Shown here: positions 1 to 64,000 of the stretch, piece after piece
How the letters are laid out: each line of letters starts with the position of its first letter
Position numbering within the stretch: position 1 is the stretch's first letter
NCBI GenBank assembly: GCA_017469845.1
Contig: JAFUFP010000011.1
Location: forward strand, 62,001-126,000
Length of the DNA: 64,000 nucleotides
Direction: 5' to 3'
DNA from: Bacteroidales bacterium
GTDB lineage: Bacteria > Bacteroidota > Bacteroidia > Bacteroidales > UBA932
Notes under the pieces: generated by a model
What the model was told of the DNA's origin: nothing
What the model saw: only the letters and a program-made list of their open reading frames with translations
Database searches by the model: none
Translations under genes and position numbers: made by a program

Positions 1-2249
1 TCGACGGAAGCGGCGAATGAAGCCGTATACTCTCCTGCAGCGGTCTCCCATGCGCTTGTCGCCTCGTTGAAGGAAGCGAGAGTGTAAGGATCGACAGTCA
101 TTGTTATGATCTGGCTCTCACCGGGCGCGAGGGAGCGGGTCTTCGCGAAAGCGCGGAGTTCCTTCTCGGGTTTTACGAGACCGGCCTCGGGAGCCTTGAC
201 ATAGAGCTGGACAACTTCCTTTCCTGCGACACTACCGGTATTCTTCACGGTAACGGTAGCTGTGACGGTTCCGTCCTTGGCGACCTTCACCTGAGGATTG
301 GAATATGCGAAGGTTGTGTATGAAAGGCCGTATCCGAATGGATATGAAACTTCCTTTCCGACTGTGTCGAAGTAGCGGTATCCTACCCAGATGCCTTCCT
401 CGTAGTTGGTGTAGTCCACATCCTTTGTGAGCCTTCTCTGTCCCTGTCCCAAGAAATCAGCCAGAGGGTTCATGGAATTGCCTCCGGTATAGTTGTAAGG
501 GAAGTTGAAAGATGAAGGATGATCAAGATACGAAACGGGGAAAGTCATGGGGAGTTTTCCTGAAGGGTTGACCTTTCCGGTGAGGACATCGGCGATGGCT
601 GCTCCGCCTTCCTGTCCGGGAGTCCAGGCGAGGAGGATGGCATCGGGAAGCTGCTTCCATGAAGCGGTCTCGATGACGCCACCGATATTGAGGACAACGA
701 CAACCTTCTTTCCGGCTGCGTGGTAAACGTCACAGAGGGTCTGGAGCATTTCCCTTTCGGCGCCTGTCAGAGTGAAGTCACCGTCGATGGCCTTACGGTC
801 ATCACCTTCACCCGCGTTGCGGGCGATAGTGAGGATAGCCATATCGGTTGAAGGCTGAAGCCTCTCGATGAAGCTGCGGCCGATGGCCATTTCGCTGATG
901 AGGGGGTCACCGAGCATGATACCGAGGGCGGGAGTGGAAGGATTGTTCTTCTCGTTTGCCTTCGCATAGGCGATATACTTCATATACCAGTCAGCGAGGG
1001 AAGCGTCGGCGTTGATGCCGTAGAGCTTGAGACCGTCAACGATATTGGTGACGTGCTCCTTGTTGACGTTACCGGAACCGGTTCCGCCAGCGATGAAGTC
1101 ATATGCGGAAACTCCATAGAGGGCGACGTTCTTCACATCCTTCATAGGAAGGGTGGCTCCGTCGTTCTTCAGGAGAACGAGTCCTTCACCTGCAGCCTTC
1201 CTTGCGACCTCGGCGTGGGCCTTGAGGTCAGGACGGTCCGAATACTTGTATCCGGCGAAACGGGGAGTACGGACGATGTACTCGAGCATCCTGCGGACAC
1301 AGGTGTCAAGGTCCTTCACTGAGAGGGTTCCGTTGTTCACGCTGTCAACGATCTCCTTGATCTGGGACTCTTCACCGGGCTCCATGAGGTCATTTCCTGC
1401 GGCGACCTGGGCTGCGGTGTTGCGTTTTTGCGTCCAGTCGGTCATAACGATTCCGCGGAATCCCCACTCGTCACGGAGAATGGTGGTGAGAAGGTCCTTG
1501 TCCTCCTGGGTGTAGGGACCGTTGAGACGGTTATAAGAAGACATGATGGTCCAGGGATCGGACTCCTTGACCATGATCTCGAATCCTTTAAGATAAAGTT
1601 CACGAAGCGCCCTGGGGTTGACCCTGGAGTCACCGTTCATACGGTTGGTCTCCTGGCTGTTGGCGGCGAAGTGCTTTGCGCTCACGCCCACTCCGTTGCT
1701 CTGTATTCCGTTGACATATGCGGCGGCCATCTTTCCTGAAAGGAGAGGATCCTCCGAGAAGTACTCGAAGTTACGTCCGCAAAGAGGGTTGCGGTGAAGG
1801 TTCTGTCCGGGAGCGAGGAGAACGTCCACACCGTATTCCTTGACCTCATTGCCCATAGCGGAAGTCACTTCCTTCACAAGGTCAGTGTTCCAGGTGGAAG
1901 CGAGAACGGTTCCCACGGGGAAACCGGTGCAGTAGAATGTCTTGTCGGTTCCAGGACGTGTAGGGTTGATACGGAGTCCGGCAGGACCGTCAGCGACCAC
2001 TGTCTTGGGGATTCCCAGACGGGGGATGTCCCTTGTCGTTCCGGCTGCACCGGAAACGAGAACATCGCTTGAAGCGGTAAGACTACCGGCGAGCATACTG
2101 CCCCATCCACCTCCTACGAGAAGGGTGGCTTTCTCCTGAAGAGTCATCGCTCCGAGAACCTCGTCGATGTTGTTCTTCGAGAGTTTGGGCTGCGCATAGG
2201 AAAGTGCGCATGCAGCCAAAGCTGCGATTGAAAGGATTGTTCTTTTCAT
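1..2249 (-). CDS. GH3 beta-glucosidase family protein, 3' end missing
   Basis: A glycoside hydrolase family 3 enzyme that probably removes beta-linked glucose or xylose from oligosaccharides in the periplasm. Translation from the ATG at 2249 gives a signal peptide (MKRTILSIAALAACALSYA, then QP). The N-terminal barrel follows, with KHFAANSQE and the nucleophile motif GIVMTDW (Asp). Next come the second alpha/beta domain (residues about 340-600) and a fibronectin-III-like domain containing KNTGSVAGKEVVQLYV. About 749 codons are visible and the frame is still open at base 1, so only the last part of the FnIII domain is missing. It is preceded by a complete Bacteroidetes promoter. The exact sugar specificity cannot be read from sequence. 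Confidence 0.93.
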   Translation of the reverse strand, partial: MKRTILSIAALAACALSYAQPKLSKNNIDEVLGAMTLQEKATLLVGGGWGSMLAGSLTASSDVLVSGAAGTTRDIPRLGIPKTVVADGPAGLRINPTRPGTDKTFYCTGFPVGTVLASTWNTDLVKEVTSAMGNEVKEYGVDVLLAPGQNLHRNPLCGRNFEYFSEDPLLSGKMAAAYVNGIQSNGVGVSAKHFAANSQETNRMNGDSRVNPRALRELYLKGFEIMVKESDPWTIMSSYNRLNGPYTQEDKDLLTTILRDEWGFRGIVMTDWTQKRNTAAQVAAGNDLMEPGEESQIKEIVDSVNNGTLSVKDLDTCVRRMLEYIVRTPRFAGYKYSDRPDLKAHAEVARKAAGEGLVLLKNDGATLPMKDVKNVALYGVSAYDFIAGGTGSGNVNKEHVTNIVDGLKLYGINADASLADWYMKYIAYAKANEKNNPSTPALGIMLGDPLISEMAIGRSFIERLQPSTDMAILTIARNAGEGDDRKAIDGDFTLTGAEREMLQTLCDVYHAAGKKVVVVLNIGGVIETASWKQLPDAILLAWTPGQEGGAAIADVLTGKVNPSGKLPMTFPVSYLDHPSSFNFPYNYTGGNSMNPLADFLGQGQRRLTKDVDYTNYEEGIWVGYRYFDTVGKEVSYPFGYGLSYTTFAYSNPQVKVAKDGTVTATVTVKNTGSVAGKEVVQLYVKAPEAGLVKPEKELRAFAKTRSLAPGESQIITMTVDPYTLASFNEATSAWETAAGEYTASFAASV

Positions 2250-2310
2250 ATTTTGTGAATTGGTTGTTTACTCTTGAAGGTCATTCCGTATCAGATACGG
2301 GACATCCTGA

Positions 2311-2341
2311 CAAATTTACGAATTCATTCCAAAAAGTACAA
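2311..2341 (-). promoter_or_regulatory. Bacteroidetes-type promoter of the GH3 gene
   Basis: On the minus strand, TTG (2341-2339), 20 bases, then TAAATTTG (2318-2311) match the -33/-7 consensus of Bacteroidetes. The predicted start of transcription lies about 55 bases before the GH3 start codon. Confidence 0.75.
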
Positions 2342-2371
2342 TAGCCGTCATCGGAAGAAACTCTCCGGAAG

Positions 2372-4531
2372 TCATTTTCTGACAAGACGGAGACTGTTGG
2401 TGACAACAAGAACTGAGCTCATCGCCATCGCGGCAGCACCTACCATGGGGTCAAGGACCATTCCCCCATGTGTGGAGAAAAGTCCTGCTGCGAAAGGAAC
2501 CGCTATGACATTGTAAAGGAACGCCCAAATAAGGTTTTCCTTGACGATGCGCACTGTCCGTTTGGAAAGGGAAACGAGTTCCCCGATCTTCCCAAGGTCC
2601 TGCGACACGATGGTAACCATCGACGTACCGATGGCGACATCGCTACCCTTACCCATCGCGACGCTGAGGTCAGCGGTCGCAAGGGCGGCGCTGTCGTTGA
2701 CTCCGTCACCCACCATCGCCACCTTATGGCCTTCTTTCTGCATAAGGGTGACCTCACGGGCTTTGTCCGCGGGAAGCATCGAAGCCTTGAACGAGGATAT
2801 TCCCACCTCAGCGGCCACCTTCGACGCAGCTTCGGGATTGTCCCCTGTCAGCATGACAGCGTCGACTCCGTCAGCCTTGAGAGATCTGATCGCTTCGGAT
2901 GAAGAATCCTTCACGGCATCCTCTATCGCCAAGGACGCCACCAGGGAATCTTCCCTGTAGAAATACACAACGGTGCATCCCCTGGAAAGCCATTCCTTTT
3001 CCGTATCCGACACTTCTCCGCTCCGGTTGTTGCCCACAGCGAAAGCGTCCTCCCCGACAATGGCCCCAACGCCCTTTCCCGGGCTGGCGGAATATTTTTC
3101 AATCAGCGAAGAGTCAATCGGTTCAACATCGTCCAGATAACGGACTACGGCTTCCGCCAAAGGATGGGAAGACTGAAGTTCGAGAGCCTTCAGGACAGGT
3201 TTGTATTTTTCGTCATACCACTTCGAAGAGGTGACTTCGGGATGTCCGACAGTAATGGTTCCCGTTTTGTCGAATACAACACGGTCGATATCCTTGGCTA
3301 TCTGCAGAGCGTCAGCATCACGGACAAGGATTCCTCTGGAGGCGGCGTTGCCGATTCCGGCGATAAGAGCCGTCGGTGTAGCCAGTCCCAATGAGCACGG
3401 GCATGCGATGACAAGTACCGTAACCATCGAAAGGAGGCCCCTCGATATTCCGTCCTCGGGAGAAAGGACCGCCCAAAGGATGAACGTCAACACGGATATT
3501 CCTATTATCACCGGGACGAAGACCGAAGCTACCTTGTCGACCGTCGTCTGGATCTTGGCCTTGCTGCCTTGGGCGTCCCTTACCATCTTGATAATGGAGG
3601 ACAACATCGTGTCGCGACCGACTCCCGTCGCTTCGAAAGTGAACGCCCCTTTGCCGTTGATCGTTCCGGCGAAGACATGGTCCTTCGATTGCTTGAGAAC
3701 GGCCACCGGTTCTCCGGTCAGCATGCTTTCGTCGACATATGATTCTCCTGATACGACAGTTCCGTCCGCCGGAATCCTGTCACCGGGTTTCACGAAAACC
3801 TGATCTCCGACCGAGATTCCGACAACCGGAGGCTGAAGGTCCATAAGCGCCCTTATCGAAGCCGTTGTTCCGGCTTTGGCCTTCTCTTCGAGGGTTCTTC
3901 CGATGAGGATGAAAGCCACGATCATGGCGGAGGATTCGAAATAGAGCCTCGGCTCAAGTCCACGGGAAGTCCATATCTGCGGGAAAAGGAGATTGACCAT
4001 GCTGAAAAGGAAGGATATCACGGTCGAAAGGGAAACGAGCGTATCCATTCCCGAAGAAAAATGCCGTGCCTGGCGAAGCGCCGTCAGATGGAACCTGCGT
4101 CCGCAGAAAAAGACGCTGACGAAAGCGAGAGCGGCGAGAGTGTACCCCTTTCCCGGGAAATCCTTGAACCCCATCCCCAGTATCATTATGACGGCGGCAA
4201 GGGCGACTGACACCCACATGTCACGACGCAAAGCCCGGTAAGAGTCTTCCCTGGCGGCATCCGCCATCTTCTGGGCCACGGTTTCGGGATCCTCCTGACC
4301 TACGGCGGAGTCGGGGACCACGAGATCATACCCCTGGTCCTGGACGGCCTTCTTCAAAGCCTCGGGAGTCACGACCGAAGGGTCGTAATCGACTCTCGCC
4401 ATGTTGGAGGCCAGACTCACAGCGGCTCCGACAACGCCTTCCTGCTCCTTCAGGGTATTCTCGACCCTGGCCACACAGGCTGCGCATCCCATCCCCTCCA
4501 CGGGGAAATTCTTCCTTATTATATTGCCCAT
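2372..4531 (-). CDS. copA: Copper-translocating P1B-type ATPase
   Basis: An inner-membrane heavy-metal pump that exports Cu(I) at the cost of ATP. The 719-residue protein carries one N-terminal HMA metal-binding domain with GMGCAAC (residues about 14-20). It then shows the actuator motif LTGEPV, the transmembrane metal site CPCSLGLATP, the phosphorylation motif DKTGTIT, the nucleotide-binding SSHPLAEA and the hinge GDGVNDSAAL. All catalytic motifs are intact and the length is normal for a single-HMA CopA. The CPC motif plus CxxC favours copper or silver over zinc or cadmium. It is transcribed alone from its own promoter; no CopZ chaperone or CueR-like regulator lies next to it. Confidence 0.93.
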   Translation of the reverse strand: MGNIIRKNFPVEGMGCAACVARVENTLKEQEGVVGAAVSLASNMARVDYDPSVVTPEALKKAVQDQGYDLVVPDSAVGQEDPETVAQKMADAAREDSYRALRRDMWVSVALAAVIMILGMGFKDFPGKGYTLAALAFVSVFFCGRRFHLTALRQARHFSSGMDTLVSLSTVISFLFSMVNLLFPQIWTSRGLEPRLYFESSAMIVAFILIGRTLEEKAKAGTTASIRALMDLQPPVVGISVGDQVFVKPGDRIPADGTVVSGESYVDESMLTGEPVAVLKQSKDHVFAGTINGKGAFTFEATGVGRDTMLSSIIKMVRDAQGSKAKIQTTVDKVASVFVPVIIGISVLTFILWAVLSPEDGISRGLLSMVTVLVIACPCSLGLATPTALIAGIGNAASRGILVRDADALQIAKDIDRVVFDKTGTITVGHPEVTSSKWYDEKYKPVLKALELQSSHPLAEAVVRYLDDVEPIDSSLIEKYSASPGKGVGAIVGEDAFAVGNNRSGEVSDTEKEWLSRGCTVVYFYREDSLVASLAIEDAVKDSSSEAIRSLKADGVDAVMLTGDNPEAASKVAAEVGISSFKASMLPADKAREVTLMQKEGHKVAMVGDGVNDSAALATADLSVAMGKGSDVAIGTSMVTIVSQDLGKIGELVSLSKRTVRIVKENLIWAFLYNVIAVPFAAGLFSTHGGMVLDPMVGAAAMAMSSVLVVTNSLRLVRK

Positions 4532-4556
4532 ATATAAGTCTTATTGAAAGCGGCTG

Positions 4557-4587
4557 CAAAGTTACCGCTTTTCACCGAACAAGACAA
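4557..4587 (-). promoter_or_regulatory. Promoter of copA
   Basis: Minus strand TTG (4587-4585), 20 bases, TAACTTTG (4564-4557). The predicted transcript starts roughly 20 bases before the copA ATG, so the leader is very short. Confidence 0.7.
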
Positions 4588-4588
4588 C

Positions 4589-4622
4589 GGACGGCCGGGC
4601 ATCCGTGGGGATCCGGCCGTCC
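4589..4622 (-). terminator. Hairpin downstream of dnaK
   Basis: A perfect 10-bp inverted repeat (GGACGGCCGG at 4589-4598 and CCGGCCGTCC at 4613-4622) with a 14-base loop lies 19 bases after the dnaK stop. There is no clean T-run after it, so it may be a weak terminator or a 3'-end stabiliser. It overlaps the start of the copA promoter region. Confidence 0.5.
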
Positions 4623-4640
4623 ATTGAAGTGTTTTGAGTA

Positions 4641-6545
4641 TTACTGCTCGTCAGGTCCCTGATCGGGGTTCTGAGGGCCTGTTCCGTAAGGGTCCTGAGG
4701 ACCACCCTGTCCGTAAGGGTTCTGAGGACCACCCTGGGCACCACCCTGACCATACATGTCCTGAGAAGCGGCGTTCCAAGCCTGAGTGAGGGCATCTGAG
4801 TAGCGGTCGATGTCAGCGATGTTCTGGCTCTTGACGGCTTCCTTGAGATTTGCGAGAGCGGTCTCGATCGCGCCCTTCTTGTCTGAAGGAATCTTGTCGC
4901 CGTAGTCCTTGAGGTTCTTGTCGGACTGGAAGCAGAGGGCATCAGCGTTGTTGATCTTGTCAACCCTTTCCTTCTCGGCCTTGTCGGCAGCCTCATTGGC
5001 CTTGGCCTCGTCACGCATCCTCTTGATCTCGTCATCGGAGAGGCCTGAAGAAGCCTCGATACGGATCTTCTGCTCCTTGCCGGTAGCTTTGTCCTTAGCG
5101 GAGACGTTGAGGATACCGTTCACGTCGATATCGAAGGTCACCTCGATCTGAGGGATTCCTCTGGGTGCGGGAGCGATGCCGTCGAGATGGAACACTCCGA
5201 TCTGCTTGTTGTCCCTTGCCATGGGCCTTTCACCCTGGAGCACGCGGATCTCAACTGAAGGCTGGTTGTCCGATGCGGTGGAGAAGACCTCCGACTTGCG
5301 GGTAGGGATGGTGGTGTTGGACTCGATGAGCTTTGTCATGACACCGCCGAGGGTCTCGATACCCAGTGAAAGCGGAGTGACATCGAGAAGGAGGACATCC
5401 TTCACATCACCTGCGAGCACACCGCCCTGGATGGATGCTCCGATAGCTACTACCTCATCGGGGTTGACGCTCTTGTTGGGCTCCTTGCCGAAGAAGTTCT
5501 TCACGATCTCCTGGACTTTCGGGATACGGGTTGAACCGCCCACGAGGAGAACCTCATCGATATCGGAAGCTGACATGTGAGCGTCAGCGAGGGCCTTGCG
5601 GCAAGGCTCGATGCTCCTCTGGAAGAGGTCATCGCAAAGCTGCTCGAATTTGGCCCTTGAGAGGGACTTGACAAGGTGTTTCGGAACACCGTCAACCGGC
5701 ATGATGTAAGGGAGGTTGATTTCGGTGGAAGACATGTTCGAAAGCTCGATCTTCGCCTTCTCGGCGGCTTCCTTAAGTCTCTGCAGAGCCATAGGATCCT
5801 TCTTCAGGTCAGCTCCGCCGTTCTCGGCAGCGAACTCAGAAGCGAGCCAGTCGATGATCTTCTGGTCGAAGTCATCACCTCCGAGGTGGGTGTCACCGTT
5901 GGTGGATTTGACCTCGAAGACACCGTCACCGAGTTCCATGATGGAGATATCGAAGGTACCGCCACCGAGGTCGTAAACGGCGACCTTCATGTTCTTGTTC
6001 TTCTTGTCGAGGCCGTATGCCAAAGCTGCTGCAGTAGGCTCGTTGATGATTCTCTTGACATCCAAACCGGCGATCTTTCCCGCCTCCTTGGTTGCCTGAC
6101 GCTGAGAATCCGAGAAGTATGCGGGGACTGTGATGACAGCCTCGGTAACCTCCTGACGGAGATAATCCTCAGCGGTCTTCTTCATCTTCTGGAGAATCAT
6201 TGCGGAAATCTCCTGAGGAGAATAGTTCCTTCCTTCGATCTCGACTCTGGGAGTGTTGTTCTCACCCCTTACTACAGTATAAGGAACCCTTGCGACTTCC
6301 TTGCCGACCTGGTCATAGGTCTCACCCATGAACCTCTTGATGGAGAAGACGGTGTTCTTGGGGTTTGTGATAGCCTGACGCTTTGCGGGGTTTCCGATCT
6401 TACGCTCTCCGCCGTCAGTGAAAGCGACGACAGAAGGAGTTGTCCTCTGTCCTTCGTTGTTGATGATGACTGTAGGCTGGTTACCTTCCATAACTGCGAC
6501 GCAGCTGTTGGTGGTACCAAGGTCTATTCCGATAATTTTTCCCAT
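4641..6545 (-). CDS. dnaK: Chaperone DnaK (Hsp70)
   Basis: The Hsp70 ATPase chaperone that binds unfolded polypeptides in the cytoplasm, working with DnaJ and GrpE, neither of which is in the window. The 634-residue protein begins [18 protein letters not shown], the nucleotide-binding signature. It contains [10 protein letters not shown], the [10 protein letters not shown] segment and a complete substrate-binding domain ([14 protein letters not shown] onward). The C-terminal tail (from about residue 600) is a Gly/Pro/Gln/Tyr-rich repeat ending GPDEQ, instead of the acidic lysine-rich tail of E. coli DnaK. No standard -7 box precedes it; see the TTGGCAC element. Confidence 0.98.
4684..4737. 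repeat. 27-bp tandem repeat encoding the DnaK tail
   Basis: Two adjacent 27-bp units (4684-4710 and 4711-4737) differ at two bases and encode repeated GGPQ(N/D)PYGQ units at the C-terminus of DnaK. A shorter, more diverged copy lies on the low-coordinate side. The array length may vary between strains by slippage. Confidence 0.8.
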
Positions 6546-6611
6546 GATTATGATTTTTTGTTTTTTTCTTGTTGTTCACTCGCCACCTTCCTCGGGTGAC
6601 ACACCTATTTA

Positions 6612-6628
6612 AACCAATGTTGTGCCAA
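6612..6628 (-). promoter_or_regulatory. Candidate non-housekeeping promoter element upstream of dnaK
   Basis: Minus strand TTGGCACAACATTGGTT, 67-83 bases before the dnaK ATG. It resembles a sigma-54 -24/-12 element (GG and TTG(G/C)), but the spacing is one base short. No TAnnTTTG box was found between here and the gene. This is a candidate only. Confidence 0.3.
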
Positions 6629-6780
6629 TCCACAAAAGGCGGCATCCGCAAGAATTCTTTATGCCAATTTGTCATGGAAAATGCCAAAATGCATCCGCTT
6701 CCCCGAAAATCCGGCCAACAATGCCGATCCGTGATCCGATACAGGACAGTGGAAGACTTCTTTTTCGGGAAATAAAGCCG

Positions 6781-6788
6781 TACCTTTG
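6781..6788 (+). promoter_or_regulatory. -7 box upstream of the pseudouridine synthase gene
   Basis: TACCTTTG (followed by C) matches TAnnTTTG and lies 17 bases before the ATG at 6806. No clear TTG is present at the -33 position; only a T-run at 6761-6765. Confidence 0.5.
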
Positions 6789-6805
6789 CGGAAACCTTCT
6801 CCATT

Positions 6806-7537
6806 ATGGCATACAGACAGCTCTCCCCGGAAGAAACGAACGACCTCGCTTCCCGCATCCTCTATGAGGACAACCACCTTCTCGTCGTGAACAAGAAGGC
6901 CGGTGAAATCGTGCAGGGCGACAAGACCGGTGACGAAACTCTATGCGACAAATACAAAGCCTTCATCGCATGGAGGGACCATAAGCCGGGAGAAGTCTTC
7001 CTCGGCATTCCCCACAGGCTCGACCGTCCGGTGAGCGGAGTCACCATCCTCTCGAAGACCTCCAAATGCCTTGAAAGGATGACGGCCGCATTCCGTGACG
7101 GCACAGTCCACAAGACCTATTGGGCCCTTGTATGCGCCGCCCCGAAGGAAGAGGAAGCGCTCCTCGAAAACTGGATGTGGAAGAATGAGCAGCAGAACCG
7201 CTCATACATCTGCAAGGAGGGGAAAAGAAGGGATGCCAAACTGGCAAGGCTGAAGTATTCCCTCATCGGTGCCACTGACAGGTACTATCTTCTGGAAGTC
7301 GAGCTCCTGACCGGAAGGCACCACCAGATAAGATGCCAGCTTTCTTCAATCGGATGCCCCATAAAAGGTGACCTCAAATACGGGGCACCCCGATCAAATC
7401 CCGACGGAGGCATTTCCCTGCATTCCAGGAAGGCGGTATTCCCCCATCCCGTCAGGAAAGACTCCGAAGGTTCTCCCCTCGTCCTTGAATTGACCGCCCC
7501 GGTTCCTACGTCCTGGAAGGGTGTTCCCCTCCCGTAG
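6806..7537 (+). CDS. RluA-family RNA pseudouridine synthase
   Basis: Isomerises uridine to pseudouridine in rRNA or tRNA. The 243-residue protein has the RluA active-site motif HRLDRPVSG (residues about 71-79), in which the Asp is catalytic. It also has the YEDNHLLVVNK strand near the N-terminus and the GRHHQIRCQL motif near residue 175. There is no S4 RNA-binding domain, so it belongs to the short, RluA/TruC-like group; the exact uridine target cannot be assigned. The last 32 bases overlap the convergent AraC-type regulator gene. Confidence 0.88.
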   Translation: MAYRQLSPEETNDLASRILYEDNHLLVVNKKAGEIVQGDKTGDETLCDKYKAFIAWRDHKPGEVFLGIPHRLDRPVSGVTILSKTSKCLERMTAAFRDGTVHKTYWALVCAAPKEEEALLENWMWKNEQQNRSYICKEGKRRDAKLARLKYSLIGATDRYYLLEVELLTGRHHQIRCQLSSIGCPIKGDLKYGAPRSNPDGGISLHSRKAVFPHPVRKDSEGSPLVLELTAPVPTSWKGVPLP

Positions 7538-8534
7538 CGGAACTCCTTGCGCCGTCTTTCGTTTCAGCGGCATCAGGATTCTGGAGGAGAAGCCACTCCG
7601 AAGGCGACATTCCCATGAATATTTTGAAAGTGCGGTAGAATGAACGGTAGCTGGAGAATCCGGCTTCCTGCCAGAGTTGTCCCACTCCCCTTTCCGGACA
7701 TTGTTTGACCCGGGAACAGATGAAAAGGATCCTCTGGTTGGCGATGAATCTCTGGGCGGTGGTCTGCCGGCTCTTCATCGCCTGCATGACATAAGTCCGG
7801 TTGGTGGCCAAAGCGTCGGTTATGGACTGTATGTCACAATCCCTTTTCTTGAAGTTCCCTTTCGTAACGACGTATTCCACGATCCTGTCATAGAGGGCTG
7901 CCGTATTCTTCTTCGCCTCTTCGGTCATTTTATCACCCTCTTTCTCCGTCACCTGTTCGGTTCGTGATGACTTGTCGTCGGTTTTGTCTTTCCCGATCAT
8001 GATGATGATCGAGCAGACATGCATGGAGCCGAGAACGACGACACTCATCAGCGGCAAGGAAAAGCCCTTGCTTTCGATAAGAAGAAGTGACATCAAAGTC
8101 AATGGGATCAGAATGCCGAGGGTCATGAGTTTTATGGCCCCATAGTCATCCCTTACGCCAAACGGGAGGGAAGAACGGTAACTGACAGCGATGACTCTGA
8201 AGGATACCAGACTGCCTCCGAGCGCAAAAACGAGCGACACCGCGGACGAGGGCCGGCCGATGAAGAACCCGGACATTCCCCACGCCATCAGCAGAAAAGC
8301 GCCTTCGGCAAGCGAAGTGCTCATCTTCTTGAGCGCACGCGGGGAAGAAACCGCCACCGCCAGGGTCAGAAAAACCGAGACAAAAAGGATCAGCGGGACA
8401 TCAGTGGAAGCTTCACCCTTGTCAACGAAGGTGATGATCGAAGGTGCTACTGCGATGATGCAGGAAAATAAGACCAACGCCAGAGAAGCGATTTTGAGGT
8501 GGTCGGATCCACCCCAACGGGCAATTGTTTTCAT
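7506..8534 (-). CDS. Membrane-anchored AraC-type transcriptional regulator
   Basis: A 342-residue protein. The N-terminal half (residues about 13-195) has roughly six hydrophobic helices, followed by a charged linker. The C-terminal AraC/XylS helix-turn-helix domain (about 225-325) includes the second helix region GQLWQEAGFSSYRSFYRTF and GMSPSEW. This membrane-plus-HTH arrangement is common in Bacteroidetes; the helices may sense a ligand or membrane state. Its target is unknown. The gene has a complete promoter about 280 bases upstream, which implies a long untranslated leader. The 3' end overlaps the convergent pseudouridine synthase gene. Confidence 0.85.
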   Translation of the reverse strand: MKTIARWGGSDHLKIASLALVLFSCIIAVAPSIITFVDKGEASTDVPLILFVSVFLTLAVAVSSPRALKKMSTSLAEGAFLLMAWGMSGFFIGRPSSAVSLVFALGGSLVSFRVIAVSYRSSLPFGVRDDYGAIKLMTLGILIPLTLMSLLLIESKGFSLPLMSVVVLGSMHVCSIIIMIGKDKTDDKSSRTEQVTEKEGDKMTEEAKKNTAALYDRIVEYVVTKGNFKKRDCDIQSITDALATNRTYVMQAMKSRQTTAQRFIANQRILFICSRVKQCPERGVGQLWQEAGFSSYRSFYRTFKIFMGMSPSEWLLLQNPDAAETKDGARSSATGGEHPSRT

Positions 8535-8811
8535 CTTTGATGAAGATAGTTTTGTTGTACATGATATTTGTTTTTGGGTGGATTATTCTTGTCTGTATGA
8601 TGGAATCCCATCATTTGATATGTAAGGAGTGGAGTCGACTCGAAAAGAGAAAAGGAATCTTGAATATGGCCTACGCACAAAAAAAGACAATGTGCGGGAA
8701 CCTATGAATTAAAAATGAATAAAATTCCTTTTATGCAATAATATTTGATACTATAATATATAAATAATAGCTTGCATCTGCCACTTGGTGGTATCTTTTA
8801 CAAGTCGGGGA

Positions 8812-8841
8812 CAAAGGTAGACAAAAAAAAGACACCGCCAA
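8812..8841 (-). promoter_or_regulatory. Promoter of the AraC-type regulator gene
   Basis: Minus strand TTG (8841-8839), 19 bases, TACCTTTG (8819-8812). It reads toward the regulator gene and predicts a leader of about 270 bases, long for this genome and a possible place for regulation. Confidence 0.6.
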
Positions 8842-8864
8842 CATTTCCGGAGAAAAATTGACGG
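8823..8864 (-). terminator. Terminator of the leuS-YitT-YitT transcript
   Basis: An imperfect stem (8853-8864 with 8836-8847 on the minus strand) is followed on the minus strand by a run of eight T. It lies just after the stop of the first YitT gene and overlaps the AraC-type promoter. Confidence 0.6.
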
Positions 8865-8894
8865 CTATTTTTGCACATATTTATCAACAGGAGG

Positions 8895-9875
8895 TTATTC
8901 TTCCGACCTTTCTTCAAGTTTGGGATGATTGACTTCACCGAAATTCACTCCCTTGGAGCTTCCTTTTATCATGTCGAAACCCTTTCCGTACACTCCGGAA
9001 ACCGAACAGACCGAAAGGAAGGCGTCGGGATCGAGCATCTTTATGTAACGGAGGAAGAGGTTGAGGTCCGTCTTTCTCGTTATGACCATCAGCACATGGC
9101 TCTCCTTCTTGGTGTACCAGCCGATGGCGGGAAGGACGGTGACGCCCCTGTGAAGGTCATTCGTTATGCAGTTCGCTATCCTGTCATAGTGGGCTGACAT
9201 TATCATAAGCTGCACGGACTGACGCGATCCCGAAAGATACAGGTCCACGACATAGCTGTTGACGGTGACAAGGATGAGACCGAAAACGACCGTGGTGAAT
9301 TTCTCGGCCCAGCCGACAAGTTCCCCGGATGCGGTATAAGAAGGGACGAGGATTGAGGACAGGATGATGACTACATCCATGGCGAGAATCATCCTTCCGG
9401 GAGAGACGTTCCTGTATTTGTTGACGATGAGGGCTATGATGTCAGTCCCTCCGGTACTGCCTCCTTGGGACATGGCCATTCCGATTCCGAGGCCGGCCAT
9501 GATACCTCCCATTATCGTCGACATGAGTTTTCCGTTCTGGATAGCGAGAGCGTCGACTATCTCATAAGGGATGATGTTCTGCAGCACGTTGAGGCCTATG
9601 GATGCCACTATGATCGCATAGACGGTCTTTCCGCCGAAACCCGCCCCGAGTATCACAAGGGCTATGGCGAGAAGGACGGCGTTTATGATGAAATACGAGT
9701 ATCCCATCTTGAAGCCGGTAGCGTACTGGATAATCGAGCTTATACCCGACACTCCGCCTCCGACGAGGTTGTTGGGCACCAGGAAAACCGACCACCCGGT
9801 AACATAGAGAAGGATACCGATGGTAATGACCACGTATTCCTTTATTGTCCTGAGGACATTGTTCTGATTCTGCAT
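8895..9875 (-). CDS. YitT family membrane protein, paralog 1
   Basis: A 326-residue integral membrane protein of the YitT/DUF161 family (transport function poorly defined). About five to six helices occupy residues 12-215, with the family motif GGSTGGTDIIALIVNK near residue 137. A C-terminal cytoplasmic DUF2179 domain (about 225-310) contains the HRGVTVLPAIGWYTKKE segment. It lies 40 bases after a clear paralog (9916-10863), so the pair is a tandem duplication. Both follow leuS in the same direction and probably share its transcript. The charged tail ends KLEERSEE. Confidence 0.9.
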   Translation of the reverse strand: MQNQNNVLRTIKEYVVITIGILLYVTGWSVFLVPNNLVGGGVSGISSIIQYATGFKMGYSYFIINAVLLAIALVILGAGFGGKTVYAIIVASIGLNVLQNIIPYEIVDALAIQNGKLMSTIMGGIMAGLGIGMAMSQGGSTGGTDIIALIVNKYRNVSPGRMILAMDVVIILSSILVPSYTASGELVGWAEKFTTVVFGLILVTVNSYVVDLYLSGSRQSVQLMIMSAHYDRIANCITNDLHRGVTVLPAIGWYTKKESHVLMVITRKTDLNLFLRYIKMLDPDAFLSVCSVSGVYGKGFDMIKGSSKGVNFGEVNHPKLEERSEE

Positions 9876-9915
9876 TAGTTCAATTGATGATTATTGAGAC
9901 TCCGGTCCCCTTTCT

Positions 9916-10863
9916 CTACTGGTTGAGGGAGCCGTTCGATTTGCGTTTTTTCTCTCCTGAGGGCAGACCGGTCTTCATCTCTTCGAAGCCTTCCCCGTAG
10001 ACGCTGCTGGAAGGTGAAATGGTGACGAAAGCCGACTTGTCGAGGTCCTTTATCACTTTTGTCAGTTCCTGTACCTGAGCCTTGCGCACGAGGATGAGCA
10101 GAACCTCACGGTCCTGCTTGGTGTACCATCCGGTTGCCTTGAGGACGGTCACGCCCCTGTCCATCTCATGGTTTATGTAATCGGCGATCTTCGCGTATTC
10201 CTTGGAAAACACGAGAATCTGGACCGTGGATTTGGCTCCAAGGACGAAGTAGTCGAGAACGACGGAGAATGTGACCATCGCTATCATACCGTATATCATG
10301 TCCTGGAAGTTCTTGCCCGGAACCAGCAGCACCGATGAAATGATGAAGGTATCGAGGACAAGGTAAACCTTTCCCGGCGAAATCGGCCAGAACTTGTTTA
10401 TTATGAGGGCGATGATATCGGTTCCTCCGGTACTTCCGCCACGGCGGAACACCCAGCTGATTCCGAGGGCCTCGATAAGGCCTCCGATGATCGGGACCAG
10501 GACTTTCTCACTCACGTGCAGAGGATTTCCGGGGATGGCCTTTATGATGTCGAACTCGGGAAGGATCCTCAGGAAAACCGTCGAAATCAGTATCACGTAC
10601 ACCGTTTTGAATCCGAACCCCTTTCCGAGGACCGCGAAGCCCAGCAGAAGGAGAACGGCATTCATCACGATATAGCTGTACGACACCGGTATCCCCGTAG
10701 CGAATTCGATGACGGTACTCGCACCGGTAAGACCGCCACTGGCTATTCCGTTCGGGATGAAGAAAGCGTCCCACGCGAAACAGTACAGCAGTGTTCCAAC
10801 CGTGATTATGACATAATCCAACACATTTGAAAGTATCGGATTCTTTTTTTCTTCGGTCAGCAT
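9916..10863 (-). CDS. YitT family membrane protein, paralog 2
   Basis: A 315-residue YitT/DUF161 membrane protein with C-terminal DUF2179. The motif RRGGSTGGTDIIALIINK and the segment DRGVTVLKATGWYTKQDRE match its neighbour almost word for word, while the membrane helices have diverged. The DUF2179 domain is related to ligand-binding regulatory folds, so the two copies may sense and transport related compounds. The start lies 19 bases after the leuS stop, which indicates co-transcription with leuS. Confidence 0.9.
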   Translation of the reverse strand: MLTEEKKNPILSNVLDYVIITVGTLLYCFAWDAFFIPNGIASGGLTGASTVIEFATGIPVSYSYIVMNAVLLLLGFAVLGKGFGFKTVYVILISTVFLRILPEFDIIKAIPGNPLHVSEKVLVPIIGGLIEALGISWVFRRGGSTGGTDIIALIINKFWPISPGKVYLVLDTFIISSVLLVPGKNFQDMIYGMIAMVTFSVVLDYFVLGAKSTVQILVFSKEYAKIADYINHEMDRGVTVLKATGWYTKQDREVLLILVRKAQVQELTKVIKDLDKSAFVTISPSSSVYGEGFEEMKTGLPSGEKKRKSNGSLNQ

Positions 10864-10882
10864 AAGTCAGAATCGAAACGCC

Positions 10883-13654
10883 TTATTTCTTCAGGACGAT
10901 GTTCACTATCTTTCCGGGGACGACGATGACTTTCACGATGTTCATGTCAGCGACATACTTGGCGGTCTGCTCGAGTGAACGCACATGAGTTTCGACGTCA
11001 GCGGGGGCCATGGACTTCGGAAGATCGACGGTGAAGCGCATCTTTCCGTTGAATGAAACCGCATAGGTGCAGGAGTCTTCAACCGTGTAGGCCTCTATGT
11101 ACTCGGGGAAGGAAGCGTCCGTGACGGAAGTGGTGTTTCCAAGGTCATGCCACAGCTCTTCGGCCACATGGGGAGCGAAGGGGCTGAGGAGAATAACCAT
11201 CGGGGAGAGGATCTCCCTTGAATGGCAGCCCTTCTCGGTGAGGTCGTTCACCGCGATCATGAAGGCGCTGATGGTCGTATTGTACGAGAAGGCCTCGATG
11301 TCGGCCTGCTCCTTGCCGATGAGCTTGTGGAGGGTCTTCAGTTCTGCCGCTGAAGGTTTGGCGTCATTGACGATGAACTTGTCCCCGTCATAGAACAGTC
11401 TCCAGAACTTGCGGAGGAAGCGGTTGACTCCGTCGATTCCCTTGGTGTCCCAAGGTTTTGACTGCTCTACAGGGCCGAGGAACATCTCGTAAAGTCTCAG
11501 GGTGTCGGCTCCGTAAGTGTCGCAGATGACATCGGGATTGACGACGTTGTACATGGACTTGCTCATCTTCTCGACGGCGCTTCCGCAAATGTACTTGCCG
11601 TCCTCGAGTATGAACTCGGCATTCGCGTACTCGGGCATCCATTTCTTGAAAGCCTCCGTATCGAGGACATCGTTGGTGACGATGTTGACGTCCACATGGA
11701 TTTCCTGGGTGTCATACTGGTCCTTGAGGCCATAGGAGACGTACTGGTTTTCAGTACCCTTGATCCTGTATACGAAGTTGGACCTACCCTGGATCATTCC
11801 CTGGTTGATGAGCTTGCGGAAAGGTTCATCCTCGCAGACGTATCCCAGGTCGAAGAGGAACTTGTTCCAGAACCTCGAATAGATAAGGTGACCCGTCGCG
11901 TGCTCGGTTCCACCGACATAAAGGTCCACATGCCTCCAGTAGTTGTCAGCCTCGGGGCTTACGAGAGCGGAGTCGTTGTGGGGATCCATGTAGCGGAGAT
12001 AGTATGCGCTCGATCCCGCGAAACCGGGCATCGTGCTGGTCTCGAGAGGATATCCTTCGTAAGTCCAGTCCTTGGCTCTGGCCAGCGGCGGCTCCTGTGA
12101 ATCGGTCGGCTTGTACTGGTCGATTTCGGGAAGGGTGAGAGGGAGCTTGTCCTCGGGAAGAGGTGTGGGAATGCCGTCCTTGTAGTAGATGGGGAATGGT
12201 TCGCCCCAATACCTCTGACGGGAGAAGATCGCGTCCCTGAGGCGGTAATTGACCTTCCTGTGGCCGATGCCCTTGCTCTCGACGTAATCCATAGCGGCGG
12301 GGATGGCTTCCTTCACGGTAAGTCCGTTCAGGAATCCGGAATTGCACATGATTCCGTCCTTGGCGTCGAAGCTTTCCTCGGACACGTCGCATCCCTCGAT
12401 GATCGGGACGATGGGGAGGGAGAACTTCTTGGCGAATGCGTAATCCCTGCTGTCATGGGCGGGGACGGCCATGATGGCACCGGTACCGTAACCTGAAAGA
12501 ACGTATTCGGAAATCCATACGGGAACCTTCTCTCCGGTAAGGGGGTTGATACCATATGAACCGGAGAAGACTCCGGTGACGGTCTTCGTCTGGGCGATCC
12601 TTTCCCTCTCGGTTTTCTTCTTCACGTATGAAAGATACTCGTCCACTTCCGCCTTGCGGTCGGGAGTGGTGAGAAGAGGTGTGAGTTCGCTTTCCGGAGC
12701 GAGGACCATGAAGGTCACACCGAAGATGGTGTCGACCCTGGTCGTGAAGATGGTGACGTCCGTCGTCTTGTCACCGGTCTCCACCTTGAAGACAACCTCA
12801 GTTCCGTAAGAACGTCCGATCCAGTTGCGCTGCATTTCCTTCAGGGAGTCCGTCCACTCGAGGGAGTCGAGTGAATTGAGAAGTCTCTCAGCGTATGCTG
12901 AAACCCTGAGCTGCCATTGGGTCATCTTCTTCTGCTCGACCGGGAATCCGCCTCTCACGGAAAGGCCGTCCTTCACCTCATCATTGGCGAGAACGGTGGA
13001 AAGGGCGGGGCACCAGTTCACGGAAGTCGATCCCTGATAAGCTATGCGGTAGTTCATCAGGACTTCGCTCTTCTCCTTCTCGGAGTAGGCGTTCCACTGC
13101 TCGGCGGTGAAAGAGAGTTCCTCTCCGCAGGCTGCGTTGACGCCTTCGGTTCCGTTTTTTTCGAATGCGGACACGAGAGCTGAAATCGGCTGGGCCTTGT
13201 CAAGGGCGGTGTCGTAGTAAGACTCGAACATCTTGATGAAAGCCCACTGGGTCCACTTGTAGTAAGAAGGATCGCAGGTCCTGACTTCGCGGTCCCAATC
13301 GTAAGAGAAACCGATCCTGTCCATCTGGCTGCGGTAGCGGTCGATGTTCTTGGTCGTCGTCACCGCGGGATGGATTCCGTGCTGGATGGCGTACTGCTCT
13401 GCGGGAAGTCCGAACGCATCATATCCCATGGGGTGAAGGACATTGAATCCCTTCAGCCTCTTGTAGCGGGAGAAGATGTCCGAAGCTATGTATCCGAGCG
13501 GATGTCCGACGTGAAGTCCCGCTCCTGAAGGATAAGGGAACATGTCCAGGACATAGAACGGAGGTCTGGACGGATCTTCCGTAGCCTTGTATGTCTTGTT
13601 TTCAGCCCAATAGGCCTGCCATTTCTTCTCGATTTCCCTGAAATTGTAATCCAT
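10883..13654 (-). CDS. leuS: Leucyl-tRNA synthetase
   Basis: Charges tRNA-Leu with leucine in the cytoplasm. The 923-residue class I synthetase has the HIGH-type motif [10 protein letters not shown] near residue 45. The CP1 editing domain includes [12 protein letters not shown] and [12 protein letters not shown], the latter carrying the editing Asp. The catalytic KMSKS motif appears as [10 protein letters not shown] near residue 690, and the anticodon-binding and C-terminal domains are complete. Length is normal for Bacteroidetes LeuRS. It is followed closely by the two YitT genes. Confidence 0.98.
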
Positions 13655-13676
13655 GATGATTGAATGTAAGTATTGT

Positions 13677-13691
13677 GCGGCGTCCCGCCGC
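13677..13691 (-). terminator. Small GC hairpin between the M28-like gene and leuS
   Basis: A perfect 6-bp inverted repeat GCGGCG-TCC-CGCCGC lies 30 bases after the stop of the M28-like gene and 23 bases before leuS. No T-run follows on the minus strand, so termination is uncertain. Confidence 0.35.
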
Positions 13692-13720
13692 TTGTATATG
13701 TTCTTGTTATCTAACGTTTG

Positions 13721-15127
13721 TCATTTCTTGAGGCCGAAACTCCGTTTGGACTTCTTTTCCAGCTTGAAGTCAATCGGCACAGTCATGTAAGAGCGCACCT
13801 TCACGCCCTTGACTTTACCGGCTTTCCACTTGGGTGAAGCCATGACCACTTTCACGGCCTCGTCATCCAGAAGAGGATGAACGCTCTTTGTCACCTGCGC
13901 ATCCGTCACATTTCCGTCCTTGTCGATGTAGAAGCGTACCTGAACCTGTCCCTGGATTCCCTGCTCTACGGCGGCTGAAGGGTATTTCAGATAGTCATAC
14001 ACCCATTTTGTGAGGAAATATTTCGGATCGGAATGGCCGAGGAAAGTGGGTTTCTCGTCACAATCGTAGTAAGGGTAATCCCTGTCAGCGATGTCCTTCT
14101 TCTGGACCTTGTCGGGAGAGAATGCGGGAGCGTCATCGACATTGGCCAGCGCACGGGTGAAGGAGTAGATGTACTCGAGTTCCCTCTCCATGTTGTCGTA
14201 ATCGATGATGGACTGGGTGTCCTTGGCGGTGTCGTGCTCGGGATATTGCCCGGTCGTAAAGAATACGGAAGGGATTTCCTTGGAATAGAACGCACGATGG
14301 TCCGAAGGATAAGGTTCCTGGGTCGTGATCTTCGGGACTACGGGATGGAGTCCTCCGGAAACCGTCGAAATGATCTTCGTCATGTCGGCGTTCGACGAGG
14401 CGAAGGCGAGCATGTCACCGTTGGTCCCTATCATGTCGAGATTGATCATGGCGTCGATTTTTCCGACGTCCGAGAATGACCTGTTGAGGAAATACCACGC
14501 CCCGGCGAAAGTCTCGGTGGAAGCTCCCAGTCCGATGAAAATCACCGAACGGCGGAAAAGGACCGAATTCGTGTTGACCATCCTCGCGAGTTCGAGCATC
14601 ATGGCGATTCCGGAAGCGTTGCCGTTCGCCCCGTAGTATATCTGCTGCTGGGGGACGCCGTCCACCGTGAGTGTATGCGTACCGAGATTGTCCATCCTCG
14701 CTGCCACCACGATGTACCTGTCGAAAAGGGAATGGTCATACCCCTGGACGACACCCACGATGTTCCTTGAATTTATCGTATCCCCGGGAGACCGGGAGAT
14801 ACCGAACTGGTCCCCTTCACGGGAAGAAAGCATCTCGACACCGTATTCCTTCAGCATGTCGTAGACATATTCAGCGGTGAGGGTTTCACCTTCGGAACCG
14901 GGTTTGCGTCCCTCCATCGCCGCCGATGAAATGTACCTTATGTGTTCACGGAACGAAGCGGTGGTGGGGCTGTCATCGAGTTCGGAGTATCCTCCCATGA
15001 ACTGGGCGGAGCACAAAACGGGACTCAAGGTAAGGCACAATGCAATGAAAACACCCTGGAAGAATCTTCCGGGGCGTTTATTTCCTGTCTTGGAGAAGAT
15101 ATTTCGGACAACAAAGTTTACTGCCAT
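13721..15127 (-). CDS. M28-like peptidase domain (metal ligands lost) fused to TonB C-terminal domain
   Basis: An exported protein with a signal segment (FFQGVFIALCLTLSPVLCSA). An M28 zinc-aminopeptidase-like domain covers roughly residues 45-340 and a TonB_C domain roughly 385-465 (GIQGQVQVRFYIDKDGNV). The M28 fold motifs are recognisable but the usual ligands are not. Canonical AHxDHLG reads AARMDNLG; GADDNASG reads GANGNASG; the catalytic Glu-Glu pair falls in GASTETFAGA as Ser-Thr. Only the Asp in NLDMIG and the His in SDHRAF remain. It is therefore probably non-catalytic. The frame is open back to 15223; I chose the ATG at 15127 because the earlier stretch overlaps the SPOR gene. Confidence 0.8.
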   Translation of the reverse strand: MAVNFVVRNIFSKTGNKRPGRFFQGVFIALCLTLSPVLCSAQFMGGYSELDDSPTTASFREHIRYISSAAMEGRKPGSEGETLTAEYVYDMLKEYGVEMLSSREGDQFGISRSPGDTINSRNIVGVVQGYDHSLFDRYIVVAARMDNLGTHTLTVDGVPQQQIYYGANGNASGIAMMLELARMVNTNSVLFRRSVIFIGLGASTETFAGAWYFLNRSFSDVGKIDAMINLDMIGTNGDMLAFASSNADMTKIISTVSGGLHPVVPKITTQEPYPSDHRAFYSKEIPSVFFTTGQYPEHDTAKDTQSIIDYDNMERELEYIYSFTRALANVDDAPAFSPDKVQKKDIADRDYPYYDCDEKPTFLGHSDPKYFLTKWVYDYLKYPSAAVEQGIQGQVQVRFYIDKDGNVTDAQVTKSVHPLLDDEAVKVVMASPKWKAGKVKGVKVRSYMTVPIDFKLEKKSKRSFGLKK

Positions 15128-15173
15128 CTGATGAAAGTTTTCTTTCCGATAAAGCATTATCCGTGCCAAGGGG

Positions 15174-15692
15174 TCATTCGTTGACGAGGATCCAGACGTC
15201 AGAAGGGCAGAAAGGTTCCTCACGGACCTTGCGGAGCGAAGCGTTGATCTTGTTCAGATCGTCCGACTGGCAGATCCCGACGACATTGTAACCGTTCCTG
15301 AAACTTATCAGCGTTCCGACATAACCCTCTTTCTGCACCCTGGTGAGCAGCCTCTCGGCGAAACTCCTCTGCTGGAAAGCGCCGACCACGATGTAGTACT
15401 TGTAATCCAGCTTAGTGGTGTAAAGCCCGCCTATCTTCGTGGGATTGAGAACGGTACCTTCGAGTTGTTTGAGGGAATCGAGGACCGCAAGGGAATCGGC
15501 CAACTGCTTCTCGACAATTCTCAGGGAATCGATCCTGGCCTGGTGCTCGGCCTCCCTCTGTTCGATAAGGGCGATCCTCCTCTGTTCCAATTCCTCCGAA
15601 GTGGGCCTTCCGGCAAGACGACGGAAAGCGTCGCATCCCGTAAGCGAAACGAGAAGCGACATCACAATACATATGAAGAGTAACTTTTTCAT
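15174..15692 (-). CDS. SPOR-domain lipoprotein
   Basis: A small outer-envelope lipoprotein of about 172 residues. The lipobox LVSLTGC gives lipidation at Cys. A coiled-coil region (residues about 33-75, rich in Glu, Arg and Leu) precedes a C-terminal SPOR domain (about 98-170, YYIVVGAFQQRSFAERL). SPOR domains bind denuded glycan strands at division septa, so a role in envelope or division is likely. The start MKKLLF is preferred over an ATG two codons upstream. A complete promoter precedes it, and the M28-like gene follows in the same direction, so the two probably form an operon. Confidence 0.87.
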   Translation of the reverse strand: MKKLLFICIVMSLLVSLTGCDAFRRLAGRPTSEELEQRRIALIEQREAEHQARIDSLRIVEKQLADSLAVLDSLKQLEGTVLNPTKIGGLYTTKLDYKYYIVVGAFQQRSFAERLLTRVQKEGYVGTLISFRNGYNVVGICQSDDLNKINASLRKVREEPFCPSDVWILVNE

Positions 15693-15720
15693 TTGCAATT
15701 GTCCCTTTTACCGGATTATG

Positions 15721-15751
15721 CAAAATTACAACATCCCATTTTCAAATCCAA
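15721..15751 (-). promoter_or_regulatory. Promoter of the SPOR/M28-like operon
   Basis: Minus strand TTG (15751-15749), 20 bases, TAATTTTG (15728-15721). This is a full match to the Bacteroidetes consensus, giving a leader of about 20 bases. Confidence 0.75.
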
Positions 15752-15798
15752 AGGAAGAATCCAAAATCTATCGCCGAGGATGCAAGATAGACAAATGA

Positions 15799-16159
15799 TT
15801 TGCAAGCATCCAAACCTGTTTTGACTGTGGGCACAAGAAAGAGAAAGACAAGGACCAGAAGGTCAGGGAATGGACTTGCCCTGTGTACGGGACACACCAT
15901 GAAAGGGAATGACTATCCCTTTGCGGACATAAGGTTAAGCGGTTGCGCCAAGCCAATCCAAGAACCTGATGCTCACCTCGACCGGTTTTCTCCGGCCTTC
16001 CAATTGTCGTTCACGACCAGTCAGTTTCCTTTCCAGCCGCACAAAGTGGTTTGCACACTGCGCCTGCACGCCGTATGCGGTGGACCTACCACCATCTCTT
16101 TCAAAGTTGCGAAGCTCTCCTTATGGGTGGCCATCCCAATCAGAGAAATCTTCACGTGA
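15799..16159 (+). pseudogene. Remnant of an IS200/IS605-type tnpB (C-terminal end)
   Basis: Only the last hundred or so codons are recognisable. In one frame (15817-15909) the zinc-ribbon is readable: CFDCGHKKEKD, then WTCPVYG, where the fourth Cys of the usual CxxC/CxxC pattern has become Tyr. A stop at 15910 and a frame change follow. The next frame continues with DYPFADI in place of the usual RDxNAAxNI. A tail resembling the Cys-Gly stretch of TnpB C-termini runs to 16159. The upstream RuvC region and tnpA are gone. It is clearly dead. Confidence 0.6.
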
Positions 16160-16201
16160 CACACCTTTTCTGACAATGATAATCAATTAGTTTGACTTCT
16201 C

Positions 16202-16236
16202 AGCGGAATCTATCAAAAAATGGCAGATTCCGCTGG
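16202..16236. repeat. Hairpin repeat, copy 1
   Basis: A 35-base unit identical to copy 2. It contains a perfect 10-bp inverted repeat (AGCGGAATCT / AGATTCCGCT) around a 13-base loop with TCAAAAAATGG. It lies 43 bases after the tnpB remnant. It could be a transposon-end hairpin or an unrelated repeated element. Confidence 0.75.
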
Positions 16237-16298
16237 CGACGGTGTATTTCATAACAAAATGATTTTATGAAGATTACAAAATGTTAATCACTATTCGT

Positions 16299-16333
16299 AG
16301 CGGAATCTATCAAAAAATGGCAGATTCCGCTGG
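16299..16333. repeat. Hairpin repeat, copy 2
   Basis: Exact second copy of the 35-base hairpin unit, offset by 97 bases from copy 1. The bases on either side differ, so the duplication covers only the hairpin. It overlaps the degraded 3' end of the DUF4143 remnant. Confidence 0.75.
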
Positions 16334-16702
16334 GAAACAGCGATTCCAGTATGCGCATCTATGCAGAATACGGCATAGAGCTGAACAGGCTTGATTTCAT
16401 TGGCAAAGCCGTAGTATTTTCCGGAATTGCGATAGGCAAAGGGACAATGGCAGGTTTTCCTGAAGTTGTTCGGGGATAGCATTGCCCCTGCTGCACATTT
16501 TCACCTCCACTGGAATGACACCGGGTTATCCTTTAGGATGAATTCGTCCTGCAGGAATTGGCAAAATTGAATGAAACAATCCGATATTGCAGTAATCGAA
16601 GGAAAGGACGTTACACTCATCTAACGTGCTAATGCAAGTGAGATTAAATCATACACCCAACGCTTCCTTTCCGAAGGTTTTCCTCGCTACAAGAAATTTT
16701 CG
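16334..16702. other. Degraded intergenic stretch without intact genes
   Basis: Part of a gap of about one kilobase (15.7-16.7 kb) that holds only decayed gene fragments and the hairpin pair. Beyond the DUF4143 remnant, bases 16561-16702 show nothing recognisable apart from the start of the CapA-like promoter region. Confidence 0.6.
16364..16560 (-). pseudogene. Remnant of a DUF4143 ATP-binding protein (C-terminal end)
   Basis: On the minus strand, pieces of the C-terminus of an AAA/DUF4143 ATPase can be read in more than one frame. EFILKDNP is followed after a frame change by VIPVEVK, the nuclease-like motif of this family. In another frame GKYYGFANEIKPVQLYAVFCI corresponds to the usual end of these proteins. 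The ATPase part is absent and frameshifts separate the pieces, so it is non-functional. Identification rests on short motifs. Confidence 0.5.
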
Positions 16703-16710
16703 TATTTTTG
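16703..16710 (+). promoter_or_regulatory. -7 box of the CapA-like/PhoH-like operon
   Basis: TATTTTTG (followed by CGGG) matches TAnnTTTG and lies 40 bases before the ATG at 16751. The -33 region has only a T-rich stretch near 16678. Confidence 0.55.
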
Positions 16711-16750
16711 CGGGCGGATCCTCGGGACAGAGGTCTCCCGCATCCGCAAC

Positions 16751-17899
16751 ATGTCAATCCTCCAATTGAAGAAAAAATTGCTTCGCATATCGGCCACCCT
16801 GGCACTTGGGGTACTTGCGGTCATCCCTTCGATGGCCCAGACCCTACGTAGAAGCATCACGACTGAAAAACTGGAACTCTTCTTCAAGGACAATCTCAGG
16901 TCCATAATTTCGCTCGAGAAGACCGACACGGTGAACGTCATCCTCATAGGCGACGTGATGATGCATTCCAAGCAACTCAACAAGGACTGGAAAATGTTCT
17001 TCCGCCATATGGAAGGGAGACTGAAAGGGGCGGACCTGGCTGTCGCGAACATGGAATTCCCTCTCGGAGGAGAGCCCTATACCGGATATCCGGCCTTCTC
17101 CACCCCCGACGGATACGCTGAAGTGATCGCCGATGCGGGGATAGACGTTTTCCTCGCCGCGAACAACCATATCCTCGACAGAGGCAAAGCCGGTATCCTC
17201 AGAACTCTCGAAGTCTACAGGAAGATGAGACAGAGTAGGGGTATCCTCTTCACCGGGATGTCGGGCGATGAAGCTGAGGACGAAGCCCTTTACCCCCTCA
17301 TCGTTCCCGTCGGCGGTATAAGACTCGCGCTGGTGAATTTCACCTACGGGACCAACACCGGTATCGACAGCGCATGGCCGAAAGTGAACCGGATGGAAAA
17401 GAGTGACATATCCAAGGCGATAGAAAGGGCCAAGGAAAAAGGCGCCGACTATATAATCGCCCTCCCCCACTGGGGAGTGGAGTACCAGCTCGCCCACTCC
17501 TCTTCCCAGGGGAATATGGCCAAGTGGTTATGCGACGAAGGAGTCCACGCCATCGTCGGAGCCCATCCGCATGTCGTCCAGGACACCTGTTTCATGGGGA
17601 ACGTACCGGTGATCTACTCGATGGGAAACGCCGTATCGAACATGAGCATAACGAACTCAAGGCTGGAACTTGCCGTGACGCTCCGTTTCCTAAGCCGCGG
17701 GGACGGGACTTCCGAGATGCTCTCCCCCAAGATCGAGTTCATGTGGTGTACTCTTCCCGGCAAACTGACCGACAGCTATGCCACCATCCCCGTCAAGGAC
17801 TTCCTCGGAAGAAGGGACGACTGGAAAGAGCCCTCGGACTATGACAACATGGTGGCGACATACAAAAGGGTCAAAGATGCGACCGGAATAATCGACTGA
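16751..17899 (+). CDS. CapA-like (PGA_cap) metallophosphatase-fold protein
   Basis: A secreted or membrane-attached protein of the CapA/PGA_cap family (382 residues), related to calcineurin-like phosphoesterases and to poly-gamma-glutamate capsule biosynthesis factors. It has an N-terminal signal segment (LGVLAVIPSMA). Family motifs are IGDVMMHSKQ (residues about 63-72), NMEFPLGG, AANNHILDRG, LPHWGVEY and GAHPHVVQ, which supply the metal-binding Asp, Asn and His residues. Family members are often annotated as capsule proteins, but no capB or capC is nearby, so the substrate is unknown. It is the first gene of a two-gene operon; PhoH follows after 16 bases. Confidence 0.85.
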   Translation: MSILQLKKKLLRISATLALGVLAVIPSMAQTLRRSITTEKLELFFKDNLRSIISLEKTDTVNVILIGDVMMHSKQLNKDWKMFFRHMEGRLKGADLAVANMEFPLGGEPYTGYPAFSTPDGYAEVIADAGIDVFLAANNHILDRGKAGILRTLEVYRKMRQSRGILFTGMSGDEAEDEALYPLIVPVGGIRLALVNFTYGTNTGIDSAWPKVNRMEKSDISKAIERAKEKGADYIIALPHWGVEYQLAHSSSQGNMAKWLCDEGVHAIVGAHPHVVQDTCFMGNVPVIYSMGNAVSNMSITNSRLELAVTLRFLSRGDGTSEMLSPKIEFMWCTLPGKLTDSYATIPVKDFLGRRDDWKEPSDYDNMVATYKRVKDATGIID

Positions 17900-17915
17900 C
17901 GAATAAACACAGCTT

Positions 17916-18860
17916 ATGAAGCAAAAGATAACACTGGAAGGAATCGACCCGATCCAGATTTACGGGGTCGGAAACAAGATTTTGGAGGAGTTCTGCAAAT
18001 ACTTCCCCTCGCTGAAAGTCGTGGCCCGGGGAAATGAACTCATCCTCGAAGGCAAACCCTCGCAGATACAGGAGTTTCAGATAAGGTTCGGGGAGCTCGT
18101 CGAAAGGCGCAACCACAAGATGAACCTCACGGTATATGACGTGGAGGAGATCTTTGACGGGGAGAACGCTCCCGACAAGTTCCGTCTCACGGGGGATGCC
18201 GTCATTGTCCATTCGACAGACGGGAAGCCCATCAAAGCCAGGAACGCCAACCAGCAATTGATGGTGAAGTCCTATTTCGAATCCGACCTCATCTTCGCCG
18301 TCGGTCCCGCAGGTACGGGAAAGACGTACATAGCCATCGCCCTTGCCGTAAGGGCTCTCAAGAACAGGGAAATCAAACGCATCATCCTCACCCGCCCCGC
18401 AGTTGAAGCGGGAGAAAGGCTCGGATTCCTCCCGGGGGACCTCAAGGACAAGCTTGACCCCTATCTTCAGCCCCTGTACGACGCCCTGGGAGACATGATT
18501 CCCTCAAAGAAACTGCAGGATTTCATCGCGGAAGGGACCATCCAGATCGCTCCTCTGGCATACATGAGGGGTAGGACTCTCGACAGGGCCTGCGTCATCC
18601 TGGATGAGGCGCAGAACACCAACGTCGGACAACTGAAGATGTTCTTGACGCGTATGGGTCCCAACGCCAAGTTCATCGTGACCGGTGACGCCAGCCAGGT
18701 TGACCTTCCAAGGAAAGAAGACTCAGGTCTTCTCAAGGGAATAGCCATGCTCAAGGACATAAAGGGAATATCGACGATATTCTTCACCAATGAAGACATA
18801 GTCCGTCACCCTCTCGTCGGAAAGATCGTGAAGGCTTTCGACAAGTACAAAGGAGAATAA
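17916..18860 (+). CDS. PhoH family ATPase
   Basis: A cytoplasmic ATPase of the PhoH-like family (314 residues), linked in other bacteria to RNA metabolism and ribosome maturation (YbeZ). An N-terminal KH-like region (residues about 1-75) precedes the P-loop domain with Walker A GPAGTGKT near residue 130. The Walker B segment VILDEAQN is near 228 and GDASQVDLP near 260. All motifs are intact. YbeY, its usual partner, is not in the window. Confidence 0.92.
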   Translation: MKQKITLEGIDPIQIYGVGNKILEEFCKYFPSLKVVARGNELILEGKPSQIQEFQIRFGELVERRNHKMNLTVYDVEEIFDGENAPDKFRLTGDAVIVHSTDGKPIKARNANQQLMVKSYFESDLIFAVGPAGTGKTYIAIALAVRALKNREIKRIILTRPAVEAGERLGFLPGDLKDKLDPYLQPLYDALGDMIPSKKLQDFIAEGTIQIAPLAYMRGRTLDRACVILDEAQNTNVGQLKMFLTRMGPNAKFIVTGDASQVDLPRKEDSGLLKGIAMLKDIKGISTIFFTNEDIVRHPLVGKIVKAFDKYKGE

Positions 18861-18883
18861 TCACCGGAAGGTGACTGAACTCA

Positions 18884-18920
18884 AAAGAAGCCTACTCTCA
18901 CAGCGGGAGCAGGCTTCTTT
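18884..18920. terminator. Bidirectional terminator between phoH-like gene and GH35 gene
   Basis: A perfect 10-bp stem (AAAGAAGCCT at 18884-18893, AGGCTTCTTT at 18911-18920) with further inner pairing. It provides short T-rich ends in both directions between two convergent genes. Confidence 0.75.
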
Positions 18921-18954
18921 CCGTTTCACCTTTCAGGGAAAGGCGTAATGCCGA

Positions 18955-20658
18955 TTAGTAGTGATACATGGTCACCTTCAGAGCGGAAATTTTTCCGGGA
19001 GTAAGGAAAGCGTTGCGCTCATCTCCGTTGAGGAGTCTTCCGGGAACGAACTTTCCGTCGACGAATTCACCTTCATAGATCTTGTCGAAGCCGCAGTAGC
19101 TTGACTTGACGCCTTCCTTCATCGTGAATGAAGCGTTGACTCCGTCACCCACCATGTAGAATTCATCCGGGGAAACCTGGATGAGAAGAGCGGCTCCTTC
19201 AAAACGGGGTTCCTGCTGCTGTGCCCTTCCGCCGGCTCCGGGTGCGGCTCCCGTAGCGGGTGCCATCATCGCTCCGATATCGAAGCTGCGGCGGCCATAG
19301 GAGAAATTGATGGTATAATCACCCATGTCGATGGTATCGGTGGCGTGACCGTTGTAAAGGTACACCGCCCTCATGGAATCCTTGCCGATGTTCTCTCTGA
19401 TGAGGGGTTCCATCTGAGCAAGCGCGTTGTATCCGTCGAAGAAATTCTTCTGCGCGGGGGAAAGGTTGGAAGAAGCTCCGGCGGCGAAGCTGTCGATTCC
19501 GAAAGGAGAGAACGCTATCGCGTCCCACTCACCTATGACATAGATTCCCCTGAGAGCGGAAACGCCGCTTTCGGGAATGAGGATGGGGTTACCGTTCCAT
19601 ACGAAAGCTTCACAAATCTCATCGATCTGCTGCATGTAGGAGTTCGGAGTGAGGATATCGAGTGAAGGTGCTCCTGCGGCATAAAGGTCGAAGAACTCGG
19701 GAATTGAGCAACCGTTTCCGAGGCTCCTTCCGCGTGAAGCGATTCCGAAGATGGAGGCGTTGGTGAAGGTGGGGAGAGCATATACTTTCTTACCCTCGCT
19801 TGAAAGGTAATCAAGATACTTGGCATATGAATATGCGGTGAAGAAATGCTCGGTCTGGTTGAGGATGGGGTTGTTTCCGTCATCTTCTGTGAGAGATTTT
19901 CCGAAAACCTGCTCCCAGTTGCCCTTTGTCTTCTTGCCGTTGTCTTCCCAAGCCTTCTGGACGTCAGCCTTGAGGGAGCCGTCGTGAGCTTTGAGGTAAG
20001 AAATCAGCTGCTCGGGGACATTGGCCTTCCAAGCTTTCTCGGCCAGAGATGAGAAATCCCTTACCGCGCCGCGGATACCGGGCTCGTTCTCGATCTGGAT
20101 CATGACCACAGTCTTGTCGAAGTCCACGTCCTTGACATGCGAAAGGAATGCGCAGTATGCCTTGGCGTCAGCCTTCATCATGTTTTCCGAAAGGACGCAG
20201 GGCATTTCCAGGTCATTGCCTTTCTCATCCTTGGCTCTGGGGAAACGCTTCACATCCTTCTTCACCCATGTGGGGGCATAGGTCATGAAGGGGTTCTTGA
20301 AAGCGCCGAACCAAATGAAGATCACCTTCATGTCATTTTCCCTGGCGGTCTTGATGACATAATCCACTTCCGTGAAATCGTACTTTCCTTCAGTGGGTTC
20401 CACAAGTTCCCATGAAGCGGTCGCGATCACGGAATTGAGGCCGATGGCTTTGAGGTTGGCGAAAGTCTTCTCCTTTTCCATGTAGGAAACGGATGACGCC
20501 GTAGAGTTGTGCAGCTCACCGCTGAGGAGGATGAGCGGTTTCCCGTCCTGCACGAGGCAGGTCTTCCCGTTCACTTTCTGAAGCGAAGGGATACTCTGGG
20601 CTGACAGAAGAGCAGTAGCGAGGGCCAGCGCGAAGAGCGAAGAGAAAATCTTTTTCAT
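18955..20658 (-). CDS. GH35/DUF5597 beta-galactosidase-like protein, copy 1
   Basis: A secreted glycosidase of about 567 residues. After the signal peptide (MKKIFSSLFALALATALLSA) comes a GH35-type (beta/alpha)8 domain with GELHNSTASS, the acid/base motif QIENEPG and the probable nucleophile in ILIPESG. A C-terminal DUF5597 domain contains YEGEFVDGKFVPGRLLNGDE. Family members include beta-galactosidases acting on plant glycans. A short Ala/Gly/Gln-rich insert (GAAPGAGGRAQQQ) lies in the C-terminal half. It is the last gene of the GH35-GH78-GH35 block, 30 bases after the GH78 gene. The start MKKIFSS is chosen over one three codons upstream. Confidence 0.85.
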   Translation of the reverse strand: MKKIFSSLFALALATALLSAQSIPSLQKVNGKTCLVQDGKPLILLSGELHNSTASSVSYMEKEKTFANLKAIGLNSVIATASWELVEPTEGKYDFTEVDYVIKTARENDMKVIFIWFGAFKNPFMTYAPTWVKKDVKRFPRAKDEKGNDLEMPCVLSENMMKADAKAYCAFLSHVKDVDFDKTVVMIQIENEPGIRGAVRDFSSLAEKAWKANVPEQLISYLKAHDGSLKADVQKAWEDNGKKTKGNWEQVFGKSLTEDDGNNPILNQTEHFFTAYSYAKYLDYLSSEGKKVYALPTFTNASIFGIASRGRSLGNGCSIPEFFDLYAAGAPSLDILTPNSYMQQIDEICEAFVWNGNPILIPESGVSALRGIYVIGEWDAIAFSPFGIDSFAAGASSNLSPAQKNFFDGYNALAQMEPLIRENIGKDSMRAVYLYNGHATDTIDMGDYTINFSYGRRSFDIGAMMAPATGAAPGAGGRAQQQEPRFEGAALLIQVSPDEFYMVGDGVNASFTMKEGVKSSYCGFDKIYEGEFVDGKFVPGRLLNGDERNAFLTPGKISALKVTMYHY

Positions 20659-20688
20659 ATTGATCATTTGGTTTGGTTGTTTTCTGCA

Positions 20689-22791
20689 CTATTGGAGATT
20701 GAAACTGTAGACTCCGCCCTTGGAGAGGGTCTTCCCGGGAACGGAGACGGTACATCCGTCAGGAATCGAGATGAGGCTCTCGCCCTTCGAATGCAGATCC
20801 AGCTCTATGTATCCTTCCTTCACAGGAATTCTTCCGGAAGCGCTTTCCATTCCGAAAAGGTCCGGTGAAACCGTATAGGAAGAAAGATTGTTTTCATCCT
20901 GGGAGAATCCGAACACTCCCCTGAGAGCGAAGAGTATCGGACCTACGCCGTTGGCGCCGTGACACAGGCTCAGACCATAGGCCCTGCCGTAGAATTCGAG
21001 CTTCTTCTCTACTGTCCCCAAGGGGGAGAAGTTCTCGGGGAAACGGCAGTAGCCTTCATCAAGCCATCCACCCCAGATGTCTTCCATCATCTTCTTGTAC
21101 TGGGTAAGTTTCCCGGCCTTCAGGTAAGAGAGGAACTCGAAGCCCTTCTCATAACTTATTTTGTCATAGTAATGGGGAATGGAAGGGATAAGGGTACCGA
21201 AAAGATAATCGTAGTGTTCCTCGGGATAGAGGCCGGCTATTACGGCCATATACTGTGCATGGTGCGATATCCTCCTGTCGAGAGTACCGTCTACGTAGTA
21301 TCCGTTGAGGAAAGCCCTGTCCTTCTCGCTCCAGAAATTCTTCTTCACGCCCTCGGCGACCTTCCCGGCGACTTCTCCGTAGTGTGCAGCCAAGCTCTTG
21401 AGGCCCTTGACGGAGGCGAGGTACTCCCCTATCCTGAAATTCAGATAAAGCAGCATCTGGGGATAAGCTGGAGTTCCGAACTGCTCGGGTCCCATATCCT
21501 TGCCCCATCCAGGCACAAAGCCGGAGTCTCCGCTCGCGTCATTGAGTCCCTCAGAAATCCTGTTGGAGAAGATGAGTCCGTCGGGATTCATTTCCTTTTC
21601 GTAGAGGGCGAGCTGCTGAGTGATCCTGTCCCAATACATATTGACTGTGGAGAGATCCCCCCAATGGAGATAATCCTCCTTGATTCCGATAAGGGCGTAA
21701 AGGGGATAGTCCACAATTCCCCAATCGCTCCTTGAAGGCGAAGGGGGCATCAGGGCAACGTTGATTCCGTTGCGTGAGACCTGACGGTCACCGAAAGCGA
21801 AGTTTCCTCCGAGGACGGAGACGATCGCGTCCATCGACCAAGGGAGATAGTCCCTCTTGATTCCGTCCAGATAGAAATTGTGCATCGATGTATGGAGGGT
21901 CTTCACTCCGATTTCGAAAAGACGGTTGAGGGAAGGATCGCTCGACTCGAAAGTCATCTTCCTTTCCACCGGCCACATGAGGGTATTGAACGTAAGAGCG
22001 GTCATTGACACTTCCCCCTCACTCCTTATATATAGATAACGGAGTGCCCTTACCGGAAGGGTGAACTCCCCTATCCCGTCAACTTTGACAGGGTCCAGGG
22101 CATACTGTTCGAACCATTTGAGGTCCTGGTTCATCGCCTCCTCGGGAGATTCCCCGACCGAGAAATGAAGTGTCCCCTTACCGTCAGCGATGAAAGAGAC
22201 ACTTCCCATCTCATCCTCACCGAAGTCGACAAGCGCTTTGCCGCCTTTTTTCATGGTTATGGTCTCCCTTACGATGGAAGCGTTCACAATGGGAGTGAAA
22301 GCGGCGATTCCGACGGGAACCACTTCCTCCATCATCGCTCCGGGATACTTCTCGGGAGATGAGTACATTGGATCGGACTCGATCAGGTTCCAGTTCTTTC
22401 CGTCAAGTGAAGAAGACCACCCGTCAACTGAAGGGACCATAACCGAAGGTACTCCCCCGTCGGTAACCACTTTGAAGACCATATCGCGTCCTACCCTGTA
22501 ACCGGTGATGTCTCCTGAAGTGGAAGGAAGGGTGGTGACGCCGCGAAGGGCGGACGCCTTCACCTTGAAATAGCTCTCCGTAACCGGAGGATTGAACTTC
22601 CCGGGATAATCGACATTGACGCACCTTTCCTTTGAGACTGTTCTCTGATAGGTCTGCATATGGGCTCCGAGTTGTCCCGGATACCATATCCATGAATCAG
22701 CCTCAGCCCCGTAGGAGAGCGTGAGCGCGGCCGCCACGAGAGCGGACTTCAGTATTGTCTTAAATGAATTTAAGATCATTCTTCCGTACAT
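20689..22791 (-). CDS. GH78 alpha-L-rhamnosidase-like protein
   Basis: A 700-residue exported protein with a signal peptide. N-terminal beta-sandwich regions (residues about 35-290) precede an (alpha/alpha)6 catalytic domain (about 300-620) typical of GH78, which removes terminal alpha-L-rhamnose. The catalytic region shows DGIKRDYLPWSMDA, and GWLDEGYCRFPE lies further on. It is complete for a short GH78. Its ATG overlaps the stop of the upstream GH35 gene (TAATG), implying translational coupling; an ATG four codons in is an alternative start. The GH35 neighbours suggest removal of a rhamnose- and galactose-containing plant glycan such as pectin side chains. Confidence 0.8.
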   Translation of the reverse strand: MYGRMILNSFKTILKSALVAAALTLSYGAEADSWIWYPGQLGAHMQTYQRTVSKERCVNVDYPGKFNPPVTESYFKVKASALRGVTTLPSTSGDITGYRVGRDMVFKVVTDGGVPSVMVPSVDGWSSSLDGKNWNLIESDPMYSSPEKYPGAMMEEVVPVGIAAFTPIVNASIVRETITMKKGGKALVDFGEDEMGSVSFIADGKGTLHFSVGESPEEAMNQDLKWFEQYALDPVKVDGIGEFTLPVRALRYLYIRSEGEVSMTALTFNTLMWPVERKMTFESSDPSLNRLFEIGVKTLHTSMHNFYLDGIKRDYLPWSMDAIVSVLGGNFAFGDRQVSRNGINVALMPPSPSRSDWGIVDYPLYALIGIKEDYLHWGDLSTVNMYWDRITQQLALYEKEMNPDGLIFSNRISEGLNDASGDSGFVPGWGKDMGPEQFGTPAYPQMLLYLNFRIGEYLASVKGLKSLAAHYGEVAGKVAEGVKKNFWSEKDRAFLNGYYVDGTLDRRISHHAQYMAVIAGLYPEEHYDYLFGTLIPSIPHYYDKISYEKGFEFLSYLKAGKLTQYKKMMEDIWGGWLDEGYCRFPENFSPLGTVEKKLEFYGRAYGLSLCHGANGVGPILFALRGVFGFSQDENNLSSYTVSPDLFGMESASGRIPVKEGYIELDLHSKGESLISIPDGCTVSVPGKTLSKGGVYSFNLQ

Positions 22792-24554
22792 TATTTGGGA
22801 TAAGTGAAAACTCTTGTCATGTAAACTGAGGGATCCTTGGGACGTGAAGTCACTATGTCCTGACGGGTTTCGCTGGAAGCGACATTGCGCTTGGGGAAAA
22901 CCTGTCCCTCGGGAAGTGTGACGCCCTCGGCGTATTCCATCCTGCCGCGGAGGTAAACTTCCTGTCCGTGGGAAGTCTGGTCTCCGTTCAGAAGCACTTC
23001 ACTGACCCACTCATCCCCTTCAAAATGTCCTTCCTGCACATAGTCATAACGGGACACCACCTTGGGATCATCCTTCTCTATTGAAATGAGGCAGCCGATG
23101 CCGGAAAGGAGGAATTCATCCTCGCCGGTCTTGATGACAAGTCCGAAGGCACGGGATTCCTCGGCGACATATTTCACGTTCACGGTATATCCGTCGAGCG
23201 ATATGGTTTCGCCCGTGGAACCCATTTCCCTGACGAACCCTTTCATTTTGCCGGTTCCCTGATACTTTGAAATTATCGGAAGAAGTTCTGAGAGCGTAGC
23301 GTATGTTCCGACATAATCCCTGTCGAGGAATGCGTCTTCAACGGCGAATGCCGAGAATCCTATCGCATCGTTGTTGGCGAAAGCGTAGTAAGCCGGAGAA
23401 GCGTTTCTCGAAGTCTCGGGAATGAAAAGAGGGTTGTCCTTCCTCGTGAAATCATCGCTTATGGCCTTGAACGCCGGCATGTAGATGTCCGGAGAGAAGA
23501 AGTCTATGCTGGGGGCCGCCGCATGATAAATGTCAATGGCATTGGCGACCGGAGCTCCGGACGGGAAATTGGGATTGCGTCTTCTTGCAGGTGCTCCCTG
23601 GGGTGCAGCTCCCTGCCCGTTTCCCTGTCCGGCAGGTGCGGCAGCCTGAGGAGGAGCGGGAGGCGTCGGCATAGACGAACTCATCGCCACAGTGTTCATG
23701 AACATGGGAATGTCGTACTGGGCCTTGCCGGCGGCAGCTATATCCTCAACATACGAGGCGAAATGCCATGCCATGAAGAACGCCTCCGTATCATCGCTTT
23801 CTCCGAAGACTTCTTTCCAGGAACCGGAAGTCCTGCTTCCGGAAGAAAGCCAAGCCTTGGCAATGGGAGAAGAAAGGCTTCCCGCATTCTTCTGGAGGAA
23901 AGATATGAGTTCTGAGGGCACTTTACCGGAAAAGGCTTTCTGCGCCTGCGCTCCATGATCGATCGATTGGGTCCACAGCCCGATTTCATTCTCGACCTGC
24001 ATCATCAGGACCATATTGTTCCTGTCCCTCTGGGCGATATGCTTCATAAGCGCTGTGAAAGCCTTCTTGTCGGCTTCTTTCGCATCCATACAGAAAGGAG
24101 AGATCGTGTCGGTGGACTCACCTTTGTCATTCTTGACCCTGAAGAACCTCTTCGGATCGGCTTTCATCCATGTGGGAATGTAACTTGACACCCCGTTCTT
24201 CCAGGTGCCGAACCATGCTATGGCGACAGGCATTTGGAGTTTCTCCGACAGGTCGATTATATGGTCCACCATCGTGAAGTCGTAGACCCCTTCCCTGGGT
24301 TCTAGCTGATCCCACTCAACCGTTACTATGACTGAATTCAGATGCATGGCACGGAGAGACTCCATCGTCTGGGAAAGATACCCCAGTGAAGATGATGTTG
24401 AATTGTGCAATTCACCGGAAAGCATGAGGAACGGTTCCCCACGCCAGAAAAGGCGACGCGTACCTTGATAGTCGCGCAGCTCAGCTTTCTGCGCATGAAG
24501 GCCCAAAGACAGGCACATAAGTGCAGAAATCAAAAGAATCCTGTTTTGTTTCAT
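22791..24554 (-). CDS. GH35/DUF5597 beta-galactosidase-like protein, copy 2
   Basis: A secreted protein of about 587 residues, paralog of the gene at 18955. It has the signal peptide MKQNRILLISALMCLSLGLHA, the barrel motif GELHNSTSSSLGY, the acid/base segment MQVENEIG and a nucleophile candidate in LFIPETSR. The C-terminal DUF5597 domain includes QEGHFEGDEWVSEVLLNGDQ. A low-complexity insert rich in Pro, Ala, Gly and Gln (residues about 295-330) sits inside the barrel, where the paralog has an ordinary loop. I chose the ATG at 24554 because a -7 box at 24594-24601 would put the transcript start after the upstream ATG. Confidence 0.85.
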   Translation of the reverse strand: MKQNRILLISALMCLSLGLHAQKAELRDYQGTRRLFWRGEPFLMLSGELHNSTSSSLGYLSQTMESLRAMHLNSVIVTVEWDQLEPREGVYDFTMVDHIIDLSEKLQMPVAIAWFGTWKNGVSSYIPTWMKADPKRFFRVKNDKGESTDTISPFCMDAKEADKKAFTALMKHIAQRDRNNMVLMMQVENEIGLWTQSIDHGAQAQKAFSGKVPSELISFLQKNAGSLSSPIAKAWLSSGSRTSGSWKEVFGESDDTEAFFMAWHFASYVEDIAAAGKAQYDIPMFMNTVAMSSSMPTPPAPPQAAAPAGQGNGQGAAPQGAPARRRNPNFPSGAPVANAIDIYHAAAPSIDFFSPDIYMPAFKAISDDFTRKDNPLFIPETSRNASPAYYAFANNDAIGFSAFAVEDAFLDRDYVGTYATLSELLPIISKYQGTGKMKGFVREMGSTGETISLDGYTVNVKYVAEESRAFGLVIKTGEDEFLLSGIGCLISIEKDDPKVVSRYDYVQEGHFEGDEWVSEVLLNGDQTSHGQEVYLRGRMEYAEGVTLPEGQVFPKRNVASSETRQDIVTSRPKDPSVYMTRVFTYPK

Positions 24555-24593
24555 TTTGTTTTGTGTTTCGGATCGGTTTTGGTTCGGTTTCGG

Positions 24594-24601
24594 CAAAAAT
24601 A
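24594..24601 (-). promoter_or_regulatory. -7 box of the GH35-GH78-GH35 operon
   Basis: Minus strand TATTTTTG. The nearest upstream TTG is 24 bases away, slightly farther than usual. It predicts a leader of about 30 bases before the ATG at 24554. Confidence 0.5.
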
Positions 24602-24673
24602 ATCATAATCGGGCTAATTATAAAACAAGGTAGTCGCATTTGGAGAATTGAGCAACATTATTGGAGATTAAGC

Positions 24674-24701
24674 AAAAAAAGGAGGGGAAAAACCCCTCCT
24701 T
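24674..24701 (-). terminator. Rho-independent terminator of the gyrA-TPR transcript
   Basis: Minus strand 9-bp stem (AAGGAGGGG/CCCCTCCTT, five-base loop) followed by seven T. It lies 24 bases after the TPR gene stop. It is the clearest intrinsic terminator in the window. Confidence 0.9.
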
Positions 24702-24724
24702 GATATAAAGTATCTTCACACTCA

Positions 24725-26023
24725 TTATTTGGGAACACCGGAAGAGACGATCTCTGAATACTTGTCGTAAGCGGCCTTTGAAGCCTCATCAGAGCTGCTG
24801 AAACGATAGTAAGCGTTCTTCAGGTACTCTGCGATGTTGACCTTGATTGAGTCGTCCTTGGTGATGGAATAAGCCTTCTCGAAAGGTTCGATGCAGGCCT
24901 TGAGGTCTTTCTCGAACTCAGCTACGAGAGCCATGTACTTGTTGTCGTCAGCCTCCTCAGAAGCTTTGGTCTGATCGTCGACAGCCTTGTTGTAGAAAAG
25001 GATACCCTTTCCGATATAACCGTACTCGTAGTTGGGGTTGACGCTGTTGCACTTGTCGTAAGCGGCGACAGCCTTGTCGGTATCACCGAGCTGAGCGTGG
25101 ATGTTACCCTCGACATAGTAGAGAGAAGCATTGTCGGGCTCATTCTTCTTGGCCTGGTCGAGCAGGGAGAAGAGATGATCGGTGCTCTCATTGTTGGTGA
25201 GATAGTAGTTGATGAGGCCGATGAGGATGCTCTGGCTCTGAGGGAACTTCTGGAAGCCTTCCTCGAGATAACCCTTGGCGTTGTCAGGATCGACGTCAGC
25301 GAGTTTCGCGAAGATCTCACCGTTGTCTGAATAATATTCGTGCTTGATGCACTCCTGGAAGAGTCTCTTGGCTTTTGCGTTGTCACCTGCCTGAGTAGCG
25401 GTGAAACCGGCGTTGTAGAGGGCGTCAGTGTCAACCTTGTTGACAGGAGCGGCACCTACAACTGCAGCGGCCTGCTCAAAAAGATCTGCAGCCTTAGCAT
25501 ATTGACCGAGATTGTAGCAAGAATAAGCCTCATTGCTGAGTTTTTCTCCAATCTTGGTAAGAGCCTCAACAGCGGCCTTTTCTGTCTTAGGATCAAGGGA
25601 GTAAGCCTTCTGGTAAGCCTCAGCGGCCTTGGTGAGGGCATTCTCGACAACAGGACGGGTAACCTCGATCACTGCGACCTGGCCACCACCGTTGAAGTAG
25701 AGATTCTTGTTGGCGTAAACCTCCTTGGTCATCTGCTCACCGGCGACAGTGACGGTCTCGGTAGCCGTAGGATTCTCATTACCCATGACAAGTTTGAGGT
25801 CGTTCTTGGTAGCACCCTGCCAGATGTTGCCGGCGGGAGCGTCGTAAGCGGTGACGTAAGCCTTTCCGAGAGCTGTCCATGTGGCAGCCTTGGAAGCCTT
25901 CTTGGCATTCTGTGATGCCTCGATTGCAGCGTCAAGAGCCTTCTTGGCGGCATCGGGTTTCACCTGTGCACCAGCGATCTGAACTGATGCCAGCACTGCG
26001 AGTGCGATAAAGATCTTTTTCAT
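24725..26023 (-). CDS. Periplasmic tetratricopeptide repeat protein
   Basis: A 432-residue exported TPR protein with signal peptide MKKIFIALAVLASVQIAGA. At least four TPR-like helix pairs are visible, for example AYSCYNLGQYAKAADLFEQA, ALYNAGFTATQAGDNAKAK, SLYYVEGNIHAQLGDTDKA and YEYGYIGKGILFYNKA. Codon use is strong and uniform, which suggests good expression. TPR arrays bind other proteins, so it is probably an envelope scaffold; no partner can be named. It follows gyrA after 18 bases and ends at a strong terminator. Confidence 0.85.
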   Translation of the reverse strand: MKKIFIALAVLASVQIAGAQVKPDAAKKALDAAIEASQNAKKASKAATWTALGKAYVTAYDAPAGNIWQGATKNDLKLVMGNENPTATETVTVAGEQMTKEVYANKNLYFNGGGQVAVIEVTRPVVENALTKAAEAYQKAYSLDPKTEKAAVEALTKIGEKLSNEAYSCYNLGQYAKAADLFEQAAAVVGAAPVNKVDTDALYNAGFTATQAGDNAKAKRLFQECIKHEYYSDNGEIFAKLADVDPDNAKGYLEEGFQKFPQSQSILIGLINYYLTNNESTDHLFSLLDQAKKNEPDNASLYYVEGNIHAQLGDTDKAVAAYDKCNSVNPNYEYGYIGKGILFYNKAVDDQTKASEEADDNKYMALVAEFEKDLKACIEPFEKAYSITKDDSIKVNIAEYLKNAYYRFSSSDEASKAAYDKYSEIVSSGVPK

Positions 26024-26041
26024 GATAATTAGAAACTAGTT

Positions 26042-28621
26042 TTAATTGTTTTCCTGTCCTTCTTCACCGGTTGCGGGTTCAGGGCTGCCTTGTGTGGGTG
26101 CCTGAGGTGCTTCCGCTTCCTGGTTTTCTTCCTCGGAGCCGGGGACAACGGACACAGCCGCTATCGAATCCTCCTCCCTTATAGTAATCAGTTTGACGCC
26201 TTGTGCATTTCTGCCGGTCTCGCTGATCTTCTTGACTTCCATCCTGATGATGACTCCCGAACGGTTGATGATCATCAGGTCTTCGTCCATGGTTACATTA
26301 CCCATTGCAACAAGCTTGCCAGTCTTGTCGGTGATGTTGATGGTCCTTACTCCCTTACCTCCCCTGTTGGTCTTGCGATAGAGGTCGAATTCAGACCTCT
26401 TACCATAGCCTTTCTCACTGACTACCAGCAAGGTATGCTGATTTGCATCTTCCGCATTCGGGTCGTAGGAAATCGCTGAAACAACTTCTTCATCTTCTGC
26501 AATATTTATTCCCCTTACACCGGAAGCCATCCTTCCCATAGGGCGTACGGTCTCTTCGCTGAAGCGGCAGCACAGTCCGCTTGAGGAAGCGAGGAAGATC
26601 TCTTCGTGACCGTTTGTAAGCATAGCGGCGAGGAGTTCATCACCCTCACGGAAGGTGACGGCGTTGATTCCTTTCGCCCTCGGACGTGAATAAGCCTCGA
26701 GGGTCGTCTTCTTGACAAGTCCCCTCTTGGTGACGAGGATGACGAAGTTGTTGTTTATGTATTCTTCGTCCGCAAGGGTCTTGACGTTGATGATGGCCTT
26801 TATCTTGTCATCCGGGATGCTGAGCACATTCTGGATGGCCCTTCCCTTAGACGCCCTTGATCCTTCCGGAACCTGGTATACTTTGAGCCAATAGCACTTT
26901 CCTGATGCGGTGAAGAACAGGAGAGTTGAATGCATGTTGGCGATATAAAGATGCTCGATGAAATCGGAGTCACGTGTCGCACTGCCCTTGATACCGATTC
27001 CGCCCCTGTTCTGGGTCCTGTATTCGGTGAGGGAAGTTCTCTTGATATATCCCATGCGGGAAATCGTTATGACGACATCCTCATCCGCGAAGAAATCCTC
27101 CGGATTGAACTCATCAGCGTTCAGGGAAATCTCGGTACGGCGCTTGTCACCGTATTTGGCCTTGAGTTCCTCGGTCTCCTGCTTGATGATGTCAAGCTGC
27201 ATCCTGTCGCTCGCGAGGACGTCGTTGCAGTATGCGATGAACTTGGCGAGTTCGTCGTATTCGGCCTGGAGTTTCTCCCTTTCCAATCCGGTGAGCTGGC
27301 GGAGCCTCATCTCGACGATGGCGGTTGCCTGGACCTCAGTGAACTGGAATGTATCCATAAGGGAAGTCTTGGCCTCATCGACACTCTTGGATGCCCTGAT
27401 GATACGGATGATTTCGTCAATGACATCGATGGCCTTCAGGAGACCTTCAAGGATGTGCGCTCTCTTTTTCGCCTTTTCGAGATCGAACTTCGTACGGCGT
27501 ACGACAACCTCATGACGGAAGTCGACGAACACCTGGAGCATATCCTTCAGGGACAAGGTGCGGGGACGGCCCTTGACGAGCGCGACGTTGTTGATGGCGA
27601 AGCTTGACTGGAGGGCGGTATACTTGAAAAGGGTATTTAGGACGACGCCGGAATTGGCGCCCTGCTTCACCCTGATGATGACACGTACGCCTTCCCTTGA
27701 AGTCTCGTCGTTGATGTAGGTGATACCCTCAATCCTCTTGTCCTCAACCATCTGGCCGATCTTCTCGATCATCTCCCTCTTGTTGACCATATAGGGAATC
27801 TCGGTGACGACGATGGTCTCATGTCCCTTTTCGTCAACCTCGATATCGGTCTTCGCCCTTACGACGACCTTGCCGCGTCCGGTCTCATAAGCATCCTTTA
27901 TACCCTGGATGCCCTGGATGATACCTCCCGTGGGGAAATCCGGACCGGGGAGGTAATGCATAAGTTCCTCGGTGGTGATTTCAGGATTGTCGATATAAGC
28001 GCAGATGGCGTCGCATACCTCTCCGAGGTTATGGGGAGCCATGTTGGTCGCCATACCTACAGCGATACCTGACGATCCGTTGAGAAGAAGTAGAGGAGCC
28101 TTGGTGGGAAGAACCGTAGGTTCGGGGATGGTATCATCGAAGTTCAGCTGGAAATCGACCGTGTCCTTCTCGAGGTCGCCGAGAACATCTTCGGTAATCT
28201 TCTCGAGCTTCGCCTCGGTGTAACGCATGGCCGCTACAGGGTCACCGTCCATCGAACCGAAGTTACCCTGACCGAAGACCATGGGATACCTCTGGTTCCA
28301 AGGCTGGGCCAGACGTGCCATAGCGTCATATACGCTGGAATCTCCGTGAGGATGGAACTTACCGAGTACCTCACCGACGATTCTGGCGGATTTCTTGGTC
28401 TGTCCGGAATAACTCAGGCCCAAGCCGTCCATTCCGAAGAGAACTCTCCTCTGTACAGGTTTGAGACCGTCCCTCGCATCGGGGAGGGCCCTGGAGACTA
28501 TGACCGACATCGAATAATCGATGTAAGCGCTCTTCATCTCCTCGTCGATGTTCACCTGCTCTATTCTTCCGCCGGCACCCTGCTGCTCTTCAATGATGTT
28601 GTTATCTTCTATGTTATCCAT
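26042..28621 (-). CDS. gyrA: DNA gyrase subunit A
   Basis: The DNA-cleaving subunit of gyrase (859 residues). The catalytic Tyr is in [10 protein letters not shown] near residue 128. The quinolone-determining region reads [10 protein letters not shown], with the Ser and Asp equivalent to E. coli 83 and 87 both wild type. The C-terminal beta-pinwheel has repeated blades; the GyrA-box position reads QNRGGIG and a second NRGGKG occurs later. The tail is acidic and low in complexity (residues about 825-859). Intact length and the box-like motif support GyrA over ParC. It has its own promoter and is co-transcribed with the TPR gene. Confidence 0.95.
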
Positions 28622-28714
28622 TATCGTTTATAAATCAATGCACCCCGCAATGGGATACGTAAAGCGGGGACTTTCTCCAATTCAGCACACCCCGCTGATG
28701 TGCACAATAACATG

Positions 28715-28746
28715 CAAATTTAACATAATTTTGTGTTTTGAGCAAA
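28715..28746 (-). promoter_or_regulatory. Promoter of gyrA
   Basis: Minus strand TTTG (28746-28743), 20 bases, TAAATTTG (28722-28715), with a leader of about 85 bases. A plus-strand TAATTTTG (28726-28733) overlaps it and could start the clpC transcript, but lacks a -33 TTG. Confidence 0.75.
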
Positions 28747-28786
28747 TCCCCACGAGCTTATTCAAAAATAAATAAATAGTATCTCC

Positions 28787-28830
28787 GGCATCGACTGACA
28801 CATTGTCATAACGGAGGAAATGCCGATGCC
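28787..28830 (+). other. Potentially structured leader upstream of clpC
   Basis: In the 314-base gap between gyrA and clpC, GGCATCG (28787-28793) can pair with CGATGCC (28824-28830). This encloses a TGACA-CAT-TGTCA hairpin (28796-28808). An alternative CGGCAT/ATGCCG pairing is also possible. This may be a leader structure; no known riboswitch is recognised. Confidence 0.3.
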
Positions 28831-28935
28831 CATTTGCACAGAATTTGCTTATCGGAAAAATGCACGATCATATTCATCATCCCTCTCCGGAAGAAACGGA
28901 AAAGGGAAATCATTTGAGAAAAGTTTTGTAACCAT

Positions 28936-31296
28936 ATGGACATACACGTATCAGGAGAACTGAACAGCATAATATCCTACGCCAGGGAAGAGGCGATGAG
29001 GACCGGCAGCTACGGCATCGGTCCGGACCATCTCTTCCTGGGGATAGTGCGCCACCAGGACAATGACGCATACAGAATCCTTGAAGGGCTTGAAGTGGAC
29101 ATAGACCAATTCAAGAAATTCATCGACTCGAGAATCTTCACAAACGAGAACATCCCCTATGAGGAGCTCGAGAACATAAACTTCTCAAGAGGCGCCCAGA
29201 ATGTGCTCACCATCACCGTGATGGAAGCCACCAAGATGAGGACAAACCAGGCCAATCCCATTCACCTTCTTCTCGCCCTATGCAGGACGACAGGAAGCTA
29301 TGGACAGGCGTACCTTCGCAACATGGGAATCGACTACGGGAAAATCCTCTCTTACATCGACAAGGAAGGACTCGCCAAAAGGAATGAAGCCCAGGAGGAG
29401 AGGAGCGACGACGGTGAGGAACTGCCGGAATCCCAAGACGGACAGGGACAGCAGGGACAGGAGAAGAAGGGTGACGGAGTCGAAGAATTCGGCTACGATC
29501 TCACCAAAGCCGCCGCTGAAGGGAAACTCGACCCTGTCGTGGGAAGGGACACCGAGATAAGCCGTGTCATCGAAATCCTCGGCAGAAGGAAGAAGAACAA
29601 CCCCATGCTCATCGGCGAACCGGGCGTGGGCAAATCAGCCATAGTTGAAGGAATAGCCCTCAGAATCGCTTCCGGAGAAATCTCCCCCGCCCTGGCCAAG
29701 AAAAGGATCATCTCCCTTGACATCGCTTCGGTCGTGGCCGGCACCAAATACAGGGGCGATTTCGAAAAGAGGCTCAAGAGCATCATAACTTCCGCCAGCA
29801 AGGACCCCAACCTCATCCTTTTCATCGATGAATTCCACACTATAGTGGGAGCTGGTGGAGCCCAGGGAAGCCTTGATGCCGCGAACATGCTCAAACCCGC
29901 TCTCGCCCGCGGTGAAATCCAGTGCATCGGAGCCACCACCATGGACGAGTTCACGAAGATCGTCGAAAAGGACGGTGCTCTTGACCGCCGTTTCCAGAAA
30001 ATTGTCGTGGAAGCCACTGACGTTCCCCAGTCAATCGCGATCCTCACCAAGCTGCGTCCCAAATACGAAGAGTTCCACTCCCTCAAATACACCGACGAGG
30101 CTCTTGAAGCATGCGTCAGATTGACGGAAAGGTATATCCCTGACCGCACGCTTCCGGACAAGGCGATCGATGCCATGGACGAGGCCGGTTCCATGGTGAG
30201 ACTCCACCTCGGAAAGAAGAAGGGATCCAACACCGTCACGGACGAAGATGTCGCTGCGGTCGTTTCGAAGATGACAGGTATCCCTGTCACCAAGGTAGCG
30301 GAAAGCGAAGGCGGAAGGATAATGAAGATGAAGGGAAGGCTCAAAGGAAGGATAATCGGACAGGACGAAGCCATCGATACGGTAGTCAATGCCATCCAGA
30401 GGAACAGAGCCGGACTGAAAGATCCCGGAAGGCCGATCGGATCATTCCTTTTCTTCGGTCCGACAGGAGTTGGCAAGACCCAGCTCGCCAAATGCCTGGC
30501 CGAATACCTGTTCGACTCGGAAGAGAACATCGTCAGGATCGACATGAGCGAATACATGGAGAAGTTCTCCGTATCACGTCTTATCGGAGCGCCTCCGGGA
30601 TATGTAGGATACGAAGAAGGCGGACAGCTGAGCGAAAGGGTAAGGAGAAAGCCCTACTGTGTAGTCCTTCTCGATGAAATCGAAAAAGCCCATCCTGACA
30701 TTTTCAACCTGCTGCTGCAGGTACTCGATGACGGTCGTCTTACCGACAGCGAGGGAAGAACGGTAAGTTTCAAGAACACTATCGTCATCATGACTTCCAA
30801 CGTCGGAAGCCGTGACATCGAGGAATACGGCAAAGGGCTCGGATTCGCTACCGCCAGCAGAAGCATTGCCAACGACCATCACGGTATCCTGGAAAAAGCG
30901 GTAAGGAAGGCATTCCCTCCCGAGTTCCTCAACAGGGTTGACGAGAAAGTGTTCTTCAACACCCTTTCAAAAGATGACATCGAGAAGATCATAGATATTG
31001 AACTGAAGAGTCTCAAAGAAAGGGCTGAAGAGGCCGGATACAAGATCACCATCACCCCAAAGGCCAAGAGGTTCGTCGCGGAAGCCGGTTACGATCCGGC
31101 ATTCGGAGCAAGACCGCTCAAGAGAGCCATCATGAAATACGTCGAGGATCCAGTTTCGGAGTTCATCATTTCCGACAGGGTACTCGGTCGCAAGTCAAAA
31201 GGTGGAGAGCCTAAGGTTCTTAAACTGGTATTGTCAAGCGACGGAGAAAATCTGGAAGTACAGGTCGCCGACAGTGTCAAACAGGTCGTCGAGTGA
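28936..31296 (+). CDS. Clp ATPase, ClpC/ClpA type, lacking the middle domain
   Basis: An AAA+ unfoldase (786 residues) that would feed proteins into ClpP. Two Clp-N repeats (residues about 1-145) are followed by a Gln/Gly/Glu-rich linker (about 150-180). Next come AAA-1 with GEPGVGKS near 227 and AAA-2 with GPTGVGKT near 513. The ClpP-docking tripeptide is present in GKGLGFATA, and the final ClpB-D2-small domain is complete. The coiled-coil middle domain of ClpC is missing: VRLHLGKKKGSNTVTDEDV links the AAA-1 small domain directly to GIPVTKV. This makes it ClpA-like in layout. It is transcribed alone, divergent from gyrA. Confidence 0.92.
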   Translation: MDIHVSGELNSIISYAREEAMRTGSYGIGPDHLFLGIVRHQDNDAYRILEGLEVDIDQFKKFIDSRIFTNENIPYEELENINFSRGAQNVLTITVMEATKMRTNQANPIHLLLALCRTTGSYGQAYLRNMGIDYGKILSYIDKEGLAKRNEAQEERSDDGEELPESQDGQGQQGQEKKGDGVEEFGYDLTKAAAEGKLDPVVGRDTEISRVIEILGRRKKNNPMLIGEPGVGKSAIVEGIALRIASGEISPALAKKRIISLDIASVVAGTKYRGDFEKRLKSIITSASKDPNLILFIDEFHTIVGAGGAQGSLDAANMLKPALARGEIQCIGATTMDEFTKIVEKDGALDRRFQKIVVEATDVPQSIAILTKLRPKYEEFHSLKYTDEALEACVRLTERYIPDRTLPDKAIDAMDEAGSMVRLHLGKKKGSNTVTDEDVAAVVSKMTGIPVTKVAESEGGRIMKMKGRLKGRIIGQDEAIDTVVNAIQRNRAGLKDPGRPIGSFLFFGPTGVGKTQLAKCLAEYLFDSEENIVRIDMSEYMEKFSVSRLIGAPPGYVGYEEGGQLSERVRRKPYCVVLLDEIEKAHPDIFNLLLQVLDDGRLTDSEGRTVSFKNTIVIMTSNVGSRDIEEYGKGLGFATASRSIANDHHGILEKAVRKAFPPEFLNRVDEKVFFNTLSKDDIEKIIDIELKSLKERAEEAGYKITITPKAKRFVAEAGYDPAFGARPLKRAIMKYVEDPVSEFIISDRVLGRKSKGGEPKVLKLVLSSDGENLEVQVADSVKQVVE

Positions 31297-31317
31297 TTTC
31301 ACTTATCGAGCAAGGTT

Positions 31318-31373
31318 ATACTCGAGTTCCACATTGGCATGAAAACGCCATCGTAGAACTCGAGTATCATTTT
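31318..31373 (+). terminator. Terminator of the clp ATPase gene
   Basis: A perfect 12-bp stem (ATACTCGAGTTC at 31318-31329, GAACTCGAGTAT at 31356-31367) with an inner TGGC/GCCA pairing. It is followed by CATTTTT and starts 22 bases after the stop codon. Confidence 0.8.
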
Positions 31374-31600
31374 TAAAGCCTTTGAACATTTCTGAGGTGC
31401 AACGTTCTCGGTTCTCGGGAATGCGTCCAGAATTGTTGCAAATACCATCTACAAGAATCGCCAGAACGGAAAAGATATCCCCCTTTAGCTTTCCGTAGGG
31501 TGTTCTCTTTTACATGGCGTGTGTCGACTGTTGTTGTACTGTGTTTGTCTCCCCGTTCCCGATCTGGACGGGCCGTCTGAGCGGAGCGCCAGCTTACCTC
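31374..31600. other. 227-base stretch with no recognised gene
   Basis: Lies between the clp terminator and the small gene. All three minus-strand frames are broken by stops. Several short GC-rich inverted repeats are present, but I see no known RNA family or protein fragment. It would be transcribed as the 3' part of the small-gene transcript if that does not end early. Confidence 0.5.
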
Positions 31601-31732
31601 TTATTCCTCGCCCGTGACGGATACAACCTCGAGTCCGAGGTCACCGATGATGTCGAGGAGGGTGCTGAACGAAGACTCCGATGAGATGATGGACTGGATT
31701 CCGTTTACGGAAGAGTAATCTGTATTTTTCAT
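31601..31732 (-). CDS. Small protein of 43 residues, unknown function
   Basis: A short frame translates as MKNTDYSSVNGIQSIISSES, continuing to the acidic end VVSVTGEE. It is rich in Ser and acidic residues at the N-terminus and has a hydrophobic stretch (TLLDIIGDLGLEVVSV), which could form a short helix and strand. It has no signal peptide. A TATCTTTG -7 box lies about 60 bases upstream, which supports real transcription. The hydrophobic stretch loosely recalls the C-termini of small HTH antitoxins, but there is no HTH, so I assign no function. It may be a decayed remnant. Confidence 0.45.
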   Translation of the reverse strand: MKNTDYSSVNGIQSIISSESSFSTLLDIIGDLGLEVVSVTGEE

Positions 31733-31791
31733 ATCGCGTGATTTTTTTGACGTTGTTGTTCACTATTTTGGTCAGTGTGACTTTCCGGGGG

Positions 31792-31799
31792 CAAAGATA
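31792..31799 (-). promoter_or_regulatory. -7 box of the small gene
   Basis: Minus strand TATCTTTG (followed by CC). No TTG at the usual distance; the nearest is 27 bases upstream. Confidence 0.45.
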
Positions 31800-31910
31800 A
31801 TGCACGCTTGTGCCATAATTCGGGGACAAGGTAAAAAAGTTTACATTTTTTTGAGATTTTTTTAAAATGTTGCCTCTTTTAAGACGAATTTTGCGGAAAA
31901 CAGATTACGA

Positions 31911-32570
31911 ATGAGAAAAAAACTGGCGATATTCGACCTTGACGGAACCCTTCTGGATACGGTCGCAGATCTCGCGGGAGCCACCAACTACGCTCTCCGG
32001 ACTTTGGGTTTCCCGGAGCATGAGAAAGAAGAATACAGGTTCCTCGTAGGCAGAGGAATCTACAACCTTTTCAGGGGCGCTTTGCCCGAGGGTGAGAAGA
32101 GCGAAGAGAACGTACAGAAGATGGCGGACCTGTTTGTCCCCTATTATAATGCGCACATGTGCGATATGACGAGACCTTATCCCGGAATAACGCAGATGCT
32201 TTCCTCCCTCTCCAAAGAAGGGATAGCTCTTGCTGTCGCATCGAACAAATACCAGGCGGGCACGGAAACCCTTATGAAAACCTTCTTTCCCGACATCGCC
32301 TTCATCGCCATCTGCGGGCAAAGGGAAGGGTTTCCGATAAAGCCGGATCCAGCCATAGTGACTGGTATAATGGACCTCGTTGAGGGAATTACCGAAGAAG
32401 AGGTCGTGTATATCGGCGACTCGAATGTCGACATGCAGACCGGGAAGAATGCCGGGGTTGTGACAATCGGAGTGAGTTGGGGATTCAGAAGCGTGGAGGA
32501 ACTGTCGGCTTATTCACCTTATGCCATAGCCGACACACCTGAAGAACTCGGACGGATAATCCTCGGATAA
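31911..32570 (+). CDS. HAD-superfamily phosphatase, phosphoglycolate phosphatase-like
   Basis: A cytoplasmic HAD hydrolase of 219 residues, similar to Gph. Motif I is FDLDGTLLDT (the first Asp is the nucleophile), motif II is the AVASN segment, motif III is the Lys in PIKPDPAIV, and motif IV is YIGDSNVDMQTGKNAG. A helical cap domain lies between residues 18 and 85. Substrates of this group include 2-phosphoglycolate, beta-phosphoglucomutase-type sugars and nucleotides, so the exact one is uncertain. The AI-2E gene follows 33 bases later. Confidence 0.85.
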   Translation: MRKKLAIFDLDGTLLDTVADLAGATNYALRTLGFPEHEKEEYRFLVGRGIYNLFRGALPEGEKSEENVQKMADLFVPYYNAHMCDMTRPYPGITQMLSSLSKEGIALAVASNKYQAGTETLMKTFFPDIAFIAICGQREGFPIKPDPAIVTGIMDLVEGITEEEVVYIGDSNVDMQTGKNAGVVTIGVSWGFRSVEELSAYSPYAIADTPEELGRIILG

Positions 32571-32603
32571 ACCGGATTCAGACAAAAAAAAGAACACATA
32601 GAT

Positions 32604-33812
32604 ATGGAAGAAAGAAGCGTAGATACCCTTGCTCGATATATTATGATGACAGCCGTCGCTGTCGTCGTCTGCGCACTGTGCTGGTATTTCAGGAGCGTAC
32701 TGATCTATATCATCCTTGCCGCAGTCATCGCCCTCGTCTCAAGACCGATGATGAGCGCGATGAAAAGAATCAAGATCAAAGGGAAACAGATTCCTGACTG
32801 GCTTCTGGCGATAATTTCGATCGTGATCATCTTCGGCATCATCATAGGTGTGGTGACTCAGATCATCCCTATCATCTACAATATCGTCCAGAGCGTTTCA
32901 GCCAACCTTCAGAGCTCTTCGATGAGTACCGAAGCACTGAGAAACTTCTTCACGAACGCCAACTACACCATTCACGAATGGTTTCCCAATCTTGAAGAGG
33001 ATGTGACCATCCAAAGCTTGACGGTGAACTTCATCAAGGACACGCTTGACCTTTCGTCGGTTACCTCATTGGTGGGAAGTGTCGCCTCCGCCGTAGGATC
33101 TTTGGCCATAGGTCTGTTCTCTACGATTTTCATCGGGTTCTTCTTCATCAAAGATCCGATGCTTTTCCGGAACATCATTGCAGCCATAGTTCCCGAGCAT
33201 CTCGAGAAAAGGGCCATCGACGCCATCGGAGCGATCGAGCATCTTCTTTCGAGATATTTCGGAGGTCTTCTCATTGAGGTCATCGGTGTGGCCGCACTCA
33301 ACTTCATAGGCCTTTCCATATTCGGTAAAATCGGGACATCCGCCGCTGCAGGTATCGCTTTCATCACCGGACTTCTCAACGTGATCCCTTACGTCGGACC
33401 TTGGATCGGAGCGGCAATCGGAACGGTACTGGGAGTGGTGATCAGATACAGCGGAGCCGCAGCTTTGGGAGCTTCGCCCCAACTGCTGATGGTAATCATC
33501 ACACTGCTCGCCTGCTTCCTCTTCACCCAGATGGTGGACAATTTCTTCTTCCAGCCGTTCATCTACTCCACCAGCATCAAGTCCAGTCCCCTTGAAATCT
33601 TCGTCGTCCTTTTGATCGCCGGACACGTCGGAGGAATCGTGGGAATGCTCGTCGCCATCCCGACATACACCGTTATAAGGGTCATCGCTTCAGAGTTCTT
33701 CTACAACGTCAAAGCCATAAGACGGTTAATTCCGGACAAGGAAAGCGCCATATCCGTTCCGGAAAATAAAAAGTCCCCGAAAACTGAAACCACCCCTTCC
33801 GATGAAAAATAG
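32604..33812 (+). CDS. AI-2E family transporter
   Basis: An integral membrane protein of 402 residues in the AI-2E exporter/PerM family. About eight hydrophobic helices are visible, starting at residues 12-50. A long extracytoplasmic stretch (about 90-165) follows, then the conserved region GIAFITGLLNVIPYVGPWIGA near residue 255 and HVGGIVGMLVAIP near 350. Despite the name, members transport varied small molecules or sodium, so the cargo is unknown. The C-terminal tail is charged. Its last 11 bases overlap the start of the esterase gene, suggesting coupling. Confidence 0.9.
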   Translation: MEERSVDTLARYIMMTAVAVVVCALCWYFRSVLIYIILAAVIALVSRPMMSAMKRIKIKGKQIPDWLLAIISIVIIFGIIIGVVTQIIPIIYNIVQSVSANLQSSSMSTEALRNFFTNANYTIHEWFPNLEEDVTIQSLTVNFIKDTLDLSSVTSLVGSVASAVGSLAIGLFSTIFIGFFFIKDPMLFRNIIAAIVPEHLEKRAIDAIGAIEHLLSRYFGGLLIEVIGVAALNFIGLSIFGKIGTSAAAGIAFITGLLNVIPYVGPWIGAAIGTVLGVVIRYSGAAALGASPQLLMVIITLLACFLFTQMVDNFFFQPFIYSTSIKSSPLEIFVVLLIAGHVGGIVGMLVAIPTYTVIRVIASEFFYNVKAIRRLIPDKESAISVPENKKSPKTETTPSDEK

Positions 33813-34740
33813 AATTCTCTCCATTCTCGCCGGGCTTCTTATCTTCACGACGGTTTGCGCGGCGCAAACACTCAAGCCGAAAGGATCTTACCTTTTCGCC
33901 GAAAAGGACGGACAGGAACTGTTCGTGGATTTCTACCCGGCGGCTCCCGGCAGTGAGACCACGTACATGGGTAAAGAAAAGCCGGCCATAATCTACGTCT
34001 TCGGAGGAGGATTCATCGGAGGCACCAGGCGGGACGCCGTCAGCTGGTACGAGATGCTCACCCGCGAGGGATATCCCGTATTCGCGATAGACTATCGCCT
34101 GGTGCTCCGCGGCAAAACCGAAAAAGGCCTTGGCTTTGTCAAGAATATTCGGACCGCCATTTCGATGGCGGTCGAAGACCTTTTCAGCGCAACCGCTTTC
34201 ATAGTGGAAAACGCCGGCGTCTTCGGCATAAGCCCTGACAATCTCGTCGTGAGCGGATCGTCAGCCGGAGCCATAACCTCCCTCCAGGCTGATTGGGTAA
34301 TATCCAATTCCCTCCCCGGCAGTGAGATTCTCCCGGAGGGTTTCAGATACAAGGGCGTAATGTCATTCAGCGGAGCGATCCTCTCGGACCACGGCAAAAT
34401 CTCATACCGGAAAGCACCTGCCCAAACCCTCATGTTCCACGGAATCGATGACAAGGTGGTTTTCTACAAGGGTCTCAACGTCTTCAACTGGCACTTCGCC
34501 GGGACCCACCGTCTGACCAAGATTTTCAAAAAGGGAGGTTACATATACAACACCTATCGTTATATCGGTCACATGCACGACATAGCGGCCTCAATGAAAG
34601 AAACTTTCGCCGAGCAGATCCAATTCCTGCAGGAAAACATCATACTGGGTCAGAGGAGAATCATCGACGCCACTCTGGATGACGAGGGTGTTCCCGTAAT
34701 GAAAATGGTGACGAACCTCAACGAACTCTACGGCAAATAA
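33802..34740 (+). CDS. Secreted alpha/beta-hydrolase (esterase/lipase-like)
   Basis: A 312-residue exported enzyme with signal peptide MKNRILSILAGLLIFTTVCA. The fold motifs are YVFGGGFIGG (the oxyanion-hole HGGG region, with Phe in place of His), the nucleophile elbow VVSGSSAGA (Ser), a probable acid in HGIDDKVV and a catalytic His candidate in RYIGHMHDI. This resembles carbohydrate esterases and hormone-sensitive-lipase-like enzymes of Bacteroidetes. The substrate is unknown; deacylation of glycans would fit the glycosidases in this window. It overlaps the AI-2E gene by 11 bases. Confidence 0.8.
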   Translation: MKNRILSILAGLLIFTTVCAAQTLKPKGSYLFAEKDGQELFVDFYPAAPGSETTYMGKEKPAIIYVFGGGFIGGTRRDAVSWYEMLTREGYPVFAIDYRLVLRGKTEKGLGFVKNIRTAISMAVEDLFSATAFIVENAGVFGISPDNLVVSGSSAGAITSLQADWVISNSLPGSEILPEGFRYKGVMSFSGAILSDHGKISYRKAPAQTLMFHGIDDKVVFYKGLNVFNWHFAGTHRLTKIFKKGGYIYNTYRYIGHMHDIAASMKETFAEQIQFLQENIILGQRRIIDATLDDEGVPVMKMVTNLNELYGK

Positions 34741-34769
34741 GGCCATTCCGCTTCCAACAGTACGATAAG

Positions 34770-34812
34770 AAGAATGACGATGTAGGCACATGGCCCCATC
34801 GTCATTCTTTTT
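34770..34812. terminator. Bidirectional terminator after the esterase gene
   Basis: A perfect 13-bp stem (34770-34782 and 34797-34809) with a 14-base loop, followed by TTT on the plus strand. It sits between the convergent esterase and phosphorylase genes. Confidence 0.85.
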
Positions 34813-34837
34813 ACTTATTCCCGAAGGACAGAGTTCT

Positions 34838-35710
34838 TTAATCCTCGGTAAGCTTGTTGAGGGCAAGTTCGACAAGCCCCCTTACCTGGGGCTTATAGTC
34901 GGGATTGCTGCTCTGGAGATACCTGTTGGCAATCGCGCAGCATACAGTTCCGGCCTCATGACCGAGGTGGGCGGACATGCCCGCAACCGCGGAGGACTCC
35001 ATCTCGAAGTTGGTGATCCTGTACCCACCGTAACGGAAGGATTCGAACTTCTCGAGCATGTCGGGCATGGCGAGAGGCATACGGATGACCCTACCCTGGG
35101 GGCCATAGAATCCGCTCGCGGAAATGGTCACACCTTTGACCGTGCAGTTCTGGAATTTGTCAATAAGCTTCTGGCTCGCCTTCACGAAATAAGGAGCCGG
35201 CAGATGGGGATCCCAATTCACATGTTCAACGAAAGCTTTCTCCATGTCAAGAAGAGATATCTTGTCACGGTCGGCATACCAGTTCAGAAGGCCGTCACAT
35301 CCCACTGAAATGTGTGAGAAGATGTACGAGCCCAAAGGAATGTCGGCATGAATGGCTCCGGTTGTTCCGATCCTGAGGATAGTGAGGGTCCTGTGCTCGG
35401 GTTTCACTTCCCTTGTCTTGAAATCGACGTTGGCCAGGGCGTCGAGCTCCGTCATCACGATGTCGATATTGTCAGTACCGATACCTGTGGAAAGTACGGT
35501 CACCCTTTTGCCGTTATATTTGCCCGTAACGGAGACGAACTCCCTGGAAGCGTGGCGGAACTCGATATCGGAAAGATATTCGGCGACCATGTCGACTCGT
35601 CCGGGATCACCCACAAGAATGACGTTATCCGCCAGCTCTTCCGGTTTCAGATGAATATGGAATACGGATCCGTCATCATTGATAATAAGCTCTGATTCTG
35701 CGATTCTCAT
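34838..35710 (-). CDS. Nucleoside phosphorylase (uridine phosphorylase-like)
   Basis: A cytoplasmic PNP/UDP-family phosphorylase of about 290 residues that splits nucleosides with phosphate. Family motifs include VGDPGRVDMVAEYL, the phosphate-contacting STGIGTDN, RIGTTGAI and the nucleoside-binding NFEMESSAVAGM. The length is longer than E. coli Udp (about 250), with extra segments typical of the Bacteroidetes group. Uridine is a likely but unproven substrate. The frame extends 8 codons upstream; MRIAES at 35710 gives the better N-terminus for the family. It has its own promoter with one mismatch. Confidence 0.87.
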   Translation of the reverse strand: MRIAESELIINDDGSVFHIHLKPEELADNVILVGDPGRVDMVAEYLSDIEFRHASREFVSVTGKYNGKRVTVLSTGIGTDNIDIVMTELDALANVDFKTREVKPEHRTLTILRIGTTGAIHADIPLGSYIFSHISVGCDGLLNWYADRDKISLLDMEKAFVEHVNWDPHLPAPYFVKASQKLIDKFQNCTVKGVTISASGFYGPQGRVIRMPLAMPDMLEKFESFRYGGYRITNFEMESSAVAGMSAHLGHEAGTVCCAIANRYLQSSNPDYKPQVRGLVELALNKLTED

Positions 35711-35774
35711 ATCTGATAAAGTTTTAGTGTACAAAAAAACGAAAACCGGGGTCGTGGTTTAGCCCCGGACAAAG

Positions 35775-35805
35775 CAAAGATGGCGAAAAAAAACATGCTT
35801 TGCAA
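35775..35805 (-). promoter_or_regulatory. Promoter of the nucleoside phosphorylase gene
   Basis: Minus strand TTG (35805-35803), 20 bases, CATCTTTG (35782-35775), with a single departure from TAnnTTTG in the first base. Confidence 0.55.
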
Positions 35806-35845
35806 TATTTGGGTCGGCGGCTTCGCAATGGAGAGGAAAAAACAC

Positions 35846-35853
35846 TAAATTTG
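35846..35853 (+). promoter_or_regulatory. -7 box of the DUF4293 gene
   Basis: TAAATTTG followed by C, a perfect -7 match, 73 bases before the ATG at 35926. The -33 region has TTCG at 35822 instead of TTG. Confidence 0.6.
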
Positions 35854-35925
35854 CACCGCCTTGGTCCGGAAAGGACCCACGGACAGAACGTACAACAACA
35901 GAAAACAACAAAAAACAATAACATC

Positions 35926-36363
35926 ATGTGGCAGAGAGTACAGACACTTTACCTCGCGATTTCGACAATCCTCATAGGGCTCATGTTCTTCATGGCGAAG
36001 GCTGCGGTATACGGCGCTGACGGAAGCGTTGTGGAACAGTTCAAGTTCACAACTTACGTACCCTATATGATTCTTCTTGTCATCATCATGGTCCTCAACA
36101 TCCTCGCCCTCACGACATGGAACTTCAGGGTGTTCCAGATGAGGACGGCCACCCTCACCGCGATCATCACCCTCGCACTCCAGATCTGGATTGTGGTGGA
36201 TTTCATATCGACGCACGATACGATGGTGTTCAAGATCGCGGCGATCTTCCCCCTCGTCGCGGTGATCTTCGACGTCCTCGCCGTAAGGGGCATTTTCGCG
36301 GACCAGATGCTCGTCGAAAGCGCATATCATCTGAGGAAATCAAGAAGGGAAAGAAGGAAATAA
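35926..36363 (+). CDS. DUF4293 family membrane protein
   Basis: A small integral membrane protein of 145 residues of the DUF4293 family, seen almost only in Bacteroidetes. It has four predicted helices (residues about 7-27, 44-66, 73-95 and 103-125) and a basic tail (RKSRRERRK). The start MWQRVQTLYL is the usual N-terminus of the family, so I use the ATG at 35926 and not earlier in-frame positions. The function is unknown. Confidence 0.88.
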   Translation: MWQRVQTLYLAISTILIGLMFFMAKAAVYGADGSVVEQFKFTTYVPYMILLVIIMVLNILALTTWNFRVFQMRTATLTAIITLALQIWIVVDFISTHDTMVFKIAAIFPLVAVIFDVLAVRGIFADQMLVESAYHLRKSRRERRK

Positions 36364-36398
36364 ACCTTCCCCTATTTGAGATTCCGGTAATTGAAAAC

Positions 36399-36435
36399 AG
36401 CGGTGGCGGAAAAGAATCCGTCACCGCTTCATTTT
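36399..36435 (+). terminator. Terminator of the DUF4293 gene
   Basis: A 12-bp stem with one G-T pair (36399-36410 and 36417-36428), a six-base loop and a T-rich tail (TCATTTTTGC). It can also serve the convergent LytTR gene. Confidence 0.8.
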
Positions 36436-36473
36436 TGCATTTTCTACAACTACCCTATCCGATCACCCCGCTT

Positions 36474-37379
36474 TCAGGCCTGTTTGAACCGTCCGAGGAC
36501 ATTCTCGGAATAGGTCTTCGTGATAGGGATCGGAGGGATGAGGTCATTTTCAAGGTCGAGTTCATACCCGTCCTTTTCTTTGCGGAGGACTTTCACTTTC
36601 TCCATGTTCACGATGTACTTGCGGTGACAGCGGACAAGGGAGCTTCCGCTGAAACTCTCCTCGACGGTCTTCAGACGGCAACGGAGCATGTACTTCTTGA
36701 GTTCTCCCTTGCTGTCGGTATACCAGACGATGATGTAGTTGTCGTCGGACTCGATGTAATAGAGGTTCGAAAGGCTTACGGACAGCTTGAGCACTCCGCT
36801 GTTGTCGAAAAGGGTTATCTTCTGCTCGTCCTTCGGGGCTACAGGTTCATCGGACACCACGCTCTTGTAGTTCATAAGACGGATCGTCTTGTTCTTGTCG
36901 ATGATCGTGAAGAACATTCCGGCAATGATGTAAGGAATCACCAGAGAGACGAAACAGTATACGAGGGCGTTGAGGTATATCTCGACGAAGGAAGGATTGT
37001 CAAGATGGATGATTCCCAAGGAATCCCCCTGAATCGAGAAAATGGTATACAGGAGGCAGACGACGAGCACTTCGGCTATATTCCAGGCCACATACTGCCA
37101 GTAGGTCATCTCGAACATGTACCTTGTCGAATACATTATTCTCTTGCTCAGGATAACGGTCAAAAGTCCGATGATGTAGAAAGTGGCGGTGAAGGCGAAA
37201 GCCTGCGAAGGTCCGATTTCGAACCAGGCGTTGTGCGAGAACGGGATACTCACCAGCATGAAGACAAGCGAAAAGAAGGCCGTGAAGGTCACGGTCGCAA
37301 TGAGCTGGTACTTCGCTCTGAAATATGAGGGCAATTTCTGGTTCACAACACGTCTGAGTTTCCCGGAAGACCGGGCCAT
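36474..37379 (-). CDS. Membrane-bound LytTR transcriptional regulator
   Basis: A 301-residue regulator. Residues about 25-165 contain four transmembrane helices. A linker leads to a C-terminal LytTR DNA-binding domain (about 195-300), recognised by SNLYYIESDDNYIIVWY, MLRCRLKTVEE and RCHRKYIVNMEKV. There is no receiver domain and no adjacent histidine kinase, so the membrane part itself may be the sensor. Targets are unknown. The -7 box predicts a transcript start only a few bases before the ATG, so the message may be nearly leaderless or a later ATG may be used. Confidence 0.88.
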   Translation of the reverse strand: MARSSGKLRRVVNQKLPSYFRAKYQLIATVTFTAFFSLVFMLVSIPFSHNAWFEIGPSQAFAFTATFYIIGLLTVILSKRIMYSTRYMFEMTYWQYVAWNIAEVLVVCLLYTIFSIQGDSLGIIHLDNPSFVEIYLNALVYCFVSLVIPYIIAGMFFTIIDKNKTIRLMNYKSVVSDEPVAPKDEQKITLFDNSGVLKLSVSLSNLYYIESDDNYIIVWYTDSKGELKKYMLRCRLKTVEESFSGSSLVRCHRKYIVNMEKVKVLRKEKDGYELDLENDLIPPIPITKTYSENVLGRFKQA

Positions 37380-37387
37380 ACGAAAGA

Positions 37388-37395
37388 CAAAGATA
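37388..37395 (-). promoter_or_regulatory. -7 box of the LytTR gene
   Basis: Minus strand TATCTTTG ending nine bases before the ATG. The TTG upstream is 25 bases away. Confidence 0.5.
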
Positions 37396-37603
37396 AGGAA
37401 AATCCCACGAAATCATCCCGCAATTGTCGAATTTCACCCCAAATAAAGTAAAATCGCCCTCAAAAACGGCCTAAAACCATTCTCCCCGACTCTTCGCCAC
37501 AAATATTTTCCGTTTACGCGCGAAGAGTGTATCTTCGCAGCCGAATTTGTAATTCGACCCTTTTGGAACTACATATAATCACGCAATTCAAACATCCAAA
37601 AAG

Positions 37604-38551
37604 ATGAAAATACTTGGAACAGGCAGCGCGATTCCGCGCAAGGTTGTCACAAATGACATGCTCTCCGAATTCCTCGACACTTCCGACGCCTGGATTGTTC
37701 CACGCACCGGAATCCACTCCCGTCACGTCATCACTGACGAGCAGCTCGAAGACCTCGGTACGAAAGCGGCATTGAACGCATTGGAGATGTCGGGACTCAG
37801 TGTCGCCGATATCGACTACTTCATCTGCTCGAACGTCGTGGGTGAATACGTAACCCCGAGCCTCAGTTGCGTCATCGCATCGAAGATCGGTCTCACCTGC
37901 CCCTGCGTTGACATCAACTGCGCTTGCCCCGGATTCATCTACGCCCTCGACATAGCCGAGTCAAGATATCTCGCCGGCAAATCCAAAAACATCCTCATCG
38001 TCTGCGCCGAAGAGCCCACAAGGATGTGCGACTGGTCCGACCGTTCCACTGCCGTCCTTTTCGGAGACGGTGCCGGAGCCGTGGTCCTCGGTGAAGGGAA
38101 CAACATCAAGGGTGTCGAGCTCCATTCCCAGCCCGACGTCCAGAAGATATGGGAGAAGAGGGTCCTCGAAAAGACTCCCTACATCAGCAAGGAAGAGGAG
38201 AACGTTCCTCTCCAGATGAGGGGACGCGAAGTTTTCAAGTTCGCGGTGAACGCATCTACAAGGGATGTGGAATCCCTCCTTTCCTCACTCGGAATGACAA
38301 AGGATGACGTCAACTATTACATGGTCCACCAGGCCAACATGAGGATAATCGAGGCCATCAAGCAGTACCTCGGAGAAAGAGACGAGAAATTCCCCACCAA
38401 TATCGGTGACCACGGAAACTCCTCTTCCGCCTCCTGCCCCATCCTCCTGGACGAGTGCAACCGCAAGGGCTTGTTCAAGAAGGGAGACGTACTGGTATTC
38501 AGCGCATTCGGAGCCGGACTCCTCTCGGGAGTCGCAGTTCTGGAATGGTAG
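37604..38551 (+). CDS. fabH: 3-oxoacyl-ACP synthase III (FabH)
   Basis: Starts fatty acid synthesis by condensing an acyl-CoA with malonyl-ACP. The 315-residue enzyme has the full catalytic triad: Cys in DINCACPGF near residue 110, His in MVHQANMRI near 246 and Asn in DHGNSSSAS near 276. The length is normal. fabF and a fabZ-type dehydratase follow in the same direction. The primer (acetyl or branched-chain) cannot be told from sequence. A near-consensus -7 box, TATCTTCG, lies at 37530-37537. Confidence 0.94.
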   Translation: MKILGTGSAIPRKVVTNDMLSEFLDTSDAWIVPRTGIHSRHVITDEQLEDLGTKAALNALEMSGLSVADIDYFICSNVVGEYVTPSLSCVIASKIGLTCPCVDINCACPGFIYALDIAESRYLAGKSKNILIVCAEEPTRMCDWSDRSTAVLFGDGAGAVVLGEGNNIKGVELHSQPDVQKIWEKRVLEKTPYISKEEENVPLQMRGREVFKFAVNASTRDVESLLSSLGMTKDDVNYYMVHQANMRIIEAIKQYLGERDEKFPTNIGDHGNSSSASCPILLDECNRKGLFKKGDVLVFSAFGAGLLSGVAVLEW

Positions 38552-38592
38552 CCCACTCCATAGCGAAAAAGGCCTATCTAAATAATTTTTAG

Positions 38593-38600
38593 TATATTTG
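38593..38600 (+). promoter_or_regulatory. -7 box of the fabF gene
   Basis: TATATTTG followed by C, 56 bases before the fabF ATG. No TTG at -33; an internal promoter in the fab cluster is likely. Confidence 0.55.
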
Positions 38601-38656
38601 CAATTCGTATCGCGGAAGACAGTTTCCGCGAGCCCGATTCAGACAAAAAGAATTTT

Positions 38657-39925
38657 ATGAGCGATAAAAAAAGAGTGGTTGTGACCGGAATGGGAGTCAT
38701 CTCCTCCATCGGCAACAACGTTGAAACTTTCTGGCAGAACCTTATCGACGGAGTCTGCGGAATTGATTACATCACAGAATTCCCTACAGAAGACCTTCCC
38801 GTCAAGATAGCGGGAAAGATCAAGGATTTCAATGCTGAGGACTACGGCATGGACAAACCCTTCATCCGCAAGCAGGACCTCTTCACCCAGTACGGAATGG
38901 CAGCCGCCTACCAGGCTATGGCTGACGCAGGTCTCCATACCGAAGGTGAGGAGAAGAACATCGATCCTTTCCGCCTCGGAGTATACGTGGGTAGCGGAAT
39001 CGGCGGATTCGAAGTACAGTACAGGGAAACCGCCAAGATGATCGAGGATCCTTCAGGACACTGGATTTCCCCTCTGTTCATCCCCACGATGATTTCCAAT
39101 ATCGCAGCCGGGCACATCGCCATCAAGCACAACGCCCAGGGCCCCTGCCTTGATATCGTCACCGCTTGCGCGACTTCTTCCCACTGCCTCGGTGAAGCGA
39201 TGAGGGCTATCCGCCACGGATATGCCGACGCCATCATCGCCGGAGGTTGCGAGAACGCCACGATTCCCCTCGGAATCGCCGGATTCGCCAACGCCAAGGC
39301 CCTTTCAAGGGCTGAAGATCCCCAATACGCTTCCCTCCCCTTCAACGGCAACAGGCAGGGATTCGTGATGGGAGACGGTGCCGGAATCCTCGTCCTCGAG
39401 GAGTACGAGCACGCCAAAGCGAGAGGTGCGAAGATCTACGGTGAAATGGTCGGCTACGGCAACACCTGCGACGCTTACCACGCCACAGCCCCCAGGCCCG
39501 ACGGAACCACCCAGGCGAAGTGCATCAGCCTCGCTCTTGAGGAGGCCGGATTCGACAAGGAGAAGGACAATCTCTACATCAACGCCCACGGAACCGGCAC
39601 CAAGCTCAATGACGTGGCCGAGACCGTAGCATACAAGATCGCATTGGGAGATTTCGCATACAAGGCTCACATCAGCTCCATCAAGTCAATGACCGGACAC
39701 ATGTTCGGAGCTGCCGGAGCTGCCGAGGCCATCGCGACTGTTCTCGCCCTGAAGAACGGAATCATCCCTCCCACCATCCATCTTGACTGCCCCGATCCCG
39801 AGTGCGACCTCGACTACACCCCCAATGTGGCCCTCAAGTCGGACATCACCATCGGAATCTCCGATTCTCTCGGATTCGGCGGACATGACGCATGCGTGGC
39901 CTTCCGCAAGTTCGAAGAAGAGTAA
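38657..39925 (+). CDS. fabF: 3-oxoacyl-ACP synthase II (FabF)
   Basis: Elongating condensing enzyme of fatty acid synthesis (422 residues). The active-site Cys is in VTACATSSH near residue 167, and the two His residues lie in INAHGTGT and SMTGHMFGAAG. The N-terminal VVVTGMGVISSIG and the final GFGGHDACVAFR are typical. It lies between fabH and the dehydratase gene. No acyl carrier protein gene is adjacent, unlike the common acpP-fabF arrangement in this phylum. Confidence 0.95.
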   Translation: MSDKKRVVVTGMGVISSIGNNVETFWQNLIDGVCGIDYITEFPTEDLPVKIAGKIKDFNAEDYGMDKPFIRKQDLFTQYGMAAAYQAMADAGLHTEGEEKNIDPFRLGVYVGSGIGGFEVQYRETAKMIEDPSGHWISPLFIPTMISNIAAGHIAIKHNAQGPCLDIVTACATSSHCLGEAMRAIRHGYADAIIAGGCENATIPLGIAGFANAKALSRAEDPQYASLPFNGNRQGFVMGDGAGILVLEEYEHAKARGAKIYGEMVGYGNTCDAYHATAPRPDGTTQAKCISLALEEAGFDKEKDNLYINAHGTGTKLNDVAETVAYKIALGDFAYKAHISSIKSMTGHMFGAAGAAEAIATVLALKNGIIPPTIHLDCPDPECDLDYTPNVALKSDITIGISDSLGFGGHDACVAFRKFEEE

Positions 39926-39962
39926 CGGACAACAAATACAAACCGACTAAAACCCAAACCCC

Positions 39963-40385
39963 ATGAACAAGGAAGAAATCAAAAAGTATCTGCCCCACAG
40001 GGAGCCGATGCTCCTCATTGAGGAAGCTTGGATAGATGAGGCCGGCGTGGCCCATTCCAAGTACAAGATCAAGGAAGATGAGTTCTTCACTCAGGGACAT
40101 TTCCCCGGAAACCCCATCGTACCCGGTGTCATCCAGTGCGAAATCATGGCTCAGAGCTGCGCCATTCTCGTCAAGGATGAAATCCCCGGACACATGACTC
40201 TCTACGCAGGGCTCGACAAAATCCGTTTCAAGAACGTGGTGAAGCCCGGCGATACAGTTGAGGTCACAGCAACGCTCGACGAAAGAAGAGGACAGATATT
40301 CTTCTGCTCCGCAAAACTCGAGGTCGGCGGGAAACTCTGCTGCAAGGGTTCTCTTTCCTTCGCACTTGTTCCCATCAGCGAATAA
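39963..40385 (+). CDS. FabZ-type 3-hydroxyacyl-ACP dehydratase
   Basis: A hotdog-fold dehydratase of 140 residues that removes water from 3-hydroxyacyl-ACP. The catalytic motif GHFPGNPIVPGVIQCEIMAQ carries the His and the Glu typical of FabZ (FabA has Asp at this place). It is a stand-alone protein, whereas Bacteroidetes commonly fuse FabZ to LpxC for lipid A synthesis, so this may be an additional dehydratase dedicated to this fab cluster. It starts 37 bases after fabF. Confidence 0.88.
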   Translation: MNKEEIKKYLPHREPMLLIEEAWIDEAGVAHSKYKIKEDEFFTQGHFPGNPIVPGVIQCEIMAQSCAILVKDEIPGHMTLYAGLDKIRFKNVVKPGDTVEVTATLDERRGQIFFCSAKLEVGGKLCCKGSLSFALVPISE

Positions 40386-40416
40386 ACAGGTCGCAGACCG
40401 CAATTCACTACACCTT

Positions 40417-40459
40417 TATAAGAATCCCCGCTTGGCGATGCCTTGCGGGGATTCTTATA
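40417..40459. terminator. Bidirectional hairpin after the fab cluster
   Basis: A perfect 15-bp stem (TATAAGAATCCCCGC at 40417-40431, its complement at 40445-40459) with a 13-base loop, between convergent genes. T-runs are short on both sides. Confidence 0.75.
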
Positions 40460-40498
40460 TGATTCCGGCCGGTCCGACCGGTATGGGTTGCGAAGTGA

Positions 40499-42175
40499 CT
40501 ACCTTCTTTCGGCGGAGGAAGCCTTTACCGCCTTTCCGGGGATTCTCTTCTGTACTGAAGAGGACTTGGTCTCAACCGCGCGGACATTGCCTCCGAAAGA
40601 GGAACGCCTTCCGACGGATGCTCCGCCCTTGACGGGAGCGGACTCTCCGCTCACGTTCTTGGCTACCGAACGTACGGCTATTCTCTTTTCAGCGGGAGCG
40701 GAAACGCTCTTGGCCGAAATTCCGGCTGAGCTTCTCTTCACCATGGTGCAAGGGAACTCGGGAACGTCATTGTATGTATAGAACTTGTCCGAATCCAGAT
40801 ATATGTCGTAATACTGCATAAGGATGAAGTTCGTCTTGTACTCCTTGTTGTTGTCCATGATGGCCGTGACGGGGCAACCCTCCACCTTTGCGGTGCCGTC
40901 TTCCTGGACGGTGGCCCTCGCTATCTTGAGTCCTTCGTCCTGGAGGAAATATGTCTCGCTTCCGGAGCGTATCTCGCCAAGAAGGAGAGTCTCGTAGTCA
41001 CCCTCATCATCGGAGTTGCTCAGAATATACTGGCTGTAGAAATACAGCTGACCCGTCATCTTGTCATATCCCGCAAGGAAATCAAGCTGATTGGGAGATG
41101 CGATGCTGGACTCCCATCCGCTGACGAGGTAATCGTAGTTGGGGTCATAGCTGTCGATCTTCACCCTGTAGGTGATCTCGGACTTGGTGGAGGAACGGTT
41201 GCCGTCGGCGTCAAGAGTATAACCCATTCCGGTTATGTCCCATTCCCCGAGCCAGGAGAGGAAGCCCTCGGTGGGATTCTCGGGATCGATGCTGAAGTCA
41301 CACTTGGCGTAATGTCCGGTAGGATTGCCGTAAGCGTCCATTCCGATGGCGTATGCCGTCCATGTATCCGCCTTGAGACGGTTGAAATCAAGGTCAATCG
41401 AACCGTAATACAGATAGTCGGAGAAGCTCTTACCTTCCTCTACCTGTCCCGCCACGAAATCTGACACATGCCAGAAGTACTCCATCAGGTCCCCTCCGAA
41501 GTTATTCTTGATGAAATCGTCGTAAGTGATGTCGACAGTGAAACTCTCGTCAGTATTCGATACGGTGGAGATCATCTCGGCGAGGACTTCCTCACCTCCG
41601 TCAACGATCACTTCCCTGCCCTTGTATGTCAAGGTCCAGTCATCGACCTCTTCCGCCTTCAGGGGTTGGGTAGTATAGCTTATCATCTGGTAAGAACCGG
41701 ACAGTTCGCCTCCGGAGGTCACGCCGAAAGCGATCGCTATCCATTCCTCCTTGCCTTCATCCCCTATATCGAAATAGGTCGTGCTGCTGCCCGAAGAAAG
41801 GACAGTGCCCTGTTTTTTGAGGGCCTCCAAATGAGCTGAAGCCGCATTGTAGGGGCTGCTCTTGTATGCGGAAGCGTAATCGGACTTCCTTATTACGTCG
41901 AGATAGTAGGTCTCGTAGTCCGAAGTTGTGAGATTGATTGCGTCAACCATGTATGTGAGACCGTCGGTGTCGATTACGGGATAGCGTCCCTCATAGGCTA
42001 TATTCCAACTGTTCTTCACAGTCATCTGGACTCCACGTGAAGGAGTTTCTTCGTCGGGATAATCACCTCCCCGTCTCCCGGTGCTGCCGTGAGAGCAGGA
42101 GGACACCGCCAGGGCGACAATACAGAGAGCCGCTACGGCTCCGAGTACCGCGGAAAATGAAAAATGCCGTTTCAT
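40499..42175 (-). CDS. Large lipoprotein of unknown function
   Basis: An exported lipoprotein of about 558 residues. The signal peptide ends in LAVSSC, with lipidation predicted at Cys. The body (residues about 45-470) is rich in Tyr, Asp, Ser and Thr and looks like a series of beta-sandwich segments, with repeated phrases such as WTLTYKGREVIVD and WTAYAIGMDAYGNPTGHY. The last 75 or so residues form a basic, Ser/Ala/Lys-rich and probably disordered tail. I do not recognise a family; surface glycan-binding lipoproteins of Bacteroidetes look similar. The start at 42175 was chosen because it gives a proper lipoprotein signal; the frame extends 27 codons upstream. Confidence 0.7.
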   Translation of the reverse strand: MKRHFSFSAVLGAVAALCIVALAVSSCSHGSTGRRGGDYPDEETPSRGVQMTVKNSWNIAYEGRYPVIDTDGLTYMVDAINLTTSDYETYYLDVIRKSDYASAYKSSPYNAASAHLEALKKQGTVLSSGSSTTYFDIGDEGKEEWIAIAFGVTSGGELSGSYQMISYTTQPLKAEEVDDWTLTYKGREVIVDGGEEVLAEMISTVSNTDESFTVDITYDDFIKNNFGGDLMEYFWHVSDFVAGQVEEGKSFSDYLYYGSIDLDFNRLKADTWTAYAIGMDAYGNPTGHYAKCDFSIDPENPTEGFLSWLGEWDITGMGYTLDADGNRSSTKSEITYRVKIDSYDPNYDYLVSGWESSIASPNQLDFLAGYDKMTGQLYFYSQYILSNSDDEGDYETLLLGEIRSGSETYFLQDEGLKIARATVQEDGTAKVEGCPVTAIMDNNKEYKTNFILMQYYDIYLDSDKFYTYNDVPEFPCTMVKRSSAGISAKSVSAPAEKRIAVRSVAKNVSGESAPVKGGASVGRRSSFGGNVRAVETKSSSVQKRIPGKAVKASSAERR

Positions 42176-42274
42176 AATATATGACAATATAAGTGGATAC
42201 TTGATGGTTCTTCGGGAAGGCATTCCCTCCCTTGACTTCATTATTGCAAACTGCATGCCTTAAAACGGCCGCCG

Positions 42275-42305
42275 AAAAAAGGCGACCCTTCAAGAGAGCC
42301 GCCTT
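42275..42305 (-). terminator. Terminator of the CoA-transferase gene
   Basis: Minus strand 8-bp stem with one G-T pair (42305-42298 and 42286-42279), followed by T6. It lies 23 bases after the stop of the CoA-transferase gene. Confidence 0.75.
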
Positions 42306-42327
42306 AAGCATATTCCAGCCCCGGAAA

Positions 42328-43629
42328 CTAGATGCTGAAGTTATGGTAATGGGGACCGAATCTCTCGAATGCGGCTCTGTCGAGCATCTCACGATCATCC
42401 GGATGGGCGATGCTGATGAGAAGTTTGGCCCTTTCCTGGAGGGATTTTCCGTAAAGGTCGACGATACCGTACTCGGTGACGATGTAGTGCGCATCAGCCC
42501 TCGGAGTTACGACTCCGGCTCCGGGATTGAGCATGGGAACTATCTTGCTTATGCCTTTGTTCGTTCTGGAAGCGAAAGCGGTGATGCTCTTTCCGCCCTC
42601 GGCCATGGTCGCTCCCTTCACGAAATCAAGCTGTCCGCCGGTGCCGGAGAATATCCTGGTTCCGATGGAATCAGCGCTGATCTGGCCGGTAAGGTCAACC
42701 TCCGTAGCGGAATTGATGGCTATCATGTTCTTGATGCTGCCGATGATCCAGGGATCATTGGTGTATTTGATGTCCTTCATGAGGACGTCGGGGTTATGGT
42801 CGATGAAGTTGTAGACATCTTCCGATCCCAGAAGGAATGAAGCGACGACCTTGCCCTTGTCGATAGTCTTGGCCGCACCGTTAACCACTCCCCTTTTGAT
42901 GAGGCGGAGAACGCCGTCCGCGAACATTTCGGTATGGACACCTATATTCTTGTGGTTCACCAGTTCAGCGGCGAGAGCGTTCGGAAGGGCTCCGATGCCC
43001 ATCTGGATGCAGGCTCCGTCGGGAACGAGGGAAGCGCAGTTCTTGCCGATGAGGGCTTCAGTGGGTGTAGGCTCAGCGAAAGATGCAGTTACGAGGGGCG
43101 TATCCGCTTCAACGAAGGTATCGATCTGATCAAGGCTCACCAGATCCCCGAAAGCGTAAGGGACGTTCTTGTTCACAACGGCGATCACATGGTCGGCCGC
43201 CTCTATCGCCGCGATCGAGCAATCGACCGATGTTCCGAGTGAAACCATGCCGTTCTCGTCGGGAAGGGAGACCTGAACCATTGCGACATTGCATTTGAGG
43301 GCTCCGCTGCGGTAAAGTTTCTGTGACTCCCCGAGATGGACAGGGAGATAATCCGCATAACCGGCATTGACGTTCTTCCTCACATTCGGTCCCAGGAAGA
43401 AGCCCTGGTCGAAGAAGATTCCGGAGTATTTCGGATCGGAATAGGGGGCGGGTCCCTCGGTATGGAAATGATGGAACCTCACGTCTTCGATTTCGCCCGC
43501 ATCTGCCCTACGTACAAGAGCCTCAATAAGCACATGCGGAACACTGGCAACACTGCTAAGGTGAATATGGTCGTGTGACTTAACCACCTTGACGGCCTCG
43601 TCGGCGCTTACGAAATGGATTTGCTTCAT
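42328..43629 (-). CDS. Acetyl-CoA hydrolase/transferase family protein
   Basis: A class I CoA-transferase of about 433 residues that moves CoA between acetate and another acid, or hydrolyses acetyl-CoA. The two halves are recognisable. The second has QMGIGALPNALAAEL, HTEMFADGVLRL and the GTGGQLDFVKGATMAEGGKS region typical of the family. In Bacteroidales these enzymes often take part in acetate, succinate or butyrate fermentation. The start MKQIHFVSADEAV at 43629 fits the family better than the frame start 31 codons upstream and agrees with the -7 box at 43691-43698. Confidence 0.88.
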   Translation of the reverse strand: MKQIHFVSADEAVKVVKSHDHIHLSSVASVPHVLIEALVRRADAGEIEDVRFHHFHTEGPAPYSDPKYSGIFFDQGFFLGPNVRKNVNAGYADYLPVHLGESQKLYRSGALKCNVAMVQVSLPDENGMVSLGTSVDCSIAAIEAADHVIAVVNKNVPYAFGDLVSLDQIDTFVEADTPLVTASFAEPTPTEALIGKNCASLVPDGACIQMGIGALPNALAAELVNHKNIGVHTEMFADGVLRLIKRGVVNGAAKTIDKGKVVASFLLGSEDVYNFIDHNPDVLMKDIKYTNDPWIIGSIKNMIAINSATEVDLTGQISADSIGTRIFSGTGGQLDFVKGATMAEGGKSITAFASRTNKGISKIVPMLNPGAGVVTPRADAHYIVTEYGIVDLYGKSLQERAKLLISIAHPDDREMLDRAAFERFGPHYHNFSI

Positions 43630-43690
43630 AAAGAATTGCTTTTTCTTCGGTAGAATATATGGTTCTCCGGAGAAAGATTCCGGAGGGACC

Positions 43691-43698
43691 CAAAGATA
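43691..43698 (-). promoter_or_regulatory. -7 box of the CoA-transferase gene
   Basis: Minus strand TATCTTTG. A TTG lies 23 bases upstream, three more than usual. Confidence 0.55.
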
Positions 43699-43711
43699 AC
43701 GCATTTTTTGG

Positions 43712-43719
43712 TATTTTTG
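43712..43719 (+). promoter_or_regulatory. -7 box of the mazG gene
   Basis: TATTTTTG followed by C, 71 bases before the mazG ATG. It lies back to back with the CoA-transferase promoter, so the two may compete. Confidence 0.5.
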
Positions 43720-43790
43720 CACAATTATCGCCTGCAGGGGCCTTCAAAGTTCAAATCTGCAACCCCTGAGAGCCAAAATGCTTACGGATT

Positions 43791-44648
43791 ATGCATACAA
43801 AAGAAGAAAAGATGGCCGCATTCGGCCGCATCCTCGACATAATGGACCGTCTCCGCAGCGACTGTCCCTGGAACCACGCACAGACGATAGACACTCTCCG
43901 TCCCATGACAGTCGAAGAGGTGTACGAACTTTCTGACGCCGTCCTGAAAAAGAATGACGCCGACCTCAAGAAAGAGCTCGGAGACATCCTCCTTCACATT
44001 GTGTTCTACTCGAAGATCGCCCAGGAACAGGAGAAATTCGACATCGCCGATGTCATTGACGCCCTTTGCGAGAAGATGATATTCCGCCATCCCCATGTCT
44101 TTTCCGAGAACAGGAACATGGATGCGGAAGCGGTATCCGAGCAGTGGGAGATCATGAAGACCAAGGAAAAGGGCGGAAACAAGAGGGTCCTTTCAGGAAT
44201 TCCCGACTCGATGCCACCGATCCTGAAGGCATTCTCGATGCAGGACAAGGCAAGGGGTGTAGGATTCGACTGGGAAGAGAAAAGCCAGGTCTGGGACAAG
44301 GTACGTGAAGAGATGGGTGAGTTCGAGGAAGAGCTTCATGCGATGGACTCCGAAAACGGTGAAGCCAACAAGGCGGTATGCGCTCCGGATGAAAACTCTT
44401 CGGAAGAATTCAAAGCGGCATACGACAGGGCTGAAGAGGAGTTGGGAGACTTCATGTTCGCAACGATAAACGCCGCACGCCTCTACGGTCTCAATCCCGA
44501 CACGGCCCTCAACCGTGCCTGCGACAAATTCAGAAGACGTTTCACCTACCTCGAAGAACAGACCATCCGCCAGGGAAGATCCCTCCACGACATGACTCTT
44601 GCCCAGATGGATGAAATCTGGGACGAGGGCAAAGCGAAAGGACTTTAG
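43791..44648 (+). CDS. mazG: Nucleoside triphosphate pyrophosphohydrolase MazG
   Basis: Hydrolyses (d)NTPs to monophosphates and pyrophosphate, cleaning the nucleotide pool. The 285-residue protein has two MazG domains. The first (residues about 10-110) has CPWNHAQTIDTLRPMTVEEV and the metal-binding KKELGDILLHIVF. The second (about 150-260) has EEELGDFMFATINAARL. The length matches the two-domain E. coli type. The chosen start MHTKEEK precedes the conserved region by the usual distance. Confidence 0.93.
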   Translation: MHTKEEKMAAFGRILDIMDRLRSDCPWNHAQTIDTLRPMTVEEVYELSDAVLKKNDADLKKELGDILLHIVFYSKIAQEQEKFDIADVIDALCEKMIFRHPHVFSENRNMDAEAVSEQWEIMKTKEKGGNKRVLSGIPDSMPPILKAFSMQDKARGVGFDWEEKSQVWDKVREEMGEFEEELHAMDSENGEANKAVCAPDENSSEEFKAAYDRAEEELGDFMFATINAARLYGLNPDTALNRACDKFRRRFTYLEEQTIRQGRSLHDMTLAQMDEIWDEGKAKGL

Positions 44649-44720
44649 GGGGACAGCCCCTCATCTCCAAGTATCCGCAACTTGGTATCACTCAAACAAA
44701 GCCAATTGCGGATTTTTGAC

Positions 44721-44728
44721 TATATTTG
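44721..44728 (+). promoter_or_regulatory. -7 box of the GNAT-like gene
   Basis: TATATTTG followed by C, 46 bases before the ATG at 44775. It lies inside an earlier in-frame extension, which supports the later start. Confidence 0.6.
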
Positions 44729-44774
44729 CAGACTGATTCCGGCAAACGCCGGACCGATGCCAATACTTTCCATC

Positions 44775-45917
44775 ATGCCTGATTACCGTATCATTGAAGT
44801 CACCTCCGGCAGGGACCTCAAAAGATTCATCAAATTCCCCGACGAACTGTACAGGGAATGCCCCCAATATGTGCCGGCCCTTCACGCTGACCAGAAGAAG
44901 TCCCTCACCTCCGTGTCGACACTCTCTTACTGCACACACAAGATGTGGCTCGCAGTCGATTGCGAAGGAGGGAAATCCCCTTCCAAAGCCAAAGTCGTGG
45001 GAAGGATTTGTGCGATGGTGAACCCACGCTACAACGAACTCTACGCGAAGAAGAGGGCGAGATTCGGATGGTTCGACACCATTGATGAATTCGAAGTGGC
45101 GAAGCTCCTGCTTTCGACCGCGGAGAAATGGGCCAAGGAACAGGGCATGAATGAAATCCACGGTCCCCTTTACTACAACACCCTCGGAAAGCAGGGCATG
45201 CTGGTCGAAGGCTTCGAGAACACCCCGCCTTTCAACTGCCTGTACAATTTCCCGTACTACAACGACTTCGTGACGGCGATGGGATATGAGAAGGAGTGCG
45301 AATGGCTCCAGTACAAGATGGCAGCCGACCAGGACGTAGCTGAGAAGGTGCACCGCATCTCCGACATGCTGAAGGAAAGGTACAGTCTGCATGAGGGAGA
45401 CATCGAGAAGCTGAAAAAGGACAAGACGATGGTGAAGAAGTTCTTCGACATGTACAACCAGAGCTTCGTTTCGTCCGTACACAACTTCATCCCCTTCACC
45501 GATGAGGAAATCGAGGAGGAAGCAGCATCAGTGATGAAGTTCCTCAACAACAAGACAAGCGTCATCATCCTCGACGAACACGAGGAACTCGTCGCTTTCG
45601 GAATCACCTTCCCTTCCATCTCCGAGGCCCTCAAGAAATGCAAAGGCCATCTCTTCCCCTTCGGATGGATCCATATGCTCAGAGCTCTCAAAGACCATAC
45701 GACGGTTGACCTGATGCTCAACGGAGCCGTCCCCTCATGGCAGAACAAGGGTGTCTCCGCCATCTACCATTGCGCGATGTCGAAGAGGTACAAGGAGTCC
45801 CACACCAAGTGGGCCATCGCCAACCCCCAGATCGAAAGCAACAGCGCCGTCAACGTCTGGGCGAAATACGACAACGAGCTCTTCATGAGAAGAAGGTGCT
45901 ACATAAAGGACATATAA
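44775..45917 (+). CDS. GNAT-fold family protein of unknown substrate
   Basis: A cytoplasmic protein of about 380 residues. Sequence style and length match a Bacteroidetes family usually annotated as GNAT N-acetyltransferase-like. Recognisable parts are the N-terminal FPDELYRECPQYVPALHADQKK, the central EIHGPLYYNTLGKQGMLVEGF and a C-terminal region with AIYHCAMSKRYKESHTKWAIANPQ. I see no clear acetyl-CoA loop, so the activity is uncertain. The start MPDYRIIEV at 44775 is preferred because the promoter lies just upstream; the frame is open 31 codons earlier. prfA follows after 80 bases. Confidence 0.75.
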   Translation: MPDYRIIEVTSGRDLKRFIKFPDELYRECPQYVPALHADQKKSLTSVSTLSYCTHKMWLAVDCEGGKSPSKAKVVGRICAMVNPRYNELYAKKRARFGWFDTIDEFEVAKLLLSTAEKWAKEQGMNEIHGPLYYNTLGKQGMLVEGFENTPPFNCLYNFPYYNDFVTAMGYEKECEWLQYKMAADQDVAEKVHRISDMLKERYSLHEGDIEKLKKDKTMVKKFFDMYNQSFVSSVHNFIPFTDEEIEEEAASVMKFLNNKTSVIILDEHEELVAFGITFPSISEALKKCKGHLFPFGWIHMLRALKDHTTVDLMLNGAVPSWQNKGVSAIYHCAMSKRYKESHTKWAIANPQIESNSAVNVWAKYDNELFMRRRCYIKDI

Positions 45918-45997
45918 CTTCCGTGCCACTTGACCCGGGGGAAAACCGACTCTGAAAACTCAACCATCACATCACTCAAACAAGACAACTCTACCAT

Positions 45998-47092
45998 ATG
46001 GCAGACAACAATACACTACTCGAAAAAGTCCTGAGCCTTCAGGACAAGTTCAAGGCCCTCCAGGACCAGTTGGCCGATCCGGCAGTGATGTCGGACATGA
46101 AGAAGTACGTCCAACTGAACAAGGACTACAAGGAGCTCCAGCCCATCATCAACGCAGGACTGGACTACAAGAAGATGCTCGATGAGCTCGCAGCCGCGAA
46201 GGACATCCTGATGAACGAGAAGGATGAGGACCTCCGTGAAATGGCACGTGACGAAATCAACGAAATCGAGCCGAAACTCCCCCAGATGGAGCAGGACATA
46301 AAGCTTCTCCTCATCCCGGCCGATCCCGACGACAGCAAGAACGCCATGGTCGAAATCCGTGGCGGCACCGGCGGTGACGAAGCCGCCATCTTCGCCGGAG
46401 ATCTCTTCAGGATGTATTCCAAATACGCCGAGAGCAAGGGATGGAAGCTTGAGGTCACCGACCAGGCTCCCGGAACCTCCGGAGGATACAAGCAGATCGT
46501 ATTCAAACTCTCCAGCTCCAATGAAGGTGTCTACGGAGTGATGAAGTACGAGTCCGGAGTACACCGGGTACAGAGGGTTCCCCAGACCGAGACCCAGGGA
46601 AGGATACAGACATCGGCAGCTTCGGTTGCCGTATTCCCCGAGGCAGGAGAATTCGATATCGAACTGAACATGAACGATATCAGAAAAGACCTCTTCTGTT
46701 CTTCAGGTCCCGGCGGGCAGGGCGTCAACACGACATATTCCGCCGTCAGACTCACCCACATCCCTTCAGGAATCGTGGTCCAGTGCCAGGAGGAAAGGTC
46801 GCAGTTGAAGAACCTTGACAGGGCTATGGAAGAACTCCGTACAAGGCTCTACAACATGGAACACCAGAAGTACCTTGATTCGATCGCCGCAAAGAGAAAG
46901 ACCATGGTCTCCACCGGTGACCGTTCAGCCAAGATCCGTACTTACAACTACCCCCAGTCAAGGGTTACCGACCACAGGATCAACTGGACGATGTACAACC
47001 TCCCCGTCTTCATGGACGGTGACATCCAGGAGTGCATCGATCAGCTCACAATCGCTGAGAACGCCGAAAGGCTCAAAGAGGCAGGAGAATAA
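45998..47092 (+). CDS. prfA: Peptide chain release factor 1
   Basis: Recognises UAA and UAG stop codons and triggers peptide release. The 364-residue protein has the GGQ motif in SSGPGGQGVNTTYSAVRLTH near residue 235 and the RGGTGGDEAAIFAGDLFRMY segment near 122. There is no in-frame UGA autoregulatory site, and the length fits RF1 better than RF2. It is followed by queF after three bases. Confidence 0.95.
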   Translation: MADNNTLLEKVLSLQDKFKALQDQLADPAVMSDMKKYVQLNKDYKELQPIINAGLDYKKMLDELAAAKDILMNEKDEDLREMARDEINEIEPKLPQMEQDIKLLLIPADPDDSKNAMVEIRGGTGGDEAAIFAGDLFRMYSKYAESKGWKLEVTDQAPGTSGGYKQIVFKLSSSNEGVYGVMKYESGVHRVQRVPQTETQGRIQTSAASVAVFPEAGEFDIELNMNDIRKDLFCSSGPGGQGVNTTYSAVRLTHIPSGIVVQCQEERSQLKNLDRAMEELRTRLYNMEHQKYLDSIAAKRKTMVSTGDRSAKIRTYNYPQSRVTDHRINWTMYNLPVFMDGDIQECIDQLTIAENAERLKEAGE

Positions 47093-47095
47093 GCC

Positions 47096-47557
47096 ATGTC
47101 CACAGGAAGAGAGAACGAAGGGCTCAAAGCCCTCGGAAACAAGACTAAGTACAGTCAGGATTACGACCCCGGCGTGCTGGAGACCTTCTCCAACATGCAC
47201 CCGGACAACGATTACTGGGTAAGGTTCAACTGCCCCGAATTCACTACCCTCTGTCCCATCACCGGACAGCCCGATTTCGGTGAAATCCGGATCAGCTACA
47301 TCCCCGACGAGAGGATGGTGGAAAGCAAGAGCCTGAAGCTGTATCTTTTCAGTTTCCGCAGCCACGGCGGTTTCCATGAAGATTGCGTCAACACCATAAT
47401 GAAGGACCTGAAGAATCTCATGGACCCCAAATACATCGAGGTGACGGGATTCTTCGTCCCGAGGGGCGGTATAAGCATTTACCCTTTCGCGAATTACGGA
47501 AGACCTGGCACCAAATGGGAGAAACTCGCCGAAGAGAGATTCTTCCGCCACGAATAA
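47096..47557 (+). CDS. queF: NADPH-dependent 7-cyano-7-deazaguanine reductase
   Basis: Reduces preQ0 to preQ1 in queuosine synthesis for tRNA. The 153-residue protein is the short, single-domain type. The substrate-binding Cys is in [15 protein letters not shown] near residue 50, and the QueF motif [13 protein letters not shown] plus the FHEDCVNTI segment near 90 are present. It starts three bases after prfA and probably shares its transcript. Other queuosine genes are outside the window. Confidence 0.95.
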
Positions 47558-47588
47558 GGATTCACTCCCATGACAACACCTTACGGAA

Positions 47589-47615
47589 TCAGCCGCTCAA
47601 AAAATGGGCGGCTGA
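47589..47615 (+). terminator. Hairpin after queF with a TCAAAAAATGG loop
   Basis: A 10-bp stem with one G-T pair (47589-47598 and 47606-47615), followed by TCTTGTATTTG, a plausible terminator. The loop region shares the 11-mer TCAAAAAATGG with the two hairpin repeats at 16.2-16.3 kb, although the stems differ. Confidence 0.6.
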
Positions 47616-47654
47616 TCTTGTATTTGTCTATTTGTCTTATACTGAATACGGATT

Positions 47655-47897
47655 CTACGACGCATCCCAACGCATGGAATACGTTCCAAGCAGCCTTGGT
47701 GATATGCGCAATTCTTCAGCAATCTTACGCCAATCTTTGATAGCATCACGAACCTCATCGACAATCTCCCTGGCTTCTTGCTCTTCAAGCATGTAATTTT
47801 CACTGGCTGAAAGGAGAGCATTGACATCCGACTGCTCTGTGTAAGAGTCGATGAGCAAACTGCAATTCTTTTCATGACCCTTACAATAATTCCTCAT
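47655..47897 (-). pseudogene. Truncated hipA remnant (C-terminal part only)
   Basis: Eighty codons follow hipB on the minus strand, overlapping its end by 17 bases in another frame. From DSYTEQSDVNALLSASENYM through EARE and DAIKDWRKIAEELRIS the sequence matches the C-terminal helices of HipA kinases. The N-terminal subdomain and the whole kinase core with its ATP-binding and catalytic residues are absent. It therefore cannot phosphorylate a target. An internal deletion of a normal hipBA pair is the simplest explanation; the 80-residue product might still be made and could bind HipB. Confidence 0.6.
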
Positions 47898-48174
47898 CCT
47901 GCAATTGTCTGCCGAGAGCGTCATCGGCCGCAAGCAACATGATATCGTTTTCCAGATTGAGCGCATACAGTACACGCGCATATATTCCCATGGATACCGT
48001 AGGATCACCATGTTCCACTTTAGAGACAGTCAGGCGAGTCACAGTTGCCCTGTCCGCTATGTCCTGCATGGACAAATGCCTGCGCTTACGCGCCAGCATG
48101 ATCTGCTGCCCCATAATTTCCATCTTCCGACTCAACGCTTGAGGCATCACCTTGCCAAAAGTCCTTTTTCCCAT
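47881..48174 (-). CDS. HipB-like XRE-family regulator
   Basis: A 97-residue helix-turn-helix protein of the HipB type. The HTH (residues about 25-75) contains MQDIADRATVTRLTVSKVEHG, with helix 3 in VTRLTVSKVE. The short tail ends DEELL. HipB proteins repress their own promoter and neutralise the HipA kinase; here hipA is only a remnant. A full promoter and a 7-bp inverted repeat over its -33 region suggest it still regulates itself. Confidence 0.85.
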   Translation of the reverse strand: MGKRTFGKVMPQALSRKMEIMGQQIMLARKRRHLSMQDIADRATVTRLTVSKVEHGDPTVSMGIYARVLYALNLENDIMLLAADDALGRQLQDEELL

Positions 48175-48193
48175 AATTGTATCTTATCAATCG

Positions 48194-48224
48194 CAAAAAT
48201 AGCATAAAATGTTTATCATAACAA
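48194..48224 (-). promoter_or_regulatory. Promoter of hipB
   Basis: Minus strand TTG (48224-48222), 20 bases, TATTTTTG (48201-48194), a complete consensus match with a leader of about 15 bases. Confidence 0.75.
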
Positions 48225-48229
48225 ACATT
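48208..48229. promoter_or_regulatory. Putative HipB operator
   Basis: A perfect 7-bp inverted repeat AATGTTT-N8-AAACATT covers the -33 element and spacer of the hipB promoter, the expected place for repressor binding. Inference only. Confidence 0.55.
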
Positions 48230-48325
48230 ATACGAGATTCCATTATAGCCTGGCTGAAATGATCAAGGCGCTCTTTATTGAGCGCCTTGAAGAGATTTGT
48301 AGCCGATAAGGGTACTGAACGGTTG

Positions 48326-48661
48326 TTATTTTTCCAATTCGAAGATCTTTTCCATCAGCCTCCATTTCGCCGTGGAAGGAGCATCAGGGTCGCATCCCTG
48401 GAACTGCGAGACATATGCCTCCCATTCCTTCTGCATGGGAAGGGTTGAAAGGCGGGCGTTGTCCTTTTCCCAATCGAAGTCGTCAACCGTATCCATTATC
48501 ATGAAGAGACGGTTCCCAAGGCGGAATATCTGCATATCCAATATCCCGACCTGTTTTATACCGTCCTGAACCACGGGCCACACTTTCGAATGGGCTTCGA
48601 CGTATTTTTCTATAAGAACCGGATCATCCTTCAGATCCAGAGTCTGGCAATACCTTTTCAT
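48326..48661 (-). CDS. DUF718 (RhaM-type) sugar mutarotase
   Basis: A small dimeric-type mutarotase (111 residues) of the L-rhamnose mutarotase family, which interconverts alpha and beta anomers of deoxysugars. YVEAHSKVWP carries the Tyr and catalytic His equivalents, LGNRLFMIMD is the central strand and MQKEWEAYVSQF supplies the conserved Trp. One Tyr of E. coli RhaM is not conserved, a variant common in Bacteroidetes, where some members act on L-fucose. It lies three bases after the nucleotidyltransferase/kinase gene, so the two are co-translated. A sugar anomer made here would be the direct substrate of that kinase. Confidence 0.85.
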   Translation of the reverse strand: MKRYCQTLDLKDDPVLIEKYVEAHSKVWPVVQDGIKQVGILDMQIFRLGNRLFMIMDTVDDFDWEKDNARLSTLPMQKEWEAYVSQFQGCDPDAPSTAKWRLMEKIFELEK

Positions 48662-48664
48662 GAT

Positions 48665-49873
48665 TTAACGTCTTATGGTAAGAGGAATCGCACCTTCGGG
48701 GAAAGCATCCCTTCCGGAGCACACGATGGCAAGGTAACCGCCCCCGCCGGCTCCCGGCATCTTCCATGCGAGCACCCCATCCATGGCGCTGTACTTGTCG
48801 ATATATTCCTGAACGGAAGAAAGGTATCCGCTGCCGGGCTGAGGTTTCATGCCGGAAGGATTGACCATCCCTGGGAACATCGCTACTTGGGCATCGAAAG
48901 AAGCTCTGTAAGCAGATGCGAAGCCTTCCAGATCCTTCGCCATAATAGCGTTCCAACAATCATCTGCAGCCTTTGCCAGAGCCTTCACCTTTTCGGAAGT
49001 TATGTCCTTCCCTTCGACAACGGAACATCCCTTCTGACGGGGAAACATCGGAATCATGCAAAGGTGATCCTCGAGCCAGGAAAGTACCCCCTCATCATAG
49101 CAGGATTCAATCTTTTCGGGCCAGAAGTGACCGTTGTACCAATGACGTACAAGTCCCGGCATGCAGATTCCTATCGCATCCTGCGCACCGGAAATGATGC
49201 CGTCGGTACGTTCAGGTTCATTCTCCACACAGAACACCAGACGGGCGAGCATCTCGGGATCCATTTGGGGAAGTTTCTGAGGCCAGATCTTGCGGATCAT
49301 GTTGCGGGTGCTTGTCGATAGACCGCACCTCTCCCTCACCTCGAAATCAGGCTCCAAAGAAATAGTTATCGCCCATCCCGGAGCATAGCATGAAACATAA
49401 GGCTGGTCGATCCAGGTCCCGGCAAGGTCCAATCTGGTCGGAATCCTGCATGTCAGGTTCTTGAGGTCGGTACTTGAACGGGCCTCGAGTCCTTCCTTGG
49501 GAAGACGCTTCAGGACCACGTACTCGATTCCTCGGCTGCGGCAGAATTCTTCCTTCTCGGGGGTTGAGCCGTCTTCATTGACGACGAAGATGTCGGGACG
49601 GACCCTGTCCACCGTCGGGACGAAGTCCATCACACCCGACCCCTCGTTTATGAAGGCGTCACGGACGTATCTGATGCTCTTCACCATAAAAAGACGTTCG
49701 TCCTGTCCGTACAGGGGTTTGTGGTGCTTGTAACCGAGAATCGTGGAATCGCTTCCGATTCCGACATACAGGTCACCGTATTGTGAGGCCTGTCGGAAAA
49801 ACTCCACATGCCCGCTGTGCAGAAGATCGTAGCATCCGCTGACGAACACTTTCTTGACTTGTCCTGAATCCAT
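48665..49873 (-). CDS. Fused HIGH-superfamily nucleotidyltransferase and GHMP sugar kinase
   Basis: A 402-residue two-domain protein. Residues about 6-138 form a cytidylyl/adenylyltransferase domain with the HxGH motif in SGCYDLLHSGHVEF and a GLEARSST loop. Residues about 142-402 form a GHMP kinase: motif 1 RIPTRLDLAGTWIDQP, motif 2 CGLSTSTRN and motif 3 KMPGAGGGGYLAIV. Motif 1 resembles the kinase half of FKP (L-fucokinase/GDP-fucose pyrophosphorylase) and HddA. The likely work is phosphorylation of a free sugar at C1, then transfer of a nucleotide to give an NDP-sugar. It follows wzz in the export operon (87-base gap with only a weak hairpin). The sugar and nucleotide are unknown. Confidence 0.8.
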   Translation of the reverse strand: MDSGQVKKVFVSGCYDLLHSGHVEFFRQASQYGDLYVGIGSDSTILGYKHHKPLYGQDERLFMVKSIRYVRDAFINEGSGVMDFVPTVDRVRPDIFVVNEDGSTPEKEEFCRSRGIEYVVLKRLPKEGLEARSSTDLKNLTCRIPTRLDLAGTWIDQPYVSCYAPGWAITISLEPDFEVRERCGLSTSTRNMIRKIWPQKLPQMDPEMLARLVFCVENEPERTDGIISGAQDAIGICMPGLVRHWYNGHFWPEKIESCYDEGVLSWLEDHLCMIPMFPRQKGCSVVEGKDITSEKVKALAKAADDCWNAIMAKDLEGFASAYRASFDAQVAMFPGMVNPSGMKPQPGSGYLSSVQEYIDKYSAMDGVLAWKMPGAGGGGYLAIVCSGRDAFPEGAIPLTIRR

Positions 49874-49960
49874 ATCCTGAAGGTTGTATTTCAGTGTTAT
49901 GCTATTATGTCAGATGAGGGAAGCTTGCGCTCCCCTCACCGTAAATGTGGTATTCCGGAT

Positions 49961-51133
49961 TTATGCCTTGGTCTTGGCGGCTTTTTCCTGGGCGCGTTCT
50001 TCATCAACTGTAGTCATAGACTCCTTGAGAGAAGACCAGAACGCTTTCCAAAGGTCTCTTCCGAATCCCGCCCAGCAGCAGGAGAGGAAGAATCCTATGA
50101 ATCCGAAAAGTATGACGCGCATCATTTTGCTCTTCGTGGGGCCCAAGGGAGTCGATGCCGGCTGGATGACGGCATAGACGGGTTTCTCTTCCTGGATCTT
50201 GGCCTTGGCCAGTTCCCTCTGCTGGGCCATCTGGGAATATATCTGGCTAGTTACGTTGACTTCAGTCTGAAGTCTCTGACGCTCGCTGCTGCCGGCCTGA
50301 GTCACTATGTTCCTTCCGGAATCAACGCTCCTGGCATAAGCATCTTGTGCCTTCTCCCAATTGGCCTTCGCCTCTTCGGCGAGCTTGACGTAATGATTGT
50401 AATCATCAGTCGCCTTCTTGGTCCTGTACTCGACGAAATAAGTCTGGAGAGCCTTGCATACGGTATCGGCCAACTGGTAGGAGAAAGTCCTGTCGTCGGT
50501 CACCACCGATATTGATGTCACACCGTTCTTGCTGTCAACTTCGGCCGTTATGGCTTCACGAAGTGCTCTGACCGTCCTGTTCTGGTCTCCGGTCAGCCTC
50601 GTCAAGTCCACGGGGAGTACCAACTCTTCCACCTCATCGTTACCGAACAATTTGGCGAGCCCCTTCTTGGGGTTGTCCCTTCCGGAGAAATGGTCGTAGA
50701 CCGTAACGGGAGTTGCCACAACGCCTTCGGCCTTGGCCTCTTCCGAAACATAAGGGACCAGCTCAACGCCAAAAAGGTTGACAAGGAAAGGGGTGGACTT
50801 GCAGATGTTCGGGAAGAGGGATATGTTGAGGGCGTCTGTTCCTGCGGCCAGCTGTGCATTGCCGAGACCCAGAAGGCTGGTTATGCTGTTGAGGCTTCCT
50901 GATGATCCTCTCTGGGCAAGCTCCGGGGCCAGGGTGACCGTGGCTTGGTACTCTTTCTTCATAGTCATGGCTGAGATTATTCCCAGCACGCCGAAAATGA
51001 AGCAGAAAACGAAGATGAACTTCCAACTCTTCAAGACCTTCGCGATGATTCCCATCCAATCGATGTGGAGGCCCTCGTCGCTCAGATCGTCGAACTCGTC
51101 GTAGTCGTCGTATTTGCGGTATTCCTCACTCAT
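49961..51133 (-). CDS. Wzz-family chain length determinant protein
   Basis: An inner-membrane polysaccharide copolymerase (390 residues) that sets chain length of exported polysaccharide. It has an acidic cytoplasmic N-terminus, a first helix at about 36-57 (FIFVFCFIFGVLGIISAM) and a long periplasmic coiled-coil region. The second helix is near 342-362, preceded by the proline-rich VIQPASTPLGPTKSKM typical of Wzz. There is no fused tyrosine kinase domain. It starts eight bases after the SLBB exporter gene. Confidence 0.92.
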   Translation of the reverse strand: MSEEYRKYDDYDEFDDLSDEGLHIDWMGIIAKVLKSWKFIFVFCFIFGVLGIISAMTMKKEYQATVTLAPELAQRGSSGSLNSITSLLGLGNAQLAAGTDALNISLFPNICKSTPFLVNLFGVELVPYVSEEAKAEGVVATPVTVYDHFSGRDNPKKGLAKLFGNDEVEELVLPVDLTRLTGDQNRTVRALREAITAEVDSKNGVTSISVVTDDRTFSYQLADTVCKALQTYFVEYRTKKATDDYNHYVKLAEEAKANWEKAQDAYARSVDSGRNIVTQAGSSERQRLQTEVNVTSQIYSQMAQQRELAKAKIQEEKPVYAVIQPASTPLGPTKSKMMRVILFGFIGFFLSCCWAGFGRDLWKAFWSSLKESMTTVDEERAQEKAAKTKA

Positions 51134-51141
51134 GACCGGTC

Positions 51142-53547
51142 CTATTTAATTCTTGAAATCATTGTCGCGATGGATGCGGCCATCGTTCCGAGAGAAGCCG
51201 CTGTAGTAGCGTAACCCATTATGTCGCCGGCATTAGCATTTTCCCTAGGTGCCTTGGTGGGAACAACAATCTCGGCTCCGGGAGTGACCTTCGTCCAGCT
51301 GTGCAGTCTCTTTACTGATCCGTTGAGGCTGATCACGTACGCCTTGTTGCGCTTGGCCCTCGGGGCATATCCTCCGCAGCTGGCGATATAATCGGCTCCT
51401 GTCATCTTGGGATCATAAGTCACCACGTTGGGCATCATCACGCTTCCGGTAATCCTCACGGTGCTGGTTCTGACGGGAACGGTGACGTAGTCCCCTTCCT
51501 TGAGGATGACGTCGTAATCACCTCCGGGATTTTCGATGGCGGCTTTAAGGTCGATGGCGACGGGATAATCTTCGGCGATAGAGACGGAAAGGTCGGTTTC
51601 GTCGGTGACTTTGTACAGGGCCCTCCTTGCGTCAGCGCTCTGTCTGCGTTCGGCTTCAGAAGACCGCCTCATAAGACGGGCGCCCTCGAGGTAAGCGAAC
51701 GAGGTGAAACCTCCCGCCATGTTGACAAGGTCGGAAAGCCTGTTTTCACGTCCGGTCATGGAGAAAGTTCCGGGGAAGTTCACTTCACCTGCTATGGTGA
51801 AATGCCTCTGGGTGCTGTATGAAGGACTCCTGTGTACAGTAACCTCATCGTAGGGCTGCAGAAGGAATCCCCCCTCACCGTCATCAACGAGTCCGTTCTT
51901 TATCGGGAACGAGAAAAGTTGTGACACTTCCGACTGGGCTGTCGTGCCCTCATTGTCCAGGAATCTTCTCGAAACGTCAACCCTGGAAACGGAAGCACCC
52001 CTACGGAGACCGCCGGCAAGGATGATGAGGTCCTCGACGGTAGTGTTCTCAGCGAAAGGATAAGTACCCGGATTGGCGACCAGACCGTCAATCGTGAATG
52101 AGCCGTGCTCACTCATTTCGTACTGGCTGGCGATATGGAGCTCATCGTTGTTCTTCAGGGCTATGTCCTTCTTTCCTGACATGATGTCATTGAGGTTCAT
52201 GGAAATCACCTCCATGGTCTTGTCCTCATGCTCACGGTGGAGAACGGCCCTACCCATGAAAGCGTCGGGAAGAAGTCCACCCGCGGCGTTGATGAGTTCC
52301 CTGACGGTATGGATTTCGTCACCGAGTTCGTAAACTGAAGGGCGGTAGACGGATCCCACGATTGAAATCTTGTTCTCGAAAAGGGAGAAAAGTCCGCCCA
52401 CCTGGATTTCATCACCATTCTTCAGCTGGAAGGAATCGTACTCGGACTCGGGTACGGTCTTCACCTCGTAGCTCTTTCCGCTCTGGCGGGTGACGGTCAG
52501 GCTCTCGGTGTATGCGCCATAGGCGAAGCCTCCGGCATAGTTCAGGAGGTCGGTGATGGTCTCACCTTCCTTCATCTCGAAGTACATAGGACGTTTGAGC
52601 TGTCCGTCAGCCTTCACCATGACCTTGTAAGGACGGACAAGGATGACGTCACCTTCCTCGAGACGGAGGTCGCTCTTGCGGTTACCGTTTGTAAGGAAGT
52701 CATAGACGTCCACCGAAGCCACTGTCTTTCCGTTGCGGACGACGCTGATGTCACGCATGCTACCGGGCTCGACGACACCGCCGGCCCTGTATAGGGCATG
52801 GAAGACGGTAGCGAAGGAAGAGAGTGTGAATGTTCCGGGATTGTGCACATCTCCGAGGATGTTGACCTGGATGGTCCTTATCTGTCCGAGGGAAACGCGG
52901 ATGTCGGATTCGTTATCACCGAGGCCGCCGTAAACGGAAGCGAGACGCCTCTTGAGGTACGAATTCGCCTCGTTGATCGTCATGCCGTTGAGATATATGG
53001 GGCCGAGGTATTCGGTGTTGATGCTGCCTTCGGGGGAGATATGTCCGCGGATCGTTTTCTGCTCACGTCCGAAAATCTCTATAATGACCTCATCTCCGGG
53101 GCCCAGACGGTAATTGGTCGGGGTGGCGAGATTCTCGCTGGGGGCGAAGTTGAGGTTACGGTTACGGAAGATGTCCCTTCCGTATACGGTAAGGGCGTCT
53201 GAAACCGTCTCCGGCTCGTACGAGGTAGCGGTATCGGGAATTTCCTCGTTGCCGTAGAGAGTGTGTCCCCCTCCTGAAGCCGTGGCAGCCACGTTGTCCG
53301 AATCCTGCTGCTCGCGGTAAAGCCTTTCAACCCTTCTCACCTGGGCTTCGTCAACACCTCTGAGGGCCAAAGTTCTGGCAATTTCATTCTCGTCGCGTCC
53401 TTCCGAGACGGCCTGCTTCACGAACTCGAGGACCTGCTCATCGGTCATCGTGCCCTGGGCGTAAGAAGCCCCGCCGACACACAGAAGGCACACGGCCAAC
53501 ATTGTCATCCTTCTTCTGAACATATGCGATATAGATACTTTTTTCAC
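51142..53547 (-). CDS. SLBB-domain polysaccharide export protein (Wza-like)
   Basis: An outer-membrane-associated exporter (801 residues) for capsule or exopolysaccharide. After a signal peptide (LAVCLLCVGGASYA) and a helical region comes the Poly_export domain (YRLGPGDEVIIEIFG, near residue 148). Roughly six SLBB repeats follow, for example VNILGDVHNPGTFTL, ISIVGSVYRPSVYEL and FTIDGLVANPGTYPF. The C-terminus has a hydrophobic segment near 780. No lipobox Cys is seen, unlike E. coli Wza. It is the first gene of the operon with wzz, the nucleotidyltransferase/kinase and the mutarotase, behind a complete promoter. Confidence 0.92.
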   Translation of the reverse strand: MKKVSISHMFRRRMTMLAVCLLCVGGASYAQGTMTDEQVLEFVKQAVSEGRDENEIARTLALRGVDEAQVRRVERLYREQQDSDNVAATASGGGHTLYGNEEIPDTATSYEPETVSDALTVYGRDIFRNRNLNFAPSENLATPTNYRLGPGDEVIIEIFGREQKTIRGHISPEGSINTEYLGPIYLNGMTINEANSYLKRRLASVYGGLGDNESDIRVSLGQIRTIQVNILGDVHNPGTFTLSSFATVFHALYRAGGVVEPGSMRDISVVRNGKTVASVDVYDFLTNGNRKSDLRLEEGDVILVRPYKVMVKADGQLKRPMYFEMKEGETITDLLNYAGGFAYGAYTESLTVTRQSGKSYEVKTVPESEYDSFQLKNGDEIQVGGLFSLFENKISIVGSVYRPSVYELGDEIHTVRELINAAGGLLPDAFMGRAVLHREHEDKTMEVISMNLNDIMSGKKDIALKNNDELHIASQYEMSEHGSFTIDGLVANPGTYPFAENTTVEDLIILAGGLRRGASVSRVDVSRRFLDNEGTTAQSEVSQLFSFPIKNGLVDDGEGGFLLQPYDEVTVHRSPSYSTQRHFTIAGEVNFPGTFSMTGRENRLSDLVNMAGGFTSFAYLEGARLMRRSSEAERRQSADARRALYKVTDETDLSVSIAEDYPVAIDLKAAIENPGGDYDVILKEGDYVTVPVRTSTVRITGSVMMPNVVTYDPKMTGADYIASCGGYAPRAKRNKAYVISLNGSVKRLHSWTKVTPGAEIVVPTKAPRENANAGDIMGYATTAASLGTMAASIATMISRIK

Positions 53548-53587
53548 TTGATTGCACGTTTACGTTGCGACAAAGCGCTTTAACGTG

Positions 53588-53618
53588 CAAATTTAGTGAT
53601 AAAAAACGGGTAATGCAA
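53588..53618 (-). promoter_or_regulatory. Promoter of the polysaccharide export operon
   Basis: Minus strand TTG (53618-53616), 20 bases, TAAATTTG (53595-53588). A 9-bp inverted repeat (TTGCACGTT and AACGTGCAA, 53561-53590) lies over the start region and could be an operator or leader hairpin. Confidence 0.75.
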
Positions 53619-53667
53619 TGATACGGAACGCACGGGGCTTTCGAACGGTCCGGGAACGCCCATAAAC

Positions 53668-53704
53668 CACAGATGGCACCCGGAATATCCGGATGCCACC
53701 TGTG
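53668..53704 (-). terminator. Hairpin after pgi
   Basis: A 17-base arm pair (53668-53684 and 53688-53704) with two mismatches and a three-base loop, 19 bases after the pgi stop. No T-run follows, so it is a weak terminator candidate. Confidence 0.5.
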
Positions 53705-53723
53705 AAAAGTTGTTCGGGAATCT

Positions 53724-55058
53724 TTAGAGCCTTTCCCTGATCTTGGCGCTTGCCTCCTCGTAGCCGGGCTTATTGAGAAGAGCGAACATGTTCTTCTTGT
53801 AAGCCTCGACACCGGGCTGGTTGAAAGGATTGACTCCGAGAGTGTAGGCGCTCACGCCGCAAGCGAACTCGAAGAAGTAGAAGAGACCTCCGAGGTTGAA
53901 CTCGTTGATCCTCTCGATGCTGACCTCCATCTGGGGGACACCGCCGTCGATGTGGGCGAGCTTGGTTCCGAGCTGAGCCATTGCGCCGCAATGCTCAACG
54001 TGCTGGCCTGCGAGGTAATTGAGCTGGTCGAGGTTCTGCTCGTCGGATCCGATGAGCACGCTTCTGTTCGCGTTCTCGATGTTGATGACGGTCTCGAACA
54101 TGATCCTCTCACCTTCCTGGATGAACTGACCCATTGAGTGAAGGTCAGCGGTGTAGTTCACGGATGCGGGGAAGATACCCTTGAGGTCCTTTCCTTCCGA
54201 CTCACCGTAGAGCTGCTTCCACCACTCACCGAGATACTGGAACTTGGGATTGTAGGTAACCATGATCTCGATCTTCTTTCCGAGTTCGGAATAGAGGAGG
54301 TTACGCATGGCAGCGTACTGGATGGCGACATTCTCTTCGCTCTTCACGGCGAGAGCCTCTTCCATCTCCTTAGCACCTTCAAGCATGGCCCTGATGTCGA
54401 ATCCGGCCACGACGATAGGGAGAAGTCCTACAGGAGTGAGGACGGAGAAACGTCCGCCGACATTGTCGGGAACCACGAAAGTCTTGTATCCTTCCTGGGT
54501 GGAGAGGGTCTTGAGAGCACCCTTCTTGGCGTCAGTGATGGCGACTATCCTCTCGGAAGCGTCGGAATAGTTCTTCTCGATGAACTCCTTGACGATACGG
54601 AAAGCCACGGCGGGCTCGGTGGTGGTACCTGACTTGGAGATCACGATGCAGGCGGTGTTGCGCTCTGCTGCGAGATCCATAAGTTCAGCTACATACTCCT
54701 CTGAAAGGTTGTTTCCTGCGAAAACGACCTCGGGATTGCCGTTCTTTGATTTGAGCTGCTTCGCGAAGTTGTGTGAGAGAGCTTCGATAGCGCACCTTGC
54801 TCCGAGGTAAGATCCTCCGATACCGATTACGATGACGAGTTCAACACCCTTGGCTTTCCAGCAATCGCGGACAGCCTCGCATTCTTCAACGAGGGAAATG
54901 GGGGTCTGGGAAGGAAGGTGTTTCCAACCGAGAAAATCGTTTCCCGCTCCGCTTTCGCTGACAAGAACGTCAAAAGCGTCAAGAGCTTTGTTTACGTAAG
55001 CTTTGTAATCTGCATCTTTGACAAAGGAGCTGCAGCCTCCTACATTGATTTTAACCAT
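53724..55058 (-). CDS. pgi: Glucose-6-phosphate isomerase
   Basis: Interconverts glucose-6-phosphate and fructose-6-phosphate in glycolysis (444 residues, the short form found in Firmicutes and Bacteroidetes). Signature parts are IGIGGSYLGARCAIEAL near residue 77, VISKSGTTTEPA near 145 and WWKQLYGESEGKDLKGIFP near 290. GLFYFFEFACGVSAY and the final FNQPGVEAYKKNMF motif carry the catalytic region. A -7 box TAAATTTG lies at 55093-55100. It is upstream of the export operon in the same direction but is separated by a hairpin and a new promoter. Confidence 0.96.
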   Translation of the reverse strand: MVKINVGGCSSFVKDADYKAYVNKALDAFDVLVSESGAGNDFLGWKHLPSQTPISLVEECEAVRDCWKAKGVELVIVIGIGGSYLGARCAIEALSHNFAKQLKSKNGNPEVVFAGNNLSEEYVAELMDLAAERNTACIVISKSGTTTEPAVAFRIVKEFIEKNYSDASERIVAITDAKKGALKTLSTQEGYKTFVVPDNVGGRFSVLTPVGLLPIVVAGFDIRAMLEGAKEMEEALAVKSEENVAIQYAAMRNLLYSELGKKIEIMVTYNPKFQYLGEWWKQLYGESEGKDLKGIFPASVNYTADLHSMGQFIQEGERIMFETVINIENANRSVLIGSDEQNLDQLNYLAGQHVEHCGAMAQLGTKLAHIDGGVPQMEVSIERINEFNLGGLFYFFEFACGVSAYTLGVNPFNQPGVEAYKKNMFALLNKPGYEEASAKIRERL

Positions 55059-55092
55059 GATATTGTGTTTTGTATAAAAATCGAAGGGACGG

Positions 55093-55100
55093 CAAATTTA
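55093..55100 (-). promoter_or_regulatory. -7 box of pgi
   Basis: Minus strand TAAATTTG, perfect -7 match; the upstream TTG is 25 bases away. Leader of about 30 bases. Confidence 0.55.
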
Positions 55101-55144
55101 TCATTTCTTTTCCAAAAGTCCATAACAATATCGGTCTGATTGAC

Positions 55145-55152
55145 TATATTTG
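55145..55152 (+). promoter_or_regulatory. -7 box of the GDPD-GH31 gene
   Basis: TATATTTG, 51 bases before the ATG at 55203. No TTG at the usual -33 place. Confidence 0.5.
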
Positions 55153-55202
55153 TGAGGTACAGGGCCCTTCGGGACCCGACCGACCACTAAAACTGCACTG
55201 CC

Positions 55203-58200
55203 ATGACAAGACATTTCCCCTGGTATGGACTCTTTGCGCTGTCCATGACCGTTCTTTTGTCGTCGTTCTCCCCCGCCGCCACAGCCCAGGAAGCGGAACA
55301 TCCGGTCGCGATAGCCGCCCACCGCGGCTTCTGGAAGAATCCCCGCACCTCCAATTCCGAGAACTCGGTAGCGGCTCTCGCCGAAGCCCAACGGGAAAAA
55401 CTCTGGGGTTCCGAATTCGATGTCCACCTGACGGCGGATGACGTTGTCGTCGTCAATCACGACAACGACATCCAGGGAATCAGCATCCACGACAATCCCT
55501 ATTCGATGATAAAGGACCTCAGGCTCCCCAACGGAGAAAGGATTCCGACGCTCGAGGACTATCTGACCCAGGCGATGGCATCGCCTTACACCATGCTGGT
55601 CCTTGAAGTGAAGAACCACGGCAACCCCAGGAGAAGCGTCCAATTGTCGGCGAAGTGCCTTGAAGTGCTGACATCTTTCGGACTTCTTGACCCCGAGAGG
55701 GTGATGTTCATCTCCTTCAGCTACCCCGCATGCCGTTACCTGGCAGAGGTTCTGCCGCCGGAATTCAAAGTCCAGTACCTGGAGGGTGACAAGGACCCTG
55801 AAGAAGTCGCGGCCGACGGAATCAACGGAATCGACTACAACTATTCCGTCCTCACCGAACACCCCGAATGGGTAAAGAAAGCCCACGACAAGGGAATGGA
55901 CGTCAACGTGTGGACCGTCAACGATCCCGAAGTCATGAAACAGATGATCGACCTTGGGGTTGACTGCATAACGACGAATGAGCCTCTCGTCCTGAGGGAA
56001 ATCCTCGGAGAGAAGGAGGCCTTCCGTGAAATCGACCTCCCCAAACCCGAGGAATACGATCCTGTCGCCGACCCGGATGCGGTAGTCGTTTCCGGCAACG
56101 CCCGCTTCACGGTACTTACCCCGAGACTCATAAGAATGGAATGGTCGGAAGACGGTTCGGTCGAAGACAGGGCGACTCTAGGAGTAGTCAACCGCAATCT
56201 CCCCGTACCGGAGTTCTCCGTCAAGAAGACGTCCAAAGGCCTCACCATCACGACATCAGACCTGACCCTCACATACACCGGCGGGAAATTCGACGAAAAG
56301 TCGCTTTCGATAAAGATGCTTACTCCAGATCCCATCGGGAAACCCGCCCCGAAGAAGCCTCAATATACCGTCTGGCATCCCGGAATGTCTTCCGAAGGTA
56401 ACCTTCTCGGAACGACGAGGACACTTGACCGCTGCGACGGCGAAACCGTCATAGACCCCTTCGACGAGGGCGTTGTATCCCGTGACGGATGGGCTGTCCT
56501 CGACGAAAGCCTCCGTCATGTCTTCGTCCCCATCGACAGCGACTGGGGCAACTGGGTGGCCGAGAGGGACGGAGTCGACCGCCAGGACCTTTATTTCTTC
56601 GGATACGGCCACGACTACATGGAGGCCGTCAGCGACTTCACCCTCATTAGCGGACGCATCCCCATGCCGCCCAAGTACGCATTCGGATATTGGTGGTGCC
56701 GCTATTGGGAATATTCCGACTACGAGCTGGTGGATCTCGCACAGCATTTCAAGGACCTCGGAATCCCCGCCGACGTGATGATAATCGACATGGATTGGCA
56801 TGAGACCTGGAACCCCGAGGAGCACCCCGGCCTCAAGGACGAATCCGGTGAAGGTCTGGGTTGGACCGGCTACACCTGGAAGAAGGAACTCTTCCCCGAT
56901 CCGGAGAACCTCCTCACCACCCTTCACAACTACGGCCTCAAGACTTCCCTCAATCTCCATCCCGCCTCCGGAATACAGATCTATGAAGAGCCGTACGAAA
57001 GGTTCGTCAAGGATTACCTCTCGAGAACAAACGATTACGACGGACCGAAGGACTTCCTCAAAGCCGACGGGACTCCTACGTACGTTCCCTTCAGGATGGA
57101 CCAGGTGGAATGGGCCGACGCTTACTTCAACTCGGTGATGAGACCGTTCGAAAAGCAGGGAGTGGACTTCTGGTGGCTCGATTGGCAGCAGTTCAAGGAA
57201 AGCAAATACGTCCCGGGCCTCAGCAACACCTTCTGGCTGAACTACACCTTCTTCCAGGACAAGGTCAGAAAGAGCGCGGCCGAAGGGATACGCGCCGAAA
57301 GGCCGATGATCTACCACCGCTGGGGAGGAATCGGATCGCACCGCTACCAGGTCGGATTCTCGGGTGACACCTACGCCACATGGAAGGTACTCGGGTATCT
57401 CCCCTACTTCACTTCGACAGCCTCCAACGTAGGCTACGGCTACTGGGGACATGACATCGGAGGTCACATGCAGCCCCGCGGAGTCGACTTCACGGACCCC
57501 GAGCTCTACACAAGGTGGCTACAGAGCGGAGTTTTCACCCCGATCTTCAAGACCCACTCCACGAAGGACATGACTATGGAGAAGAGGTTCTGGGTTTTCC
57601 CCGACCATTTCGACGCCATGAGAAAGGCCATCCGTCTCCGCTACGACCTCTCCCCCTATATCTATATGCTCTCAAGGGAAGCCTACGACACCGGTATCTC
57701 GATGTCGAGGCCGCTTTACTACTACTATCCCGAGAGGGATGAGGCTTACTCGTGGAAGGAGGAGTTCTTCTTCGGGCAGGATATCCTGGCCACAACGGTA
57801 TGCGCACCGGTGGACAAGGCTACAGGCCTCGCTCCCAGAAGCATATGGTTCCCCGAAGGATACCGCTGGTTCGACACCGCCACCGGAACCCTTCACGAGG
57901 GTGACACCGTGGAAGACCTTGAATACACAATCGACGAGAACCCCTACTACGTGAGGGAAGGTTCGATCGTAGTTATGGCTTCCCCTGAGATAGGATCATT
58001 GCAGGAGACCTCATCCGAATACTGGATCCATATCTATCCCGGCGAAGGAGACAGCGAAACTCTCCTTTACGAAGATGACGGCAAGAGCCAGGCATATTTC
58101 ACAGAATACGCCACCACCCGTATCTCCAAATCTTCCACCGAGGACTCGATGTCCATCACCATCGGAGGCAGGGAGGGAACCTTTGAAGACGCTCCCACCG

Positions 58201-58694
58201 ACAGGACCCTCCGCATCGTCATCGAAAGCGTGCTTCCCCCTACCGAGGTAATCGTGAACGGAAAGCATATCCGCTACTCAAGGTTCCCTTCGGAGGAAAT
58301 GGGATCTTCCGTATGGACATATGACGGAGAGAACCTCAACGCGGTCATCTACCTTTCCGAGGAGAAAGTCTGGGACAGGACAGGTATAGACCTCTTCTGG
58401 GACGGTGAAGCGAGACCCGCCGAAATAGAAGGCAAGAGGGGTCTCATCAAAAGGATGATGGCCCTCACTCCGGAAGTGAAATACAATCTCGCCACGAAGG
58501 CGAGGGGCAAAGCCATCCCCAAGGTCTTCCTCGACATAGCCCAGTGCGGAAGCTATCTCACCGAAGACCCGGCCGGTGCTATAGACCATCTGCTTGAGAT
58601 GGATGTCGACGGCCTCAACACCAAATTCTCATCCTTCGAGGGGCTTGAAGAGGACTTCCTCCGGAAGGTCAAGGCACAGACTGACGTCAAATGA
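55203..58694 (+). CDS. Secreted glycerophosphodiester phosphodiesterase fused to GH31 glycosidase
   Basis: A 1163-residue exported enzyme (signal peptide ending near SPAATA). Residues about 33-275 are a GDPD domain with its catalytic set: AHRG (His40), Glu53 in ENS, Glu71 and Asp73 in GSEFDVH, and His86 in NHD. A LEVKN strand and VWTVNDPE follow. From about 290 there is a GH31 domain: YWWCRYWE, IIDMDWHE, the nucleophile in WWLDWQQ (Asp660) and the acid/base in GFSGDTYATW (Asp722). A beta-sandwich and an extra helical tail (about 1070-1163) end the protein. Both active sites look intact. It could cleave alpha-glycosylated glycerophosphate compounds; the fused domain order is the evidence, the substrate is inference. 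Confidence 0.88.
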   Translation: MTRHFPWYGLFALSMTVLLSSFSPAATAQEAEHPVAIAAHRGFWKNPRTSNSENSVAALAEAQREKLWGSEFDVHLTADDVVVVNHDNDIQGISIHDNPYSMIKDLRLPNGERIPTLEDYLTQAMASPYTMLVLEVKNHGNPRRSVQLSAKCLEVLTSFGLLDPERVMFISFSYPACRYLAEVLPPEFKVQYLEGDKDPEEVAADGINGIDYNYSVLTEHPEWVKKAHDKGMDVNVWTVNDPEVMKQMIDLGVDCITTNEPLVLREILGEKEAFREIDLPKPEEYDPVADPDAVVVSGNARFTVLTPRLIRMEWSEDGSVEDRATLGVVNRNLPVPEFSVKKTSKGLTITTSDLTLTYTGGKFDEKSLSIKMLTPDPIGKPAPKKPQYTVWHPGMSSEGNLLGTTRTLDRCDGETVIDPFDEGVVSRDGWAVLDESLRHVFVPIDSDWGNWVAERDGVDRQDLYFFGYGHDYMEAVSDFTLISGRIPMPPKYAFGYWWCRYWEYSDYELVDLAQHFKDLGIPADVMIIDMDWHETWNPEEHPGLKDESGEGLGWTGYTWKKELFPDPENLLTTLHNYGLKTSLNLHPASGIQIYEEPYERFVKDYLSRTNDYDGPKDFLKADGTPTYVPFRMDQVEWADAYFNSVMRPFEKQGVDFWWLDWQQFKESKYVPGLSNTFWLNYTFFQDKVRKSAAEGIRAERPMIYHRWGGIGSHRYQVGFSGDTYATWKVLGYLPYFTSTASNVGYGYWGHDIGGHMQPRGVDFTDPELYTRWLQSGVFTPIFKTHSTKDMTMEKRFWVFPDHFDAMRKAIRLRYDLSPYIYMLSREAYDTGISMSRPLYYYYPERDEAYSWKEEFFFGQDILATTVCAPVDKATGLAPRSIWFPEGYRWFDTATGTLHEGDTVEDLEYTIDENPYYVREGSIVVMASPEIGSLQETSSEYWIHIYPGEGDSETLLYEDDGKSQAYFTEYATTRISKSSTEDSMSITIGGREGTFEDAPTDRTLRIVIESVLPPTEVIVNGKHIRYSRFPSEEMGSSVWTYDGENLNAVIYLSEEKVWDRTGIDLFWDGEARPAEIEGKRGLIKRMMALTPEVKYNLATKARGKAIPKVFLDIAQCGSYLTEDPAGAIDHLLEMDVDGLNTKFSSFEGLEEDFLRKVKAQTDVK

Positions 58695-58770
58695 TTCCGT
58701 AAAACGATAAATCATACCGGCGAGTCCCAAAAACCCACTCCGGGAAGCACCGGACTTGGGATAAAATGAG

Positions 58771-58778
58771 TACTTTTG
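58771..58778 (+). promoter_or_regulatory. -7 box of purC
   Basis: TACTTTTG followed by CC, 30 bases before the ATG at 58808. It overlaps an upstream in-frame ATG (58766), which argues for the later start. Confidence 0.55.
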
Positions 58779-58807
58779 CCGGACAAAACAAAACATACAA
58801 TTCAGCC

Positions 58808-59749
58808 ATGCAAGCAATAGTAAAAACAGACTTCTCACTTCCCCGCCAGAAGGGAAAGTACGTCGGTAAGGTACGTGACGTTTATGACATTGACGGGAAA
58901 TATCTCGTGATGGTCGTCTCCGACAGGATCAGCGCATTCGATGTCGTCCTCCCCGAAGGAATCCCCTACAAGGGACAGGTCCTGAACAAGATCGCCGAGA
59001 AATTCCTCGACGCCACCACCGACATCCTCCCCAACTGGAAAGTCGCCGTTCCCGACCCCGCCGTCACCATCGGATACAAATGCGAACCTTTCAAGGTCGA
59101 GATGGTCATCAGGGGTTACCTCGCCGGACACGCCTGGAGAGAGTACAAGGCCGGCAAGAGGACACTCTGCGGAATCACCCTTCCCGAAGGCATGGTTGAG
59201 AACCAGAAATTCCCCGAGCCCATCGTGACCCCCACCTCGAAAGCGGCCGAAGGACACGATGAGGACATCTCCCGCGAAGAACTCATCGCCCAGGGCATCT
59301 GCACCGCAGAAGAGTTCGACGCTCTCGAGAAATACACCCGCGCCATCTTCCAGAGAGGTACCGAAATCGCCGCCAAGATGGGTCTCATCCTCGTCGACAC
59401 CAAGTACGAGTTCGGGAAGAAGGACGGACAGATTTACCTCATGGACGAAGTCCACACTCCCGACTCTTCACGTTACTTCTACGCCGAAGGTTACGAGGAA
59501 AGGCTCGCCAAGGGAGAAAGGCAGAAACAGCTCTCCAAGGAGTTCGTACGCGAATGGCTCATGGCCAACGGCTTCCAGGGACAGGAGGGACAGAAGGTTC
59601 CCGAGATGACTCCCGAGGTCGTAAGCCATATCACCGACAGGTACATTGAGCTTTACGAGAACATCACCGGCGAAAAGTTCGAGAGGACTGAGTACACCGC
59701 CGAAAAGATCGAGAAGAACGTTGTAGACTGCCTCAATTCTCTCCTCTAA
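58808..59749 (+). CDS. purC: Phosphoribosylaminoimidazole-succinocarboxamide synthase
   Basis: Purine synthesis step joining aspartate to CAIR (about 313 residues). Motifs are [24 protein letters not shown], the [12 protein letters not shown] segment, [14 protein letters not shown] and [12 protein letters not shown], all typical of the longer, eukaryote-like SAICAR synthetase found in Bacteroidetes. The start MQAIVKTDF is chosen because a -7 box lies immediately upstream and earlier codons read as leader. umuC follows 17 bases later. Confidence 0.95.
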
Positions 59750-59766
59750 AAAAGGAGCAAAAGGCC

Positions 59767-61029
59767 ATGATAGCCCTGGCGGACTGCAACAATTTCTTCG
59801 TTTCATGCGAGAGGGCCTTCCAGCCGCAGCTGGAAGGCCGTCCTGTTGTTGTACTCAGCAACAACGACGGTTGCGTGGTAGCGAGAAGCAACGAGAGCAA
59901 GGCCATGGGCATAAAGATGGGCACGCCCTTCTTCCAGGTCAAGGAACTCGTCGACAAGGGTGCGCTAGTGGTGAGGTCTTCCAATTATACACTATACGGA
60001 GACCTTTCTTCAAGAGTCATGTCGATACTCGAATCGGCCTTCCCCGGAATAGAGATGTACTCGATAGACGAAGCTTTCCTCCATCTTGACGGTCTTGACA
60101 TGAAAAACGTCCCCAGTCTCAGCCGTGATACGATCCTCAAGATCCGTCGGTGGACCGGAATCCCCGTCAGCATCGGCATCGCCCCCACGAAGACCCTCGC
60201 CAAGGTGGCGAACCATTTCGCGAAAAGGTATGCGGGATACAAAGGCGTCTGCACCATAGACAATGACGAGAAACGTCTCAAAGCCCTTTCCCTCACTCCG
60301 ATAGACGACATCTGGGGCATAGGATGGAGGATGGCCCCAAAACTCAAGTCCTGGGGCATGCCGACGGCGCTTGATTTCCACAACGCCGACGAATCGTGGG
60401 TATACCGTACGATGGGAATCACCGGGCTCAGGACATGGAAAGAGCTCCACGGAGTCCCCTCAATAGTTGACGAACCCGTGGAACGTCGCAAATCCATCTG
60501 CACTTCCCGTTCTTTCGCCGACATGATAACGGACAAGGAGGAACTGGAGCACAGGGTGGCGGATTTCGCGGCGATATGCTCAAGGAAACTCCGTGACGAA
60601 GGATCGGCCGCCTACTGCATAAACGTATTCCTGCACACGAACAGATTCCGGGAAGATCTGGGGCAGTATTTCCCGAACGCCACGGAAAAGCTCACCGTCC
60701 CGGTCAACAGCACCCAGGAAGTGGTCGCCGCCGCCCTCAAGGCCTGCAGAGGAATCTACAGGGAAGGGTTCAAATACAAAAGGGCCGGAGTTACCGTATT
60801 TGACATAGTTGACGCGAACGCCGTCCAGGGAGTCCTTTTCGGATACGATATAGACACGAGGGACAAGCACGACGCCATTTCAGCGGTGATGGACAGGATG
60901 AACTCCAAAGACAACCAGACAATCCGTCTGGCTTCACAAAGAAGAGGGCACTACGCCGACGGGATAAGAAGAGAACATTGCTCCGGCCTTTACACAACGT
61001 CCATCGACGACATCATCAAGGTGCACTGA
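59767..61029 (+). CDS. umuC: Y-family DNA polymerase UmuC
   Basis: Catalytic subunit of an error-prone translesion polymerase (420 residues). N-terminal [16 protein letters not shown] carries the first metal-binding Asp, and [12 protein letters not shown] carries the catalytic Asp-Glu. The thumb HhH region ([10 protein letters not shown]) and the little-finger domain follow, and the DUF4113-type end is present ([17 protein letters not shown]). It follows purC closely. A umuD-type gene lies 1.5 kb downstream on the same strand with two opposite-strand genes between, so the usual umuDC pair is split. Confidence 0.95.
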
Positions 61030-61031
61030 AA

Positions 61032-61622
61032 TCAGTAGGTCAAACGTAGCCTGAACTTGAGGCTCTCCCCTCCCGGGAAAGTCTTGACACCTTCCTTTTC
61101 GAACCCGAGCCTGAGGTAAGCGTCACCGGTAGGTTTCACCCCCGCAACTCCTTTTTCCACGGCATCTTCTTTCCAAGGTTCCACCATCGCATAACTCATC
61201 ACGTCATCGGGGTGCACTTCCGCTATGAAATGTTTCAGCGTCTTGCCCATCCCGCCGATGACCCTCACATCGGGAAGAGAAGCGTACCTTACCCACTCGT
61301 ACGACTTTATGAACTTCGTTCCTCCGAGGGCTTCCACCGGAATGTTCCTAGCACCCGAGAAAGTCGAGACTGCGACCAATGTACCCTCAGGCAGAGGCTC
61401 CTTCCTGGTGCCTTCTTTTCCGGCTTTGGCCACGAAAAGGCCGTAGGCATATCTGCACGTAGTACTTCCGAGACCGTGATACTCCGACAGGAACTCCGCG
61501 GCAAGGGGTTTGAGGATACGGCGCACTTCGCAGTTCCTGGCATAGACATGCAGGAACTCCCCCTCATGGGAGCAAAGACGTATCTCCTGGACAGACTTTT
61601 CCAAAGGAAGGGACAAGACCAA
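61032..61622 (-). CDS. Unknown protein with Mom/GNAT-like features
   Basis: A 196-residue protein with no signal peptide. The central part is TLVAVSTFSGARNIP, then YEWVRYASLPDVRVIGGMGK, TLKHFIAEVHPDDVMSYAMV and finally GDAYLRLGFEKEG. It has the order and spacing of GNAT-fold proteins like the phage Mom DNA modification protein: strand, R-loop resembling an acyl-CoA site, a SYA(D) strand, then Y..LGF. Mom-like proteins are mainly phage-borne, but nothing else phage-like is near. It ends two bases from the umuC stop, convergent. The assignment is by motif pattern only. Confidence 0.5.
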   Translation of the reverse strand: MVLSLPLEKSVQEIRLCSHEGEFLHVYARNCEVRRILKPLAAEFLSEYHGLGSTTCRYAYGLFVAKAGKEGTRKEPLPEGTLVAVSTFSGARNIPVEALGGTKFIKSYEWVRYASLPDVRVIGGMGKTLKHFIAEVHPDDVMSYAMVEPWKEDAVEKGVAGVKPTGDAYLRLGFEKEGVKTFPGGESLKFRLRLTY

Positions 61623-61635
61623 ATGAGAACAAAAA

Positions 61636-61664
61636 AGAAAAAGGGCGGAGCTTACCCCCGCCCT
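61636..61664 (-). terminator. Terminator of the SDR gene
   Basis: Minus strand 7-bp stem (AGGGCGG/CCGCCCT, 61664-61642) followed by a T-rich run (61641-61631), 18 bases after the SDR stop. Confidence 0.8.
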
Positions 61665-61681
61665 GAAACGTCATATCCGGA

Positions 61682-62455
61682 TTATACGCAGGTATAGCCT
61701 CCGTCAACAGGAAGGGCCGTACCGGTCACATAGGTGGATGCGGGAGAAGCGAGGAAGAGAACCGCTGAATCCAGTTCACCTTCATTTCCGTAACGCTCCA
61801 TAGGGATCACCCTGTGGGCATAGTCCTGGAAGAAATCCGAATCAAGGGTTTCCTTGGTGAGAGGGGTGTAGAAGTATCCCGGGCATATAGTATTAACGGT
61901 TATGCCGTATTTGCCCCACTCAGCGGCAAGGCCTCTGGTAAGGTTGATGACTCCACCCTTGGCCGCATGGTAAGGAGAACAAGGTGCTATCTTGTTGCCC
62001 ACCAGTCCGTACATCGAAGCGATGTTGATAACCCTTCCGTACTTCGCGGGAATCATGGCGATCTTGGCGGCAGCCCTGGCGACTCTGAAGGTTCCGAAAA
62101 GGTCTATCTGCATCTCGCCTTCGAACTGGGCGTCGGTGATGTCCTCGGCGGGCGCCACGGCACCGGTTCCGGCATTGTTGACGACGATATCTATCCTTCC
62201 GAAATGCTCATATGCCGTCTTCACGGTTTGGTCGACCTGCTCGGTTGAAGTGATGTCACATTTGATCGGAAGGACTTCCACACCGAACTCGGAACGGAGC
62301 TGAGCGGCGACTTCCTCCAATTTTTCCATCCTTCTCGCTATCGGAACGATATTGCAGCCCTGGCTTGCGAGGGCCCTGGCCATCTGAACTCCGAGACCTC
62401 CGGAGCAACCGGTCACGAGGGCAACCTGACCCTTGAAATCAAAATAATTCTTCAT
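61682..62455 (-). CDS. Short-chain dehydrogenase/reductase
   Basis: A cytoplasmic NAD(P)-dependent SDR of about 257 residues. The Rossmann motif is VTGCSGGLGVQMA, with the structural NNAGTGA. The catalytic residues are Ser in INIASMYG and Tyr/Lys in YHAAKGG. The C-terminal SPASTYVTGTALPVDGGYTCV is typical of classical SDRs of the gluconate 5-dehydrogenase or 3-oxoacyl reductase type. The substrate is not clear, but the C-terminus is most like sugar-acid dehydrogenases. The start MKNYFDFKGQVAL at 62455 fits the family; the frame is open 27 codons upstream. Confidence 0.9.
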   Translation of the reverse strand: MKNYFDFKGQVALVTGCSGGLGVQMARALASQGCNIVPIARRMEKLEEVAAQLRSEFGVEVLPIKCDITSTEQVDQTVKTAYEHFGRIDIVVNNAGTGAVAPAEDITDAQFEGEMQIDLFGTFRVARAAAKIAMIPAKYGRVINIASMYGLVGNKIAPCSPYHAAKGGVINLTRGLAAEWGKYGITVNTICPGYFYTPLTKETLDSDFFQDYAHRVIPMERYGNEGELDSAVLFLASPASTYVTGTALPVDGGYTCV

Positions 62456-62584
62456 GATAAAAATCCCGTTAAAGATATTTTCCGTAATTTTAGCGAAAAT
62501 TTCCATAAAAAGCAAAGAAGCGTCCCTTTCCCGCAATGTTTCTGCGGGTTATAACGCATTCATTATAAGACGGAAACGCAAAGT

Positions 62585-63145
62585 ATGACAGACAATACCG
62601 AAAATATACCTATAAGTGAGGAAGGGCCTCTTGAGGAAAACGTCTCTTCTCCCGAAAGTTCAATGGTCCCTATGGCCCATGACGGAATCCATGCGGGATT
62701 CCCGTCCCCGGCACAGGACTACATGAAAGGGTTCATTGACCTCAACAAGGAACTGGTGAGGCACCCGGAGGCGACATTCTACGGAAGGGTCGTGGGCGAT
62801 TCGATGATTGACGCCGGAGTCGAGCAGGGCGACATCCTTGTGATCGACAAGTCGCTTGAGCCCTCGGAAGGGTCAATGGCAGTCTGTTTCCTTGACGGGG
62901 AGTTCGCCCTGAAGTACATTTCATACAAGGATCCGGGGAAAACCAACTCAGTTTCCGCGAAAAAGCAGCCCCGCTCCTACAACATTCTTCACCAGGACGG
63001 CCTGTGGCTGTTGCCGGCCAACGAAGAGTACCCTCCGATACACGTAACGGAAGGGAATGATTTCACCGTCTGGGGAGTTGTCACCTATATCATAAAGAAG
63101 GCACCGAAGATGATGGGAAACCCGTCTCAATCAGGTGAAGATTGA
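62585..63145 (+). CDS. umuD: UmuD-like S24 peptidase
   Basis: The accessory subunit of polymerase V, processed by self-cleavage after RecA binding (186 residues). The cleavage site is the Ala37-Gly38 bond in HAGFPSPAQDY. The catalytic Ser is in VVGDSMIDAG near residue 73, and the Lys is in FALKYI about 37 residues later. There is no HTH, so it is UmuD and not LexA. The N-terminal arm (residues 1-36) is acidic and longer than in E. coli, and there is a C-terminal extension. Its partner umuC is 1.5 kb upstream, not adjacent. Confidence 0.88.
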   Translation: MTDNTENIPISEEGPLEENVSSPESSMVPMAHDGIHAGFPSPAQDYMKGFIDLNKELVRHPEATFYGRVVGDSMIDAGVEQGDILVIDKSLEPSEGSMAVCFLDGEFALKYISYKDPGKTNSVSAKKQPRSYNILHQDGLWLLPANEEYPPIHVTEGNDFTVWGVVTYIIKKAPKMMGNPSQSGED

Positions 63146-63162
63146 GTCTTATCGCTTCGGAA

Positions 63163-64000
63163 TCACTTGATGGGAATGAAGACCACCGCCTGACCTCCTC
63201 CCGGCGCCATGACGATGTCAAGGGAATCCGTGCTTTCCACTACCCTCGTCGAAATCGTATACGAATACGGATTGGTCTTCCAGTCCGCATCCGGTCCGTC
63301 CGCATAGATCGTGGCAAGGAATTTCTTCCCCCGGGGAAGGAATGAAAGCGGGCAACCGACGCTCTTGGCGCTGTCAGCTGTAACCGCACCGAGATAATAT
63401 CTTTCCCCTGCCCTTCTCGCGACAACGTAATACTCTCCGATTTCCCCGTCAAGGGCTTCCGACCAGTCGATATCGGCGTCATATTCCCTGAAGAACTGGA
63501 ATGCGGGATGGCCCTCATAGTTCCGGATGAGGTCAGAAGCCATCTGCATCGGGGAATAAAGTACCACCCAATCGGCAATCTGCTTGGCCAGGGTCGTATT
63601 GACTCGGCATTCGGTAGCTATGGGGCCGTTCCATGCCTGAAGGTCGGGATTGCCCACTATATTGCGGTAAGTGATGTCGAAGATTCCGGGGGTATAGTCC
63701 ATCGGACCGCCAAGAAGTCTCGTGAAAGGAAGGATCGTCTGATGCTCGGGAGGATTACCCGCACTCCAGGCGTTCCATTCCATGCCTCTGGCACCCTCAC
63801 GGCACATCATGTTGGGGTAGGTCCTTCTCTCTCCGGTTGCCTTTATCGGCTCATGGACATCCAGCATGATTCCGTACTCGGCGGCCTTGCGGAGCACCCT
63901 TGCATAGTGTCTCACCATATACTGGCCGTGATGGTTGTATCCTCCGGTTATTCCTCCCGCATATCCAGTCTTTATGGCGTTTATCCCGTGGGACTTCGCC
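63163..64000 (-). CDS. GH97 alpha-glucosidase-like protein, N-terminal part outside window
   Basis: The C-terminal 279 codons of a GH97 enzyme, which degrades alpha-glucans in the periplasm (SusB-like). The visible part begins in the barrel with GINAIKTGYAGG, where inverting GH97 members have Gly in place of the nucleophile Asp of retaining members. YNHHGQYMVRHYARVL, the Glu-bearing DVHEPIKATGERRTYPN and REGARGMEWNAWS follow. The C-terminal beta-sandwich (GEIGEYYVVARRAGERYYLG) is complete. The frame is open at 64000. Inverting alpha-glucosidase activity is likely from these residues. Confidence 0.9.
   Translation of the reverse strand, partial: AKSHGINAIKTGYAGGITGGYNHHGQYMVRHYARVLRKAAEYGIMLDVHEPIKATGERRTYPNMMCREGARGMEWNAWSAGNPPEHQTILPFTRLLGGPMDYTPGIFDITYRNIVGNPDLQAWNGPIATECRVNTTLAKQIADWVVLYSPMQMASDLIRNYEGHPAFQFFREYDADIDWSEALDGEIGEYYVVARRAGERYYLGAVTADSAKSVGCPLSFLPRGKKFLATIYADGPDADWKTNPYSYTISTRVVESTDSLDIVMAPGGGQAVVFIPIK

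Follow-up and report, generated by a model that had tools for sequence, protein, structure and literature searches.

The window, by which we mean the whole stretch of 64,000 nucleotides analysed, encodes a 402-residue fusion of a HIGH-superfamily nucleotidyltransferase with a compact GHMP-fold kinase. We consider it fairly probable that this protein salvages L-fucose in two enzymatic steps, as a compact functional equivalent of FKP that makes NDP-L-fucose. In bacteria, FKP is the known way to turn free fucose into activated fucose. In the pathway that we propose, alpha-L-fucosidases would release free L-fucose, FucP would import it and a RhaM-family mutarotase would convert it to the reactive anomer; the GHMP-fold domain, with the fucose site and catalytic base of FKP, would phosphorylate C1 and the TagD-like domain would add a nucleotide to the sugar phosphate. 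The resulting NDP-L-fucose would feed a capsule or exopolysaccharide handled by the neighbouring export genes. Such a salvage logic (mutarotase, anomeric kinase, nucleotidyltransferase) had been suggested in an earlier note on this DNA. It is supported by the gene company and the conserved active site, from which we infer the kinase and nucleotidyltransferase activities, the L-fucose substrate, the direction of the pathway and the specificity of the mutarotase. The features of the locus are:

48665 to 49873, minus strand: fusion of 402 aa, HIGH-superfamily nucleotidyltransferase plus compact GHMP-fold kinase (open reading frame and homologues)
49451 to 49873, minus strand: N-terminal nucleotidyltransferase domain, residues 1-141 (Pfam CTP_transf_like and TagD fold)
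49808 to 49819, minus strand: HSGH (HxGH) catalytic motif, residues 19-22 (H19, G21 and H22 invariant, n=101)
48665 to 49450, minus strand: C-terminal compact GHMP kinase domain, residues 142-402 (WcbL 4usk, Z 23.4; FKP 9iip, Z 21.6)
49400 to 49441, minus strand: kinase motif 1 PTRLDLAGTWIDQP, residues 145-158 (R147, W154 and D156 equivalent to FKP R592, W599 and D601; invariant, n=101)
49304 to 49330, minus strand: altered motif 2 RCGLSTSTR, residues 182-190 (S188 equivalent to the FKP Mg ligand S719; new invariant R182 and R190)
49178 to 49192, minus strand: SGAQD, residues 228-232 (Q231 and D232 equivalent to FKP Q761 and the general base D762; invariant, n=101)
48734 to 48754, minus strand: motif 3 GAGGGGY, residues 374-380 (alignment)
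48326 to 48661, minus strand: RhaM/DUF718-family mutarotase of 111 aa, putative L-fucose mutarotase (PF05336 and gene company)
49961 to 51133, minus strand: Wzz-type chain-length determinant (PF02706 just over the cut-off, GNVR just under)
51142 to 53547, minus strand: SLBB / polysaccharide export outer-membrane protein, Wza-like (PF02563, 5.1e-16; SLBB repeats, 2.4e-55)

The order of transcription is the SLBB/Poly_export gene, the Wzz-type gene, a gap of 87 bp, the fusion, three bases and the mutarotase. The fusion and the DUF718 mutarotase do lie three bases apart on the minus strand, as had been claimed, each in its own open reading frame, and the SLBB-Wzz export genes described upstream were confirmed by Pfam. 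The mutarotase itself is a clear rhaM match (PF05336, E 1.1e-29, 103.2 bits against a cut-off of 23.4). A scan for promoters and terminators at the locus found no more sites than in shuffled sequences. Right after the mutarotase stop there is an inverted repeat (AAGGCGCTC-N6-GAGCGCCTT, window positions 48262-48290, without a T-run) that may terminate the transcript. Beyond it, at 47655-48174 on the same strand, a HipB-like HTH gene (47881-48174) is followed by an overlapping short open reading frame (47655-48011) that had no Pfam match and resembles the tail of HipA by eye; from sequence, this is possibly a decayed hipBA pair. Two other reading frames of the window, 44682-45917 (plus strand, 411 aa) and 40499-42256 (minus strand, 585 aa), had no Pfam match at E 0.01.

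Pfam assigns residues 11-138 of the fusion to CTP_transf_like (PF01467, E 5.5e-12, 46.5 bits against a cut-off of 21). The kinase half by itself stays under the cut-off (GHMP_kinases_C, E 0.068); PF00288 (GHMP_kinases_N) had no match in the fusion, which is absent from the four places of the window's genome where that domain was found. Its fold became visible with a profile made from 13 homologues, which matched the FKP fucokinase domain (E 7.6e-12) and the heptose kinase 3k85 (E 2.7e-7) in the PDB. Structure prediction, one of the checks proposed beforehand, gave an AlphaFold2 model (82 homologues as input, mean pLDDT 91, the linker at about 127-142 being the weakest internal region) with a TagD-like nucleotidyltransferase and a GHMP kinase fold. 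Within the model, residues 6-141 match the cytidylyltransferase TagD (1coz, Z 17.7, rmsd 2.0 over 125 residues), while residues 142-402 match WcbL (4usk, Z 23.4, rmsd 3.0, 241 residues aligned), the FKP fucokinase (9iip, Z 21.6, rmsd 2.8, 228 aligned) and galactokinases (Z 17-20), with Z of 17-23 across many GHMP kinases. The joining of a HIGH-type nucleotidyltransferase to a GHMP kinase is therefore upheld, by Pfam for the first half and by the model fold for both, as is the replacement of FKP's own nucleotidyltransferase domain by a small TagD-type one. As modelled, the kinase half has the GHMP fold with motif 3 but a deviant motif 2, and only two strands of the kinase (146-151 and 166-173) precede the motif-2 helix (187-196). 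The profile-profile alignment (hhalign) of the fusion with FKP and HddA covered only residues 228-390 (Prob 98), so that the equivalences in motifs 1 and 2 rest on MAFFT, on the HMMER match over motif 1 and on the fold comparison.

A way to read the kinase half is to compare it, residue by residue, with FKP. There, the phosphate in transfer is stabilised by R592 and the fucose ring is stacked on by W599; the C3- and C4-hydroxyls are bound by D601, the C3-hydroxyl also by T602 and the C4-hydroxyl also by Q761, with Q761 and D601 reading the galacto configuration at C4. The catalytic base is proposed to be D762, Mg2+ is held by S719 and activity requires E751; phosphate is bound by the backbone nitrogens of G717 and A900, the triphosphate by the loop 712-720, and the nucleobase, as modelled, by D644, M645, P666, I669 and L722 (PMC11982464). 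Work on a second FKP confirmed the importance of the arginine and found the base aspartate to be less than essential (PMC12732313). Among 101 distinct fusion sequences, with pairwise identities down to 36%, residues R147, W154, D156, S188, E217, G229, Q231 and D232 are invariant (101/101); these are the equivalents of FKP R592, W599, D601, E751, G759, Q761, D762 and the Mg ligand S719. A900 is kept in 100. The resemblance of motif 1 to FKP pointed out in the earlier note thus holds for R147, W154 and D156 throughout the family. All the fucose-contacting side chains of FKP are invariant in the 101 fusions except the C3-hydroxyl ligand T602, which is always Gln. In the phosphate loop, Arg stands at the position of G713 throughout, and Ser or Ala at that of G717. 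The consensus of motif 2 (n=101) is R[CS]G[LM][SA][TS]S[TS]R, flanked by the invariant R182 and R190, the latter being an extra arginine.

The distance from the motif 1 arginine to the motif 2 glycine (R147 to G184) is 37 residues in every one of the 101 fusions. In comparison, four distinct FKPs have 123, four HddA kinases 100-117 and the four proteins with GHMP_kinases_N that the genome of the window encodes 81-124. Such a difference from ordinary GHMP kinases means that the stretch with the adenine-pocket residues of FKP is gone, and indeed the segment carrying D644, M645, P666 and I669 is absent in 101/101. Judging by the alignment, the loss of this segment is a fixed trait of a family that has retained the sugar site and the residues for the chemistry. 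The earlier note had regarded a loss of ATP-binding residues as damaging to its proposal; the outcome is divided, with the adenine-pocket segment deleted in all the sequences and the catalytic residues and the Mg2+ serine kept.

This absence, the failure to detect PF00288 and the presence of HddA-type kinases in some fusion genomes would all suit a pseudokinase, i.e., a GHMP domain that binds fucose or fucose-1-phosphate while the sugar phosphate comes from a different kinase and catalysis is left to the nucleotidyltransferase alone. We consider this unlikely, because a domain devoted to binding would not need the general base D232, the transition-state R147, the Mg ligand S188 and E217, all of them invariant, and no recurrent kinase gene was noticed beside the fusion. 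For a catalytically active L-fucose kinase the default phosphoryl donor is ATP, gripped mainly by its phosphates and perhaps helped by the nucleotidyltransferase domain or a partner subunit. The donor could instead be pyrophosphate (or polyphosphate), the kinase half no longer using ATP; this idea, which we hold to be a long shot, comes from the missing adenine-pocket segment, the largely kept phosphate loop and the two invariant arginines added beside it. Since the nucleotidyltransferase step releases pyrophosphate, the two halves would then form a closed loop, with the net reaction L-fucose + NTP -> NDP-L-fucose + Pi and one ATP spared.

The nucleotidyltransferase half conserves HxGH, D42, K49 and R60 in the 101 fusions. 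The CTP signature of cytidylyltransferases is RTEG(I/V)ST(S/T) (PMC6060094); it is not kept in the fusion, which has instead R123, eight residues and R132-S-S/T-T. Neither this signature nor the papers on PntC and PfCCT pointed to one base: GTP would fit the fucosyltransferases and Gmd/Fcl, and the nearest nucleotidyltransferase structures use CTP. If the base is not guanine, the product would be a new form of activated fucose. A literature search found nothing relevant on CDP-, ADP- or dTDP-fucose, or on PPi-dependent GHMP kinases.

The genes around the fusion speak for fucose. We collected 97 fusion loci (mostly MAG-based, with open reading frames called by a simple script), 80 from a scan of genome contigs and the remainder from other searches, and counted neighbours within 5 kb on the same strand. 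A FucP-type L-fucose symporter was near the fusion in 45/97 loci, RhaM also in 45/97, which agrees with the co-occurrence with DUF718 that the earlier note had proposed to look for, and Gmd and Fcl in 30/97 each. At least one of the four partners was found in 69/97; the other 28 had none within 5 kb, partly from contig ends. These counts are not independent, since the search for loci used peptides conserved in the family itself and the loci share phylogenetic ancestry. With NCBIfam models, the cluster representatives of FucP (4e-175) and Gmd were over the cut-off and that of Fcl reached 481 bits against a cut-off of 500. A fusion-FucP-RhaM operon occurs in four genomes of other orders or classes (G353, G252, G267 and G216), in the last two of them between two GH29 alpha-L-fucosidase genes. 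FucP adjoins the fusion, with GH29 in the same region, in G309 and G108, and in the more distant G453 the order is an NAD-dependent sugar epimerase, the fusion and then Gmd and Fcl.

Over 101 genomes, FucP over the cut-off was present in 14/15 fusion-bearing genomes vs 21/86 other relatives (Fisher p 5e-7, ignoring phylogeny) and RhaM in 11/15 vs 15/86 (p 3e-5, likewise ignoring phylogeny). FKP over its cut-off was rare, in 1/15 genomes with the fusion and 4/86 without it, numbers too small to show that the fusion replaces FKP by mutual exclusion. At the window locus, RhaM is the sole adjacent partner among FucP, RhaM, Gmd, Fcl and GH29, and elsewhere in the same genome there are FucP (614 bits, contig C78), Gmd (C31) and three GH29 hits (C73, C56 and C7). 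Gmd was present in 19/24 fusion genomes, most of which therefore probably make GDP-fucose de novo, so that salvage would not be strictly needed. In another genome (G082, L202:7461-9258) a RhaM-family gene adjoins FucP with no fusion or FKP nearby, a pair that supports the assignment of this subgroup of RhaM as L-fucose mutarotases.

The sugar of the fusion is very probably L-fucose (or else a closely related sugar, for instance L-galactose) and not rhamnose. A heptose (HldE- or HddA-like) or some other rare sugar of the GDP-6-deoxy series would agree with the kinase half being structurally closest to the heptokinase WcbL (Z 23.4, about 2 Z from FKP), and relatives of Gmd and Fcl also modify heptoses. 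We think this quite improbable, given that FucP adjoins the fusion and that W599 and D601 of FKP have their counterparts within a WxDxP motif; in the aligned HddA kinases the sequence here is RLGLAGGGSDVSP, without tryptophan. Moreover, the HldE heptose 1-phosphate adenylyltransferase model (TIGR02199) reaches only 47.4 bits against a cut-off of 181.5. Membership of HldE is excluded by this score and by the GHMP rather than ribokinase fold. L-rhamnose, with RhaM as a rhamnose mutarotase and NDP-rhamnose as the product, is suggested by the Pfam name of the mutarotase family and is very improbable, as the window mutarotase scores 19.5 bits with the YiiL L-rhamnose mutarotase model (TIGR02625, cut-off 99.6), 80 bits too low, its FucP-adjacent relatives are also under that cut-off, the neighbours FucP, Gmd, Fcl and GH29 are all fucose genes and the kinase site matches that of FKP, in which Q761 and D601 read a galacto-configured C4-hydroxyl (PMC11982464). 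Of the "rhamnose or fucose" of the earlier note, fucose is kept for its company of FucP, Gmd, Fcl and GH29, and rhamnose is rejected on that same company and the mutarotase score.

Relatives are encoded in at least 533 stretches of public genomes, which places the fusion far beyond chance. The same domain order, which the earlier note had suggested seeking across Bacteroidetes, was found as a conserved family, chiefly in Bacteroidales and sporadically in the rest of Bacteroidota, including other families and classes. Homologues were present in 9/61 genomes searched of the window's genus (two of them cut at contig ends). Carriers include gut and rumen Bacteroidota such as Segatella copri and, within the window's genus, Candidatus Cryptobacteroides onthequi (JAGHSA010000003.1, locus L130, probably identical with contig C2 of genome G012). 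A match in a 1368-aa frame (G498) and a short N-terminal match (G690) covered the nucleotidyltransferase region only and were set aside.

Two divergent relatives deserve description. A second copy in G533 (contig C61, L193:8358-9491) is 39.5% identical to the window protein; its motif 1 is RLCIAGGWIDQP, in which C replaces D149, and its motif 3 is TGSGGGY. Next to it are RhaM, a sugar epimerase, a sodium:solute symporter and a gene resembling LacI, while a GH95 gene lies upstream; this copy is possibly a catabolic or L-galactose variant. In G066, one gene of a distant relative runs across two contigs joined by overlapping sequence (L067:2246-3337 and L068:4033-4623). It has an FKP-like RIDFAGGWTDVP plus QDQ, motif 2 GSGLSTST and a similarly short motif 1-to-2 segment, and may be an evolutionary intermediate. 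Contig C304 of this genome carries genes that we take to be KduI- and KduD-like.

If our reading is true, an independent fusion of half the size, with another nucleotidyltransferase fold, would mean that the fucose salvage step was invented twice; a 2025 phylogeny speaks for one ancestral fusion as the origin of all the FKPs known (PMC12732313). It raises the questions of where the phosphate comes from in a GHMP kinase that lacks the usual adenine-pocket segment and of whether bacteria produce activated fucose other than GDP-fucose, and the fusion could serve as a small biocatalyst for fucosylated glycans. A search of non-subscription literature found no paper describing this fusion architecture.

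FKP (NF009948; B. fragilis) is the closest known counterpart in its way of working. Both have the nucleotidyltransferase first and the GHMP fucokinase second, both have the fucose-site residues R592, W599, D601, Q761 and D762, and FKP also can adjoin FucP: in one relative (G080, L199:7301-11458) a classical FKP is followed directly by FucP beside apparent polysaccharide export genes, the arrangement seen in many loci of the fusion. However, FKP is about 950 aa long, against 402, its nucleotidyltransferase is a sugar-pyrophosphorylase domain with a left-handed beta-helix and not a TagD-like one, and it has the adenine-pocket segment (123 residues between motifs, against 37). The FKP model NF009948 gives the fusion 22.1 bits, over residues 364-386 only, against a cut-off of 721. 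The fusion is thus FKP-like in its working but no member of FKP, since it fails this score and the domain test and is without the adenine-pocket residues. The heptose kinases WcbL and HddA share with it the kinase fold, motif 3 and the QD catalytic pair; they differ by their full motif 1-to-2 segment (100-117 residues in the four HddA checked), their canonical GSGLGTSS and the lack of a tryptophan at the W599 position. TagD, CCT and ECT cytidylyltransferases have the fold and HxGH in common with the fusion and differ by their RTEG(I/V)ST(S/T). The RhaM/YiiL family (PF05336) includes the window mutarotase, which is under the YiiL equivalog cut-off, and its members near the fusion accompany FucP. 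The kinase of HldE (heptose 7-phosphate kinase / heptose 1-phosphate adenylyltransferase) has a ribokinase fold. Like the fusion, HldE joins a small HIGH-type nucleotidyltransferase to a sugar kinase, but in the opposite domain order, and the nucleotidyltransferase of the fusion is far under the HldE cut-off.

Follow-up and report, generated by a model that had tools for sequence, protein, structure and literature searches.

A GDPD-GH31 fusion protein of a gut or rumen Bacteroidales bacterium, with a candidate role on alpha-glucosylated glycerophosphate glycans

We describe a gene on the forward strand (55203-58694) of a 64,000-nucleotide stretch of Bacteroidales DNA, hereafter the window, which encodes a GDPD domain followed by a GH31_u1-type glycosidase in a single protein of 1163 residues. 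Both halves of this protein from a gut or rumen bacterium belong to known families, and the pairing of GDPD with GH31_u1 in related genomes exceeds chance. The main reading, to which we assign a probability of about 0.45, is that the product would be an exported protein with two enzymes working in sequence on a glycerophosphate glycan that bears alpha-linked glucose, pieces of teichoic or lipoteichoic acid being the likeliest case. A literature search yielded no paper about a GDPD-GH31 fusion, as judged by title and abstract.

Domain structure and predicted location of the fusion protein

The 1163-residue open reading frame contains no internal stop codons and both Pfam domains were matched in its translation, in agreement with the original prediction that one polypeptide joins the two enzymes. 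The divergent neighbour on the reverse strand (53724-55058) reads as pgi, the gene for glucose-6-phosphate isomerase. From the N-terminus, and all on the forward strand, the protein consists of a putative Sec signal peptide without a lipobox at residues 1-29 (MTRHFPWYGLFALSMTVLLSSFSPAATAQ; 55203-55289), the GDPD domain at residues 40-261 (55320-55985), an inter-domain linker at residues 273-288 (56019-56066) placed from alignments and from low pLDDT at 276-283, and the GH31 half. The latter comprises an N-terminal beta region at residues 290-486 (56070-56660; from the AlphaFold2 model and the alignment to 7wja), the catalytic TIM barrel at residues 487-822 (56661-57668), a third, C-proximal domain at residues 831-923 (57693-57971; PF21365), a DUF5110 domain at residues 942-1007 (58026-58223; PF17137) and a C-terminal helical domain at residues 1072-1160 (58416-58682).

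The AlphaFold2 model of the whole protein had a mean pLDDT of 88.4 and a pTM of 0.76, with values of pLDDT below 50 at residues 1-5 and 7-31. The Sec-like signal peptide, read from the sequence, agrees with an earlier description of the protein as secreted, but "exported" is the better word, since the missing lipobox together with the helical C-terminus of GH31_u1 type makes the periplasm the probable place of the protein.

The GDPD half

The GDPD domain was matched by PF03009 at residues 40-261 with an E-value of 2.5e-27 and a score of 97 bits against a gathering cut-off of 23.6. Among sequences in the PDB it was closest to 3no3 (E = 1.8e-58), the Parabacteroides distasonis GDPD BDI_0402, which is 43% identical to it and resembles it over the entire domain but, unlike the fusion, is a single-domain protein. 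The structural alignment of 3no3 to model residues 31-271 gave a Z score of 37.4 and an rmsd of 1.1 over 236 residues; the ranges of this and the other VIA alignment are defined by first and last residues only. A related N-terminal GDPD (39% identity, E = 1e-46) is found on a multidomain beta-1,3(4)-glucanase (7ww4/7wwc), so that there is at least one solved example of a GDPD joined to another glycan-cleaving enzyme, although its partner is annotated as a beta-glucanase and not as GH31. The GDPD half missed the cut-off of the UgpQ-type equivalog PRK09454 in NCBIfam (46.4 versus 264 bits), and close kinship to the Bacillus subtilis teichoicase GlpQ was not found, the match to 5t91 having an E-value of 0.016.

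We aligned 17 GDPD domains, namely that of the window, those of four other fusions and 12 unfused ones, from which the GDPD residues of the fusion at locus L032 were also taken. His40, Glu71, Asp73 and His86 were invariant in all 17. Glu135, in an LEVK motif, is kept in the fusions and is likely to be the third metal ligand. In many relatives, among them three fused homologues, Q or K stands in place of Glu53, which is for that reason not essential. We take the roles of His40, His86, Glu71, Asp73 and Glu135 as catalytic histidines and metal ligands from knowledge of the family.

The GH31 half

The GH31 barrel was matched by Pfam at residues 487-822 (E = 8.8e-61), with the third domain and DUF5110 behind it. 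To our knowledge, LlGH31_u1 is the sole characterised bacterial member of GH31_u1. This enzyme of Lactococcus lactis (7wj9/7wja; PMC9061262) was the closest relative of the GH31 half, with an E-value of 3.3e-130 and about 34% identity, versus 1e-42 for the next GH31 group (6jr8), which places the GH31 half with GH31_u1 by sequence. The likeness extends to the catalytic residues, to the subsite residues that were checked and to the overall fold, probably with its C-terminal helical domain: 7wja aligned to model residues 291-1163 with a Z score of 40.7 over 706 residues. Unlike the fusion, LlGH31_u1 is described with neither a signal peptide nor another annotated domain.

Asp660 and Asp722 were invariant in 24 of 24 aligned GH31 domains and correspond to Asp341 and Asp394 of LlGH31_u1, an alignment by which they would be the nucleophile and the acid/base, respectively. 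With these residues and those of the GDPD half kept in the aligned domains, the view that both active sites are intact is supported. An earlier list of active-site residues was right on His40, Glu71, Asp73, His86, Asp660 and Asp722, all present and conserved, whereas the Glu53 that it included, which is likewise present at its stated number, is variable and Glu135 had been omitted. Further counterparts in the alignment are His586, Gln662, Phe719 and His755 for His280, Gln343, Phe391 and His427 of LlGH31_u1, residues that the LlGH31_u1 paper ties to sugar recognition (PMC9061262). Model helices lie within residues 1072-1160 and the 7wja alignment reaches residue 1163; in LlGH31_u1 the C-terminal four-helix domain serves hexamer formation, according to the same paper, and Tyr99 of the +1 subsite is contributed by a neighbouring subunit. 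Tyr99 has no clear counterpart here, Tyr388 being one position off in the alignment and absent from the other aligned fusions.

The same source treats GH31_u1 as an alpha-glucosidase group and LlGH31_u1 as a strict alpha-1,3-glucosidase with a strong preference for nigerose, kojibiose being used at 13% of its kcat/Km; alpha-glucosyl-glycerol receives no mention in the portion of its substrate account used here (PMC9061262).

Occurrence of the fusion and conservation of the pgi neighbourhood

Searches for other proteins with GDPD followed by GH31 recovered the full-length fusion in five further species (L003/G013, L032, L033, L034 and L117/G103), which makes six with the window. In the window, L003, L033, L034 and L117, pgi adjoins the fused gene; the pgi match of L032 overlaps the beginning of the long frame taken for that locus. 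The two genes are split in L038, where the GDPD gene ends 2 bp ahead of the GH31 start codon and the GH31 protein begins, as read from its sequence, with a signal peptide of its own. This signal peptide is missing from the fusions, in which a linker ties the end of GDPD to the start of the mature GH31 protein; the linker at residues 273-288 occupies the place of the signal peptide in unfused GH31. The split genes in L038 are what might be cited in favour of a sequencing or assembly error that joined two genes in the window, but the full-length fusion in five independent species, with the GH31 signal peptide gone at the junction, led us to reject this explanation as exceedingly improbable.

In L044 and L052 the gene order is GH31, pgi, GDPD. 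With pgi near fused and split genes of related species, the neighbourhood has been kept, and what varies is whether GDPD and GH31 are joined. The split relatives suggest that separate genes near pgi came first and were fused later; an older fusion that was later split by fission would fit too. Within a single clade of the GH31 tree (support 0.999), the fused forms took up three separate positions, and the GDPD tree was weakly supported, so that either repeated fusion or an old fusion with fission may account for the pattern. No GDPD-GH31 fusion was found outside the genus in 396 genomes sampled at class level and 394 at phylum level, and among the rank-sampled genomes the GDPD-GH31_u1 fusion occurred in this genus only; L032, L033 and L034 are named just Bacteroidales. 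Two long GDPD frames of the same genus (G073 and G093) were considered as candidates and rejected, their GDPD domains lying at the end of long proteins.

Pairing of GDPD with GH31_u1 in related genomes

GDPD genes of three subfamilies were located within 5 kb of 17 of the 111 distinct GH31_u1 genes, including the six fusions. Genomes of the genus have on average 3.46 GDPD among the matches listed, a density at which about 1.05 would be expected in the 684 kb of flanking sequence examined; we observed nine to ten unfused GDPD genes there. In a sample of 81 genomes of the genus, at least 8 of about 44 GH31_u1 genes, both counted by eye among the GDPD matches listed, had a GDPD gene within 3 kb, as compared to an expectation of 0.47. 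The first list of loci was picked by similarity to the fusion itself, and the chance estimate takes related genomes as independent, so that its probabilities overstate the pairing. The occurrence of three GDPD subfamilies in differing arrangements is a stronger argument than the chance probabilities.

Other fusions involve GDPD in the same genus. One 925-residue protein (L142:5151-7925, reverse strand) consists of GH97 followed by GDPD, the GH97 part being closest to the retaining alpha-galactosidase 3a24 (E = 2.6e-120) and the GDPD part to 3ch0. In another (L143:3228-5939, forward strand), GH127, the beta-L-arabinofuranosidase family, is followed by GDPD in a frame that exits the contig end. 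Calcineurin-type phosphoesterases (MetallophosN, Metallophos and MetallophosC) are fused to GDPD on the forward strand at L035:6570-8813, L047:10724-12973 and L145:5765-8056, with GH31_u1 adjoining in all three; L145 belongs to the genus, L035 and L047 to Bacteroidales. The stretch in L047 contains GH31_u1, the calcineurin-GDPD protein, SusC and SusD, and the gene row in L145 is NAGLU (alpha-N-acetylglucosaminidase), GH31_u1 and calcineurin-GDPD. Behind the GH31_u1 gene of L011 lie a GDPD-DUF4996 gene and the beginning of an MFS transporter, which we read as GlpT-like. Three paired subfamilies, six fused species and further GDPD-glycosidase fusions in the genus uphold the earlier proposal that the two activities belong together.

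Several additional genes were noted in these loci. Two proteins of about 1150 residues, at L139:4093-7554 (forward strand) and L140:1829-5218 (reverse strand), carry GDPD close to their end, and their first 860 residues have little or no Pfam match. Phosphatase-like genes are located at most 5 kb from GH31_u1 in L010, L072, L079, L080, L086, L108 and L131, as counted from phmmer homologues, and by eye resemble histidine acid phosphatase, alkaline phosphatase or 5'-nucleotidase.

Other genes in the window

On the reverse strand at 18955-24596, two GH35-like genes with DUF5597 flank a gene with a weak match of alpha-L-rhamnosidase type. The reverse-strand gene at 48665-49873 has an N-terminal cytidylyltransferase-like domain (PF01467); its C-terminal part gave no Pfam match at an E-value of 1e-4 and resembles a GHMP kinase by eye. 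A 251-residue frame at 63163-63918, also on the reverse strand, matches GH97 over its second half (137-273 of the 275 profile positions) and GH97_C. As the match covers only that half of the profile, the frame is probably the final part of a longer gene, which leaves the window.

Discussion

We propose that the GH31_u1 half would take off alpha-linked glucose by a retaining mechanism (Asp660, Asp722) and favour alpha-1,3 or alpha-1,2-like linkages, while the GDPD half would be a metal-dependent phosphodiesterase (His40/His86, Glu71, Asp73, Glu135) that cuts glycerophosphodiesters. Both halves would act in succession on one type of substrate, a glycerophosphate glycan with alpha-linked glucose, of which teichoic or lipoteichoic acid fragments of Gram-positive neighbours seem the likeliest. 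The glucosidase would strip the sugar that blocks the phosphodiesterase, and the phosphodiesterase would then free glycerol phosphate, with imported fragments being processed in the periplasm.

The choice of substrate draws on GlpQ of B. subtilis (5t91; PMC7086022), a member of the GDPD superfamily that has the activity proposed here for the fusion. In that study, GlpQ frees glycerol phosphate from wall teichoic acid that is unmodified, acting at the free end of the polymer; release from alpha-glucosylated wall teichoic acid is about 22 times lower than from the unglucosylated polymer, and the authors' view is that the enzyme halts at glycosylated units (PMC7086022). GlpQ differs from the proposed action of the fusion in being blocked by alpha-glucosylation, and it is described there without a glycosidase partner in its chain. 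Since glucosylation blocks a GDPD teichoicase and an alpha-glucosidase could, by analogy, lift the block, teichoic acids are a good candidate on the argument of fit. The SusC/SusD genes (L047) or the alpha-N-acetylglucosaminidase (L145) beside the pair in relatives may be taken to point the same way. The distant likeness to GlpQ, the preference of LlGH31_u1 for nigerose, and the fusion of GDPD also to the ill-fitting GH127 and beta-1,3(4)-glucanase (7ww4), are against this substrate or neutral. The same holds for the setting of the fusion gene: in the window it adjoins pgi and what reads as purC, no transport, sensing or sugar-uptake genes lie beside it, the SusC/SusD pair is absent there, the window contains no PUL, and GlpT (TIGR00712) had no match in this genome.

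Phosphoglycerol occurs on glucans and lipoglycans. The further partners of GDPD, a beta-1,3(4)-glucanase (7ww4/7wwc), an alpha-galactosidase-like GH97 and GH127, suggest phosphoglycerol-decorated glycans in general, and the substrate could then be another glycan with alpha-glucose and glycerophosphate, such as phosphoglycerol-substituted glucans, capsules, lipoglycans or glycerophosphoglycolipids, rather than teichoic acid. We regard this as rather unlikely, none of the loci examined identifying such a glycan. The same variety of glycosidase partners, and the three GDPD subfamilies that pair with GH31_u1 at differing positions, argue against two independent activities fused merely as neighbours beside pgi, with GDPD recycling phospholipid head groups and GH31 trimming alpha-gluco-oligosaccharides. 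In its favour, the pgi neighbourhood is conserved, GDPD is common in the genus (at least 70 of 81 genomes), and the majority of the GH31_u1 genes lack a GDPD in their vicinity, with GH13-type genes adjoining 9 of the 111; on balance, we consider it unlikely. It is conceivable for any appended domain that it merely targets its partner, but the retention of His40, Glu71, Asp73, His86 and Glu135 in the fusions makes a non-catalytic or binding role of the GDPD half very improbable.

Returning to the sequential action of both enzymes on one glycan, a bolder and more doubtful version is that the protein is a self-contained teichoic-acid degrader, which strips the protecting alpha-glucose and digests the glycerol-phosphate chain, and belongs to a larger group of proteins in which GDPD is fused to a glycosidase. 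The use of Gram-positive glycerol-phosphate polymers by gut and rumen Bacteroidota seems to be little studied, as a literature search on GDPD, teichoic acid and Bacteroides gave no paper whose title and abstract dealt with an enzyme of this kind. A fusion of two complementary activities provides a direct, testable candidate, and the GH97, GH127 and calcineurin-type fusions with GDPD provide a family for comparison. If the proposal is true, gut and rumen Bacteroidales would feed on glycosylated teichoic acids with GDPD-glycosidase fusions of this kind.
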